Positions 1 to 39,199 of a stretch of DNA of 39,199 nt are shown here, piece after piece. Origin of the DNA: a virus. The stretch spans positions 1 through 39,199 of IMG/VR virus record IMGVR_UViG_3300009285_001119; one strand, written 5' to 3'. Both the position numbers and the translations under genes were made by a program. How positions within the stretch are numbered: the first letter of the stretch is position 1; each line of letters opens with the position of its first letter. The notes below the pieces were generated by a model. The model saw only the letters and a list, made by a program, of their open reading frames with translations. It was not told the origin of the DNA and searched no databases.

Positions 1-2115
1 GATAGAATCCAGCTAATTCTAGAAGCACAGGATAAAATATCCGCCACGCTTGCGGAAATAGAAGGCAAACTCAACGGCGTTCAAAAATCAACCAAAGGAT
101 TATCCGATACATTCAAAAAATACCTCACCGGCGCGGCCATTGCTAAGGCGTTCAAATTTATTATTGACCAAGCGGCTGAAAGTGAAAAGGCAATCAATGA
201 CCTAAAATTCGCAGTTGACGCTTCCGGCGGCTCATGGAAAAAACTTGAAGCGCCAATGAAAGCGTATGCGACGCTGCTGGCCGATACCTCCACCTTTACT
301 GATGAGGAAGTTATGGGCGTAATGAAAAAGCTGGTTTCCGTGACAGGCGACTCGACGCAATCATGGAAAATGGCAAAACTTGCCATAGACATAGCCGCAG
401 GGGGGTCGGTTGACCTTGAACAAGCTACTAAGATTTTAACAATGACCGTCTCCGGGAATACTGAGGCGGCTGGACGCATGGTAAAACAGCTTACCGGATT
501 AAACCTCAAACTGCTTGAAGGCAAAACAAACGCCGAAAAAACTCAAATAATTTTTGGCGCATTGAATAACCGATTTAGCGGGAAAGCGCAAAAAGACCTT
601 GAAACATACGCAGGGCAAATAGCCACATTAAAGAAAAACATCGGCGAACTTGCGGAGAATATCGGCGGATGGCTGATCCCGGTACTGGTACAGTCCGCGG
701 AGGGCTGGAACAAATTTTTTACAATCCTGCGGGGGGAACCCTTAAAAACAACCACGCAAAAGACAATGGAGCTATCACAAGCAACCGCGGACGCCAAAAT
801 CGCCGCGATTCAGCTGGCGAGCGAACACAAAAAAACCGCGGACGAGATATTCAAAGAACAGGAAAAAATAAAAAAGAAAATTGAATCCGTGAACAAAGAC
901 ATTTTAGCCGATGTTGAAAATAAATTCGCGGCAATGAAGTCAGAAAAGGATATTAGCTTACAGGAAGAAATAGACTATTGGGACAATGTTATCGCAACCG
1001 CTAAAATCAAAGGGGAAGGATTGGTAAACATTCAGACTGATCAGCTGAACAGGATCGGGAAACGAAGGGAAGGGTTTCAAAAAGATTTTATTGACAGCTT
1101 TACAAATGGTTACGACGCTATTGGCGCGATTACTAATACTTGGGCGAATCAGGTTGCCGGTTACATTTCAAATGCTTTTTCTGGCACTGGGATTGATAAA
1201 CTACTTGGGGGGATAGGGCTTTCAGCCGGGGGAATATTTGGAGGAGTCGCAGGATTCATTGTTTCCGGGTTTACTTCATTATTTGGACAGCAAAAGTCTT
1301 TTGCGCAAATGGTTGAAGACGCTTATGGATCGATGGTAGAAAAAACAAATAAGAAAATAAATGAAATTGGAAGACAAAAAACAGAAGCCGAAAAGAGGCT
1401 TGAATTACTGGAAACATTAAAACCGGAAGAAGGGGAGGAGGGCAAATATTTAAAAGGAGATACTGCGGCGTACCTCCGCGTGTCAGAAAAAACCTACGCG
1501 CAAGCGCAGACATATTTATTAGAGCAATTATTAAAAACACAGCAACAGCAGTTAGAATTTTCAAAAACCAACTTGCAAGACCTAAAAAAACAGCGAACGA
1601 CCGACGCCGAATCATTAAAAAAACTACAAGAATTATACATTGAATTAACAACCGCCCCACAGTCAGTGACGTCAGTACTAGCAAAAATTAATGATCCAAA
1701 TATCATGGTGTCAATAGGGGGGAAGATGGATAAGTTACAATCATCAATAGAAGCGGCTGATAAGTACATCGCAGAACTTGAGGCCGGGAAAACTATTGAT
1801 GAGCTGGACATATTAAGAGAAATAGCTGAAACCAAAAAAGAATTAGGACTCCCCTTTGCTTCTGGCGGGATCGTTACCCACCCGACCCGGGCAATAATCG
1901 GAGAAAAAGAACCGGAGGCGGTAATCCCGCTAAGTAAATTAGGGAATATGGGCGGAGCGAATATTACAATCTCAAGCGGCGCGTTTGTTTTAAACGGAAT
2001 TAATTGGACAAATGAAGATCAGCGCAAGAAAATAGCAAAAGACCTTGCGTCATACATTACAAGCTACACCAGCGGGATGACAACCACGCCCAGAGGCGCA
2101 GAGAGGTTTGTTTAA
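1..2115 (+). CDS. Tail tape measure protein, C-terminal part (5' end outside window)
   Basis: The reading frame is open from base 1, so the start codon lies before the window; 704 residues are visible. Tape measure proteins set siphovirus tail length inside the tube. Seen here: an Ala/Lys-rich helical region, a long coiled-coil-like charged stretch, a Gly-rich hydrophobic segment at about visible residues 385-430, and near the end the FASGGIVT...PTRAIIGEKEPEAVIPL motif typical of tape measure C-termini. The stop overlaps the next start (TAATG). With the tube and chaperone genes at the far end of the window, the order tube-chaperone-tape measure is conventional if the ends join. Confidence 0.88.
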   Translation, partial: DRIQLILEAQDKISATLAEIEGKLNGVQKSTKGLSDTFKKYLTGAAIAKAFKFIIDQAAESEKAINDLKFAVDASGGSWKKLEAPMKAYATLLADTSTFTDEEVMGVMKKLVSVTGDSTQSWKMAKLAIDIAAGGSVDLEQATKILTMTVSGNTEAAGRMVKQLTGLNLKLLEGKTNAEKTQIIFGALNNRFSGKAQKDLETYAGQIATLKKNIGELAENIGGWLIPVLVQSAEGWNKFFTILRGEPLKTTTQKTMELSQATADAKIAAIQLASEHKKTADEIFKEQEKIKKKIESVNKDILADVENKFAAMKSEKDISLQEEIDYWDNVIATAKIKGEGLVNIQTDQLNRIGKRREGFQKDFIDSFTNGYDAIGAITNTWANQVAGYISNAFSGTGIDKLLGGIGLSAGGIFGGVAGFIVSGFTSLFGQQKSFAQMVEDAYGSMVEKTNKKINEIGRQKTEAEKRLELLETLKPEEGEEGKYLKGDTAAYLRVSEKTYAQAQTYLLEQLLKTQQQQLEFSKTNLQDLKKQRTTDAESLKKLQELYIELTTAPQSVTSVLAKINDPNIMVSIGGKMDKLQSSIEAADKYIAELEAGKTIDELDILREIAETKKELGLPFASGGIVTHPTRAIIGEKEPEAVIPLSKLGNMGGANITISSGAFVLNGINWTNEDQRKKIAKDLASYITSYTSGMTTTPRGAERFV

Positions 2116-2489
2116 TGCCGGCATATACAATCACCTTACATAATTCGGGATCAACCACCAGCGCGGTTATACGCTACCCCACGGAGGAAACCTCATATCC
2201 GAAATTTCCTAAAATATTTACAAAGTATCAGTTGTCAGACGGAAGTTTTTCGTATGATACGCCGACTTATTCAACTAAACGCCGATGGGAAATGGAAATT
2301 ATAAGAGACGACTCCGGCGACGATTTACTCACAAACTTAAAAACATTATTTGACTTAAACGAAACGCTTTACCTGGACGAAGACGCGCTGGTAATTGAAA
2401 GCGACATTGAAGTTTTTTTTGAAGCCTTTGAACCGACATATCAAATCGGTGACTGGTATATTTATAGGGTCGCATTGCAGGAGCTTTAG
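2115..2489 (+). CDS. Putative distal tail protein, 124 aa
   Basis: It overlaps the tape measure stop codon by one base (TAATG) and sits between tape measure and tip protein, the usual place for a small distal-tail or minor tail protein. The sequence looks like a compact beta-rich domain with acidic patches and no membrane segment. No family motif is recognised; the call rests on position. Confidence 0.6.
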   Translation: MPAYTITLHNSGSTTSAVIRYPTEETSYPKFPKIFTKYQLSDGSFSYDTPTYSTKRRWEMEIIRDDSGDDLLTNLKTLFDLNETLYLDEDALVIESDIEVFFEAFEPTYQIGDWYIYRVALQEL

Positions 2490-2492
2490 TTT

Positions 2493-4526
2493 ATGCCCCC
2501 AATATCTAATGCTTACGATTACCTTGTCCGGGAAGACGGAGACTATGTTGTTCAGGAGGACGGTAGCTATCTTATAACTGCGGACAATACTTTAATCTCA
2601 ACCATAACAACTGCGTTCCAGGCTCATCAGGCGCAAAGGGTACGGCAGATTGACGGAAAGCTAGTAATAATTTCACACGCCAGGCAAATCGGCTCATTTC
2701 AAAGTTACGCGAAAGAGTTAGGGGGAGCAGGACACTATAAGCTAGCGCAGGCTTTTATCCCGCCTAGAAGTATGGATTTATTAGCCATAGAGTTTATGGT
2801 AAAAGGAAACGAAAGCAATACTGCGTATATTACGGGACGGATTGAGGGGAATAGCGGGGGGAACTTGCCGGACGGTGTCAGCGCGGGAAGTTTTTATTTA
2901 TTTCCTCCGACAAACGAGGACTGGAGATGGAAAAGAATTACCTTTACGGCAGCAATAGCTTTAACTGCCGGAACGACCTACTGGATAATTTTAGAAAATA
3001 GTCCAACAACTTCCGATGAAAACTTCTGGGTAGCGGCTGATGACCTTGGCAGTGAATTACATTCAGCGCGATATATCTCATCATGGATTGAAGACGCGAC
3101 AAAATGCTTAATGATCCGCTTAGTATCTGATGTTGAATCAGAGAATGAGCATGTGATCCCCGATATGACCACCATGAAGATTGTCAGGGACAGAGACATT
3201 CCGGCATATTCTTTTGTAGCTTCTCTGGCAAATAAAGACAATCAATATTCGGCTGGGCAGATTTACAGCTCATTCATGGAAGCTGGCAAGAAAATAAAGG
3301 CGTACATTGGTATGAACCTTAACCCTGTAACTTACTATCTTGCTTTTGTTGGGCTTACAGAAGACTGCCCGGCCGGACAAGGGTTTTGCGAAATAAAAGG
3401 CGAGTGCTACATGAGCAAACTACTCACTGATAAGATGACGACTTCCGCCCTTGGCGGACTTTCTTACGAAGCCGCCCTGCAAGATGTTGCAGAACATTCT
3501 GGAATAACCGATTTTAGCTTGAGAGTTACAGGAAAAACCGTAAAGGCGAATACTATTTTTCAAAACATGCTGGCAAGCAGCGTTGCGGAGAAAATAAGAG
3601 AGGCAACGGTTGACCGCTTGCAGTTCAAAAATACAACGACAATGTATACGACGGCAAGGGCGAAAGCTACAATTTCAACTTCTGCCACGCCGGACTATGA
3701 AATCAACGAAGACAGTTTTATCCGGGACATAAAAGTCAACACGAATAACGATGTAATGATAAACCGGATAACAGTAACAAATGACGAGAACGGAGAAAAC
3801 AGTTCGGACGGAGAAGTTCTTGACATAGGGGCGTATCAAACTATTGGTAGTGGTTCTGCCACACTCGGAAGTTCAACCGAAAGTTCAACAGTAAATTTTA
3901 CTTTTTCTCAATACTCTTGTATTTACATTGGATGGGATAACACCGGAACGAACAGTATGGCAACCGAATTAACCAGATATTGTGGAGGAACAGGAACTTA
4001 TGGAAGTATGAGTTTTGATATAACGAACCGGAATTATCCTGCCGGCACAGCAAGCTATGTTTTGACAATTAAGGGATGCCCGGTGAGCAACGCCGGAACA
4101 AATACGGTTTTAGTAGAAGCATACGACCAAGAAAGTGCAGGGAATTTTGGAGTTTATAACGAAAGAATTGATAACCGCATATTTGCGGGAACAACAGACG
4201 CGCTAGAATTTGCAAACGCGGTGCTTGATGAGAGAGCAAATCCTCGGCAAATAATTCAGGCAAATTGCAGGGGTATCGTTGACATCTATCCAGACGATAT
4301 AATTTCCTTTAAGGACACAAGGGCGAACCTTGATAATTTAGCGATTGCGACTTTGGTTGAGTTAAATTACAAGAATGACCCTCCAGAGTTTTCAATGTAT
4401 ATTGAGGCAGAGAAAATGCCATACGAGAGCGTGGCAAATAATTTTCTACTCCAAGAAATAGGAGGAACAGCTGGACATGTAACACAAGAGAGTGGAACAG
4501 CTTCTGATAATTGGATACATTTATAA
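2493..4526 (+). CDS. Large minor tail / tail tip protein, 677 aa
   Basis: A large protein three bases after the preceding stop, with GGAG upstream. Residues about 10-30 hold two YLVREDG/YVVQEDG-type repeats. Residues about 75-205 look like a beta-sandwich carbohydrate-binding-type domain (AIEFMVKGN, TYWIILENSP). The rest is Ser/Thr/Asn-rich and beta-rich, as in tip or baseplate hub proteins that touch the host. Size and order (tape measure, distal tail, large tip protein) support a tail tip protein; the exact homologue is not identified. Confidence 0.62.
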   Translation: MPPISNAYDYLVREDGDYVVQEDGSYLITADNTLISTITTAFQAHQAQRVRQIDGKLVIISHARQIGSFQSYAKELGGAGHYKLAQAFIPPRSMDLLAIEFMVKGNESNTAYITGRIEGNSGGNLPDGVSAGSFYLFPPTNEDWRWKRITFTAAIALTAGTTYWIILENSPTTSDENFWVAADDLGSELHSARYISSWIEDATKCLMIRLVSDVESENEHVIPDMTTMKIVRDRDIPAYSFVASLANKDNQYSAGQIYSSFMEAGKKIKAYIGMNLNPVTYYLAFVGLTEDCPAGQGFCEIKGECYMSKLLTDKMTTSALGGLSYEAALQDVAEHSGITDFSLRVTGKTVKANTIFQNMLASSVAEKIREATVDRLQFKNTTTMYTTARAKATISTSATPDYEINEDSFIRDIKVNTNNDVMINRITVTNDENGENSSDGEVLDIGAYQTIGSGSATLGSSTESSTVNFTFSQYSCIYIGWDNTGTNSMATELTRYCGGTGTYGSMSFDITNRNYPAGTASYVLTIKGCPVSNAGTNTVLVEAYDQESAGNFGVYNERIDNRIFAGTTDALEFANAVLDERANPRQIIQANCRGIVDIYPDDIISFKDTRANLDNLAIATLVELNYKNDPPEFSMYIEAEKMPYESVANNFLLQEIGGTAGHVTQESGTASDNWIHL

Positions 4527-4544
4527 AAAAAGGAGAAAAATAAA

Positions 4545-5240
4545 ATGGCAGATAAAAAGATTTCGGAATTAAATGCGTTGACAGCGGTTGCGGATGTGGA
4601 TTTATGCGTAGTGGTTGATGACCCAACAGGAAGTGCGGAAACCAAAAAGATTACGCGGGCCAATTTGTTGGGATCTGAAACAATAACAATAGCGGCAGGG
4701 AAAGCTTTAAAAACGGATACCATAAGCGAAACAACAGGAGCGGCAGGGGTAACAGTGGATGGCGGACTCCTGAAAGATGGAGCTTTTGAGGGTGTAGTTG
4801 AGGGTAAGTGTATTGATGTTGCGCAATTTTCAAATAATACAATCATAGATAATGACACTAATTCTTTGGTGTTTGATTTTGTGCCCTCTAAGATTGTTTT
4901 ATCTTTTTCCGGTGGAGGAAAATTTACAGGAGTACCAAATCAGGGGATTACGACTGGACATACTATAATTACAATAACAGGGACAGACACGATTACTTCT
5001 GTTTGTAATGCTACTGCTTATTATCAATTTGATTCAGCATGGGTTCATACTGCTGCTTTGGGGGATACTGTTAATGTTATATATTTGTATGTAGGAAGAA
5101 TGATAGCTACTGGGTCGGCTACGATATTAGGAACAGCTACTTGGACAACCGCAACCAAAACATTGCTGATTACATATCAAGAAACTTTTACAGATACATC
5201 TTTTACAAACTTAGAGGTTTTAGCGACCGCTTACAAATAA
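4545..5240 (+). CDS. Tail fibre-like protein, 231 aa
   Basis: The N-terminus MADKKISELNALTAV followed by DLCVVVDDPTGSAETKKIT is a well-known phage tail-fibre/tailspike leader that anchors the fibre to the virion. The remainder is Thr/Gly-rich and beta-strand-rich, probably the distal receptor-facing part. AAGGAG lies just before the ATG. It is short for a fibre, so it may be a small appendage or need a partner. Confidence 0.7.
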   Translation: MADKKISELNALTAVADVDLCVVVDDPTGSAETKKITRANLLGSETITIAAGKALKTDTISETTGAAGVTVDGGLLKDGAFEGVVEGKCIDVAQFSNNTIIDNDTNSLVFDFVPSKIVLSFSGGGKFTGVPNQGITTGHTIITITGTDTITSVCNATAYYQFDSAWVHTAALGDTVNVIYLYVGRMIATGSATILGTATWTTATKTLLITYQETFTDTSFTNLEVLATAYK

Positions 5241-5247
5241 GGAATAT

Positions 5248-5655
5248 ATGAAAAGAATATTGATTGTTTTACTTTTAGTTTTAAGTTTAGCAGGAATGGG
5301 TGGGGCGGAATCGTACCTTTATTTAGAGATGGATAAGTCAATCAATGGCGCTTTTGAATATCGGCTACCAAAGATAGAGTGGAATTTCTACCGGTCGCTT
5401 GGTAAATTCTTTGGCCAGCCGTGTGTTTATCTTTCAGAATTTGAGGGAGCATTAGTGTATACAGCGCCGAGGGCTTCCATATTCTCATTGAACCATCACA
5501 GCCTTGAGGCAAATTGGAATTTAGGCTTAGAAGTTCAGCCGTTCTGGGGAACGATTTCAATTGGAGGAAGACAATTTCTTGATGGCAATAGCGATGGCAT
5601 ACCGGCGAACCTTGAAATGTTCAATCTTTTGAGGTTAGGAATATCATTCCCATGA
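5248..5655 (+). CDS. Secreted hypothetical protein, 135 aa
   Basis: The N-terminus is a clear Sec signal peptide: MKR, a run of Ile/Leu/Val, then AGMGGAE as a likely cleavage region near residue 21. The mature part is aromatic and beta-rich (alternating strands such as YLYLEM, WNLGLEV). It could be an exported or membrane-associated phage protein acting on the host envelope near lysis genes. No family is recognised. Confidence 0.6.
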   Translation: MKRILIVLLLVLSLAGMGGAESYLYLEMDKSINGAFEYRLPKIEWNFYRSLGKFFGQPCVYLSEFEGALVYTAPRASIFSLNHHSLEANWNLGLEVQPFWGTISIGGRQFLDGNSDGIPANLEMFNLLRLGISFP

Positions 5656-5673
5656 GCCATGCACTAAAAGACA

Positions 5674-5775
5674 ATGGAAGATATTTGGGGGTGGATCCCA
5701 TTATCAGCAATTCAACGGTTGGAATTTGATAAAAGATTTTCAAAAATGATGGCATTAAAGGAAAAGAAAAAATGA
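5674..5775 (+). CDS. Small peptide, 33 aa
   Basis: MEDIWGWIPLSAIQRLEFDKRF... ends in a Lys-rich tail. Its TGA overlaps the ATG of the next gene (ATGA), the coupling seen throughout this genome, which is why it is called. Amphipathic; function unknown. A competing 25-codon frame at 5652-5729 overlaps it and looks less convincing. Confidence 0.4.
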   Translation: MEDIWGWIPLSAIQRLEFDKRFSKMMALKEKKK

Positions 5776-5966
5776 CAACTGAAACAATAGAATATAACGG
5801 GATTAAGCCAGGCTGTGGATTTGGCGCAATCAATCGCGAGAAGATTAGGGAAAGCGAACGGAGGATAGCGGATATTGAATCTAAAATATGGACGATAATA
5901 TTGTTATTGATAGGTAATTTCGTTGGAATTGTAGCCAATTTGTTAATAACAATGGGGAAACAGTGA
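5772..5966 (+). CDS. Holin-like membrane peptide, 64 aa
   Basis: A charged amphipathic helix (residues about 20-38, EKIRESERRIADIESK) is followed by one transmembrane segment (about 39-60, WTIILLLIGNFVGIVANLLI). This layout resembles the XhlA/haemolysin-type lysis accessory proteins of Gram-positive phages. It lies directly before the amidase gene, supporting a lysis role. The start is coupled to the preceding small gene by ATGA. Confidence 0.55.
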   Translation: MTTETIEYNGIKPGCGFGAINREKIRESERRIADIESKIWTIILLLIGNFVGIVANLLITMGKQ

Positions 5967-5988
5967 TATGTATAAAATATATATAGGA

Positions 5989-6006
5989 TAGGTATAATTA
6001 TACCTA
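5989..6006. promoter_or_regulatory. 18-bp perfect palindrome upstream of endolysin
   Basis: TAGGTATAATTATACCTA is a perfect palindrome and contains TATAAT on both strands. It ends 15 bases before the amidase ATG. No good -35 box is seen 17 bases upstream, so it may be an operator or an activator-dependent late promoter. The core TATAATTATAC also occurs at the promoter at 8735. Confidence 0.45.
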
Positions 6007-6021
6007 AAGGAAAATTTTAAC

Positions 6022-6492
6022 ATGAAAAGAGGGCTGACAAAAAAAATTATAATCCATCACAGCGCCAGCACCCGGGATTTTACCATAATTGAGATGATCC
6101 GGGGTTGGCACAAAGAAAAAGGTTTTTTAGATGCCAACGGAAAAGCTGGGTATCACTGGATCATAACAGGCGATGGGCACGCCCACGCCGAAAGGAAAGA
6201 GGACGAATGGGGGGCGGCGGTTAAGAACGCAAACCATGACAGCATTTCAATTTGCTTGACAGGGAACTTTAACCTTGAAGCCCCGAATGATAAGCAGATA
6301 AATACATTGATTGAACTATTGATAGTATTGGTAAAGAAATATAAATTAAAATACTGGAACATTTATGGACATCGGGATATAAAATGGCTATTTATTTTTT
6401 TCACGACACAAACCGCCTGCCCGGGGAATATCCTGTATGCCAGACTACCAGAAATCAGGAAAAGAGTCGCACTCGCAACGGAGTTAAAATGA
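6022..6492 (+). CDS. Endolysin: N-acetylmuramoyl-L-alanine amidase, 156 aa
   Basis: An Amidase_2/PGRP-type enzyme that cuts the bond between MurNAc and L-Ala of peptidoglycan for host lysis. Zinc-ligand motifs are visible: IIIHHSAS (His12), YGHRD (His117) and TACPG (Cys133), with the GYHWII segment at residues 43-48. The full length is one catalytic domain with no obvious cell-wall-binding domain and no signal peptide, so a holin would be needed. The site AAAGGAAA precedes the ATG, and the stop overlaps the next start. Confidence 0.9.
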   Translation: MKRGLTKKIIIHHSASTRDFTIIEMIRGWHKEKGFLDANGKAGYHWIITGDGHAHAERKEDEWGAAVKNANHDSISICLTGNFNLEAPNDKQINTLIELLIVLVKKYKLKYWNIYGHRDIKWLFIFFTTQTACPGNILYARLPEIRKRVALATELK

Positions 6493-6704
6493 CGCTAAAA
6501 GAACTTGAAACATGGCGAGCGGAAGAGGATCGGCTCCGCAAAATCTGGTGCGAAGATCATTACGCGACGCACAGGCTTAAGTGTGACGCCTGCTACTTGG
6601 AATATTGCCGGAACAGGGAAAATCAATCACAGCCGACCCAAAATCAGGGGCAGAGCCAAAATTACCACGATGCAAAAATGCCGGCAAGCAATGAAACCAT
6701 ATAA
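6489..6704 (+). CDS. Small Cys-rich protein, 71 aa
   Basis: The start is placed at the ATG overlapping the amidase stop (ATGA) with GGAG five bases upstream; a longer frame exists but would lie inside the amidase gene. CDACYLEYC near residue 32 suggests a metal-binding knuckle, and the C-terminus is Gln/Asn-rich and probably disordered. Function unknown; possibly a lysis accessory by position. Confidence 0.5.
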   Translation: MTLKELETWRAEEDRLRKIWCEDHYATHRLKCDACYLEYCRNRENQSQPTQNQGQSQNYHDAKMPASNETI

Positions 6705-6802
6705 TCCAACATTGAAAAACAAAAACACACTAGCGACTCAATATTCTTGGTCTAATAGGACAATTCAGTTTATTATTACCTAACATGACAAGGAGGTGAA
6801 AT

Positions 6803-7003
6803 ATGAGGTTCAGCTTAAACAAAGAGGATATTATAAAAATTCTGAAAGGGGCGGTTATTGCAGGGGCAGGCGCGGCTGGAGTTTATGGCCTTGAAATGAT
6901 TCCGAGCCTAAATTTTGGCATATGGGCGCCGGTAGTAGGGGCTGGCTGTTCGGTTTTGGCAAACATTTTAAGAAAATGGATTGCGGACAATAGTAAGAAA
7001 TAA
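6803..7003 (+). CDS. Holin-like membrane protein, 66 aa
   Basis: Preceded by a strong AAGGAGGTG site. It has two hydrophobic stretches (about residues 14-30, Gly/Ala-rich; and about 40-56, IWAPVVGAGCSVLANIL) between charged ends. Such small two-span proteins at the end of a lysis cassette are often holins. It is the last gene before a terminator, so it closes the late operon. Confidence 0.55.
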   Translation: MRFSLNKEDIIKILKGAVIAGAGAAGVYGLEMIPSLNFGIWAPVVGAGCSVLANILRKWIADNSKK

Positions 7004-7009
7004 TGAAAG

Positions 7010-7045
7010 AGGCCGGGAAAATCAATCAAAATTCCGGCCTTTTTT
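7010..7045 (+). terminator. Rho-independent terminator closing the late operon
   Basis: The stem AGGCCGG (7010-7016) pairs with CCGGCCT (7034-7040), with a short AT-rich loop, followed by a T run. It lies a few bases after the holin-like stop codon and just before the early promoter at 7069. Confidence 0.85.
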
Positions 7046-7068
7046 ACCTTATAAAACAAAAATAGGAC

Positions 7069-7097
7069 TTTACAAAAAGGGAAATTTAATCTATAAT
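7069..7097 (+). promoter_or_regulatory. Sigma-70-type promoter for the replication genes
   Basis: TTTACA (7069-7074), a 17-base spacer and a perfect TATAAT (7092-7097). It lies between the late terminator and the first early gene. Expected transcript start is near 7104, leaving a very short leader with CGGAG before the ATG at 7116. Confidence 0.8.
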
Positions 7098-7115
7098 ACC
7101 ACTACCGGAGAAAAA

Positions 7116-7325
7116 ATGAGCAAGCAGGAACAAGAAGAAACACTGGTCAAACTAACGAATCGTAACCTCGCAAAACTACTAGACAAACTAGAGGGAATAG
7201 GCACAGCCGAAATAATCAAAGACGCAATCAAAAGACAATTCTGGTTTTTCAGCACCGATATTAAAAACCAGGTCTTAACAATCCCAAGCGAGGAGCAAGA
7301 AAATGGACAAAGACAAAGAAATTAA
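7116..7325 (+). CDS. First early gene, 69-aa hypothetical protein
   Basis: The start is fixed at the ATG directly downstream of the promoter, with CGGAG five bases before it; upstream in-frame codons lie across the promoter and terminator. Small, charged and mostly helical (TLVKLTNRNLAKLLDKLE). It overlaps the next gene by 23 bases. Possibly a small regulator or replication accessory; family not recognised. Confidence 0.6.
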   Translation: MSKQEQEETLVKLTNRNLAKLLDKLEGIGTAEIIKDAIKRQFWFFSTDIKNQVLTIPSEEQENGQRQRN

Positions 7326-8127
7326 ACTTCCGGCTTTTTTATTATACGCAAACGATTATCTAGGAAGCACCGCAGAAATGGAACTAGAAACCCAAGGGGC
7401 TTATGGTCGGCTACTCTGCTATCAATGGATTAACGGCGGAATACCAAAAGAAAAACATAAAATAGCAAAACTATTATCTTGTAATAACACAGTTATAACA
7501 AGGATATGGAAAGAACTGGGATGTAAATTTATTTTAAGCGGAGACCGGCTTATCAATAAACGACTAGAAAGCGAAAGAGCAAAAGCAATATTACACAGGG
7601 AAAACAAATCAATAGCAGGCAAAAAAGGGATGGAACGACGATGGAATAAGGATAACACAGCTATAACAGAACTATTAACAAACCCCATAACAAACGATAA
7701 CATTTCAACTTCAACTTCAATTTCTATTTCAAAGTCAATTACAAATAATAATAATAATATTAAAGAGAGAGAGTTAAAACAGAAAATTCCGGCTATCGCC
7801 GGAACTCCGCAAGCGGAGTTACTCCAAAACTGGCAAGAATTATACCAAGCCAAAACCGGACAACCATTTAAGGCAGACAAAAAGGACTATGTCCTAGCTA
7901 CTAGACTTTTGAGGGATTTTTCCGCCGGGGCGGTTTTGGAAAAAGCAAAACTACTTTTTGAACTGTGCAACTCCACGAAACCATGGTTTGCCAAAAGTAT
8001 GGCGGATTTTACCATTGGAAACTTATCTGCTCATTGGAACAAAATAATAGAGGAGGTAAAACATGACGGGAAACAGTGCGGAATTAGCGACGCAGAGCTT
8101 GCCAGTTTTATGCAAGGACGGGAATAA
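7303..8127 (+). CDS. DUF1376 (YdaU-like) replication protein, 274 aa
   Basis: Residues 5-100 match the DUF1376 pattern: LPAFLLYANDYLGSTAEMELETQGAYGRLL is spread over residues 6-35, with YQWINGGIP after it. This family is found in phage replication modules, often as an initiator or helicase-loader partner. A low-complexity linker of Ser/Thr/Ile then a run of Asn (about residues 130-150) joins it to a C-terminal helical domain (about 165-255). Mild repeats in the DNA encode the linker. GGAG precedes the ATG inside the previous gene. Confidence 0.72.
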   Translation: MDKDKEIKLPAFLLYANDYLGSTAEMELETQGAYGRLLCYQWINGGIPKEKHKIAKLLSCNNTVITRIWKELGCKFILSGDRLINKRLESERAKAILHRENKSIAGKKGMERRWNKDNTAITELLTNPITNDNISTSTSISISKSITNNNNNIKERELKQKIPAIAGTPQAELLQNWQELYQAKTGQPFKADKKDYVLATRLLRDFSAGAVLEKAKLLFELCNSTKPWFAKSMADFTIGNLSAHWNKIIEEVKHDGKQCGISDAELASFMQGRE

Positions 8128-8518
8128 ATTAACCCAAGAAAAGGGATTGGAATTTGCCCGGGCGGTCACCAAAATGTCTTTAGCGAAAAACATCAAGCTT
8201 GCCGAGGGAACGATCGGGGTATGGGAAGAATGTTTAATTGAAGACATCAAAAGCGGGATCATGGACTTTGAAGACTTTATAATAGCGACTAAAAAAATAA
8301 TCAGGGAACCACTATTTAATCGCATTGACTATGCGGACATTTATACCCTTGCAGTAGAAATCGCAAAAAATAAAACCTTACGGCAAAACCCAAGTCCGGT
8401 TTGTTTATACAATTCAATCCCGGAAGAAGTAAAAGAAATGGCAAAAAAACTAGGAAGCAGACTGGCAACATCTTGCGGCGAGACATTAGGAAAGGGAAAA
8501 AATGAAAAAAATATTTAA
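8063..8518 (+). CDS. Putative helicase-loader-like protein, 151 aa
   Basis: Starts inside the end of the previous gene after a strong GAGGAGG site (65-base overlap). Residues about 45-90 (IGVWEECLIEDI, FEDFIIATKKII, LFNRIDYADIY) have the helix spacing seen in small phage helicase loaders of the G39P kind that pair with DnaD/DUF1376-type proteins. The similarity is judged by eye and weak; position in the replication block is the better argument. Confidence 0.5.
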   Translation: MTGNSAELATQSLPVLCKDGNKLTQEKGLEFARAVTKMSLAKNIKLAEGTIGVWEECLIEDIKSGIMDFEDFIIATKKIIREPLFNRIDYADIYTLAVEIAKNKTLRQNPSPVCLYNSIPEEVKEMAKKLGSRLATSCGETLGKGKNEKNI

Positions 8519-8585
8519 CATATCAAAAACGGAGTGGGAGTGCCCTAATTATAAAGGGCATAAATGGAATTTTACAAATTATTGA
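8502..8585 (+). CDS. Possible 27-aa peptide
   Basis: MKKIFNISKTEWECPNYKGH and seven more residues, starting inside the end of the previous gene after AAGGG. It may be a remnant of a zinc-ribbon gene. A second 25-codon frame follows at 8602-8679. The stretch 8519-8768 otherwise holds only the HNH promoter; it looks like eroded coding DNA. Confidence 0.25.
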   Translation: MKKIFNISKTEWECPNYKGHKWNFTNY

Positions 8586-8711
8586 ATCAGCGATCAATAA
8601 AATGAAAGAAGTTGAAAATATATTTGACGAAGGGAGGATTTTAGAATTGATCTGCGCAGACTACCTCTCCGGGGCATAGTTACCTCTAAAAACATCACCA
8701 AAAAATAATAG

Positions 8712-8740
8712 TTGACTAACAGTTGAGGATATACTATAAT
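8712..8740 (+). promoter_or_regulatory. Promoter of the HNH endonuclease gene
   Basis: TTGACT (8712-8717), 17-base spacer, TATAAT (8735-8740), then AGGAGGG and the ATG at 8769. A private promoter is common for selfish endonuclease genes inserted between phage genes. Confidence 0.78.
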
Positions 8741-8768
8741 TATACATAATTATAGGAGGGCAAGTAAA

Positions 8769-9212
8769 ATGGGAAAAATAAAAAACATATACAAATGGGC
8801 AAAAAAAAACGGAGTAAAAATAACAAATGAGGGAATAAAGGGAAACAAGAACCCCAACTGGAGGGGGGGGGTGTCGGAATATCCCAACCAAAGGGAAATG
8901 ATGAGAATTAAAATATTAAAAATAAAAGAAAATAATGGGAAATGTGAAGCGTGCAGTGAACATGCGGACTACATACACCATATTGACAAAAGCAAAAGCA
9001 ACCATACCCCGGAAAATCTTATGCTGATCTGCCGATCTTGCCATGCCATATTACACAGGGGCGACCGCTCCGAAATAAGGACAACGAAGTGGAAAAGGTA
9101 TTTTGGAAAAAGCATAAATGAGATAGCGGGGTTGCTAAAAATAACCCCAAGCAGGGTCAGGTATGAGATATTGACGAATGGAGCAGAAGCCCTTAAAAAT
9201 AAATTATCTTGA
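8769..9212 (+). CDS. HNH homing-type endonuclease, 147 aa
   Basis: N-terminal GNKNPNWRGG is a NUMOD3-type DNA-binding motif (residues 25-34). The HNH nuclease follows: Cys59-x2-Cys62, HHIDK at 70-74, Asn83, then CRSCH at 88-92 (zinc cysteines and the third catalytic residue). The C-terminus (INEIAGLLKITPSRVRYEI) is a helix-turn-helix. Such freestanding phage HNH enzymes usually nick or cut intronless or endonuclease-less relatives. It has its own promoter. A run of nine G at 8873-8881 lies in the NUMOD3 region. Confidence 0.88.
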   Translation: MGKIKNIYKWAKKNGVKITNEGIKGNKNPNWRGGVSEYPNQREMMRIKILKIKENNGKCEACSEHADYIHHIDKSKSNHTPENLMLICRSCHAILHRGDRSEIRTTKWKRYFGKSINEIAGLLKITPSRVRYEILTNGAEALKNKLS

Positions 9213-9237
9213 CAAACATAAGGAAATCATATATAAT
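9209..9237 (+). promoter_or_regulatory. Consensus promoter TTGACA-17-TATAAT
   Basis: TTGACA (9209-9214) overlaps the HNH stop codon; TATAAT is at 9232-9237. It would drive the small genes from 9275 onward and perhaps the SSB-recombination operon. It matches the consensus exactly, the strongest on the + strand in this window. Confidence 0.82.
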
Positions 9238-9274
9238 TAAAGGGTAATCAGGAAACATAAGGGGGTGAAACAAA

Positions 9275-9469
9275 ATGAAGACAATATCAGAGACGAGGTT
9301 GAGCGAGGAAGACAAGAAAAAAGGGTTTAGAATAATAACCTGCAACAAAAAAGCGGCGATAATGTTCCAAAACATAATCCCGGGGTGGATGGAAAAGCTA
9401 GAGGATAAGGAATATGATTTTTTGGTGCGAGATACAATGTTTGGGAAATACTGGCTGAATACAATTTAA
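9275..9469 (+). CDS. Hypothetical protein, 64 aa
   Basis: Follows a perfect promoter and a GGGGGTG Shine-Dalgarno site. Charged N-terminal helix, then a mixed domain with Trp residues (IIPGWMEKLEDKEYDFLV). As first gene after the strongest + promoter it may be an early host-takeover or regulatory protein; nothing in it identifies a family. Confidence 0.6.
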   Translation: MKTISETRLSEEDKKKGFRIITCNKKAAIMFQNIIPGWMEKLEDKEYDFLVRDTMFGKYWLNTI

Positions 9470-9485
9470 TGGGAGGTGATAAAAA

Positions 9486-9569
9486 ATGAGCGAAAAGGAA
9501 ATTGAATTATTGGGAACAATTGACGGGATTGACTGGTCGGAAGCGTTAGATGAAATGATAGCGGAGTAA
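9486..9569 (+). CDS. Small acidic peptide, 27 aa
   Basis: A strong GGGAGGTGAT site precedes the ATG. The product is strongly acidic (about eight Asp/Glu) with IDGIDWSEALDEMI. Too short for comparison, but the ribosome site and spacing support translation. Followed immediately by the hairpin at 9571. Confidence 0.45.
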   Translation: MSEKEIELLGTIDGIDWSEALDEMIAE

Positions 9570-9570
9570 C

Positions 9571-9601
9571 GGTAAGGGGGGCTGGCTTACCGTCAGCCCC
9601 C
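9571..9601 (+). promoter_or_regulatory. Two interleaved stem-loops
   Basis: GGGGGCTG (9577-9584) pairs with CAGCCCCC (9594-9601). GGTAAG (9571-9576) pairs with CTTACC (9586-9591), which lies in the loop of the first. The two stems exclude each other or form a tight pseudoknot. No T run follows, so it is not a simple terminator; it may be an attenuator, an RNA end-protecting element or a processing site. Confidence 0.5.
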
Positions 9602-9632
9602 AACACTCCAAAAAAAAGGGGGGAAATAAAAA

Positions 9633-9806
9633 ATGAAAAACGAAACGATAAAAGCAACAGGGCAAGCGTACGAGTCTAATCGGGTCTGGCACGGATCATG
9701 GATCAATACTCCCCCGGGGGATATATATACCGCCTATTATACGCAAGACGGGGTTGATGACGCAGGGTTGTTAATATACCCGGGAGTATTGCATATCAGT
9801 CGTTAA
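9633..9806 (+). CDS. Small protein, 57 aa, probably frame-disrupted
   Basis: Starts after GGGGGGAAATAAAA. The sequence has Trp/Tyr-rich segments (RVWHGSWINTPPGDIYTAYY). It stops at 9804-9806, yet a frame one base later stays open from 9775 to 9933 and reads like protein (KEILDEQGEILPIEDQ, then an acidic tail) without any usable start codon. A +1 shift between 9775 and 9803 would give one protein of about 99 residues. Confidence 0.5.
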   Translation: MKNETIKATGQAYESNRVWHGSWINTPPGDIYTAYYTQDGVDDAGLLIYPGVLHISR

Positions 9807-9933
9807 GGAGATACTGGACGAGCAGGGGGAGATATTACCGATAGAGGATCAATCCTATCCCCCGGAGAGTCAGCAAGCCGTCAATGATGGCGACGCCTCC
9901 GCCCCGGATGCGCTTGAGGAAGATTACGACTGA
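9775..9933 (+). pseudogene. Orphan 3' reading frame of the preceding gene
   Basis: An open frame without ATG, GTG or TTG, coding-like in composition (VVKEILDEQGEILPIEDQ...ALEEDYD). It is best read as the displaced C-terminal half of the 9633 gene, caused by an indel, a sequencing error or programmed frameshifting. AAGGAG at 9805-9810 has no start codon at a useful distance in this frame. Confidence 0.4.
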
Positions 9934-10028
9934 TCAAGTCCAAGCTCATGGATCAGGAAATGAGAATCAATAAATATGATCTAGGAAGTTACTCAAGCCT
10001 GATAACCGAGACAATAAAGGAGGAATAT

Positions 10029-10145
10029 ATGACCAAGAAAAAGTATAAGGAATTAACAGGGGAAGACCCGGAAAACATGTGGGGTGAAGATTGGAGGAAC
10101 ATTCTGGCGGATCTTGACGAAAAAGAATGGAGGAAAACATCATGA
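10029..10145 (+). CDS. Small charged protein, 38 aa
   Basis: The start is set at the ATG five bases after AAAGGAGG. In-frame upstream ATGs at 9948 and 9961 exist without a good ribosome site and would add up to 27 residues that also look codable. MTKKKYKELTGEDPENMWG and an acidic/Trp-rich end. Stop overlaps the next start (ATGA). Confidence 0.5.
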   Translation: MTKKKYKELTGEDPENMWGEDWRNILADLDEKEWRKTS

Positions 10146-10264
10146 AAAAAGAATTTTGGAGAGGATATATGCATGCAATGATCGCTTTATATACCGGATC
10201 CTGCCGGGTACTGGATATAATCCATTTACAGGAATTGAAGAAAAGCATTAAGGAGGCAAAATAA
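10142..10264 (+). CDS. Small protein, 40 aa
   Basis: Starts by ATGA overlap with the previous gene and has GGAGG eight bases upstream. MKKEFWRGYMHAMIALYTGS then an amphipathic helix ending KKSIKEAK. Unknown function. It runs directly into the SSB ribosome site. Confidence 0.5.
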   Translation: MKKEFWRGYMHAMIALYTGSCRVLDIIHLQELKKSIKEAK

Positions 10265-10266
10265 CC

Positions 10267-10614
10267 GTGAACAAAATAATATTGACCGGAAGACTAAACG
10301 CTGATCCAGAAGTCCGATATACAAAAGAAAATGTACCCGTTGCTCACTTTACCCTTGCGGTTAACCGGGCAGTAAAAAAAGAAGAAGAATCAAAAGCTGA
10401 TTTTATCAGTTGCGTTGCCTGGAATGGGTTAGCAAAAGTCTGTGGGGAATACCTACAAAAAGGCCGCCTAGTGGCCATAGAGGGAAAACTCCAGTTGCGA
10501 AAATACGAAAAAAACGGCAAGCAGGAATCAATGACTGAAGTGCTAATTAACAATATGCAGTTGCTGGACAATAAGTTTTTCAAAGGCGGAATTAAAAAGG
10601 AGGGGAAAGTATGA
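10267..10614 (+). CDS. ssb: Single-stranded DNA-binding protein, 115 aa
   Basis: Bacterial-type OB-fold SSB: MNKIILTGRLNADPEVRYT, AHFTLAVNR, DFISCVAWNGLAKVCGEYLQKG and VAIEGKLQLRKYEKNGKQ are the standard strands in order. The start is GTG with AAGGAGG 11 bases upstream. Protects ssDNA during replication and recombination. It is short: after the OB fold it ends FFKGGIKKEGKV, a basic end without the acidic DDDIPF-like tip that recruits host partners. Confidence 0.93.
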   Translation: MNKIILTGRLNADPEVRYTKENVPVAHFTLAVNRAVKKEEESKADFISCVAWNGLAKVCGEYLQKGRLVAIEGKLQLRKYEKNGKQESMTEVLINNMQLLDNKFFKGGIKKEGKV

Positions 10615-10763
10615 GCCAGATTTTACAGGGGATATCCATGCTAACATTGATAGGGTTTTTGGGATACATGGCTTGGAAAGCGGAAAAAACAGGGAGGGAA
10701 TTTGAAGTATTAAACCTTGAGGTCGGCAAGGGCAAAAAGATTTTATTGAAAGTAAATTATTAA
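10611..10763 (+). CDS. Small membrane-anchored protein, 50 aa
   Basis: ATGA overlap with the SSB stop and AGGAGGGG upstream. Residues 4-22 form one hydrophobic segment (ILQGISMLTLIGFLGYMAW); the rest is charged. Function unknown. Confidence 0.5.
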   Translation: MSQILQGISMLTLIGFLGYMAWKAEKTGREFEVLNLEVGKGKKILLKVNY

Positions 10764-10777
10764 GGAGGGAAATTAAA

Positions 10778-11569
10778 ATGGACAATCAAGAATTAGTACC
10801 TATTCAGCCAGCCAATCAGTTAATGGTAGCCCCGGCAGTATCAGCCGAGGAAGGGATAAAAATTTGGAAACAGTACCAAGACTTGAAAGAGAAGATCAAA
10901 ATGCCGGAAGATGTTCAGCGTATTCAGGGCAGGGACTTTTTGAAAAAAAGCTACTGGCGGAAAATAGCTCGTTTTTTTAACCTTTCCGTTGAAATTACAG
11001 AAGAAAAGAAAGAAGAGCTAGGCGAAAGATGGTTTGCGTACCACTTCAAGGCACGGGCGACCGCTCCAAATGGCGCTTTTGCGGAGGGGGTCGGATCCTG
11101 CGATAACAAGGAAAAACAAGAGGATAACTCCATTCACAATACACGATCAACCGCTGAAACACGAGCCTGGAACCGCGCAGTCAGTAACTTGGTAGGCGGA
11201 GGCGAAGTCAGCGCCGAAGAAATGCAAACATCAAGACCGCAGAAGCCCCCAATTGAAATGCCGAAACCATTAGAAGCGACAGGAGAAGTGAAACCCCTGA
11301 TTTACCAGACAGAAGACGGGAAAATCGAAGCCGAGGGAACTCTGGTAAAATTCTATGTCAATGAAACCAAGAAAAAAGACAAGAATGGCGACATAATTTT
11401 TGTCACCAAGCTAATTCTTACGAACGGGAAAGAGGAAGTCGAGATTTCAAAGTTCGGTAAACCCAAAGAATCACTCAAAGAGGGCAAGCGGCTGCATTGC
11501 CTTGACATAAGGACTTCCGAGTATAACGGGGTACCGCAATATTTAGTGGACAAAATTGAAATAAGATAA
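10778..11569 (+). CDS. Putative recombination / ssDNA annealing-type protein, 263 aa
   Basis: The core KKSYWRKIARFFNLSVEI (residues about 50-68), ARATAPNGAFAEGVGSC (about 91-108) and STAETRAWNRAVSNLVGGGE (about 122-143) is a recurrent pattern in phage and archaeal-virus proteins. The HN-x-R/STAETRAxNRA signature resembles Rad52-like annealing proteins. Residues about 180-263 look like a separate OB-fold (AEGTLVKFYVNETKKK...). SSB upstream and a PD-(D/E)XK nuclease downstream make the usual SSB/annealase/exonuclease trio. Function is inferred from pattern and context. Confidence 0.6.
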   Translation: MDNQELVPIQPANQLMVAPAVSAEEGIKIWKQYQDLKEKIKMPEDVQRIQGRDFLKKSYWRKIARFFNLSVEITEEKKEELGERWFAYHFKARATAPNGAFAEGVGSCDNKEKQEDNSIHNTRSTAETRAWNRAVSNLVGGGEVSAEEMQTSRPQKPPIEMPKPLEATGEVKPLIYQTEDGKIEAEGTLVKFYVNETKKKDKNGDIIFVTKLILTNGKEEVEISKFGKPKESLKEGKRLHCLDIRTSEYNGVPQYLVDKIEIR

Positions 11570-11571
11570 AA

Positions 11572-11613
11572 GGGCATGGCGGCGGCAGATTGCCCATACC
11601 AGGATTTGCCGCC
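11572..11613 (+). promoter_or_regulatory. Possible H-type pseudoknot in the nuclease leader
   Basis: GGGCA (11572-11576) can pair with TGCCC (11591-11595), and GGCGGCA (11581-11587) with TGCCGCC (11607-11613). Ordered this way, they form an H-type pseudoknot with loops of 4, 3 and 11 bases. The next ATG (11628) lacks a Shine-Dalgarno site, so the structure may control its translation. A 22-codon frame (11576-11644) overlaps the element and could instead couple translation. Confidence 0.4.
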
Positions 11614-11627
11614 CCAGCTCAATAAAT

Positions 11628-12206
11628 ATGAAAATAGAATTTAACCCGGGAGGACATCAGTACAAAATTGACGGGAAATCAACGCCTAGCGTTAGCCAAA
11701 TAATCGGCGCGGACTATTCCCACATAAGCGATGATATCTTAAACCATGCCAGAGCCATTGGAAATGCGGTGCATAAGGCTTGCGAGCTATGGGACAACCA
11801 GACTATCAACCCGGACACGATCTCACCTATTATCGCGCCATACCTATCTGCATGGAAGCAATTTAAAGAGCAGACCGGACTTCAAATCCTGGAAAGTGAA
11901 ACCCCCATAGCCTCCAAAAAATGGGGGTTTGCCGGTACTCCGGACCGGATCGGTAAAATCAAGGACATGATCGTAGTCGTGGACATCAAATCAGGGATAT
12001 TGACGCCATATGCCGGACTTCAGACCGCCGGATATAAAATAGCATGGGAGGAAATAAACGGGAAAAAAATAAAAAAAAGACTAATAGTACAGCTCACAGC
12101 AGAGGGAAAATATAAGATGACGCCGTTTGAGGATAAAATGGATGAGGGGGTTTTTATCAGCTTCGTGCAGGTTTACCAGTGGAAGCAGAGAAATAAAATA
12201 TTATAG
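11628..12206 (+). CDS. PD-(D/E)XK exonuclease, 192 aa
   Basis: Cas4/RecB-like fold. Seen: GNAVHKACE (His49), FAGTPDRIG with Asp106, VVVDIKSG with Asp119 and Lys121, and LQTAGYKIA with Gln132, the ordered H, D, DxK and QxxxY motifs of phage exonucleases. It probably resects DNA ends for the annealing-type protein encoded just upstream. No Shine-Dalgarno is visible; see the leader structure. The C-terminus after residue 165 is short. Confidence 0.82.
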   Translation: MKIEFNPGGHQYKIDGKSTPSVSQIIGADYSHISDDILNHARAIGNAVHKACELWDNQTINPDTISPIIAPYLSAWKQFKEQTGLQILESETPIASKKWGFAGTPDRIGKIKDMIVVVDIKSGILTPYAGLQTAGYKIAWEEINGKKIKKRLIVQLTAEGKYKMTPFEDKMDEGVFISFVQVYQWKQRNKIL

Positions 12207-12217
12207 GAGGTGAAAAA

Positions 12218-12481
12218 ATGCTAGAAGAAAGAACAGGGCTAGATAAAGACAAGGCGTATATGACTGCAAAAGACAGGGTTATAGGATACCTAGAGAATCC
12301 GGCAGAAGCCACGGAGAATGTTGCAAAGGTGGCGTTGGGATATATGTCTATTGCGTCAAGACTTTATGCTTCACTAAGGAACAATGTTTCAACGCAATTC
12401 AGGATATATCAGTTTATCAGCAAAGACCCGCAGGAAGTAAAAAAGAGAATTGAAAAAAGTATGCCATATTTAATAAAATGA
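12218..12481 (+). CDS. Hypothetical helical protein, 87 aa
   Basis: A strong AGGAGGTG precedes the ATG, 11 bases after the nuclease stop. Alternating helices (TENVAKVALGYMSIASRLYAS) with no recognisable motif. As a recombination-operon member it may assist the nuclease, but that is only context. Confidence 0.55.
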   Translation: MLEERTGLDKDKAYMTAKDRVIGYLENPAEATENVAKVALGYMSIASRLYASLRNNVSTQFRIYQFISKDPQEVKKRIEKSMPYLIK

Positions 12482-12497
12482 AACGGAGTATTCTGTT

Positions 12498-12552
12498 GTC
12501 GGGTACTGTCGCGTGTAGTTCAGTAGGGGAAGGCAAGGTAAAGTAAAGCTTT
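12498..12552 (+). repeat. Pentamer-periodic tract, G at every fifth base (11 units)
   Basis: Reading from 12498 in fives, all 11 pentamers begin with G, and nine of the eleven second bases are T (the others G and C with one more C at the last unit). The last units are GCAAG, GTAAA, GTAAA, GCTTT. It fills the leader of the 186-aa gene and stops just before an AT-rich stretch and its ribosome site. Units vary at positions 3-5, so it is a phase-conserved rather than sequence-conserved repeat. Confidence 0.75.
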
Positions 12553-12572
12553 AATTAAAGGGGGCAATAAAA

Positions 12573-13133
12573 ATGAAAAGTATTTTAGTATCAATTGAAG
12601 GACTGTCTGATCTGTTGATGAATAAGTTTAACGACTCCAGCATTACGGTTAAGGCGAAAAAGCAGGTAGGGGTTGACCAAAAAACGCCAGAGTTTGTTGC
12701 AGAAAATGCTACCTATCGGGACAAGGATAATAATATTTTTATACCGTACACCTGGCTAGAGGGAACACTCAAAGGGGCTTCTGTAAATTTTAAGATGGCG
12801 GGCAAAGGAAAGAAGACCTATAAAAACATAATAGGAAGCTCGGTGGCAGTAAACCCGCCTGAAATATTATTATCGCCTCAAAAGTATGAAATATTTTCAA
12901 TAGCTGCTGTGAATAAAATTATGAAATCAAGAGTAATGAGCCACCGTCCAAGGTTTTCAAACTGGAGTGTTGAGTTTGCCATTGACATTCTAGACGATAC
13001 TTTATCACCAGAAGAAATAAAGCCAATGCTTGAATATGCTGGAATGTATATAGGGATAGGAGCATGGAGGCCGGGGATTGCGGGCAGATACGGCAAGTTT
13101 CAGATTACAAAATGGGAAGTAATTGAGAAATGA
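12573..13133 (+). CDS. Unrecognised conserved-type phage protein between pentamer tracts, 186 aa
   Basis: Begins MKSILVSIEGLSDLLMNKF, then YRDKDNNIFIPYTWLEGTLKG (residues 48-68), GKGKKTYKN, SHRPRFSNWSVEFAIDI (about 124-140) and YAGMYIGIGAWRPG (about 154-167) ending GRYGKFQITKWEV. The motif pattern (invariant-looking RPRF-W and GIGAWRP-G-YGKF) suggests a folded domain seen in other phages. The N-terminal strand-helix with LLMNKF recalls Cas7/RAMP-type folds, a weak resemblance only. Pentamer tracts lie directly upstream and downstream. Function unknown; nucleic-acid binding is inferred. Confidence 0.6.
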   Translation: MKSILVSIEGLSDLLMNKFNDSSITVKAKKQVGVDQKTPEFVAENATYRDKDNNIFIPYTWLEGTLKGASVNFKMAGKGKKTYKNIIGSSVAVNPPEILLSPQKYEIFSIAAVNKIMKSRVMSHRPRFSNWSVEFAIDILDDTLSPEEIKPMLEYAGMYIGIGAWRPGIAGRYGKFQITKWEVIEK

Positions 13134-13134
13134 A

Positions 13135-13199
13135 GTGTTGTGAAGCATGGCCGAGAACGGTGTTGTAATGCTATGACTAGCAAAGTAAGGTAAAGAATA
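13135..13199 (+). repeat. Pentamer-periodic tract, G at every fifth base (13 units)
   Basis: From 13135, thirteen consecutive pentamers begin with G, starting two bases after the stop of the 186-aa gene. The end (GCAAA, GTAAG, GTAAA, GAATA) matches the end of the tract at 12498 with few changes, and both are followed by an AT-rich stretch and a GGGGG ribosome site. It forms the leader of the next gene. Confidence 0.78.
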
Positions 13200-13218
13200 T
13201 TATAAAAAGGGGGATAAA

Positions 13219-13878
13219 ATGATAGAAGTTAATGAAGACCAGAAAAGCGTTATCGTTGAAGCGGAATCAGTGGCAACGAAATTGTCGGGGATAGTTATTA
13301 CGAATAATGACGAGTACGCGAACGCCGGGGAAATCTTAAAAACAGTTGCCGGCAAAATAAAGAGACTTGAAGAAATGCGGCTTGAGAAAACCCGCCCCCT
13401 GGATAAGTTAAAAAAAGAGTGGATGGAGTGGTTTAACAAGCCCCTGGAAATGTTAAAATCAACCGACAGGGGAATCAGGCAGGCTATGCAAACATACTAT
13501 GCCAAGCAGGAAACTAAGCGCCGGGAAGAGGAACGGATCCTCCGGGAACAGGCCGAAAAGGAAGCTGAAAAGATCCGCAAACAAGCTGAACGAGCCGAAG
13601 CCAAAGGGAAGGATGGAAAAGCGGAAATGTTAAAGGAAAAGGCCGAGCAAATACAAAACATCACGCCAATGGTGGCAAACAAAGTTGAACAGGTCAAGGG
13701 AATCTCAATGCGGAAGACATGGAAATTTGAAATAGTGGACGCTAAGAAAATTCCTCCAGAATTTACTTGCCCGGACGAAAAGAAGATTAGGCAATATGTA
13801 AATGCGACAAAAGGAGAATTTCCCATTGCCGGAATACGGATATATTCAGAGGAGGCCCCCTCTGTAAGGAGCGAATAA
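13219..13878 (+). CDS. Coiled-coil recombination-region protein, 219 aa
   Basis: Residues about 40-145 are a long Lys/Glu/Arg-rich coiled coil. The C-terminal part (KGISMRKTWKFEIVDAKKIP, then EKKIRQYVNATKGEFPIAGIRIYSEE) is a small globular domain common beside phage SSB and annealase genes. Role unknown, perhaps an accessory or structural partner in recombination. A ribosome site AAAAGGGGG precedes the ATG, and the stop overlaps the next start (TAATG). Confidence 0.6.
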   Translation: MIEVNEDQKSVIVEAESVATKLSGIVITNNDEYANAGEILKTVAGKIKRLEEMRLEKTRPLDKLKKEWMEWFNKPLEMLKSTDRGIRQAMQTYYAKQETKRREEERILREQAEKEAEKIRKQAERAEAKGKDGKAEMLKEKAEQIQNITPMVANKVEQVKGISMRKTWKFEIVDAKKIPPEFTCPDEKKIRQYVNATKGEFPIAGIRIYSEEAPSVRSE

Positions 13879-14084
13879 TGAACGAAGCAATCAATGGGAT
13901 TTTCAGCGGACTGGCATTCGTTGGCGTAATATTCCTTTATTTCCTGCCATCATTCATGGCAAGAGGGAAAAAACATTACAGCGGAATAGAAATATTAAAC
14001 ATATTTCTTGGCTGGACAGGTTTGGGCTGGGTGCTTGCCTTGATCTGGGCGGTATCAGACGAGGACAAACCAAAGACGACTTGA
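13878..14084 (+). CDS. Superinfection-immunity-like membrane protein, 68 aa
   Basis: Two transmembrane segments (residues about 7-24 and 42-60) joined by ARGKKHYSGIEILNIFLGWTGLGW; the pattern FLPSFMARGKKH...LNxFLGWTxxGWVxALIWA is that of the Imm_superinfect family, to which T4 Imm belongs. In T4 such a protein blocks entry of DNA from a second phage. It is translationally coupled to the coiled-coil gene. Confidence 0.72.
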   Translation: MNEAINGIFSGLAFVGVIFLYFLPSFMARGKKHYSGIEILNIFLGWTGLGWVLALIWAVSDEDKPKTT

Positions 14085-14109
14085 GATAACACTAAGGTTA
14101 TGCTATAAT
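14081..14109 (+). promoter_or_regulatory. Promoter TTGAGA-17-TATAAT
   Basis: TTGAGA (14081-14086) overlaps the previous stop codon; TATAAT is at 14104-14109 after a 17-base spacer. Expected start is about 14116, before GGAGGTG and the TTG start at 14135. Confidence 0.72.
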
Positions 14110-14134
14110 ATTGCAAACGGAGGTGAATAGTAAA

Positions 14135-14335
14135 TTGAAAGAAAAAAAAAGAATATTGCGCGGGGCAAGGGTGGAGATGGAAGAGTTACGACTAGGCAAA
14201 ACTTTAGAGGAAGCATTTGAGCCGTACCTGCGCTATAAAGCCCCGATCCCTGTTATAGCAAAAGAGCTAAAATTAAACTTGCCTAATACTGAATATTGGA
14301 TAAGAAAAATAAGAAAAGCCAAAAAGGAAAAATAA
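14135..14335 (+). CDS. Small helix-turn-helix protein, 66 aa
   Basis: The start is taken as TTG at 14135, nine bases after GGAGGTG; an earlier in-frame TTG at 14111 falls about at the predicted transcript start. Residues about 37-62 (PIPVIAKELKLNLPNTEYWIRKI) fit a helix-turn-helix, with a basic C-terminus. With its own promoter, it is probably a transcription regulator for the genes downstream. Confidence 0.55.
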   Translation: MKEKKRILRGARVEMEELRLGKTLEEAFEPYLRYKAPIPVIAKELKLNLPNTEYWIRKIRKAKKEK

Positions 14336-14833
14336 ATGGTCAACCATAATGATAGCTGGGAAACCAGACAAAACGCCTACAATTATGATAAAAGTTATGC
14401 GGATAAAACCGAAAAGGCTCTCTATTCCGCCGGATATCAACTCCAAGACCTTGGATTCAAAAACAAAATCAATCAACCGGTGGAAAGAATTATGCAGATT
14501 GATCCCATTATAAGAGCATTACCGGATTATATTTACTGGCATGAGAATAAATGCGGACTAATGGAAGCGAAAATAATTGCCCGGAACAATATATGCCGGA
14601 TAAAAGCAGATGATATGCGATCCTATCGGCGATATAATAATCTCATGCCCCTACTCTTTGCCTTTCATTCATTCCAGACAACCCTGACAGCGCTTGTCCC
14701 TTTTGGTTTGACGGATCAGGCCTCCACACTAAAGCAATTTCAGACTAAGGAATACAGCGACAATCATAAGCCCTATTATGAGATACCAGCCGAATGGATC
14801 AAACAAAACCAAATAGGATGTTATTATCCATGA
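14336..14833 (+). CDS. PD-(D/E)XK-type nuclease, 165 aa
   Basis: LPDYIYWHE (Pro63-Asp64) and GLMEAKI (Glu77-x-Lys79) give the PD...ExK signature, followed by CRIKADDMRSYRRYNN and LMPLLFAF, a layout like phage resolvases or VRR/Hjc-type nucleases. It may resolve branched DNA or process ends. It begins immediately after the previous stop (TAAATG). Substrate not shown by the sequence. Confidence 0.6.
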   Translation: MVNHNDSWETRQNAYNYDKSYADKTEKALYSAGYQLQDLGFKNKINQPVERIMQIDPIIRALPDYIYWHENKCGLMEAKIIARNNICRIKADDMRSYRRYNNLMPLLFAFHSFQTTLTALVPFGLTDQASTLKQFQTKEYSDNHKPYYEIPAEWIKQNQIGCYYP

Positions 14834-15402
14834 CAAATATATCTCGCTTGCAAGACATATCGCCGGGAGCTAATGTAAAAGACCCCCCACTAAATGATTA
14901 TATTGATATGCTGGCGGAACTAAAAAATCAAATCTCAAACCGATTGTTAGATATTGGCAAGTGGTTATCCTATCTATACGAATCGGAAAAATACAGGGAA
15001 CAATTTGAAACCTTTGAAGAATTTTTAGGCACTCCCGAATTATCATTCAGCCGGGCGGTGGCATATAAGAGCATGGCAGTTTATAAATTTACAGAAAAAT
15101 ATAAGGCGGACATAACAGGAATTGACGGCGACAAGGTATACCGGATAATTAAGCCGATAGAAAAATCAGGCAATCTTGAGGAATGGCTGGAAAAGGCGCG
15201 CGTCCTCTCCCGAAGCGATCTTGCAACCGAGGTAAGGCAATTCTGTGGATTAGCCGAGCACGATTACGCTAAGCACTCAAGCGAGCATGTCAAAGAATGG
15301 CTATATGAATTCTGCCCCAAAAAAGGAATCAACCCAGACGAATTAGAACTAGAAGAACTACTCGGGCAATTTTTGAAATGGTATAAAAGGAATTTAACAT
15401 GA
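14830..15402 (+). CDS. Hypothetical protein, 190 aa (DUF3102-like region)
   Basis: The start is chosen at the ATG overlapping the previous stop (ATGA). Helical throughout: LLDIGKWLSYLYESEKYREQ, FEEFLGTPELSFSRAVAYKSM resembles phage DNA-associated proteins with a helix-turn-helix, and ARVLSRSDLATEVRQFCG follows. Possibly a DNA-binding or partition-like protein. The stop is coupled to the glycosyltransferase (ATGA). Confidence 0.5.
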   Translation: MTNISRLQDISPGANVKDPPLNDYIDMLAELKNQISNRLLDIGKWLSYLYESEKYREQFETFEEFLGTPELSFSRAVAYKSMAVYKFTEKYKADITGIDGDKVYRIIKPIEKSGNLEEWLEKARVLSRSDLATEVRQFCGLAEHDYAKHSSEHVKEWLYEFCPKKGINPDELELEELLGQFLKWYKRNLT

Positions 15403-16073
15403 AAAACAAAACCGGGCTCTACCTCATCAACTGTAATTATTCGCAATATCTGCCGTGGGCGCTCCGATCCATTGAAGCGCTCACAGTTCAGCCGGACGTT
15501 CTGGTCTTTATTGATGATGCTTCCACGGATAACAGCGTTGAGATTATCCATAAACATTTTGGCCATATAAGGTTTGAAGAATTCATAATCAACCCTGAAA
15601 ACGCTGGCGCGGTTTGGACTATGAACCATATTGTTAAAATTTTAGGAGAAGAACATAGTTGCAATTATGTGTTTGGACTATCAGCGGACGACCTCTTGCA
15701 CCCGGACTACATCAAAAAAACAAAAGAAGCACTTAACAATGCGGACGAAGCCACCGGATGGATTTATACCCATGTCCGGCGAATTGGAGATGAAAACTCT
15801 ATTGACATACACCCAGAATGGAATAAGGAGCTCCACCTGCGAACGCCATTTTGCCACGGATCAAGCCTAATAAAATATGAAGCATGGAAATCGGTTGATG
15901 GATTGCCTGATATTGACAAGGAAGAAGACTGGCAATTATTCAAAAACCTTTCGGCACTGGGTTGGAAAGGAAGGCTCCTGCCAGAGGCATTGTTATACTG
16001 GCGCAAACATCGTGACCATGCCCGAACAGTATCAAAAAATCAAGGCTGGGAATTAAGAGGAGGGAAAAAATGA
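15399..16073 (+). CDS. Family 2 glycosyltransferase, 224 aa
   Basis: GT-A fold: an N-terminal NCNYSQYLPWALRSIEAL segment, VFIDDASTDNSVEII (about 36-50), LSADDLLHPDY (acidic metal-binding motif at residues 96-98), and EEDWQLFKNL near residue 175, the C-terminal acidic catalytic region. No membrane segment. It transfers a sugar from a nucleotide donor; acceptor unknown (host surface glycan, virion protein or DNA). It forms a pair with the acyltransferase gene downstream (ATGA overlap). Confidence 0.82.
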   Translation: MKNKTGLYLINCNYSQYLPWALRSIEALTVQPDVLVFIDDASTDNSVEIIHKHFGHIRFEEFIINPENAGAVWTMNHIVKILGEEHSCNYVFGLSADDLLHPDYIKKTKEALNNADEATGWIYTHVRRIGDENSIDIHPEWNKELHLRTPFCHGSSLIKYEAWKSVDGLPDIDKEEDWQLFKNLSALGWKGRLLPEALLYWRKHRDHARTVSKNQGWELRGGKK

Positions 16074-16762
16074 AACAGTATAAATGGGAAATAGTAAAAC
16101 GCGGACACGATAATATTCTTGAAAAGAAAACCATCGGCTATGATCTTGAAGATTTGATTTTCCGTAACTTACTTGAAATAGGAGAGGGAACGATCATTGA
16201 TGAAGGGGTAATCCTTTGCCACCCGCTGGCAAACGGAAATATCGCAGGACGATTAAAAATAGGTAAAAATTGTAAAATCCGCTCCGGTACGGTATTTTAC
16301 TGCGACGTTGAAATCGGAGACAACTGTACCTTCGGGCATAACGCCGTGGTCAGAGAATGCTGCCGAATAGGCAATAATACAAGCATTGGCACTTTGGTTT
16401 CAGTGGAAAACAATACCATCATTGGAAACAATGTAAGCGTTGAGACAGCTGCACACATCACCGGACACGCCACCATTGAGGACTATGTTTTTATCGGAGG
16501 GTTTGTTGGCTCTACTAACGACCTGACGATGAAATACCGCAGGGAGGGACACGGAAAAGGGCTAAAAGGGGCGACCATTAAGTACGGAGCAAGAATCGGA
16601 AGCGGGGCAATCCTTATGCCGGGGATTATTATTGGAGAATATTCAATCATAAACGCAGGGGAAGTTGTGAGAAAAGATGCTCCTGCCCGGCATTTAATGT
16701 TTACAGAAAAAAACGAAGTAATATATAAGCCCCTGACAAATATTGAGGAAATAAAAAAATAA
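16070..16762 (+). CDS. Left-handed beta-helix acyltransferase, 230 aa
   Basis: Hexapeptide repeats fill most of the protein (IGKNCKI, IGDNCTF, IGNNTSI, IGNNVSV, IEDYVFIGGF, IGSGAIL, IGEYSII), the mark of sugar O- or N-acetyltransferases of the LbetaH superfamily; His133 (AAHITGHAT region) is a candidate catalytic histidine. Probably acetylates the sugar made or added by the adjacent glycosyltransferase. Confidence 0.85.
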   Translation: MKQYKWEIVKRGHDNILEKKTIGYDLEDLIFRNLLEIGEGTIIDEGVILCHPLANGNIAGRLKIGKNCKIRSGTVFYCDVEIGDNCTFGHNAVVRECCRIGNNTSIGTLVSVENNTIIGNNVSVETAAHITGHATIEDYVFIGGFVGSTNDLTMKYRREGHGKGLKGATIKYGARIGSGAILMPGIIIGEYSIINAGEVVRKDAPARHLMFTEKNEVIYKPLTNIEEIKK

Positions 16763-16980
16763 TGTTCAGTAAATCAAAAGAATATGAGGAAATCATAAAA
16801 TTGCTATCAATCATAAATGAAAACATGTTTTCAATAGCAAAGACAATGGAATCAATCCAGCGATCAATGCTACTGATTCAGTCTACGAATTTACAGCAGA
16901 CGGAGCTGGCCATAATGACAAATAAGGATATCCACGACTTTACGACCTTTGCCTGGAATAAAGGAATAATAAGGAATTAG
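16762..16980 (+). CDS. Small helical protein, 72 aa
   Basis: TAATG overlap with the acyltransferase. Amphipathic heptad-like helices (IIKLLSIINENMFSIAKTMESI). No motif recognised; likely a coiled-coil oligomer. Confidence 0.5.
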   Translation: MFSKSKEYEEIIKLLSIINENMFSIAKTMESIQRSMLLIQSTNLQQTELAIMTNKDIHDFTTFAWNKGIIRN

Positions 16981-17008
16981 GCGTTTATAAAAAGTAGGAG
17001 ATTAAATA

Positions 17009-17356
17009 ATGGAAAAAGAATTGGTAGAAATAATTAAATTGGTTAAAAGCGGAATGGCAATAGGCGGCGACAAGCTAATGACGGAATTCCCCAAACTATG
17101 CCAGCAAATATTGACTTATGGTTTAATCGTTAATGGGCTTGTGGCTGGTATAAGTTTTTTAATTTTACTTACGATAATTCCTGTTGGTAAAAGATTGTTT
17201 AAATGGGCAGAAGATGAAGACATGCGCCCAGGGTTAGTGTTGTTAGTATTTTATCTAATTCCCTTAGTATTTTTATTAGGGTGTTTTTTTGATTGTATTA
17301 AAATAATCATTTCACCCAATTTATATCTTCTTGAATATTTAAAAGGAATAATTTAA
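17009..17356 (+). CDS. Membrane protein with two spans, 115 aa
   Basis: TAGGAG precedes the ATG. Two clear transmembrane segments at residues about 30-54 (LTYGLIVNGLVAGISFLILL) and 70-93 (GLVLLVFYLIPLVFLLGCFF). The short cytoplasmic link holds KRLFKWAEDEDMR. Could be an immunity or holin-like protein; no family recognised. Confidence 0.55.
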   Translation: MEKELVEIIKLVKSGMAIGGDKLMTEFPKLCQQILTYGLIVNGLVAGISFLILLTIIPVGKRLFKWAEDEDMRPGLVLLVFYLIPLVFLLGCFFDCIKIIISPNLYLLEYLKGII

Positions 17357-17548
17357 ATGGAAGTAATTAAAATTGAACGGGAAGCATTTATGTTAGATCA
17401 AATAGAAAAAAATAAACTATTGGCCTGTCTACGATACTGCAAGCACCGGTCATTAAAACATTTTAAGAATAATGCCGGGGATATAAAGTTTATTGAATAC
17501 ATGGTCCTCCATTTAGAAAAGGAGACCGAATTAAATGGGCGTTTGTGA
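17357..17548 (+). CDS. Hypothetical protein, 63 aa
   Basis: Starts right after the previous stop (TAAATG); an internal ATG at 17390 is an alternative. Helical, with LLACLRYCKHRSLKHF. Unknown function. Confidence 0.4.
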   Translation: MEVIKIEREAFMLDQIEKNKLLACLRYCKHRSLKHFKNNAGDIKFIEYMVLHLEKETELNGRL

Positions 17549-17699
17549 TTGCGACTTATGTAAAGAAATAAGGGCATATAAAAAGGCAGTAGAAGAAAAC
17601 GACAAGGAATATCTGCTCCGGCATTTTGACCATTACCTGGACATAGGCATGGACTTAGACTGGCAGAAAACGAAATTAGAGGAGCTAAAGAATAAATAA
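17535..17699 (+). CDS. Small Cys-rich acidic protein, 54 aa
   Basis: Overlaps the previous gene by 14 bases, with GGAG upstream. Begins MGVCDCDLCKEI (three cysteines in eight residues, possible metal site) then a helical acidic/lysine-rich body. The stop is one base before the RusA start. Confidence 0.5.
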   Translation: MGVCDCDLCKEIRAYKKAVEENDKEYLLRHFDHYLDIGMDLDWQKTKLEELKNK

Positions 17700-17700
17700 A

Positions 17701-18060
17701 ATGATTAAATTTTTACACGCGCAGTTTGAAACTTATGCCACGCCAAGTTTAAACGAAATTCTCGGCAAACGCTGGGCGGAATTTAACTGGAAGAAGAAAT
17801 ATCTGAAAGCATTAGCCGGGTATGAATGTTACAGGCTTAAAACAAAAAAGAAAATGAAAATTAGTTATTACCGGTATGGTAGCAGGGAACTGGATCATGA
17901 TAATTTTGTGGGTGGCTGTAAACCGCTCCAAGATACAATCAAAGAAAAGGGGATAATCGTAGATGATCGCCCGGAATGGCTGGAAACTGAATATTATCAG
18001 GTTAAATGCAAGCGAGGACTTGAGAAAATGGTCGTGAGAATTGAGGAGGTGGGAAAGTGA
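17701..18060 (+). CDS. RusA-like Holliday junction resolvase, 119 aa
   Basis: RusA family signature: SRELDHDNFVGG (Asp65, Asp67), PLQDTI (Asp78) and GIIVDDRPEW (Asp88, Asp89), the acidic residues that hold the metal ions, in the family's usual order and total length. It cuts four-way DNA junctions made by replication and recombination so that DNA can be packaged. Confidence 0.78.
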   Translation: MIKFLHAQFETYATPSLNEILGKRWAEFNWKKKYLKALAGYECYRLKTKKKMKISYYRYGSRELDHDNFVGGCKPLQDTIKEKGIIVDDRPEWLETEYYQVKCKRGLEKMVVRIEEVGK

Positions 18061-18257
18061 AACATCTTTTAATTCTTTTAACGGTGATTACTCTATATGA
18101 ACCACTAGGTGCGGGTGGATTGAGGCCAATAAAATATCTAGAAGTAGTTGACTACGACATTTCAAAACCCCCGGTTATTAAGTTTATTACCAGCAACCAG
18201 CATGAGATTATATTTAATGGATTCTGGAAAGTTGAACAGTTACAGGAAAGAAAATGA
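18057..18257 (+). CDS. Secreted or anchored small protein A, 66 aa
   Basis: GTG start overlapping the RusA stop (GTGA), GGAGG upstream. A hydrophobic N-terminus (MKHLLILLTVITLYEPLGAG) is a signal peptide or anchor; then RPIKYLEV..., ending EIIFNGFWKVEQ. It is a paralogue of the gene at 20661, which shares the leader (LILLTIITIYEP) and the ending EIIFNGVWKVEE. Confidence 0.55.
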   Translation: MKHLLILLTVITLYEPLGAGGLRPIKYLEVVDYDISKPPVIKFITSNQHEIIFNGFWKVEQLQERK

Positions 18258-18454
18258 CAAAACACGAATGGATCGGAATTACGGGCAGATGTATACTATG
18301 CGGGGTTAAAGTGTCCGGTTCTAAGAAGTTTTGTATTGAATGCGCGAGGTTAATGAAGAACGCCAGAAAACGCCGGGATTATCCGAAATACAAAAAGAAG
18401 ATTAGCGCATATTATAAGGCGTGGTACAAAAAGCACGGGAGGAAAAGAAAATGA
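18254..18454 (+). CDS. Zinc-ribbon basic protein, 66 aa
   Basis: CILCGVKV...KKFCIEC gives two CxxC pairs (residues about 13-30), a zinc ribbon. The C-terminal half is very basic (RKRRDYPKYKKK) and likely binds nucleic acid. ATGA overlap with the previous gene. Confidence 0.55.
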   Translation: MTKHEWIGITGRCILCGVKVSGSKKFCIECARLMKNARKRRDYPKYKKKISAYYKAWYKKHGRKRK

Positions 18455-18753
18455 TTGACCGATATAAATTAGTGAAATTAATAAGTGAGATTGATTGGAT
18501 TGAAGAACATATAGAGGTTACAGCTGATAAAATCCTTGCCCTTGAGGAGAAGCCGGACTGGGAAGACATAGTTTATAAAGTTAGGTTTGCTCAATATGAT
18601 GGGGATGCGGAATGGACAATCCCAGTAGAGTTTGGTGACAAGAAAATTAAAATTTGCATTTATGAGATTAAAAGTGCTTCGGAGGAAAGCCAACCACAAG
18701 GGGCAAGAACGTATTTGGCCAGCAATACGTCCGACAGGGAGATTAAGGAGTAA
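18451..18753 (+). CDS. Hypothetical protein, 100 aa
   Basis: Start placed at the ATG that overlaps the previous stop, with GGGAGG upstream; an in-frame GTG at 18421 has none. Helical N-terminus, then an acidic mid region with a beta strand (EWTIPVEFGDKKIKICIYEI). Unrecognised. Confidence 0.5.
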   Translation: MIDRYKLVKLISEIDWIEEHIEVTADKILALEEKPDWEDIVYKVRFAQYDGDAEWTIPVEFGDKKIKICIYEIKSASEESQPQGARTYLASNTSDREIKE

Positions 18754-18757
18754 ATAA

Positions 18758-18820
18758 ATGAATAATTTTAATAAATTTGAAGAAGGACACTTAAAGATGT
18801 CAAATAAGGAGGATATATGA
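18758..18820 (+). CDS. Possible 20-aa peptide
   Basis: AAGGAG is seven bases before the ATG and the stop overlaps the next ATG (ATGA). MNNFNKFEEGHLKMSNKEDI. It may be a translated leader for the following gene rather than a functional protein. Confidence 0.25.
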   Translation: MNNFNKFEEGHLKMSNKEDI

Positions 18821-18975
18821 AATTGATTTCAAAAATTTATTGCTGGTTATTTGGACATGATATGGTTCCTGAAGGATTCAATTTACCAATTCCCCATGAT
18901 GTTGCAAGGAGTTATGTGGGAGCATATCGTTGTATGCGGTGTGGGAAAGTACATCAATATCAATATGATTTATAA
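18817..18975 (+). CDS. DUF1660-like zinc-ribbon prophage protein, 52 aa
   Basis: MKLISKIYCWLFGHDMVPEG ... YRCMRCGKVH matches the pattern of small prophage proteins (C-x-LFGH followed by a CxxCGK knuckle). AAGGAGG precedes the ATG. Function in the family is unknown. Confidence 0.5.
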   Translation: MKLISKIYCWLFGHDMVPEGFNLPIPHDVARSYVGAYRCMRCGKVHQYQYDL

Positions 18976-18984
18976 GGAGGATAT

Positions 18985-19026
18985 ATGCGAATAATAAATG
19001 CGGAAGCCGTTGAGAAATTAAATTAG
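18985..19026 (+). pseudogene. 5' remnant of a duplicated gene (MRIINAE family)
   Basis: A strong AAGGAGG and ATG open MRIINAEAVEKLN then stop. The first residues equal those of the intact gene at 19814 (MRIINAEKIKNMK). It is a truncated copy, cut off just before the pentapeptide-repeat gene. Confidence 0.5.
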
Positions 19027-19080
19027 TACGTTTTCTTTTTGGCTGCGGAACGATAAGAGATTAAAGAGGAGGGAAAATCA

Positions 19081-19667
19081 TGAAAATAGAAATTAGAAAT
19101 CGCTGGACTTCCGAAATTATTATTGAGGGGGATTATGATAGTGTAAAGGATTGTTTGGAAAAAAAGCGCGGTAGCAACTTGCGCGGTATCAACTTGAGCG
19201 ATAGCAACTTGCGCGGTATCAACTTGAGTTATATCAACTTGCGCGGTAGCGACTTGAGCAATAGCAACTTGAGCGATAGCAACTTGCGCGGTAGCGACTT
19301 GAGCGGTAGCGACTTGAGCAATAGCAACTTGCGCGGTAGCGACTTGCGCGGTAGCGACTTGAGCGGTAGCGACTTGAGCGGTAGCGACTTGAGCGGTAGC
19401 GACTTGAGCGGTAGCGACTTGCGCGGTAGCGACTTGAGCGGTAGCGACTTGAGCAATAGCAACTTGAGCGATAGCAACTTGCGCGGTAGCGACTTGAGCG
19501 ATAGCAACTTGAGCGGTAGCGACTTGAGCAATAGCAACTTGCGCGGTAGCAACTTGCGCGGTAGCGACTTGAGCGGTAGCGACTTGAGCAATAGCAAAAT
19601 TTTGGTTACTCAAAAGGATTTATTATTGAAAGCCTTAAGAATTGAAATAGTGGAGGTAAAAAAATGA
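19081..19667 (+). CDS. Pentapeptide-repeat protein, 195 aa
   Basis: After a 30-residue N-terminus (IRNRWTSEIIIEGDYDSVKD), about 28 tandem five-residue repeats of the type (S/N/D)-L-(S/R)-(G/D/N)-S build a right-handed quadrilateral beta-helix. Some members (MfpA, Qnr) mimic DNA and protect gyrase; others are structural, so the role here is open. GAGGAGGG precedes the ATG. The DNA repeats are very uniform, implying recent expansion. Confidence 0.85.
19166..19596 (+). repeat. 15-bp tandem DNA repeats in the pentapeptide gene
   Basis: The unit GGTAGCGACTTGAGC varies mainly between AGCGGT, CGCGGT, AGCAAT and AGCGAT at the junctions; about 28 units. Because the unit length is a multiple of three, long false frames open on both strands. 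Confidence 0.85.
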
Positions 19668-19786
19668 GTAAGTTTGAAGTTAGACTTTGGAAACTTGGAG
19701 AGGGGGGAGGAATAGATTTAATTGTCAAGGACAATCTCATTAGTGAGTCGGCAAGAATGGTTATAAGTGGTGGAACACCGTTTTGA
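19664..19786 (+). CDS. Small protein, 40 aa
   Basis: ATGA overlap with the pentapeptide gene; GGAGG upstream. MSKFEVRLWKLGEGGGIDLI then a short strand-rich end. Unrecognised. Confidence 0.4.
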   Translation: MSKFEVRLWKLGEGGGIDLIVKDNLISESARMVISGGTPF

Positions 19787-19813
19787 TGGAATTGAATTAT
19801 TGGAGGGGAAGAA

Positions 19814-20050
19814 ATGAGAATAATAAATGCTGAAAAAATAAAAAATATGAAAGTGTGTTGGAATAATTGCCAAAGTGAGGAAATGAAAATAACACAAGCA
19901 GGTTACAATCAGGCCATAAAAAGTGTCTTAAAAGAAGCGGTGGAGATAACAGAGGAAGATATCCGGCATATTATTAACAGTCCGATGTTAGACGGCGGGA
20001 AACTTTATCGCCAAGAAACTATTAAGAAGTGGGAGGAAAAATTAAAATAA
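19814..20050 (+). CDS. Hypothetical protein, 78 aa (intact MRIINAE-family copy)
   Basis: GGAGGGG site before the ATG. Begins MRIINAEKIKNMKVCWNNCQ, then helical segments (AIKSVLKEAVEITEEDIRHII). The first codons recur at 18985 and, without a start, at 20054, showing local duplication. Function unknown. Confidence 0.5.
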   Translation: MRIINAEKIKNMKVCWNNCQSEEMKITQAGYNQAIKSVLKEAVEITEEDIRHIINSPMLDGGKLYRQETIKKWEEKLK

Positions 20051-20053
20051 TAT

Positions 20054-20104
20054 AATGCTGAAATAGTAGAGAAAAAATTCAGATATGAGGTTATGCCGGA
20101 ATGA
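20054..20104 (+). pseudogene. Third, start-less remnant of the MRIINAE family
   Basis: In this frame NAEIVEKKFRYEVMPE is followed by TGA. NAE-x-VEK resembles the copy at 18985 (NAEAVEK). No start codon remains; it lies directly behind the intact copy. Confidence 0.35.
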
Positions 20105-20262
20105 TCCTAATAAATAGATTTAAAAAGTGGGTAAAAGAAAAAACAGGAGATGATTTTAAGAATTTAAAGTTGACCTCATATCTTGACGGCGAACCGTATT
20201 ATATGCACAAAATTTGGGACTATGAAATATCACTCAAAAGATATTTAGATGAGGAGGAGTAA
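20101..20262 (+). CDS. Hypothetical protein, 53 aa
   Basis: MILINRFKKWVKEKTGDDFK... ends in Asp-Glu-Glu-Glu. The ATG overlaps the stop of the third remnant (ATGA), with only a weak CGGA site. Helical and charged; unrecognised. Confidence 0.4.
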   Translation: MILINRFKKWVKEKTGDDFKNLKLTSYLDGEPYYMHKIWDYEISLKRYLDEEE

Positions 20263-20266
20263 ATAT

Positions 20267-20401
20267 ATGAATTATTATTGCGTGCAATGCGGGAAATTGT
20301 TAAAAGCATATCAAAACTGTTTACTTTATTGCAATGACCCCAAATGCCCGGGTTATGGCTTATTCCAAATCGGAGTTGAGAAAAGAAAGGTGGAAAAATG
20401 A
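20267..20401 (+). CDS. Small zinc-ribbon protein, 44 aa
   Basis: YYCVQCGKLLKAYQNCLLYCNDPKC contains two CxxC-like pairs in about 25 residues, a likely zinc ribbon. GAGGAGG lies upstream inside the previous gene, and the stop overlaps the next ATG. Confidence 0.5.
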   Translation: MNYYCVQCGKLLKAYQNCLLYCNDPKCPGYGLFQIGVEKRKVEK

Positions 20402-20664
20402 AAGAGAAGCTTATATTTTGGACGCTAATTATTTTAGCATTAATTGGGCTTACATCTTTAATGGGGGACATTTTTAGTCTTATTATGCGAGAGAGTAATT
20501 CAAAGGTCTATTTTCAGCGCGGCGAACTGAAAGCCCAGACACTCGCTTTCAATTTCCTTAAAAAGAATTACGGCGAGCGAGCGGGGCAAGATTATCTCAA
20601 CTATTTAAGCGTGCAGAAAAGCGGGAAAAACCCGCAGGGAATAGGAGCAGTATTAAAAAGATGA
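20398..20664 (+). CDS. Membrane-anchored protein, 88 aa
   Basis: One N-terminal transmembrane segment (IFWTLIILALIGLTSLMG, residues 6-23), then a soluble helical domain with LKAQTLAFNFLKKNYGERAGQ. Coupled by ATGA to neighbours on both sides. Unknown function. Confidence 0.5.
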   Translation: MKEKLIFWTLIILALIGLTSLMGDIFSLIMRESNSKVYFQRGELKAQTLAFNFLKKNYGERAGQDYLNYLSVQKSGKNPQGIGAVLKR

Positions 20665-20846
20665 AATATTTTTTGATTCTTTTAACAATTATTACTATCT
20701 ATGAGCCAGAGGGGCTGTCTATCAGGCCAAAGGAATATTGTGTAAGGAGCTGGAGCCTTTATGCTCCATTCTCCGTCAAATTTAAGACCAAAGACAATAA
20801 GGAAATCATATTTAATGGAGTATGGAAAGTGGAGGAAACAAGATGA
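20661..20846 (+). CDS. Secreted or anchored small protein B, 61 aa
   Basis: Paralogue of the gene at 18057: N-terminus MKYFLILLTIITIYEPEG against MKHLLILLTVITLYEPLG, RP-K-Y, and the ending KEIIFNGVWKVEE against HEIIFNGFWKVEQ. Same gene context (small membrane and zinc proteins), so a block was probably duplicated. Likely exported or anchored; function unknown. Confidence 0.55.
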   Translation: MKYFLILLTIITIYEPEGLSIRPKEYCVRSWSLYAPFSVKFKTKDNKEIIFNGVWKVEETR

Positions 20847-20998
20847 AAAGTTTAGAATGGGCTTATTTACTGGACATATTATGGGATTTAGTGGCTGGCA
20901 GTGGGGTTAGTCAAGACACAAGAAGAAAACTTGCAAGATTAATTGGATATGTAGGAAAGATAGGAAGCAAAAAGAGGAGGAAAAATGGGAATAACTAA
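20843..20998 (+). CDS. Small basic protein, 51 aa
   Basis: ATGA overlap with the previous gene; GGAGG upstream. Helical N-terminal half (SLEWAYLLDILWDLVAG) and a very basic C-terminus (SKKRRKNGN). Overlaps the next gene by 14 bases. Unrecognised. Confidence 0.4.
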   Translation: MKSLEWAYLLDILWDLVAGSGVSQDTRRKLARLIGYVGKIGSKKRRKNGNN

Positions 20999-21374
20999 GC
21001 AAGGTTTATTTTATGATGTTGAAGATAAATTTATAGAAATAAAAAGAAAGATAAAGGAACAAGAAGAACTGTTTATAAGAGGGAAAAATATAACTTTAAA
21101 GTTTTTACAGGCATGTCAAAAAGAAGGGATTAGGTTAGTGGCGATTGAAGCGGAGTGCAAGAGAATCAAATCAAGTGTGGATTTTCCTTTTGGAACTGGG
21201 GGAAGTGTTTTTGCCGATAAACAAAACAAAGATGAAAGGCCGGCAATTTGGACGGTTGTGGAAAAAGTTGGTATTTCTGGCGGAGCAGGAAACGGAGGAC
21301 AACATCAGATAACTTCAGCAGAGCTAATTAGTGGGGTTTATGAATTAAAAAATGGTAAATGGAGATTTTTATAA
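20985..21374 (+). CDS. Hypothetical protein, 129 aa
   Basis: Strong GAGGAGG inside the previous gene. Charged coiled N-terminus (EIKRKIKEQEELFIRGKN), then a Gly-rich middle (FPFGTGGSVF, GISGGAGNGGQ). Not recognised. Confidence 0.5.
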   Translation: MGITKQGLFYDVEDKFIEIKRKIKEQEELFIRGKNITLKFLQACQKEGIRLVAIEAECKRIKSSVDFPFGTGGSVFADKQNKDERPAIWTVVEKVGISGGAGNGGQHQITSAELISGVYELKNGKWRFL

Positions 21375-21437
21375 ATGGCAAGACCACGAAAAAAATGTAG
21401 CTCACTGGTTAGGGGAAAGAATTATGAGAATAGATAG
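21375..21437 (+). pseudogene. Truncated duplicate of the next gene's start
   Basis: ATGGCAAGACCA opens MARPRKKCSSLVRGKNYENR then stops. The gene at 21453 begins with the same 12 bases (MARPANSG). It may be a short leader peptide or a decayed duplicate. Confidence 0.3.
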
Positions 21438-21452
21438 GAGCAGTGCTTGAAC

Positions 21453-21650
21453 ATGGCAAGACCAGCAAATAGCGGAATTAACAGCCGCAGGGCAAAGAAC
21501 CCTAAATGCGATAATTGCGGGAAAGTGTTGGAAAAACCTAAATACCCGAAATATTATTTGCGGCAATTTTCCTTTTGCGGGGTTCCATGCTCAAGGGCTT
21601 ATCTTAAAAGAAAAAAGATCGGTTATTTTGCCAATATGAGTTTGAAATAA
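21453..21650 (+). CDS. Zinc-finger protein, 65 aa
   Basis: CDNCGKVL and SFCGVPC give two cysteine pairs; the tail is basic. The ATG at 21453 is preferred because the copy at 21375 starts the same way, but TTG at 21447 is six bases from AGGAG and could be the true start. Possibly an HNH-like fragment or a nucleic-acid-binding peptide. Confidence 0.5.
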   Translation: MARPANSGINSRRAKNPKCDNCGKVLEKPKYPKYYLRQFSFCGVPCSRAYLKRKKIGYFANMSLK

Positions 21651-21663
21651 GGAGGAACAAAAG

Positions 21664-21942
21664 ATGGGAGAGGAAACACTATTTGATCTGATATGCCCGG
21701 AAGATACCAGAAAAAAAAGAGAGAAAAAGGTAACCCCCTGCCGATCCTGCGGTGATCCGATTTATTTTGTACGCACGAAATTCGGGAAAGATATGCCGGT
21801 AAACGATGAAGAGCTATCAACTATAATAACCGATAATGGGAATGTCATTAAGGGCAGGAGGCCACACTTTATAACCTGTCCAAACGCACACCTATTTAGA
21901 AGATCAAAAAAAGAAACAATGGAGCCAAAGGAGGTGAAATAA
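21664..21942 (+). CDS. Zinc-ribbon protein, 92 aa
   Basis: TPCRSCGDPIYFVRTKFGKD, then MPVND and later FITCPNAHLF: a CxxC pair plus a later Cys/His pair, a pattern of small phage proteins. AAGGAGG precedes the ATG. The stop is TAATG-coupled to the next gene. Confidence 0.55.
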   Translation: MGEETLFDLICPEDTRKKREKKVTPCRSCGDPIYFVRTKFGKDMPVNDEELSTIITDNGNVIKGRRPHFITCPNAHLFRRSKKETMEPKEVK

Positions 21943-22277
21943 TGACAGTATGTAGGGAATGCCAGAACCTAATGAACAGATCGCTGAATAATAAGATTTA
22001 TTATTATGACGAGATCTGCACAATAATAGAAGATGGGAACCGAATCCTTGGCGTCTATAATTATCATCAAACGCCGAAACCGCATCAAAAAAAATGGATT
22101 AGTCTTCAGACTGAAATATGGTGCAAGCGGAGGTGGAGCAAGGAATATAAATTGACCGAAAATCTGGCCGAGCACCCAATATGGGAAGGGATAGCCAAAA
22201 CCGGCCGGAGACAGAAAAAAATATGGAAAACCTTAGAACCACAGGCGAAATGCGGAAATGCGAAGCTTAAAGATTAA
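21942..22277 (+). CDS. Hypothetical Cys-containing protein, 111 aa
   Basis: TVCRECQNLMNR at the N-terminus has a CxxC pair; the middle is rich in aromatic and basic residues (HQKKWISLQTEIWCKRRW). Unrecognised; the operon is a series of small zinc proteins. Confidence 0.5.
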   Translation: MTVCRECQNLMNRSLNNKIYYYDEICTIIEDGNRILGVYNYHQTPKPHQKKWISLQTEIWCKRRWSKEYKLTENLAEHPIWEGIAKTGRRQKKIWKTLEPQAKCGNAKLKD

Positions 22278-22288
22278 AGGAGGAAGAA

Positions 22289-22558
22289 ATGGAACCAAAA
22301 ACAGAATCACAAAAATCAAGCAAGGCGGTTAAAATATCCGGGCAGTTAAAGCGGTCAAAATTCCGCATAAACGAGTTTTGGTTTAGCGAGGGAGACATTC
22401 CAGCAAAATACCCGGTTAATATCTTTTTGCCGGTAGGAATATCCAAAGAACTCGGGATGGAAATGGCCAAAAAGAAAGCGGATAAAAAAGGATGGATCAA
22501 AGCCGAATTGATTTTTGGGTTCCCGGAAGAAGAGCCAAAAAAATCAAAAGACAAATAA
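22289..22558 (+). CDS. Hypothetical protein, 89 aa
   Basis: AAAGGAGG before the ATG. Basic N-terminus, a middle (YPVNIFLPVGISKELGMEMA) and an acidic-lysine end. Unrecognised. Confidence 0.5.
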   Translation: MEPKTESQKSSKAVKISGQLKRSKFRINEFWFSEGDIPAKYPVNIFLPVGISKELGMEMAKKKADKKGWIKAELIFGFPEEEPKKSKDK

Positions 22559-22571
22559 TAGAAAACTTCAA

Positions 22572-22892
22572 ATGAAAGGCCTAAAAGACCGGACTCGCTA
22601 CCATGCCAACGAGAAAGCGCTGGATCTATATGCCATCATTGACCCCAACGAGTATCTGGCGAGCCTACTCCACAATGCGCTAGACGAGCTTTCGCCGATC
22701 CAAAGGGATATTATTCAATCCCGCTTTGGGATTATGCCATATTGCGAACGCCTGCCGTTTGAACTAATAGCAAAAAGACACCATATTTGCCGGCAAAGAG
22801 CCGCCCAAATATACCGAAAAGCCCTGAAAATACTCAAAAGCGCTAGTACCCGGCAATTATTTTTGAGAGCTAGAAAACTCCAAGCCTACTAG
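22572..22892 (+). CDS. Sigma-70 region 4-like regulator, 106 aa
   Basis: The start is the ATG at 22572; an in-frame TTG at 22515 lies in the preceding gene and adds an unlikely lysine-rich end. LDELSPIQRDIIQSRFGI (residues 38-55), a short loop, then FELIAKRHHICRQRAAQIYR fits the helix-turn-helix of sigma region 4. Phage proteins of this type just before the terminase often act as late-gene activators. Confidence 0.68.
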   Translation: MKGLKDRTRYHANEKALDLYAIIDPNEYLASLLHNALDELSPIQRDIIQSRFGIMPYCERLPFELIAKRHHICRQRAAQIYRKALKILKSASTRQLFLRARKLQAY

Positions 22893-22949
22893 CGTTTGGT
22901 CGCTATTTCCCGGTTAGTAGAGCCAGAGAATCAATAACCGGAGGGTATT

Positions 22950-23294
22950 TTGGAAGCGACAACCCCCACAAGTAAAAAAAGACTGTCAATAAACGAGATA
23001 GCGAAAATCTATAAAGACAAGGCTGGGAATATCTCTGAAACCTGCCGATCCATTGGAATTGACCGGAGAACATGGTATGACCGCCTAGCACTTAACCCGC
23101 GCTTCAACGAGAAAATGAAAGCGGTTGACGAGGGATTGATAGACTGGGCGGAAAGCCAGCTCAAGATGAATATTTCACAAGGCAAGGAAACATCACTAAT
23201 ATTTTTCTTAAAGAACATGAAACCAGAGGTTTGGAAAGACCGGCATGAAATGGACTTCACAGGGAAATTAATGCTGGTGGATGTAGACAAATAA
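22950..23294 (+). CDS. terS: Terminase small subunit, 114 aa
   Basis: TTG start with GGAGGG four bases upstream. Helix-turn-helix at residues about 14-45 (INEIAKIYKDKAGNISETCRSIGI), then the typical EGLIDWAESQLKMNISQGKE and LKNMKPEVWKDRHEMDFTG C-terminal pattern of phage small terminases, which recognise the packaging site. It lies before the large subunit. Confidence 0.8.
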   Translation: MEATTPTSKKRLSINEIAKIYKDKAGNISETCRSIGIDRRTWYDRLALNPRFNEKMKAVDEGLIDWAESQLKMNISQGKETSLIFFLKNMKPEVWKDRHEMDFTGKLMLVDVDK

Positions 23295-23458
23295 TGATAA
23301 GATTGAAAGATAAATCCATAAACGGAGTAATCAGCGCGTCTCCGGAAAAAAACGGGCTCCCAAAAAATGGAAACTCCTGCTCTGACTGCCCCCGTGTCAA
23401 CAGGAACTCCCACGAAGCAAAAGCTTCCCATTTTAACTTGATTCTAGGATTAGCTTAG
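23294..23458 (+). CDS. Possible 54-aa protein
   Basis: TAATG overlap with the small terminase. Ser/Asn/Lys-rich, with CSDC. No motif; low confidence because there is no good ribosome site. The space from 23459 to 23577 holds only structured DNA. Confidence 0.3.
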   Translation: MIRLKDKSINGVISASPEKNGLPKNGNSCSDCPRVNRNSHEAKASHFNLILGLA

Positions 23459-23483
23459 GAAGAGTTTTAATTTAAGTCTTTTA

Positions 23484-23556
23484 TGGAGCCTGTAATACTT
23501 TTTCTCCAGAAGCCCGAAAGGGGGAGTGGGAGGGAAAGACGGGGCTATGGGCTCCA
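23484..23556 (+). other. Structured intergenic region before terL, candidate packaging site
   Basis: TGGAGCC (23484-23490) and GGCTCCA (23550-23556) form an outer inverted repeat. Inside, CTCC (23504-23507) pairs with GGAG (23523-23526), and CCC-GAAA-GGG (23513-23522) is a GNRA-type hairpin. Between small and large terminase genes this could be a cos/pac site or a leader RNA. Confidence 0.4.
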
Positions 23557-23577
23557 CAAAAGATTGAAAGGGAGAAA

Positions 23578-24960
23578 ATGAAAACTGAAACAGTAGAGTT
23601 TTCAAAGCTGGCCAACTTCACGCCGAAACAGCTAGAGGCTGAACGGCTTTCGGATTTACACAAATACTTTCTGTTTGGCGGGGCGAAAATGGGAAGTAAA
23701 TCATACTGGCTTAGATGGCGACTCCTCCGACTTCTGCTCCGGGCTGCAAAACTAGGGTTCAGGAACTGTAAAGCCGCTTTATTCTGCGAAGACTATCCAA
23801 CCTTAAACGACCGGCAGGTAGGAAAAATTGAAGCCGAGTTCCCGAGCTGGCTCGGCAGGCTCGGAAGCACTCAAACCGACGGGCTTTGTTTTAAGATCAG
23901 GCCGGAATACGGCGGGGGCGCATTACACCTCCGCAACCTTGACGATCCATCAAAATATGATTCCGTTGAATATGCTTTTATTGCCGTTGACGAACTCACC
24001 AAGAATACCGAGAGGACTTTTACCCACCTGCGCACTATCTTGCGCTGGACAAATATGGACTGGTGCAAATTTATTGCGGGAACCAACCCGGGCGGAATCG
24101 GTGGGGCATGGGTCAAAAAAAGATTTATTGATAAACAATATGAAATAGAAGAAAAAGAAGCCCATCAATTTGCTTTTTTGCAATCACTCATTACCGACAA
24201 CCCCTTTGCCAGTCAAGCCTACATTGAGCAGCTGGAATCTTTACCCGAAAAACTTAAACAGGCATACCGATACGGTAACTGGGATGTTTTTGAGGGTCAA
24301 TTTTTTACCGAATGGGATCGGGCGATTCATGTAATCCCATTTTACCAGCCGGTAGCATTGCGGAAATACCTTTGCATGGACTGGGGATATAACGCTCCAT
24401 CTGCGGTCTACTGGGCGGCGATTGATTATGATAACAGGCGGATCCATTATCGGGAAATATATCAAAATGAATTGACACCGGAGAATCTTGGAAGTATGAT
24501 AGTGCAAATGACCGACAAAGACGAACACAGGGAAATCCTTGGAATGTATTGCGATCCGTCAATATGGAGCAAGGACGCCGGGAATACGGAAATAGCCGTA
24601 AGAATACAAAGAACCTTTGACGGCTTAAAATTCCCTGTTAAACTTATTCCGGCTAACAACGACCGTGAAGCCGGAGCGCTACAAATGCGTGAATTACTCC
24701 GGCCATATAAAAACATGGACGGGAACATGACTGCCAAACTTCTCTTTACAGAAAACTGTACCCATGCGATAAGAACAATTCCGGGAATGGTACACGATAA
24801 GCAAAACCCTGAAAAATATTGCACCAAAGGCGAGGATCATAGCGGCGACAGCGTTCGGTATGGCCTATCCTGTGATAGCGCGCCTAAGCCATCACTCAAA
24901 GGAGCATTAGAAATCAATAAAGGAATCCGGCAATTATCAAGCGCCGGAGCGTACTGGTAA
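23578..24960 (+). CDS. terL: Terminase large subunit, 460 aa
   Basis: ATPase: deviant Walker A FGGAKMGSKS (residues 33-42), Walker B YAFIAVDEL (132-140), coupling GTN (168-170). Nuclease: CMDWGY with Asp268, YCDPS with Asp326, GEDHSGDSVRYGL with Asp424. The motor packages DNA into the prohead and cuts it. AAAGGGAG precedes the ATG. Confidence 0.93.
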   Translation: MKTETVEFSKLANFTPKQLEAERLSDLHKYFLFGGAKMGSKSYWLRWRLLRLLLRAAKLGFRNCKAALFCEDYPTLNDRQVGKIEAEFPSWLGRLGSTQTDGLCFKIRPEYGGGALHLRNLDDPSKYDSVEYAFIAVDELTKNTERTFTHLRTILRWTNMDWCKFIAGTNPGGIGGAWVKKRFIDKQYEIEEKEAHQFAFLQSLITDNPFASQAYIEQLESLPEKLKQAYRYGNWDVFEGQFFTEWDRAIHVIPFYQPVALRKYLCMDWGYNAPSAVYWAAIDYDNRRIHYREIYQNELTPENLGSMIVQMTDKDEHREILGMYCDPSIWSKDAGNTEIAVRIQRTFDGLKFPVKLIPANNDREAGALQMRELLRPYKNMDGNMTAKLLFTENCTHAIRTIPGMVHDKQNPEKYCTKGEDHSGDSVRYGLSCDSAPKPSLKGALEINKGIRQLSSAGAYW

Positions 24961-24971
24961 AAGGAGCTATA

Positions 24972-27377
24972 ATGCATAGCGATATAGCAACAAAAATAAA
25001 ACATCAGAATAAAAGAATAAAAAAATATCAACAGCTTGAACCTGAAATGTCAGCCGACATAGCCTACTGGAAGTCGCCATATTATGAAAACAGTTATTAC
25101 GAACCTTACAACCCTGACGACCTACTCCGCAAATTCGGCGGGAATAAAGCTCTTGATAAGTATCAAAAAATGAAACAGGACGACGCGGTAAAAAGCGCAT
25201 TATTCGTTAAGAAATCGGCGGTAGTATCATCAGGCTGGGTAATTGAACCAGCAACGCAAGAAGAGAACGATAAGACTATCGCCGATGACCTACAAGAAAA
25301 TATTGAATCATACTATTCCGGCAATTTTGAATCCGGGATCTTGCAAATACTATCCGCGCTTGAATATGGATTCTCAGTAAACGAGAAAATATTCGGGGTT
25401 GAAAATAACCGAGTAGTCTTAAAAGAACTAAAAGCAAAACCCCCGCATAGCTTTGAATTTCATACCGACCCATTCGGCAATCTTAAACCAGATGGATTTA
25501 AGCAGTGGACAAATAACGGCGGACTAATTAGTCTGCCGTTAAATAAATTTGTTTACTATCCATACAATAAAGAATTCGGGAACTGGTACGGCGATTCTGA
25601 TTTACGAGCCGCCTATCGCTCCTGGTTTTCAAAAGATATTCTGATTAAAGCATGGAATATTTACCTTGAACGGTGCGGAGTGCCTTTGGTAATCGGGAAA
25701 TACCTGGAAAGCGACTCCAGCGAAGAGCGATCAACCATGCAGAACATAGTTGACAATCTCTCGTTCAAAACTTCCGCACTAATCCCCAAAGGAGCGGACA
25801 TAGAATTCAGGGAAAGCGTGCGCCAATCAACTTCCGACTTCAAAAATGCTATTGATTCGCACAATGCTATGATTATGCGATCAATTCTCGTTCCGCGACA
25901 TCTAGGATTTGACGAAACCGCTGGAGGATCTTATGCTCTTGGCAAAGTCAACTTTGACGTATTCGCATGGGTAGTCGGAAGGATCAGAAACGAATTACAG
26001 GAAATAATCAACGAGCAAATTATAAGACCGCTAACGATTTATAATTTTCCCAATGCTAAAAACTTCCCGAAATTCAAATTTAACCCGCTAACCGAAGAGG
26101 ACAAAGACCTAAAATCAAAAACCATTATTGAGGGAATCAGAGCAGGGGCAATCAGCCTTGACCAGGAATCTGAAAACTATCTGCGCGGACTGCTGGGTAT
26201 GCCGGAAGCTGTAGAACAGGAACCGGTAAAGACAAAAACCGAGCCAGAACCAAAAGAATACAAATTCAAACGGCAACTAAACAAGTATGAAAAAAAAGTA
26301 GATTTTGCACTTATTCAAAAGACCTTAACTACCGATACAGATGAGGCAATTCTGGAACTCAAAGATCAATTGCGTAAAATCAGAGACGATTTTACAACTC
26401 AAATTGTAAGAAAAAAAATCGCCGAGGATAAAAACATAGCGGCAGTAAGCGGGATTGAATTCAAATATATCCGGGAGCTATCGCAGAAGATTGAAGCGAT
26501 CCTGCGCTCGGCTTATGACAACGGCAAGAAATCCGCAAAGGACACTGCTAAAAAAGCGGACTTCGTTTCCAAAATCGGACTAACAAAGGGGAAAGCCATG
26601 CTCTGGATAAAAGAACAAAGCAAAATATTGACCGGGAATATATCTGAAGCGCTTCAAAACAAATCAAAGCAAATTATTCTTGACGGATTAAGCCGCGGAG
26701 CTACCACGAACGACATCGTCAATCTTGTTGACAATGCCTTTGAACCCTTTGTAGCAGAAGAAGGCTGGGAAGGATCAGTAAAAGATGGAATGAAAATGTA
26801 CACAGAAGTGAATACCACTATCGCGCAATCATTTTCCAACGGGTTAAGGGAATACAATCTAGGGCTTGAATCAGAGGGCTGGATTGAGGGGTACGAATAT
26901 AGCGCGATCCTTGACGAAGCTACCACCGAGGGTTGCGAAGAACTGGACGGGCAGATTTACGGTGTGAGCAATATTTACTTAAACGAAATCGCTCCGCCGA
27001 GACATTGGAACGCGATTGTAGAGGGGGAAAAAGTACAGACCAGCAATGGAGAAGAAAACATTGAGAAAATTAAGGTTGGGGACATGGTCATAGGACATAC
27101 AGGAAAGATGCGCAGGGTTTATGATGTTATGAGCCAAGCCGCCGATTCGGCAGTTTATGAAATTGAAATGGACAATGGAAATAAATTAAAAATTACAGCA
27201 GAACACCCGGTTTTAACAGGAAAGGGATGGAAGCGTGTGGATATGCTTTCGTGTTCGGATTTGATTGTCGGGGTTGAAGATGTTATAAATAACCCTGTTA
27301 GGGTTCACGAATACGCTATTCTGGTGGACGCGAATAACCTTGAATCCGAGGGAGGACAAATAGATGTCGCGGACTAA
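24972..27377 (+). CDS. Portal-MuF fusion carrying the N-half of a split intein, 801 aa
   Basis: Residues about 25-415 are a portal protein of the Mu gp29 (DUF935) type: the ring at the capsid vertex. Residues about 430-680 are a head-morphogenesis (MuF/gp30) domain, with ILDEATTEGCEELDGQIYGV and APPRHWN, where the family normally continues CRSTLVPV. Instead Asn680 is followed by an intein N-half (residues 681-801): AIVEGEKVQT, IEKIKVGDMVIGHTGKMRRV, LKITAEHPVLTGKGW (blocks A, N2 and B with the TxxH motif). It stops at 27375. The missing C-extein is encoded 0.6 kb downstream. GGAG precedes the ATG. Confidence 0.88.
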   Translation: MHSDIATKIKHQNKRIKKYQQLEPEMSADIAYWKSPYYENSYYEPYNPDDLLRKFGGNKALDKYQKMKQDDAVKSALFVKKSAVVSSGWVIEPATQEENDKTIADDLQENIESYYSGNFESGILQILSALEYGFSVNEKIFGVENNRVVLKELKAKPPHSFEFHTDPFGNLKPDGFKQWTNNGGLISLPLNKFVYYPYNKEFGNWYGDSDLRAAYRSWFSKDILIKAWNIYLERCGVPLVIGKYLESDSSEERSTMQNIVDNLSFKTSALIPKGADIEFRESVRQSTSDFKNAIDSHNAMIMRSILVPRHLGFDETAGGSYALGKVNFDVFAWVVGRIRNELQEIINEQIIRPLTIYNFPNAKNFPKFKFNPLTEEDKDLKSKTIIEGIRAGAISLDQESENYLRGLLGMPEAVEQEPVKTKTEPEPKEYKFKRQLNKYEKKVDFALIQKTLTTDTDEAILELKDQLRKIRDDFTTQIVRKKIAEDKNIAAVSGIEFKYIRELSQKIEAILRSAYDNGKKSAKDTAKKADFVSKIGLTKGKAMLWIKEQSKILTGNISEALQNKSKQIILDGLSRGATTNDIVNLVDNAFEPFVAEEGWEGSVKDGMKMYTEVNTTIAQSFSNGLREYNLGLESEGWIEGYEYSAILDEATTEGCEELDGQIYGVSNIYLNEIAPPRHWNAIVEGEKVQTSNGEENIEKIKVGDMVIGHTGKMRRVYDVMSQAADSAVYEIEMDNGNKLKITAEHPVLTGKGWKRVDMLSCSDLIVGVEDVINNPVRVHEYAILVDANNLESEGGQIDVAD
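27012..27374 (+). other. Intein N-half (121 residues, Ala1)
   Basis: Runs from Ala1 to the stop of the portal-MuF gene. TAEH is the block B motif. The first residue is Ala rather than Cys or Ser, as in class 2 (KlbA-like) inteins, which rely on the +1 Cys; that Cys is present at 28008. The last 55 residues overlap the endonuclease gene on the opposite strand. Confidence 0.82.
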
Positions 27378-27866
27378 ATCTCTTCTTTTCCTGTCTTTAT
27401 TCCAGTGGTTTTTTCCATCAAGCTCCAGTATTAAGTTTAATTCAGGGAAAAAGAAGTCAGCAATATATCGGCCAAAGGGTTTTTGGAATTCAAAGGAAAG
27501 ATTTCTTTTTTTGAGTAAGTTTATGCAGGCAAACTCATGCTTGGTCGGGTTCTTGCCATATGTCTTTGAAAGAGTAGAGACCATTTTTTCTATTATTTTA
27601 GGGTGGTGCATTGGATTATTCTTTTTCATAGAGTCTGAATGTTTAGCATGTGCTAAAGAATTATTTTTATTTAGTCCTTTTGCCCAATGCTTAAAATGGT
27701 TCTTTTTGTTTATCGCCGCATCACGGGCAGTTCTGGTAGGCAAATTACACAACTTGCATTTTCCATATATCCAATCGCGGCTCATTCCGATCTTTTTGGA
27801 AATTTGTAAAACAGAGAAGTTGTCTTTCCAGTGCAGTTTATTAAATATTTCTACAAAGTTTTTCAC
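27213..27866 (-). CDS. EDxHD (Vsr-like) homing endonuclease inside the split intein, 217 aa
   Basis: The only minus-strand gene. The N-terminal part has a helix-turn-helix (VLQISKKIGMSRDWIYGKCK) and NUMOD-like segments. The C-terminal PD-(D/E)XK fold carries the EDxHD set: Glu111 (TKHEF), Asp137 (YIADFFFP), His154 (DGKNHW), Asp163 (RRDLVRD), then LGFKVIRVHQNSVFVN. This family (I-Bth0305I type) is known beside fractured genes and split inteins. GTG start at the very start of the predicted transcript; the 3' end overlaps the N-intein antisense by 165 bases. Confidence 0.85.
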   Translation of the reverse strand: MKNFVEIFNKLHWKDNFSVLQISKKIGMSRDWIYGKCKLCNLPTRTARDAAINKKNHFKHWAKGLNKNNSLAHAKHSDSMKKNNPMHHPKIIEKMVSTLSKTYGKNPTKHEFACINLLKKRNLSFEFQKPFGRYIADFFFPELNLILELDGKNHWNKDRKRRDLVRDIYLSSLGFKVIRVHQNSVFVNPNRVIYNIFNPDNQIRTRKHIHTLPSLSC

Positions 27867-27874
27867 TCTCTACA

Positions 27875-27903
27875 ATTATAATGGGGGTCAGGCGTTATGT
27901 CAA
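27875..27903 (-). promoter_or_regulatory. Consensus promoter of the homing endonuclease
   Basis: On the minus strand: TTGACA (27903-27898), 17-base spacer, TATAAT (27880-27875). Expected transcript start is about 27868, two bases before the GTG, so the mRNA would be nearly leaderless. The -35 box lies across the ATG of the C-intein gene. Confidence 0.78.
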
Positions 27904-28088
27904 TAGGGATAAAAAGCATAAAGAAAGTCAATTATTCAGGCAAGGTTTATAATTTAGCGGTAGAAAAAGATGAAAGTTACATCGTGAATAAGATTGTTGT
28001 GCATAATTGCCGGAGTACTCTCGTCCCGGTATTCAAAGGGGAAGAATGGATTGAATCAGAGACTCTTGATGTAAAGAGGGAATTTTAA
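27897..28088 (+). CDS. Intein C-half joined to the MuF C-extein, 63 aa
   Basis: Residues 1-37 are intein block F and G: KVYNLAVEKDESYIVN and IVVHN ending at the splice Asn37. Residues 38-63 (CRSTLVPVFKGEEWIESETL...) are the missing MuF end, with +1 Cys. Joined after Asn680 of the upstream protein, this restores PPRHWN-CRSTLVPV, the family's normal sequence. GGGGGT precedes the ATG by seven bases, giving separate translation. Confidence 0.86.
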   Translation: MSIGIKSIKKVNYSGKVYNLAVEKDESYIVNKIVVHNCRSTLVPVFKGEEWIESETLDVKREF

Positions 28089-28243
28089 TGCGATTAATTG
28101 ATATTGATAAAATACAAGACGGTGCTATAATAATGCAAAATGTTCAAGGAGAGTGGGAATCTTATTTCGGGGGAGGAACAGGCTCTAAAATAAGAACAAT
28201 GGAAAAAACCGAAATTGAGCAGGCATTAAAGGAGGAAAAATAA
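28088..28243 (+). CDS. Small protein, 51 aa
   Basis: TAATG overlap with the C-intein gene. MRLIDIDKIQDGAIIMQNVQ, a Gly-rich turn (YFGGGTGSK), then a helix. A possible head accessory; unrecognised. A promoter-like site lies inside. Confidence 0.5.
   Translation: MRLIDIDKIQDGAIIMQNVQGEWESYFGGGTGSKIRTMEKTEIEQALKEEK
28104..28131 (+). promoter_or_regulatory. Possible promoter for the capsid genes
   Basis: TTGATA (28104-28109), 16-base spacer, TATAAT (28126-28131), inside the 51-aa gene. It would allow transcription downstream of the intein break. Chance occurrence in AT-rich DNA is possible. Confidence 0.35.
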
Positions 28244-29458
28244 ATGGTAAAATACAGCCCAGAATCATGTCCGGACGGAGTAAAAATGCTAACAGAGGAA
28301 GCACAGGGAATGTGGTGCGGAATCGCCAATAGTGTCATAGAGGGAGGCGATACTGAAATGTTCGCGGAAGCGCGTGCATGGCAAGCGGTAAAAGAAGCAT
28401 GGGAAAAAGATGATACGGGAAACTGGATCAAAAAAATACCTGCTTCCGCCTATACCCTTGACGATCCGACCCATAAAATCACCGGGATTGAAATATTCGC
28501 AGAGGGCAAATGGAACGGGGACGAATATTCCATTGCCGACCTTGACGAAATGATAAAAAATTTCAATCAAGGCGTAATCAAAAATGTACCGTTAAAAGTA
28601 GGGCATGACCCTAAGCAGAAAGTAGCTGGTCAGCCAGCGGTAGGGATAATTGAAAGGATATACCGGTCAGGACAAAAACTTTTAGCCGATATTTCAAACA
28701 TTCCAAAAACAGTGGCTGAACTTATAAAGAAAAAAGCATATAATTCAGTTAGCGCGGAAATCGCATGGGATGTTGACTGGAACGGATCTATCTTTACCCG
28801 ACTATTGACCGGAGTTGCATTGCTGGGGGCAGAGATTCCAGCAGTCAATGTTTTATCGGAAATCCCGTCTATCTATAACGCGAAGTTTTCCAAGGTGGCT
28901 ACATTCGGCCTTAACGCCGATGGCAATATAAACATGCTGGAAACAGCAAAGGAGGATTTAGAAATGGAAAAGATAAAGGAACTTGAAGCTAAAATCGCAG
29001 AGCTTCAAAAGGAATTAGACGCTCAAACTGCAAAGGTGAAAGAATTTCAGGCGGCGGAGGTGCTGGCAAAAGAAGAACTGGAAAAGAAAACGGTGAAAGA
29101 TTTTACCGCGAAACTAATCGCGGACAAAAAAATACTTCCAGCACAGCAAGAAAGAATTGAACGCTCCTTAATTGACGCGGACAATTCCACTAAAAAGGAA
29201 TACTCTATCGGAGAAACCAAAGTAGAGGAAACATCTCGCGACAATCTTATGCGGCTATATGAGGGATTTGAGAAGCTTCAATTATTTAGCGAGCAGGGCA
29301 GAAGCGAGGAACACAGCGCCGGGGATAATGCCGAAAAGGCAATCTCACTCGCAAAGAAATACGAATCAGAAAAGAAAATAGGATTCAAAGATGCGCTATT
29401 ACAGGTATGGAAAGAACACCCGGAATGGGAAGAGAAAGCAAAAAATATAAAATCTTAA
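28244..29458 (+). CDS. Capsid maturation protease-scaffold (Mu gpI-like) with ChaB-like N-terminus, 404 aa
   Basis: Residues 1-66 (CPDGVKMLTEEAQGMW, then ARAWQAVKEAWEKDDTGNWIKK) resemble the ChaB fold. Residues about 80-225 match Mu gpI-type prohead proteases: KVGHDPKQK (His121), AVGIIERIYRSGQKLLADI, and YNSVSAEI (candidate catalytic Ser168 or Ser170). Residues 240-300 form a coiled-coil scaffold. It shapes the prohead and then cleaves itself out. AAGGAGG precedes the ATG. Confidence 0.75.
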   Translation: MVKYSPESCPDGVKMLTEEAQGMWCGIANSVIEGGDTEMFAEARAWQAVKEAWEKDDTGNWIKKIPASAYTLDDPTHKITGIEIFAEGKWNGDEYSIADLDEMIKNFNQGVIKNVPLKVGHDPKQKVAGQPAVGIIERIYRSGQKLLADISNIPKTVAELIKKKAYNSVSAEIAWDVDWNGSIFTRLLTGVALLGAEIPAVNVLSEIPSIYNAKFSKVATFGLNADGNINMLETAKEDLEMEKIKELEAKIAELQKELDAQTAKVKEFQAAEVLAKEELEKKTVKDFTAKLIADKKILPAQQERIERSLIDADNSTKKEYSIGETKVEETSRDNLMRLYEGFEKLQLFSEQGRSEEHSAGDNAEKAISLAKKYESEKKIGFKDALLQVWKEHPEWEEKAKNIKS

Positions 29459-29531
29459 AAGTAACTGCTAAAACCAGAATAACCGGTTGCAGTGAAAGCG
29501 GAAATTAAAAACTTAAAAGGAGGTTTTTAAC

Positions 29532-29948
29532 ATGGCAACAAGTTTAGGCGGAGGAATCGGAGAAGTAATCAGCTTTAAAGCTGAATCGGATTTATCATCG
29601 TGTCAATATTGTGGAGTAAGAGTAACAGCGGCTAACACCGCCGGGACTTCTTATATTTCAGGAACTGATTATCTGGCAGGGGTTTTGCAGAATAAACCGG
29701 AAGCGGCTAGTAGCCCTGCAGATGTTCAGATCAATGGCGTTACTAAGGTTTTAACTGGTGGAACTTGCGCGGCAGGGGCATTACTAATTTGCGGATCAGA
29801 TGCAAGATTCGTTCCTGCACTAACAGCGTCGGATGTGAACTCTGTGTTTTTTGTGCAGGCACTTGAAGCGGCAACGACTACCCAAGCTAGCGGTGGCGGG
29901 GATATAATTTCCGCGTTAATTAAGAACTTTGTCGGAACGACTTCATAA
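29532..29948 (+). CDS. Head decoration-like protein, 138 aa
   Basis: Small beta-rich protein before the major capsid gene: DYLAGVLQNKPEAASSPADVQ and LTGGTCAAGALLICGSDARFVP fit DUF2190/decoration-type proteins that bind the outer capsid. AAAGGAGG precedes the ATG. The spacer 29459-29531 holds only the ribosome site. Confidence 0.65.
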   Translation: MATSLGGGIGEVISFKAESDLSSCQYCGVRVTAANTAGTSYISGTDYLAGVLQNKPEAASSPADVQINGVTKVLTGGTCAAGALLICGSDARFVPALTASDVNSVFFVQALEAATTTQASGGGDIISALIKNFVGTTS

Positions 29949-29961
29949 GGAGGTAAAAAAA

Positions 29962-30951
29962 ATGAAATTTCAATCTTTTAATTTTGCGGGAAACAGCTAT
30001 ACCGTAAAAAACTATGACCGAGTAGCTACCGATCTTTACGTTGATAAACCGCTTACCAATGTCTCAATCGCATACAAGAATACCGACTATATCGCTGATC
30101 TTGTAATTCCAAGAATACCAGTGGGACAGGAAACCGGATTGATCTGGAAAAAGAACTTCAATAACTTCTCGTTAAAGGATATGCAGAGAGGGGAACTATC
30201 CAAATCCAAGCGTTCAGGATATAGCGTTGATACCGATACCACCTATCGCATTGTCAATTATGCGCTATCAGACGTTGTTACGCAGGGGATGAGGGATCAA
30301 GCCGGAGCTCCCAATAATCCAGAGGCGGACGCAACCGAGGATTTAACCGAAATACTTGCTCTGAATAAGGAATATTTAACGGCTTCAGCATTGTTTAGTA
30401 CCTCAAATTTTACCTCTTACACCGAAACGCTCAATGCTAGCTCAAGCCGCTATCAGTGGAATGATTATACCAACTCAAACCCGATTGAAGATATTCGCTA
30501 TGCAAGGGAAACCAAAATAGCGGCTGCTTCTGGCGCGGTTGGAGATATTGGAATCATCATGGGGGCGGATGTTTGGACGGAACTTGCGGATCACCCGGAT
30601 ATTTTAGAGAGAATAAAATACTCTCAAATCGGGATCATCACTACCGACCTTGTGAAACCTATTTTTGAAGCTGACAATCTCTATGTCGGTAAAACTCTTT
30701 ACAATTCAGCCAACGAGGGGCAGACCGCTTCACTCTCAAGGGTATGGGGAAAATTCGTCCTAGTCTATCATCGGGGACAGCCAAGAATAAAGACCGCCGC
30801 AACTGCCGCGCTCATTCATGGCGGAAACTGGGTTAGAAAATGGACTGATAATGAACTCCGAGGCGCAACTGTAGTTGAAGTAGAAGAAGCATTTCAGGCA
30901 AAAGTCCTGTCGGCCAGAAGCGGTTATTTATTTTCAACCGCAGTGGCATAG
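29962..30951 (+). CDS. Major capsid protein, 329 aa
   Basis: Start at the ATG after AAGGAGGTAAAAAAA. Sequence, length and position (after protease-scaffold and decoration gene) fit an HK97-fold capsid protein: KNTDYIADLVIPRIPVG, NNPEADATEDLTEILALNKE (spine helix), VGDIGIIMGADVWTEL, and the WGKFVLVYHRGQP strand near the end. There is no obvious long scaffold arm. Confidence 0.82.
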   Translation: MKFQSFNFAGNSYTVKNYDRVATDLYVDKPLTNVSIAYKNTDYIADLVIPRIPVGQETGLIWKKNFNNFSLKDMQRGELSKSKRSGYSVDTDTTYRIVNYALSDVVTQGMRDQAGAPNNPEADATEDLTEILALNKEYLTASALFSTSNFTSYTETLNASSSRYQWNDYTNSNPIEDIRYARETKIAAASGAVGDIGIIMGADVWTELADHPDILERIKYSQIGIITTDLVKPIFEADNLYVGKTLYNSANEGQTASLSRVWGKFVLVYHRGQPRIKTAATAALIHGGNWVRKWTDNELRGATVVEVEEAFQAKVLSARSGYLFSTAVA

Positions 30952-30962
30952 GAGGTGCTTAG

Positions 30963-31871
30963 ATGGGGATTACAGATAAACGACAAGGGAAAGTAGTATA
31001 CCCGGGCGCGGCAACTATTGGAGCTTTGACTGCTACCACGCTAGCGGCGGGAGCTTCTGAAATCGGAGCGGCGGAAATTGCAACTGGAGCGGTAACAGCC
31101 GGTAAAATAGCGGCCAGCGCAGTTGGCGGGTCAAATATCAATGGGGCGACTATTGCCGGATCGTCTTTGGTTGGAGCAATTGCCGGGAGTCAACTCTCTG
31201 GCGGAATTGCTGGGAGCCAGCTATCCGGAGGGATTGCAGGGTCGCAACTTTCAGGCGCTATTGTGGGAAGTCAAATCAGCTCGGTGAACGGATCGTCAAT
31301 CGTAGTGAACACTATAACCGCGGATAAAGTAACAGCGGTGAATGGAACCTCACTCGTTGCGGCTTCCGTTGGCCCGGAAAGATTATCCGGCGCAATAGCC
31401 GGAAGTCAGCTCACCGGCGGGATTGTCGGTTCGCAAATATCGTCTGTGAATGGTTCGTCCATTGTGGTAAACACCATAACAGCGGACAAGATTACTGCAG
31501 TCAACGGGTCTTCACTTGTAGCGGCATCTGTTTCGGCTGACAAAATCGCAGGAAATATTGCTGGATCATCATTAGCCGGAGGGATAGTCGGGTCGCAAAT
31601 AACCAGCGTGAATGGAACATCTTTGGTAGCGGCATCTGTTGGAAGCGCAGGGTTAAACATCACAAGAGGTTCGGTTGCAATTGACGGATCTACTGCGGCA
31701 GGATTTAATCACTCGCTCGGCGCAACGCCTACGATTATGATGGTATGCTCGGTAGGTTCAGCGACTCCCGCGTATTTTACCGGGATAGGATCGGCGTCAG
31801 GAACGATCAATAACCAGAGTTCCCTGGTTGGTAGCGGGTACGGAACAGCATATTATTATTTGCAGGTTTAA
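30963..31871 (+). CDS. Repeat-rich virion surface protein, 302 aa
   Basis: AGGAGGTG precedes the ATG. Residues about 60-230 are Ala/Gly/Ser/Ile repeats: IAGSQLSGG units, and longer units VNGSSIVVNTITADK and VNGTSLVAASV repeated two to three times, a likely beta-solenoid. The last 80 residues (TRGSVAIDGSTAAGFNHSLG onward) form a globular tip. Next to the capsid gene this is probably a decoration or head-fibre protein. Confidence 0.62.
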   Translation: MGITDKRQGKVVYPGAATIGALTATTLAAGASEIGAAEIATGAVTAGKIAASAVGGSNINGATIAGSSLVGAIAGSQLSGGIAGSQLSGGIAGSQLSGAIVGSQISSVNGSSIVVNTITADKVTAVNGTSLVAASVGPERLSGAIAGSQLTGGIVGSQISSVNGSSIVVNTITADKITAVNGSSLVAASVSADKIAGNIAGSSLAGGIVGSQITSVNGTSLVAASVGSAGLNITRGSVAIDGSTAAGFNHSLGATPTIMMVCSVGSATPAYFTGIGSASGTINNQSSLVGSGYGTAYYYLQV

Positions 31872-31883
31872 TAGTTTTGGGAT

Positions 31884-31957
31884 AGAGATAAATTTTCATT
31901 ATTGATTTTATCTCTCGCCCCTTAACAATTCAGAAATGAGCGGTTAAAGGGCGGGAG
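31884..31957 (+). promoter_or_regulatory. Overlapping hairpins in the leader of the next gene
   Basis: AGAGATAAA (31884-31892) pairs with TTTATCTCT (31907-31915). CTCTCGCCCCTTAAC (31912-31926) pairs with GTTAAAGGGCGGGAG (31943-31957) with one wobble and one mismatch. The two share bases, so only one forms at a time. No T run follows, so termination is uncertain. Confidence 0.4.
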
Positions 31958-31973
31958 AAAAGGAGAAACTAAA

Positions 31974-32555
31974 ATGCCAATAGAGGGAACAGGATACGAA
32001 AAATTTACATTAGCAAAAAGACAGTACAATTCTTACATTCCAGTACCGATTGGTACTGATACCGTTTTCGCACAGAGAACCTACATGGAGGGATCATTAT
32101 CAGTCGGAACGATTGAAATCGGAGCGGTGGAATTAAAGGACGATAGCACCACCGCGCGGGCAAGGATTTTAGCTCCGGCCAGCATTACAGGAACAATGCC
32201 ATCACTCGCGGTCTATTCTACCGGAGGAACTCTTAACAGTATTCCGACAGTGAACATTGGCACCTTTAGCCCCACGATAAATGTCAATCCAAGCCCAGCG
32301 GCTACGGCGATTTACGGATCGGTGAATATTGGAACAGCCGCGACGCAAATCACCGCCGGATCGTCAACCTTGCGGGATTTAATTATTTACAATGATACGG
32401 GCGCGTATTTATATGTCGGTACAAATAATTCAGTGGGAACAGCAACCGGATTCAAGCGACCAAATCAGGCAGAATGGGCAGTGAATACTTCCGCGCCGAT
32501 CTGGGGAATCCTTGCCAGCGGAACTGGGAATACCTATTACTGGCAGGAGGCATAG
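31974..32555 (+). CDS. Virion structural protein, 193 aa
   Basis: AAAGGAG before the ATG. A conserved-looking N-terminus (FTLAKRQYNSYIPVPIG), then Thr/Ile/Gly-rich beta strands ending LIIYNDTGAYLYVGTNNSVG and a Trp-rich C-terminus. Lies between two other surface-type genes; likely a decoration or fibre part. Confidence 0.55.
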   Translation: MPIEGTGYEKFTLAKRQYNSYIPVPIGTDTVFAQRTYMEGSLSVGTIEIGAVELKDDSTTARARILAPASITGTMPSLAVYSTGGTLNSIPTVNIGTFSPTINVNPSPAATAIYGSVNIGTAATQITAGSSTLRDLIIYNDTGAYLYVGTNNSVGTATGFKRPNQAEWAVNTSAPIWGILASGTGNTYYWQEA

Positions 32556-32557
32556 CC

Positions 32558-34126
32558 ATGGCAAAACCTAGAAAAGATAACTTCCCAATAATCCTAGAGC
32601 CGAACTACTTATCAATTATTCCGACTACCGGGATTTACACTAGAGTCGGAGATGCCGGCACAACCACCCACACGCTAAACACGAATGACGATTTGTTGGT
32701 GAGTGGAAGATTGGAAGTTGATGGAGCGACTTATTTAGACGGGACTCTGACGGTAGGGGGCGTGGGGAGTTTCCCATATGCTGTAACTTTTTCTTCCGGG
32801 GCTTACTTTGCGAATGATATCGGTATTGGGATGTCAGATGTAAGCGGCTTAATTATCATACCTCGGCAGACAGCTCAAACACCAGACGCAGGGGTTATCG
32901 GCACGGGGTCTTTGTCTAATTCTGTTATTTTTTGTGAGGGGGCAGATCGTCTCAACGATTTCGCTCATGCTTTACAGACTAACCCTACTCTTTACATTCA
33001 ATCCGGGGACGCGAATCAGGACATGATGTATGGGTCATTGGCGCATGACCAAACGAATTTTACTATACGAACAGGCTATTCAGCGGTATCAATAGGATTT
33101 GACGCTTCAAAAGCGCAAGGCACAATGACAATGAGCGGGCTTCCGGTAGCAGAAGAAACATTTGTTGTAAACGCAACTACTTTCACTGCAAAGGCAAGTG
33201 GAGCAACGGGGGATCAGTTTAACATTGGGGCAGACGCTTCAACGACTCTAGGTAATATCGTAACGATGTTCAATGCTGGGAGTGAATTAGCGAATTGTAA
33301 AGCTTGGAAAGCTAGCGCAAGCACTGTAAACTTTGAATGGAAAACTGGCGGGGTTGCTGGCAATTCAATTGTATTCACCGAAGCGATGACTAACACAACC
33401 GTGAATGGATCGGGGACGCTAGGAACTACTAAAGCAGGATATGCGGCTACTACGCCTTTTGTTTTTAATTCAAACGGGCGGCTAGATTCAACGGGATTAT
33501 ATTATTGCGGAAGCAATCAGCCTTATGCTGGAGTAAATGGAGCCACCGCTTATGGGGCGTTTTATCCTCAAAGTACTTATCAAACCCCAGACACTGCATT
33601 GCTAACAACCGGAACAGTAGCCAACTCATTGATTATTTGTGAAAATGCCGATCAGAGTTACGATTTCGCCCATGCCTTGCAAACCAACCCGACCTTGTTT
33701 ATTCAATCAGCGTCACAGAGCACAACGCAATGGGGAAGCTTCGCACACGATCAGACTGATTTTACAATTACAGCTGGCGCTGGGAAAATCAATCTTGCGA
33801 GTATGTCTAAACTCAAAACTTCCGCAACCTTAACCGCCTCAACCACACAGACACAAGCCGGCGGAACAGCAATCGTTTCCGATATTACGAATGTGTCAAC
33901 CTGTGCAAATGCAAATGACGCAGTTACTTTACCCCTAGCAGTTGGCGGGCAGGTATTATGGATTTTCAATAATGGCGCGGCAACTTTACAGATTTTCCCG
34001 GGAGTAAGCGACAATCTTGGCGCTGGAGTTGATACTTCAAAAACATTGGCGGCTGGGAAACAGGCGTGCTTTATATCGTACGACGCGACGAATTGGCAGC
34101 CAGTATTAGGCGTGAATTTATTATAA
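32558..34126 (+). CDS. Large virion fibre/decoration protein with duplicated domain, 522 aa
   Basis: Start at the ATG after GGAGG; an earlier in-frame start would sit in the previous gene. A domain appears twice: residues about 110-180 (ADRLNDFAHALQTNPTLYIQ, GSLAHDQTNFTI) and about 365-435 (ADQSYDFAHALQTNPTLFIQ, GSFAHDQTDFTI). The C-terminal 90 residues (VSDITNVSTCANANDAVTLP onward) form another beta domain. It probably forms a trimeric surface appendage. Confidence 0.6.
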   Translation: MAKPRKDNFPIILEPNYLSIIPTTGIYTRVGDAGTTTHTLNTNDDLLVSGRLEVDGATYLDGTLTVGGVGSFPYAVTFSSGAYFANDIGIGMSDVSGLIIIPRQTAQTPDAGVIGTGSLSNSVIFCEGADRLNDFAHALQTNPTLYIQSGDANQDMMYGSLAHDQTNFTIRTGYSAVSIGFDASKAQGTMTMSGLPVAEETFVVNATTFTAKASGATGDQFNIGADASTTLGNIVTMFNAGSELANCKAWKASASTVNFEWKTGGVAGNSIVFTEAMTNTTVNGSGTLGTTKAGYAATTPFVFNSNGRLDSTGLYYCGSNQPYAGVNGATAYGAFYPQSTYQTPDTALLTTGTVANSLIICENADQSYDFAHALQTNPTLFIQSASQSTTQWGSFAHDQTDFTITAGAGKINLASMSKLKTSATLTASTTQTQAGGTAIVSDITNVSTCANANDAVTLPLAVGGQVLWIFNNGAATLQIFPGVSDNLGAGVDTSKTLAAGKQACFISYDATNWQPVLGVNLL

Positions 34127-34140
34127 GGAGGTAAATAAAA

Positions 34141-34338
34141 ATGAGTTTAGAGTATCGTAAAAATGGAGATAGATTGGAAATAGTGAATGTAAGGGAAGAT
34201 GTGCAGACTTATAAAGTCCAGGATTTAGAAGATGAAAAGGCAAGGTTTCAATGCCGGGTAGCCGAGATTGATGTGTTGCTCGGCAAATGCTCGGAATTGA
34301 AAGTATCAGCTGTTGCGGAAGAAGAAGAAATTATTTAA
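34141..34338 (+). CDS. Small protein, 65 aa
   Basis: AAGGAGG before the ATG. Helical, with charged repeats and an acidic end (VAEEEEII). Unrecognised; perhaps a chaperone-like accessory for the appendage genes. Confidence 0.5.
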   Translation: MSLEYRKNGDRLEIVNVREDVQTYKVQDLEDEKARFQCRVAEIDVLLGKCSELKVSAVAEEEEII

Positions 34339-34347
34339 GGAGGAAAA

Positions 34348-34551
34348 ATGGAAATATTAAGCAGGGAAGAATTAGAAGGAATTAAAATGCGGAATAGCAT
34401 AATAAACATGGACAATATTCGGCTGGAGTTATTAAAAGCCGAAGCAAAAACATACCAGAGGGCAATATTAAAAAACCATGGATTAAACGAAGACGGGGAA
34501 TATTCCATAGACGAAAGAGGGGAGATCAAGGAAATTGAACAAAAAGATTAG
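34348..34551 (+). CDS. Small charged protein, 67 aa
   Basis: AAGGAGG before the ATG. Helical, Glu/Lys-rich. Overlaps the start of the glycosyltransferase by 17 bases. Unrecognised. Confidence 0.5.
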   Translation: MEILSREELEGIKMRNSIINMDNIRLELLKAEAKTYQRAILKNHGLNEDGEYSIDERGEIKEIEQKD

Positions 34552-36190
34552 TATAATAATCGTAACACATACCGCAAAAGAGCACGCGCTGAATTGCCTG
34601 AATAATCTTTTTTTATCGGCATACACATATGAAAACAAAGAAGTCTTTGTAGTTGATAATGCCTCTAGCTATTCGGCCGAGCTAAAAGATACTTGCGATA
34701 AATGTGATTATCATTATATTGTAAATGATGAGAACCTTGCTTTTGATTTAGCGAATGAAATAGCGATAAAACAAAGCACGGGGCAATACATTTTACTGCT
34801 TAACGACGACACCTTGCCTATGAAAGATTATTGGCTTGAAAAATATATGAAATTCGCAAACGAACACCCGCAAGCTGGAGTTATCGGGGCGCGCCTTGTT
34901 TATCCTCAAGACGATACTATCCAGCATGCAGGAGTAGCGTTCAATCAGTACCGCCAGCCCTATCACATTTTCAACAAAGGCGATGTAAACGATCCGAGGA
35001 TACTGCAGGCAAGACAATTCCAAGCCGTTACATTCGCCTGTGTCATGATAAAAAAAGAGTGCTACGACCAGATCGGAGGGTTTACCCATCACGAGAAAAC
35101 GCCAGCGTATTACTATGAAGATATTGATTTTTGCTTTAAGGCGCGAAATGCTGGGTGGGAAGTCTGGTACAACCCCGAAGTCATCGTCCACCATTACAGC
35201 GCCCAAAGCTATATGCAGACAATGAAAAACCAGCAGGAAAGTTTTAAGCATTTACCGGAATTCATTGAAAAGTGGTTTATTGAAATAGATCATGACGACT
35301 GGAAAATGCTGGACACGCCGGAACATAATCCGCATATTGCTATCGGAATACCTCTCACAGAGGGATCAGGATGGCGATTTGACCAGCTAATGAACATGAT
35401 TAAAGGATTCCATTACTGGAAAAAGAATATAACCATTATTTTTAGTATAACTGATTCCGGGCCTACATTTATGGAAAAGGTTAGAACATGGGCAAAGACC
35501 GATGGACTGATATTCAAGGAAGTCCTAATGCCTCAAATGGCGGACAACTCTCAAAATAAGATGAGTTCAGTTTATTATAACAGGGAAAAGATAAGAAAAA
35601 TATTTCTTGAAAAAACCGACGCGCAATATTTGTTTTTTATTGATAGCGATGTAGCAATGGAACGAACAACCCTGCGCAAGCTTATAGACATCTGCGAATA
35701 TCAGGGCGCGGACATTTCCGCCGGAACCTATTTCTATAAACTTGAAGACGAACGCGCCCGGCCTATGCTATTCAAAATAGCGGTGGCGACAGATGACTAT
35801 AAAAAAATGACATTCAGAGGGCAAATGAAACTATCCAGCAATTACCCCGAGAAAAATATCGGGCTTGGCAACTTTGTTTTTGCGAGAGAAGCGATGGACG
35901 GAGGAGTTCATCAGGTACACGCTTCCGGGATGGGGTGTACTCTCATAAAAAGAAAATGTCTTGAACAAATACCGTTTAAGGCAAAGCCGACCTATGGAAC
36001 TGAAGACTTGAGCTGGTTTTCGGACGCTTATGATAAAGGATATAAACTTCTGGTTGATACCGGCCTAAAAGTTTATCACCTTGACCCCAACGGATATATT
36101 TATTGCTGGTGGCAACTTCCCACAAGAGAAAGAGACGCTATCTGGGAAGTAACCCCCAACAAAAGAGAGGTTGTTAATTATGGCGTATAG
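34535..36190 (+). CDS. Two-domain family 2 glycosyltransferase, 551 aa
   Basis: TTG start with AAGGA upstream. Domain 1 (residues 1-265): ISIIIVTHTA, FVVDNAS, LLNDDTLP (DD at 91-92), GFTHHEKTPAYYYEDIDFCF, typical GT2 acceptor region. Domain 2 (about 270-540): IAIGIPLTEGSGW and FFIDSDVAMER (DxD at about 369-371), with TEDLSWFSDAYDKG. Two GT-A units in one chain suggest building of a disaccharide or polymer, perhaps on virion proteins. Confidence 0.8.
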   Translation: MNKKISIIIVTHTAKEHALNCLNNLFLSAYTYENKEVFVVDNASSYSAELKDTCDKCDYHYIVNDENLAFDLANEIAIKQSTGQYILLLNDDTLPMKDYWLEKYMKFANEHPQAGVIGARLVYPQDDTIQHAGVAFNQYRQPYHIFNKGDVNDPRILQARQFQAVTFACVMIKKECYDQIGGFTHHEKTPAYYYEDIDFCFKARNAGWEVWYNPEVIVHHYSAQSYMQTMKNQQESFKHLPEFIEKWFIEIDHDDWKMLDTPEHNPHIAIGIPLTEGSGWRFDQLMNMIKGFHYWKKNITIIFSITDSGPTFMEKVRTWAKTDGLIFKEVLMPQMADNSQNKMSSVYYNREKIRKIFLEKTDAQYLFFIDSDVAMERTTLRKLIDICEYQGADISAGTYFYKLEDERARPMLFKIAVATDDYKKMTFRGQMKLSSNYPEKNIGLGNFVFAREAMDGGVHQVHASGMGCTLIKRKCLEQIPFKAKPTYGTEDLSWFSDAYDKGYKLLVDTGLKVYHLDPNGYIYCWWQLPTRERDAIWEVTPNKREVVNYGV

Positions 36191-36680
36191 TTCGGACGAT
36201 CAGGTACGGTTTTATTTAAGCTCGCTTGGATCAAGCGCCGGAGGATTCGGAACTGATATTATCGGAACCGCGGCAATGGCTTATAAGATAACCGACGCGG
36301 ATAGTCTAATTGATATGATTCTTTCTAAACGGTATAGCACGCCATTTACGACAACTCCCCCTGCAATAACCACGATCAGTAAAATACTTTCCGGCTGGTT
36401 TGCCTTGCGATCAGTTTACAGCGATGAAATTCCTAAGGCTTTGGAATTTGTAGAAGATGACTACAAAAAATCAATGGAATTATTGGAAAGACTGCGTAAA
36501 AAAGAAATTGATCTCCCATCTGGAACCAGCACTAGCGGAGCAGTAGAAACCGAAAAAGGATCCGCGACTCTTTATTGGTCAAATACAAAAGGCTATACAC
36601 CAGTATTTGATCTTGATAGTGACCTAAACTGGAAAGTAGACCAAGACAGAATTGAAGACATAGGAAGCGCGAGGGAATAA
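36180..36680 (+). CDS. Mu gp36-like (DUF1320) neck protein, 166 aa
   Basis: Start at ATG 36180 overlapping the glycosyltransferase end, with GAGAGG upstream; a TTG nine bases earlier is possible. The DUF1320 pattern is seen: MAYSSDDQVRFYL, ITDADSLIDMILSKRY, ITTISKILSGWFALR, FVEDDYKKSMELLERLRKKE. Family members sit in the head-tail connector region. Confidence 0.75.
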   Translation: MAYSSDDQVRFYLSSLGSSAGGFGTDIIGTAAMAYKITDADSLIDMILSKRYSTPFTTTPPAITTISKILSGWFALRSVYSDEIPKALEFVEDDYKKSMELLERLRKKEIDLPSGTSTSGAVETEKGSATLYWSNTKGYTPVFDLDSDLNWKVDQDRIEDIGSARE

Positions 36681-37105
36681 TGCAAACCGTAACACTTGCC
36701 GGGGATAAAGAATTTATCAATAAAATCAGGGCAATCTATGACCGCGCTAAAAACCCAACCAGAGCCATGCAGGCGGTCTCAAACCTCATGCGCCGTGATG
36801 TCTTGAAACATTTCAAGGACGAATCAGACGAAAGCGGTCGGTGGCCGGACTTAAAACCGGCAACATGGAAATGGAAACAAGCAAAAGGATATTCCAATAT
36901 GCTACAGAACACCGGTGATTTAAGAAGAAACTGTTTGCCCGATCATACCCGCAATCAGGCGATTGTAAGAAACGATCTTGCCTATGCCGGGAAACAAAAT
37001 TCCGGCAAAGGCTCTACCCCCGCACGGGAATTTATGTGGCTATCAAAAGGGGTAATGGAAGAAATAAGATACAAAATGATGTCATTCATAAAGGACGGAA
37101 TTTAA
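36680..37105 (+). CDS. Mu gpG-like virion morphogenesis protein, 141 aa
   Basis: TAATG overlap with the previous gene. AVSNLMRRDVLKHFKDESD, GRWPDLKPATWKWKQAKG and LQNTGDLRRN are characteristic of the phage virion morphogenesis family (tail completion). It connects head to tail. Confidence 0.75.
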   Translation: MQTVTLAGDKEFINKIRAIYDRAKNPTRAMQAVSNLMRRDVLKHFKDESDESGRWPDLKPATWKWKQAKGYSNMLQNTGDLRRNCLPDHTRNQAIVRNDLAYAGKQNSGKGSTPAREFMWLSKGVMEEIRYKMMSFIKDGI

Positions 37106-37106
37106 G

Positions 37107-37577
37107 ATGGCAGAACGATACGGATATAAGACCATCAAGGACGCACTAGTAACGCTTCTTGGCACTACCAGCGTTAGCGACCTTAACAGCGGACTAGCGC
37201 GAAGTGTTCAGCAGGTAATCACGCTAAAACCGGACAATATTGTTATCCCTGATCCTAAGTTTCCAACCGTTTGCGTTTGGCTGGAATCGGCGACTGAAAC
37301 ATTCCGGGGCGCAAGCACGCGCAAAGAATCAACCGCTATTTATAAAATAGATTTTTGGACAAAAGCTATTGGAAGCCTTGATTCCGCAATAGACGAATCG
37401 CAACTACTAGGCGATAATATTTTATATATAATTGCCAGCAAAATAAATATCACTAATCTAGGATCATCAAGGGGCTGGATAAAAGCAACGGAAATGAGGT
37501 TTGATTATAATACCGATCAAAGCGGATTTATTGCCCATGGGAATATTCGGCTTGAAGTAACCCGGGAGTTAAACTAA
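37107..37577 (+). CDS. Putative tail terminator / neck protein, 156 aa
   Basis: One base after the previous stop. Strand-helix pattern with TVCVWLESATETFRGASTRKE and IYKIDFWTKA, as in tail-end proteins placed between the neck and tube genes. The position argues for this; homologue not identified. Confidence 0.55.
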   Translation: MAERYGYKTIKDALVTLLGTTSVSDLNSGLARSVQQVITLKPDNIVIPDPKFPTVCVWLESATETFRGASTRKESTAIYKIDFWTKAIGSLDSAIDESQLLGDNILYIIASKINITNLGSSRGWIKATEMRFDYNTDQSGFIAHGNIRLEVTRELN

Positions 37578-37861
37578 TGATCTTGAAATATATCGGAGCA
37601 AACTGCTACAATCTTGAACTTGGAAAACTCTATCACGGGATAGAGATGGAGGTATCAAATGAGATGGGCTATAGACTTCTCGCAGATAAAGGGAATTGGA
37701 AAACTCCTGAAATGGTGGAAAGGGAAAAAGGAAGCAACGCAAAAAATATTAGCATTGAAAATCAAAACAAAAAAATAAAAGAGGACTGGAAAAGGAATAA
37801 TCCCGGACTAGCGCAAAAAGAATTTATTGAAAAAATAGTAAACAAAAAGGAGGGAAACTGA
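37577..37861 (+). CDS. Small structural-region protein, 94 aa
   Basis: TAATG overlap with the previous gene. N-terminal strand-rich part (ILKYIGANCYNLELGKLYHG) and a very basic, charged helix (KKIKEDWKRNNPGLAQKEF). Unrecognised. Confidence 0.5.
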   Translation: MILKYIGANCYNLELGKLYHGIEMEVSNEMGYRLLADKGNWKTPEMVEREKGSNAKNISIENQNKKIKEDWKRNNPGLAQKEFIEKIVNKKEGN

Positions 37862-37862
37862 T

Positions 37863-38822
37863 ATGGCACAAGGTTATGGTTATGACGCATGGGTTGGAAT
37901 GGGAACTGAGGCGACCTACGGAACGCCTCAAGACAGGTTGCAGTTTTTGGAGGTTAACAGTGTAGACATCGCCGCGCAAGATGATGTAGTAGAGGGAAAT
38001 TCCATTTACAATGTCGCGATGGATATTGACAATATTGCACAGGGCAGGAAAAAAGTCGCTGGCAATATGAGCTTTGATTTAAGGAAACAAGGGAACGAAT
38101 TATTTTTCAAATACGCGATGGGAACACTAGGAACGGCAACTCTAGGAGCAGGCGGAACTGCGGTTGAAAGGACATGGACAATCCCGAACGCTTTGGGAAC
38201 TTCCCTTTGTCTTGAAGTTGACCGGGGCGCGGCGAACTTTCTTTACCATGGAGTAAAGGTGAATGAATTCACAATCAACGGAAATAACGAGGGGATCGCT
38301 ACCGTTGACGCTTCGTTTATTGCAGAAGACGAGGGAACGGTTAGCACTTCAACCCCGAGTTTTTCTACTTCTGATTATTGGCAATTTTCAAATGCCGCCT
38401 TTACTTATGGCGGTGTCACCAAAAATGTCCGCGATTTCAAAATAACGGTCAATCAAAATTTAACAGATGACCGATACCACTGGGGAAGCAGAATGACTAG
38501 GGAACCACTAAGGGCCGGACGGCTTTCAACCAGTGGAGAATTTACGGTTGAATTTGACGGTACAGTTGAATGGAATAATTTCCAGAGCATGGGAACAGGG
38601 GCATTAGTTGCCACCTATACCGGAGATGTTCTTGATGGAACAGTTGCCGAGAAGTTTATCATTACCTGTCCGAAAGTGCGATACAGCGGAGGAACCCCGC
38701 CCGTGAGTGACAGTGGAATGATTCTGCAGACAATCCCATTCGTGGCGTATGGCGATGGAACGGTAATGCCGATAAATATTGTGACAGTAAGCTCAATCGG
38801 AACAAATACGAATAATTATTAA
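37863..38822 (+). CDS. Tail tube protein, 319 aa
   Basis: AAGGAGGG before the ATG. MAQGYGYDAWVGMGTEATYG with TPQDRL at the start, GRKKVAGNMSFDLR and LSTSGEFTVEFDG are the pattern of phage tail tube proteins, and the tail chaperone follows directly. It polymerises into the tail tube around the tape measure. Confidence 0.75.
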   Translation: MAQGYGYDAWVGMGTEATYGTPQDRLQFLEVNSVDIAAQDDVVEGNSIYNVAMDIDNIAQGRKKVAGNMSFDLRKQGNELFFKYAMGTLGTATLGAGGTAVERTWTIPNALGTSLCLEVDRGAANFLYHGVKVNEFTINGNNEGIATVDASFIAEDEGTVSTSTPSFSTSDYWQFSNAAFTYGGVTKNVRDFKITVNQNLTDDRYHWGSRMTREPLRAGRLSTSGEFTVEFDGTVEWNNFQSMGTGALVATYTGDVLDGTVAEKFIITCPKVRYSGGTPPVSDSGMILQTIPFVAYGDGTVMPINIVTVSSIGTNTNNY

Positions 38823-38832
38823 GGAGTAAAAA

Positions 38833-39174
38833 ATGATAATATCGGCTAAAGATTATAAGGCAAAATTTTATAAGACAGCAATAGTAGCGCTGGAAGACGG
38901 CGTTGAATTTGAAATTAAAAGAATCTCGCCGGTAGACTTCTGGGAAAGCAATGCGCTGACGGACAAAAACCCGTCAAATTTTATTAAGACGGTTGTAATA
39001 AAAGGCGTAATCAACCCCAGAGTAGCGCTGGAAGAAAAGGACGACGCTCTGAATATTTCCCATTTAACAATGCCGCATCTAAGCAGGCTGGCCGATGAAA
39101 TATTAAAGTTTTCCGGAATTATAACTGAAACAGGAGAAAAGAAAGATTTTTTATCCCCAACCGGGAAGGAATAG
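38833..39174 (+). CDS. Tail assembly chaperone (gpG-like), 113 aa, with -1 frameshift signal
   Basis: AAGGAG before the ATG. Helical acidic protein between tube and tape measure, the standard place for the G/GT chaperone pair. The zero-frame product ends at 39174. A slippery T TTT TTA site at 39147 allows a -1 shift into a frame that stays open to the window end, giving a longer fusion chaperone. Confidence 0.75.
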   Translation: MIISAKDYKAKFYKTAIVALEDGVEFEIKRISPVDFWESNALTDKNPSNFIKTVVIKGVINPRVALEEKDDALNISHLTMPHLSRLADEILKFSGIITETGEKKDFLSPTGKE

Positions 39175-39197
39175 TCCTTGATAGCATAGCTTCCCGG
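39147..39197 (+). other. Programmed -1 ribosomal frameshift element
   Basis: T TTT TTA (39147-39153) is correctly phased with the chaperone codons. After a 7-base spacer, CCGGGAA (39161-39167) pairs with TTCCCGG (39191-39197). A smaller hairpin AAGGA/TCCTT (39166-39179) is an alternative. The -1 frame reads on without a stop to the end. Confidence 0.78.
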
Positions 39198-39199
39198 TA

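What the first reader, a model, noticed from the sequence alone, without database searches (positions are those of the whole stretch)
12498..13199. Two 5-base-periodic tracts flank an unknown gene
In the two intergenic leaders (12498-12552 and 13135-13199), G occurs at every fifth base 11 and 13 times in a row, mostly followed by T or C, while the other positions vary. The last units agree between tracts (GCAAR, GTAAR, GTAAA). Each tract ends before an AT-rich stretch and a GGGGG ribosome site. Phase kept while letters drift suggests a nucleic-acid-binding filament with five bases per subunit, or another helical read-out. Ordinary promoters, terminators and direct repeats do not explain it. 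The protein between them, SSB, or the annealing-type protein could be the reader.
Basis: seen in the sequence. Interest (0 to 1): 0.88.

Follow-up and report, generated by a model that had tools for sequence, protein, structure and literature searches.

The report
Phage guide-RNA locus of VIPR type
The odd five-base rhythm on both sides of this phage gene is most likely a pair of guide RNAs for a small CRISPR-like protein encoded between them, a recently described way for phages to recognise DNA, here with a looser version of the repeat than the one first reported.

Summary
G recurs every fifth base 11 times (12498-12552) and 13 times (13135-13199); no simulated window had a run of 13. The tracts fill the gaps around a 186-aa gene. 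That protein is predicted to have the fold of CRISPR Cas7/Csm3 subunits, and its only significant sequence match in the PDB is the phage SUSP1 Vipr protein. A DNA-only search for such tracts found 23 other virus records with variable arrays; 19 encode the same protein family, against 0 of 33 controls. This is most likely a VIPR locus (preprint PMC13142463): the tracts are guide RNAs, the 186-aa protein is Vipr, and the drifting letters are the message. One difference: the reported repeat is YNNGG, but here only G and a following pyrimidine are kept (GYNNN). The fifth base is also free, or fixed as A or T, in several other Vipr lineages. No convincing DNA target was found. It is a new member of a very recently described kind.

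The parts
12218..12481 (+). 87-aa ORF before the first tract; unknown, not shown to belong to the system
   Evidence: no Pfam family at E 0.1 and only a weak PHROG match, E 0.088
12488..12552 (+). Tract 1 = proposed vrRNA 1: GTATT CTGTT then 11 units with G in phase (12498-12552); about 9 variable units, then GCAAG GTAAA GTAAA
   Evidence: same kind of array in 23 other virus records
12560..12564 (+). GGGGG ribosome-site-like run before the 186-aa gene
   Evidence: sequence
12573..13133 (+). 186-aa Vipr homologue (RAMP/Cas7-like fold, C-terminal glycine-rich stretch GIGAWRPGIAGRYGKF)
   Evidence: phrog_4652 E 1e-20; PDB 36pp_D SUSP1 Vipr E 5e-11; model pLDDT 87.7; Foldseek best 3.0e-8, VIA-align Z 12.3, top rows CRISPR RAMP subunits
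13135..13199 (+). Tract 2 = proposed vrRNA 2: 13 units with G in phase; about 9 variable units, then GCAAA GTAAG GTAAA
13209..13213 (+). GGGGG ribosome-site-like run before the 219-aa gene
   Evidence: sequence
13219..13878 (+). 219-aa ORF (phrog_10477); possible but unproven accessory gene. Its relative in L002 lies in a record without a Vipr match

Best explanation
This is a VIPR locus (Viral Interference Programmable Repeat) in a phage. The 186-aa protein is Vipr, a single-domain relative of the Cas7/Csm3 backbone proteins of CRISPR. The two tracts are vrRNAs, guide RNAs made of five-base units in which G and the next pyrimidine form a fixed scaffold and the following bases carry target information. 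Vipr subunits are expected to line up on the RNA, about one per unit, and to hold the variable bases so that they pair with a DNA target in steps, silencing a gene of a competing phage or mobile element. Shown here: the phase and its non-randomness, the fold by prediction, homology to the proven SUSP1 Vipr, association of array and protein in both directions, and replacement of variable bases on a fixed scaffold between two near-identical viruses. Inferred from the preprint: RNA expression, RNP formation, DNA targeting, the 1-nt skip rule and the inter-phage role. Unknown: the targets, and whether the unfixed fifth base is read.
For: Phase beyond chance. A pattern scan by DNA alone gave 57 stretches, of which 24 (in 23 records) were variable GYNNx arrays by my reading; phrog_4652 then rang in 19 of 23 of these records and in 0 of 33 records whose hits were Lys-rich coding runs or simple tandem repeats (Fisher p 2e-11). 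The proven Vipr is in the same family: phiSUSP1 KT454805.2 matches phrog_4652 at E 2.1e-98. Reverse test: of 14 loci reached by protein, all had an array next to the gene, 13 clearly and 1 weakly (L119). PDB 36pp_D 'SUSP1 Vipr protein' matches the window protein at 5e-11 and a 16-member profile at 3.1e-26. Predicted RAMP fold. G003 and G020: Vipr 196/198 identical, but 13 against 4 arrays, of which one is identical (60/60 bases compared) and no other pair shares half of its NN dinucleotides; scaffold and tail stay.
Against: The repeat here is GYNNN, not YNNGG: the fifth base is G in 6 of 18 variable units (33%), against 76% in SUSP1 and up to 100% in other records. No folded 3' tail: folding of both leaders is no better than shuffles, z -0.25 and -0.11. 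No recognisable accessory gene. No convincing target: the one 18/18 match (L109/L110) came from scans giving 5 and 6 stretches, while a reversed-order control gave 6. 4 of the 23 array records show no Vipr match. No expression data.
Confidence: 0.92

Rival explanations
1. The tracts are protein-binding leader elements: the RAMP-fold protein binds the G/Y phase in its own mRNA and its neighbour's to control translation, and the variable bases carry no target information.
For: Both tracts end 20 bases or less before start codons with strong ribosome-site-like runs, so binding would plausibly affect translation; no target was found.
Against: Related systems carry up to 13 separate arrays in one gap, and near-identical viruses replace the variable bases wholesale while keeping the scaffold, which suits guides. 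SUSP1 vrRNAs were shown to guide DNA binding (PMC13142463, Results read).
Confidence: 0.05
2. A decaying VIPR locus: the scaffold has lost the first G of GGY and the RNAs no longer work.
For: Fifth base unfixed; one broken G at 12493 and one non-pyrimidine at 12529.
Against: The phased G is intact in 13 of 13 and 11 of 11 units, which decay would not spare. The same loosening occurs in other records with intact Vipr reading frames, G011, G013 and G016.
Confidence: 0.08
3. A nucleation site for a single-strand DNA filament protein (SSB or annealing protein of this operon) or an origin element.
For: SSB and exonuclease genes lie just upstream; a five-base step would suit some annealing proteins (recalled, not tested).
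Against: The array co-occurs with the RAMP-fold family (19 of 23). Of the window proteins between 7,000 and 15,000, SSB had one match among the searched loci and the exonuclease none.
Confidence: 0.02
4. Chance or a by-product of coding or tandem repeats.
For: Lag-5 G runs do arise from pentapeptide-repeat genes (19168-19597).
Against: Both tracts are between genes, units differ from each other, and the Markov control gave 0 of 1000 windows with a run of 13.
Confidence: 0.005

Closest known systems
VIPR system of Escherichia phage SUSP1 (type II in PMC13142463)
   Same: Small RAMP-fold protein of one family; five-base arrays in the gaps beside its gene, same strand; phage-encoded; similar number of units per array (13-16 there, 11-13 here)
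   Different: SUSP1 has 4 arrays, G as fifth base in 76% of variable units and a tail with a conserved structure (preprint); the window has 2 arrays, a free fifth base and no folded tail
VIPR-like loci in virus records G011, G013, G016 (this work)
   Same: Vipr-family protein and GTNNN arrays with an unfixed fifth base, entropy 1.74-1.95 bits
   Different: Different Vipr lineages in the tree; G016 has one unbroken 71-unit array before vipr
CRISPR type III/VII Cas7-family subunits (Csm3, type VII Cas7)
   Same: Predicted fold: Foldseek E 3.0e-8, VIA-align Z 12.3 over about 160 residues
   Different: About 15% identity; no CRISPR-associated genes seen in the domain searches made; the guide is an array of five-base units rather than a repeat-spacer array

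Membership tests
VIPR system | Small (~20 kDa) single-domain RAMP-fold protein with glycine-rich loop | tested here: met
   186 aa; model pLDDT 87.7, pTM 0.82; top matches are CRISPR RAMP subunits; conserved GIGxxRPxxxGxYGRF
VIPR system | Sequence homology to a proven Vipr | tested here: met
   PDB 36pp_D SUSP1 Vipr E 5e-11; phrog_4652 E 1e-20, the family SUSP1 matches at 2.1e-98
VIPR system | Tandem five-base repeats with alternating fixed and variable bases in gaps flanking vipr | tested here: met
   11 and 13 phased units either side of the gene
VIPR system | Fixed motif is GGY (YNNGG), 'or a related consensus' (PMC13142463) | tested here: inconclusive
   Strict GGY not met: fifth base G in 6 of 18 variable units. 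'Related consensus' is shown in a supplementary figure I could not see
VIPR system | Invariant 3' tail after the repeats | tested here: inconclusive
   Both tracts end GYAAR GTAAR GTAAA then A+T-rich DNA, but no significant fold
VIPR system | Accessory vap gene | tested here: inconclusive
   The 219-aa neighbour has a relative only in L002, a record with no Vipr match
VIPR system | vrRNA expressed and bound by Vipr | not testable with these tools
   needs RNA sequencing and pull-down
VIPR system | DNA target read by NN with 1-nt skip | tested here: inconclusive
   Scans of viral contigs gave no more matches than a reversed-order control; no excess in 84 held loci
CRISPR-Cas | Repeat-spacer array with cas genes | tested here: not met
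   No repeat-spacer array in 12300-13400; domain searches of 21 distinct window proteins named no cas effector, only a sub-threshold Csa1 match for the exonuclease

The most novel reading that the evidence does not exclude
In this lineage the scaffold has shrunk to two bases (GY) and all three remaining bases of each unit pair with DNA, so the target is read as contiguous triplets with no skipped base: a second VIPR code, evolved more than once among Vipr lineages, with A-fixed and T-fixed fifth bases as further dialects.
Probability: 0.15. Interest if true: 0.85.

Novelty: new member of a known kind. Interest (0 to 1): 0.62.

Why it matters
VIPR was described in a 2026 preprint as RNA-guided DNA recognition that predates CRISPR. 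This locus is a compact example (one gene, two guides) whose repeat departs from the published YNNGG. Comparing Vipr lineages whose fifth base is G, A, T or free would show which scaffold bases the protein needs and whether more than two bases per unit can be read, which bears on how the code works and on its use as a tool. It also shows that such loci can be found from DNA periodicity alone.

Tried and rejected
Rfam: no match in the window. Close relatives of the 186-aa protein in viral contigs by peptide pattern: none. DNA-level relatives of 12000-14000 in the phage collection: none. Genome contigs with a three-sequence alignment: two loci only (L112, L113); the host of this phage remains unknown. 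Target search: tract 2 units 1-8 gave 5 stretches and units 2-9 gave 6; tract 1 units 2-9 gave 1 and units 1-8 gave 2; the reversed-order control for tract 2 gave 6. L109/L110, one sequence in two records, matches all nine NN of tract 2 and sits in a promoter-like gap, but is not above the control level. A test of 0-3 skipped bases on 84 held loci gave nothing convincing: scattered 17/18 matches at every skip length, besides self-arrays and copies of the same contig. Promoter and terminator scans: no excess over shuffles. Pfam and PADLOC on 16 Vipr proteins: no family matched more than one member. Tree of 28 Viprs: window position unresolved. Records G007, G009, G021 and G022 carry arrays without a recognised Vipr; a profile of 28 Viprs gave best E 0.031, left open.

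The split of pattern hits into 23 array records and 33 controls was made by eye before the protein search. Some records are near copies (G005/G018, G013/G017, G015/G019, G003/G020), so 23 records are about 19 groups, 15 of them with Vipr; the controls also hold near copies. The pattern required a GNAAR GTAAR GTAAR end, so the commonness of that end among the hits is not evidence. In one search arrays with under 65% pyrimidine at position 2, or few distinct units, were dropped before counting; Ecliptus (L116) lost its arrays that way although one search shows them. Records G017 and G018 (near copies) were not counted.

Full report
OBSERVATION. The two tracts are as described. G stands at every fifth base 11 times from 12498 and 13 times from 13135. 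The phase of T shows that tract 1 probably begins at 12488 with one broken G. A second-order Markov control gave runs of 11 or more in 6 of 1000 windows, of 13 in none, and two runs of 11 in none. The one longer run in the window belongs to a pentapeptide-repeat-like gene. The tracts fill the 91-bp and 85-bp gaps around the 186-aa gene in a tightly packed genome, median gap 1 bp.

RELATED SEQUENCES BY DNA ALONE. A pattern of nine phased G units ending in GNAAR GTAAR GTAAR was scanned through viral contigs: 57 stretches. Listed unit by unit, 24 stretches in 23 records are arrays whose units differ from each other (for example GTCAG GTGAG GTGTG GTCGG), one of the 24 being a simple repeat in the same record as another; the other 33 are Lys-rich coding runs or simple tandem repeats. 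Many of the 23 records hold several arrays, often just before a gene.

THE PROTEIN. The family of the 186-aa protein, phrog_4652 (E 1e-20; function unknown in that library), rang in 19 of the 23 array records and in 0 of the 33 others plus L002 (Fisher p 2e-11 without L002). In reverse, 14 loci reached by protein were inspected: wV8, phiHSIC, Vibrio phage 1.266.O, LESphi2, two bacterial MAG contigs, five actinobacterial phages, two plasmids and SUSP1. All have an array beside the gene, the Azospirillum one (L119) only weakly. An AlphaFold2 model from 16 relatives is confident (pLDDT 87.7, pTM 0.82), and its best matches among solved structures are type VII Cas7 and Csm3 chains (Foldseek 3.0e-8; VIA-align Z 12.3, rmsd 4.7, 161 aligned). 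By sequence, the only significant PDB match of the window protein is 36pp_D, 'SUSP1 Vipr protein', E 5e-11; the 16-member profile gives 3.1e-26.

WHAT IT IS. A literature search for pentanucleotide repeats in phages returned PMC13142463, a bioRxiv preprint of April-June 2026; I read its abstract, Results, Discussion and figure legends, not its supplements. It describes VIPR: a phage-encoded ancestral RAMP protein, Vipr, with vrRNAs of 9-16 YNNGG repeats in the gaps beside the gene, which recognise DNA through the NN pairs with one skipped target base per unit and repress genes of competing phages. The window fits in protein family, fold, placement, unit length and number of units. Four further searches for other reports found, as relevant, only this preprint.

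INDEPENDENT EVIDENCE FOR GUIDE FUNCTION. Records G003 and G020 have Vipr proteins identical at 196 of 198 residues (DNA 582 of 597), yet 13 and 4 arrays. One array is identical in both (60 of 60 bases compared); no other pair shares half of its NN dinucleotides, while the G-Y scaffold and the end GAATG/GTTTA-ATGAATTTAAT stay. Even the first array, at the same place with the same right flank, differs in its NN content. This is what guide turnover on a fixed scaffold would look like.

WHERE THE WINDOW DIFFERS. In the 18 variable units counted, positions 3, 4 and 5 are about equally free (entropies 1.84, 1.95, 1.80 bits). In G002, G005, G021 and G023 the fifth base is always G; in SUSP1 it is G in 76%; in G022 it is A in 96%; in G008 and G010 it is mostly T (70% and 62%); in G011, G013 and G016 it is as free as in the window. 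The free class is scattered in a tree of 28 Viprs (several forks weak, window unresolved). The shared core therefore seems to be G-Y, with the preceding base a lineage trait. Whether the freed base is unread or also pairs cannot be settled here. The preprint mentions 'a related consensus' for some types, in a supplementary figure I could not see, so I do not claim this as a first sight.

TARGETS. Four scans with NN-skip-1 patterns from the two tracts gave 5, 1, 2 and 6 stretches; a reversed-order control gave 6. The single 18 of 18 match (L109/L110) lies in a promoter-like gap but is not above control, and its skipped bases match the fifth base in 3 of 9. The targets are unknown.

MECHANISM, SHOWN AND INFERRED. 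Shown: phase, family, predicted fold, two-way association, scaffold-preserving turnover in relatives. Inferred: both RNAs are cut from the operon transcript, Vipr coats them one subunit per unit, the complex finds DNA by the variable bases and blocks transcription. Because tract 1 lies in the leader of vipr itself, loading of Vipr on that RNA might also limit its own translation; this is speculation from position alone.

VERDICT. A real and unusual feature, explained with high confidence as a VIPR locus of a phage of unknown host; new as a member and possibly as a dialect of the code.

Noticed in passing
window 19080-19667: 195-aa pentapeptide-repeat-like protein encoded by about 28 copies of a 15-bp repeat; it explains the longest lag-5 G run of the window.
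   Followed up: yes
window 15399-16762: A family 2 glycosyltransferase gene followed by a hexapeptide-repeat transferase gene within the early region of the phage; perhaps a sugar-modification pair.
   Followed up: no
L080 11936-12290 (record G016): A 71-unit, 355-base array directly before vipr, possibly the overlapping-array layout that the preprint mentions.
   Followed up: partly
L065 4503-5692 (record G003): A gap holding 13 arrays one after another, each with a common end and A+T-rich spacer, like a guide cassette bank.
   Followed up: yes
L070 9425-10935, L072 18549-18613, L084 954-3480, L085 6274-6839 (records G007, G009, G021, G022): Arrays of the same kind in records with no recognised Vipr; either fragments, divergent Viprs, or elements that borrow another's protein. 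G022 uses A as the fixed fifth base.
   Followed up: partly
L098 and L099 (phiHSIC, Vibrio phage 1.266.O): Arrays beside their Vipr homologues read GCANN, with the third base mostly A, a further scaffold dialect.
   Followed up: partly
L109 2019-2045: Promoter-like gap with the inverted repeat GTTGAC/GTCAAC that matches all nine NN of tract 2; judged chance-level.
   Followed up: partly

What the first reader, a model, noticed from the sequence alone, without database searches (positions are those of the whole stretch)
27012..28007. Split intein in a portal-MuF capsid gene, fractured by an opposite-strand homing endonuclease gene
The MuF motif PPRHWN is cut from its normal continuation CRSTLVPV. 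In between lie an intein N-half ending one gene, an EDxHD endonuclease gene on the minus strand, and an intein C-half (IVVHN) beginning a separate gene. Joining Asn680 to the +1 Cys exactly restores the family sequence. Fractured genes with split inteins and EDxHD endonucleases are known from metagenomic phage-like sequences (helicase, RNR, IMPDH hosts). I do not know of one in a portal/MuF head-assembly gene, so this may be a new host site and perhaps a fast new trans-splicing pair. The virion could be assembled only after trans-splicing.
Basis: partly seen in the sequence, partly recalled or inferred. Interest (0 to 1): 0.95.

Follow-up and report, generated by a model that had tools for sequence, protein, structure and literature searches.

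The report
Split intein in phage capsid gene
A phage head-assembly gene is cut in two by a self-ligating protein element (a split intein) with its mobility enzyme encoded on the opposite DNA strand, and relatives, including cultured Vibrio phages with intact and intein-free versions, suggest step by step how such a split gene arises.

Summary
The portal-MuF gene stops inside an intein (Int-N 121 aa). An EDxHD-type homing endonuclease gene follows on the minus strand. A separate gene then supplies Int-C (37 aa), Cys+1 and the rest of MuF. Intein-free relatives run straight from the PPxHx motif into CRS, so excision restores the family sequence.

The tools add four things.
(1) It is one of a family. 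I found 8 fractured MuF loci and 13 in which the same endonuclease lies antisense, codon-on-codon, inside an unbroken intein ORF, including three cultured Vibrio phages. Unbroken loci hold no TTA, CTA or TCA codon in the endonuclease, where 7-12 are expected in AT-rich ones; fractured loci hold about the expected number (window 9 against 10.4). So fracture is by stop codons, after insertion.
(2) All but two members have Ala1, with Cys+1 and no Cys at F:4. The window is a candidate natural split class-2-like intein, a type reported as unknown in 2020.
(3) In 7 of 8 fractured loci an alternative-frame sense ORF spans the whole gap, mostly with stop-start overlaps, which suggests a termination-reinitiation relay.
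(4) The window's endonuclease has a 12/12 sigma-70 promoter.

Splicing, cleavage and coupling are inferred, not shown.

The parts
24972..27011 (+). N-extein: portal fused to MuF domain, residues 1-680, ends PPRHWN
   Evidence: Pfam Portal_Mu 2e-59, Phage_Mu_F (residues 639-680, profile 65-106/112), TIGR01641
27012..27377 (+). Int-N, 121 aa (A1...; block B TAEH), then stop TAA 27375-27377; same ORF as the N-extein
27350..27356 (+). Shine-Dalgarno-like GGGAGGA, 8 nt before ATG 27364 of the bridge ORF
27364..27906 (+). Bridge ORF (180 aa), +1 frame, overlaps the Int-N stop and the Int-C start; antisense to the endonuclease; proposed translational relay
   Evidence: open by chance P about 0.0015 under synonymous shuffling; equivalents in sister loci
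27213..27866 (-). EDxHD-family (DUF559/Vsr-like) homing endonuclease gene, 217 aa, GTG start, including stop
   Evidence: PF04480 8.3e-18; profile match to 3r3p 3.3e-5; fold match I-Bth0305I rank 1
27875..27903 (-). Sigma-70 promoter TTGACA-17-TATAAT (12/12) for the endonuclease; its -35 overlaps the first codons of Int-C
27897..28007 (+). Int-C, 37 aa (MSIGIKSI...IVVHN), separate gene
   Evidence: TIGR01443 3e-7; Intein_splicing 2.5e-6
28008..28088 (+). C-extein, 26 aa starting Cys+1 (CRSTLVPV...), and stop
   Evidence: intein-free homologues such as CRSTIVPIL

Best explanation
A mobile Ala1 intein occupies the conserved HxN|CRST site of the phage portal-MuF gene. Its mobility enzyme is not a domain of the intein but a separate EDxHD endonuclease gene on the opposite strand of the same DNA, transcribed from its own promoter. 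In the ancestral-type arrangement (seen in relatives) the sense frame is kept open through the antisense gene, so one long precursor splices in cis. In the window that frame has been lost to stop codons. The sense mRNA makes portal-MuF-Int-N and, after relay through the overlapping bridge ORF, Int-C-CRST.... The halves associate into a Hint fold; Cys+1 attacks the N-terminal junction directly (class-2-like, as residue 1 is Ala), Asn cyclises, and portal-MuF is ligated. The endonuclease cuts intein-free MuF alleles, and repair copies the element in. Supported by sequence evidence: anatomy, homology, empty sites, frame selection, fracture by stops. Inferred: trans-splicing, splicing class, relay and cleavage.
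For: Anatomy and families. 8 fractured and 13 contiguous MuF inteins with an antisense endonuclease, in all of which it is codon-on-codon with the Int-N frame. Forbidden-codon test. Substitutions concentrate at endonuclease third positions. Model of a contiguous relative: N and C parts at pLDDT 79-92 match Mtu RecA intein (TMt 0.72-0.81), the antisense-coded 91-298 stays below 50. Endonuclease fold: I-Bth0305I, then DUF559 protein 3HRL, then Vsr. Empty sites in V. breoganii phages: MuF 366 aa against 707, difference exactly the 341-aa intein; intein 98.4% identical between two phages whose flanks fall to 60-96% in many bins. Intein-free portal-MuF relatives. Bridge ORFs and stop-start junctions. 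Promoter.
Against: No experiment. Ala1 inteins outside KlbA are little studied; this family has His at G:6 (KlbA has Ser) and mostly Asn at F:4 (KlbA needs Asp), so activity could be low. The Int-C start in the window has no clear Shine-Dalgarno site. The bridge pattern was noticed after the fact, and five of the eight loci are one clade. Strong promoters also occur in one contiguous locus (L116). Polarity contiguous to fractured is not forced by the trees. The two window halves could not be folded together.
Confidence: 0.8

Rival explanations
1. A contiguous intein hidden by recoding: ribosomes read through or frameshift, so one cis-splicing precursor is made and nothing is truly split.
For: Contiguous relatives exist; an alternative sense frame bridges the gap in the window and its sisters.
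Against: 10 in-frame stops in the window linker, of all three types, so no code change repairs it; two precise frameshifts in opposite senses would be needed. In L017 and L028 the bridge begins at TAATG/TGATG and hardly overlaps the N-half ORF, which fits reinitiation, not slippage. Slippery sites were not looked for systematically.
Confidence: 0.08
2. Sequencing or assembly error broke a contiguous intein.
For: Single metagenomic virus record; contiguous relatives exist.
Against: The endonuclease frame and its conserved residues D163, R166, D167, G174, R179 run intact through the Int-N stop region, so an indel there would break it; the stops are codon-on-codon complements of ordinary Leu/Ser codons. 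Seven other fractured loci exist.
Confidence: 0.02
3. A decayed element: the intein halves no longer splice; MuF works truncated at PPRHWN and Int-N, or the phage is defective.
For: The C-extein is only 26 aa; Int-C has no strong Shine-Dalgarno site; sister L036 has lost His154 and Asp163 of the endonuclease motif.
Against: Blocks A, B, F, G, Cys+1, HN and the C-extein are conserved in both halves; the bridge ORF and promoter are intact; endonuclease third positions vary most. All intein-free portal-MuF relatives read here keep CRS directly after the site.
Confidence: 0.1

Closest known systems
Fractured genes with split inteins and free-standing endonuclease genes (Dassa et al. 2009; gp41-1, gp41-8, NrdJ-1, IMPDH-1)
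   Same: Host gene cut in two by a split intein with an endonuclease gene between; phage-like source; Vsr-related endonuclease family (from memory of that work; the paper is not held).
   Different: Host is a head-assembly gene rather than a DNA-synthesis or repair enzyme; residue 1 is Ala; contiguous relatives with the same endonuclease antisense inside the open intein frame; bridge ORF. How far the 2009 loci show the last two could not be checked.
AceL NrdHF split class 3 intein (PMC7891396)
   Same: Fractured organisation in a phage-like contig, residue 1 is Ala.
   Different: Class 3 with an internal Cys and a GIY-YIG endonuclease; the window has no Cys in Int-C, so class 3 chemistry is excluded.
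Mja KlbA class 2 intein (PMC4031507)
   Same: Ala1, Cys+1, Thr and His of block B.
   Different: Not an orthologue, not in KlbA, naturally split; His at G:6 and Asn at F:4.
I-Bth0305I, EDxHD homing endonuclease (3r3p)
   Same: Nearest fold; acidic and basic active-site positions conserved in the family.
   Different: Intron-encoded; the MuF enzymes have a helical N-terminal region (residues 2-39) and live antisense in an intein.
Inteins in Vibrio phages 1.265.O, 1.266.O, 1.082.O (annotated only as hint-domain or coil proteins)
   Same: Same MuF site, same Ala1 intein family, homologous antisense endonuclease.
   Different: Intein ORF unbroken (341 aa).

Membership tests
Intein (Hint) | Splicing blocks A, B (TxxH), F, G (HN) and +1 nucleophile | tested here: met
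   Family hits on both halves, conserved motifs in 21 loci; Hint fold in the model of a contiguous relative
Intein (Hint) | Insertion at a conserved host site, with exact restoration on excision | tested here: met
   Intein-free relatives such as PPNHF[NS]|CRS; HPN|CRST with exact 341-aa difference
Fractured gene / natural split intein | Halves on separate genes with an endonuclease gene between them | tested here: met
Fractured gene / natural split intein | Trans-splicing activity | not testable with these tools
EDxHD homing endonucleases | Relation to I-Bth0305I / Vsr fold | tested here: met
   Profile match to 3r3p 3.3e-5; Foldseek rank 1, Vsr rank 4
EDxHD homing endonucleases | Conserved catalytic E, D, D, H, D pattern | tested here: met
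   E111, D137, D150, D167 invariant, H154 and D163 nearly so; L036 has lost H154 and D163. The residues were not superposed on the I-Bth0305I active site
EDxHD homing endonucleases | Site-specific cleavage of the intein-free allele | not testable with these tools
   Presence/absence alleles in near-identical phages fit it
Class 2 intein | Ala1 and Cys+1, no Cys at F:4 | tested here: met
   19 of 21 rows, window included, have Ala1 (L016 Ser, L037 Cys); no Cys in the window Int-C
Class 2 intein | Ser at G:6, Asp at F:4, KlbA orthologue (PMC4031507) | tested here: not met
   His at G:6; F:4 Asn in the window and most rows, Asp in L111 and L116. So class-2-like, not filed as class 2
Class 3 intein | WCT triplet with Cys at F:4 | tested here: not met
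   No Cys in Int-C

The most novel reading that the evidence does not exclude
A new intein architecture. The homing endonuclease gene is written antisense, codon-on-codon, inside the open frame of an Ala1 (class-2-like) intein. When the frame breaks, a natural split class-2-like intein results, and the phage keeps Int-C translated by a ribosome relay through a third, alternative-frame ORF on the strand opposite the endonuclease. The series from empty site to contiguous to fractured is directly observable, partly in cultured phages.
Probability: 0.55. Interest if true: 0.88.

Novelty: new variant of a known kind. Interest (0 to 1): 0.8.

Why it matters
How split inteins arise is an open question. 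Here related loci show an empty site, an unbroken intein with an antisense endonuclease, and the split form, with the cause of the break (loss of selection against TTA/CTA/TCA codons) readable in the sequence. Vibrio breoganii phages with and without the intein make homing and splicing testable in plaque assays. An Ala1 natural split intein without any Cys in Int-C would be a mechanistically new ligation tool. Dual coding over about 200 codons by a selfish gene and its host frame, and a relay ORF that replaces the frame once broken, would be new genetics if confirmed.

Tried and rejected
Recoded stop: rejected, because linker stops are of all three types, mostly TAA. Assembly indel: rejected, because the endonuclease frame is intact through the junction. 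Class 3 intein: rejected. Sense-frame linker as a folded domain: rejected, pLDDT 24-44 over most of residues 91-298 of a contiguous relative. Single-sequence scan of viral contigs with the whole portal-MuF: no relatives. Rfam and tRNA scans: nothing. Plasmid search: only ordinary DUF559 proteins. Promoter strength as a clean marker of fracture: weakened by contiguous L116 with 12/12 and fractured L110 with 8/12. Dassa 2009 is not held in the library, so its loci could not be compared for strand or bridge ORFs. L110 was first counted as bridged; its bridge ORF stops just before the Int-C ATG and its first start lies 28 nt past the N-half stop, so it is listed as imperfect.
Full report
WHAT IS THERE. 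The window is a whole 39,199-base virus record. ORF 24972-27377 (+) is a portal protein fused to a MuF domain that runs, after ...APPRHWN680, into AIVEGEKVQT... and stops at TAA 27375. The 121 intein residues carry block A and block B (TAEH) and match Intein_splicing, Hint and intein_Nterm models. A second ORF, ATG 27897, encodes 37 residues ending IVVHN (Intein_splicing, intein_Cterm), then CRSTLVPVFKGEEWIESETLDVKREF. On the minus strand, 27866-27213, lies a 217-aa DUF559 protein (PF04480, 8.3e-18) overlapping the last 165 nt of the Int-N gene.

EMPTY SITES. Seventeen portal-MuF relatives could be read past the site (some are near-duplicates). Fifteen are intein-free, for example PPNHFS|CRSTIVPIL in L127 (37% identity over query residues 46-680). 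L143 re-finds the intein of L034, and L144 appears to carry a different, Cys1 intein at the same site. In Vibrio breoganii phages the MuF protein is 366 aa when empty (HPN|CRST, L123-L126) and 707 aa when occupied (L003), a difference of exactly the 341-aa intein. The phage with the closest MuF to 1.266.O is 1.133.O (99.1% over 107 aa) and is empty. The inteins of 1.266.O and 1.082.O are 98.4% identical in DNA while many 50-base bins in the 400 bases on either side fall to 60-88%. This is what recent horizontal transfer looks like.

A FAMILY, CONTIGUOUS AND FRACTURED. Searches of phage records, viral contigs and genomes gave 21 MuF inteins with an antisense endonuclease at this site: 13 with one unbroken sense ORF (L002, L003, L004, L025, L026, L033, L034, L035, L037, L111, L116, L117, L122; L003 and L004 nearly identical) and 8 fractured (window, L016, L017, L028, L029, L031, L036, L110). 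In all 21 the endonuclease codons lie exactly opposite the Int-N codons (phase 0). In seven of eight fractured loci Int-C is still in the Int-N frame; in L036 it has slipped by one. Trees of the endonuclease and of the intein put the window with L036 (98/90 and 97/99) and apart from the five-member fractured group (91/89 and 93/98); three state changes are needed. The root is not known, so the direction contiguous to fractured is inferred from the next paragraph.

WHY THE FRAME IS OPEN OR BROKEN. In this phase the sense frame is stopped whenever the endonuclease uses TTA, CTA or TCA. Contiguous loci use none. In the AT-rich ones 7-12 are expected from each contig's own codon usage, with probabilities of none from 2e-4 down to 2e-7. 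Fractured loci mostly use about the expected number (window 9 against 10.4; L016 10 against 11.3; L028 13 against 14.8), with lower values in L029 (5 against 12.9) and L031 (7 against 14.6). So the sense frame through the endonuclease is kept open by selection in contiguous loci and released in fractured ones. Substitutions are most frequent at endonuclease third positions in every pair compared, so the protein selected in that stretch is the endonuclease; the sense product there is only kept free of stops. The model of the contiguous L025 intein agrees: residues 1-90 and 299-337 are confident and match Mtu RecA intein (TMt 0.72-0.81), while residues 91-298 stay below pLDDT 50.

THE ENDONUCLEASE. 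E111, D137, E148, D150, D167 and R179 are invariant, H154 and D163 nearly so. The profile reaches 3r3p, I-Bth0305I (E 3.3e-5), and the model's best fold is again I-Bth0305I, followed by 3HRL and Vsr. I-Bth0305I represents the EDxHD family (PMC3943268). In the window its start codon lies just behind a minus-strand TTGACA-17-TATAAT, 12 of 12. L017 and L028 also have 12/12, L016, L029 and L031 11/12, L036 10/12; contiguous loci lie near background except L116 (12/12). It is therefore most likely an independently transcribed gene, at least in these loci.

CHEMISTRY. Residue 1 is Ala in 19 of 21 members, and Int-C of the window has no Cys while the C-extein begins with Cys+1. That excludes class 3 and the class 1 first step. 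Class 2 chemistry, direct attack by Cys+1, is the remaining known route (PMC4031507), but the known class 2 inteins are described as KlbA orthologues with Ser at G:6 and Asp at F:4, and this family has His and mostly Asn. I therefore call it class-2-like. In 2020 no split class 2 intein had been reported, and such inteins were expected to exist (PMC7891396); a search of the held library found no later report.

THE BRIDGE. Between the Int-N stop and the Int-C start all eight fractured loci have a sense ORF in another frame (frame 1 or 2), antisense to the endonuclease, that starts at or near the Int-N stop and ends at or near the Int-C start. The junctions are: window ATGtcgcggacTAA and ATGtcaaTAG; L016 TAGgATG and ATGA; L017 TAATG and ATGttTAA; L028 TGATG and ATGctTAA; L029 GTGA and ATGaaTAA; L031 ATGgaTAG and ATGtTGA; L036 ATGgaTAA, and a stop 18 nt before ATG; L110 imperfect at both ends. 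Given the endonuclease protein, the chance that an alternative frame is open over the gap is 0.0014 (window), 0.034, 0.0002, 0.010, below 0.0002, 0.039 and 0.016 for the seven bridged loci; the combined value is of order 1e-9 (the printed 1.5e-10 counts L110 at its null value). Controls: 0 of 11 contiguous loci are open over a 170-codon equivalent and 3 of 11 over 90 codons. The window bridge starts 8 nt after GGAGG. The pattern was found after the fact and five loci are one clade, but that clade uses two different frames and different junctions. The simplest reading is termination-reinitiation: ribosomes finishing Int-N pass through the bridge and reach Int-C, whose own ribosome site is weak in the window. 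In the five-member clade the Int-C ATG is the complement of a His codon in the endonuclease motif HGKSLR or HDKSLR, where the contiguous loci aligned here have other residues.

VERDICT. The split intein in MuF is real and belongs to a mobile family whose endonuclease is nested antisense in the intein. The fracture is most likely a later step. Splicing, coupling and cleavage remain to be shown at the bench. Fractured genes, split inteins and EDxHD enzymes are known kinds; this combination is, to my knowledge, a new variant.

Noticed in passing
L051:3024-6500 (+), endonuclease on minus within 5223-6236: A second MuF insertion site (ILDSVT|C...HN|CNYC) in another portal-MuF gene: Cys1 contiguous intein with an antisense DUF559-type endonuclease, again codon-on-codon and with no forbidden codon (about 7 expected).
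   Followed up: partly
L118:2526-4493 and 3163-3822; L120:4190-6175 and 4821-5438: Inteins in a clamp-loader-like gene and a helicase-like gene carry an EDxHD-like endonuclease ORF on the SAME strand in a different frame, inside the open intein ORF: another form of nested dual coding.
   Followed up: partly
L038:3217-4098 and 4088-4759: Fractured MuF with Cys1: an HNH-like endonuclease is fused in frame to Int-C, in an ORF that overlaps the Int-N stop.
   Followed up: partly
L036:4950-5606 (-): The endonuclease of the window's sister locus lacks the conserved His and one Asp (EIDSTDKWGK...SKAAIKD), so it may be inactive although the locus is still fractured.
   Followed up: no
L007, L018, L023, L065, L144: Other inteins at the same MuF HPN|C site with Cys1: with sense DUF559-type endonuclease, as a mini-intein, or undetermined; the site is an intein hot spot.
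   Followed up: partly
window 8769-9209 (+): HNH endonuclease gene, possibly a second mobile element in the same phage.
   Followed up: no
window 19080-19667 (+): Pentapeptide-repeat protein gene whose minus strand holds two long overlapping repeat-made ORFs.
   Followed up: no
window 15399-16762 and 34535-36190 (+): Two glycosyltransferase-2 genes and a hexapeptide-repeat transferase-like gene in a phage genome.
   Followed up: no
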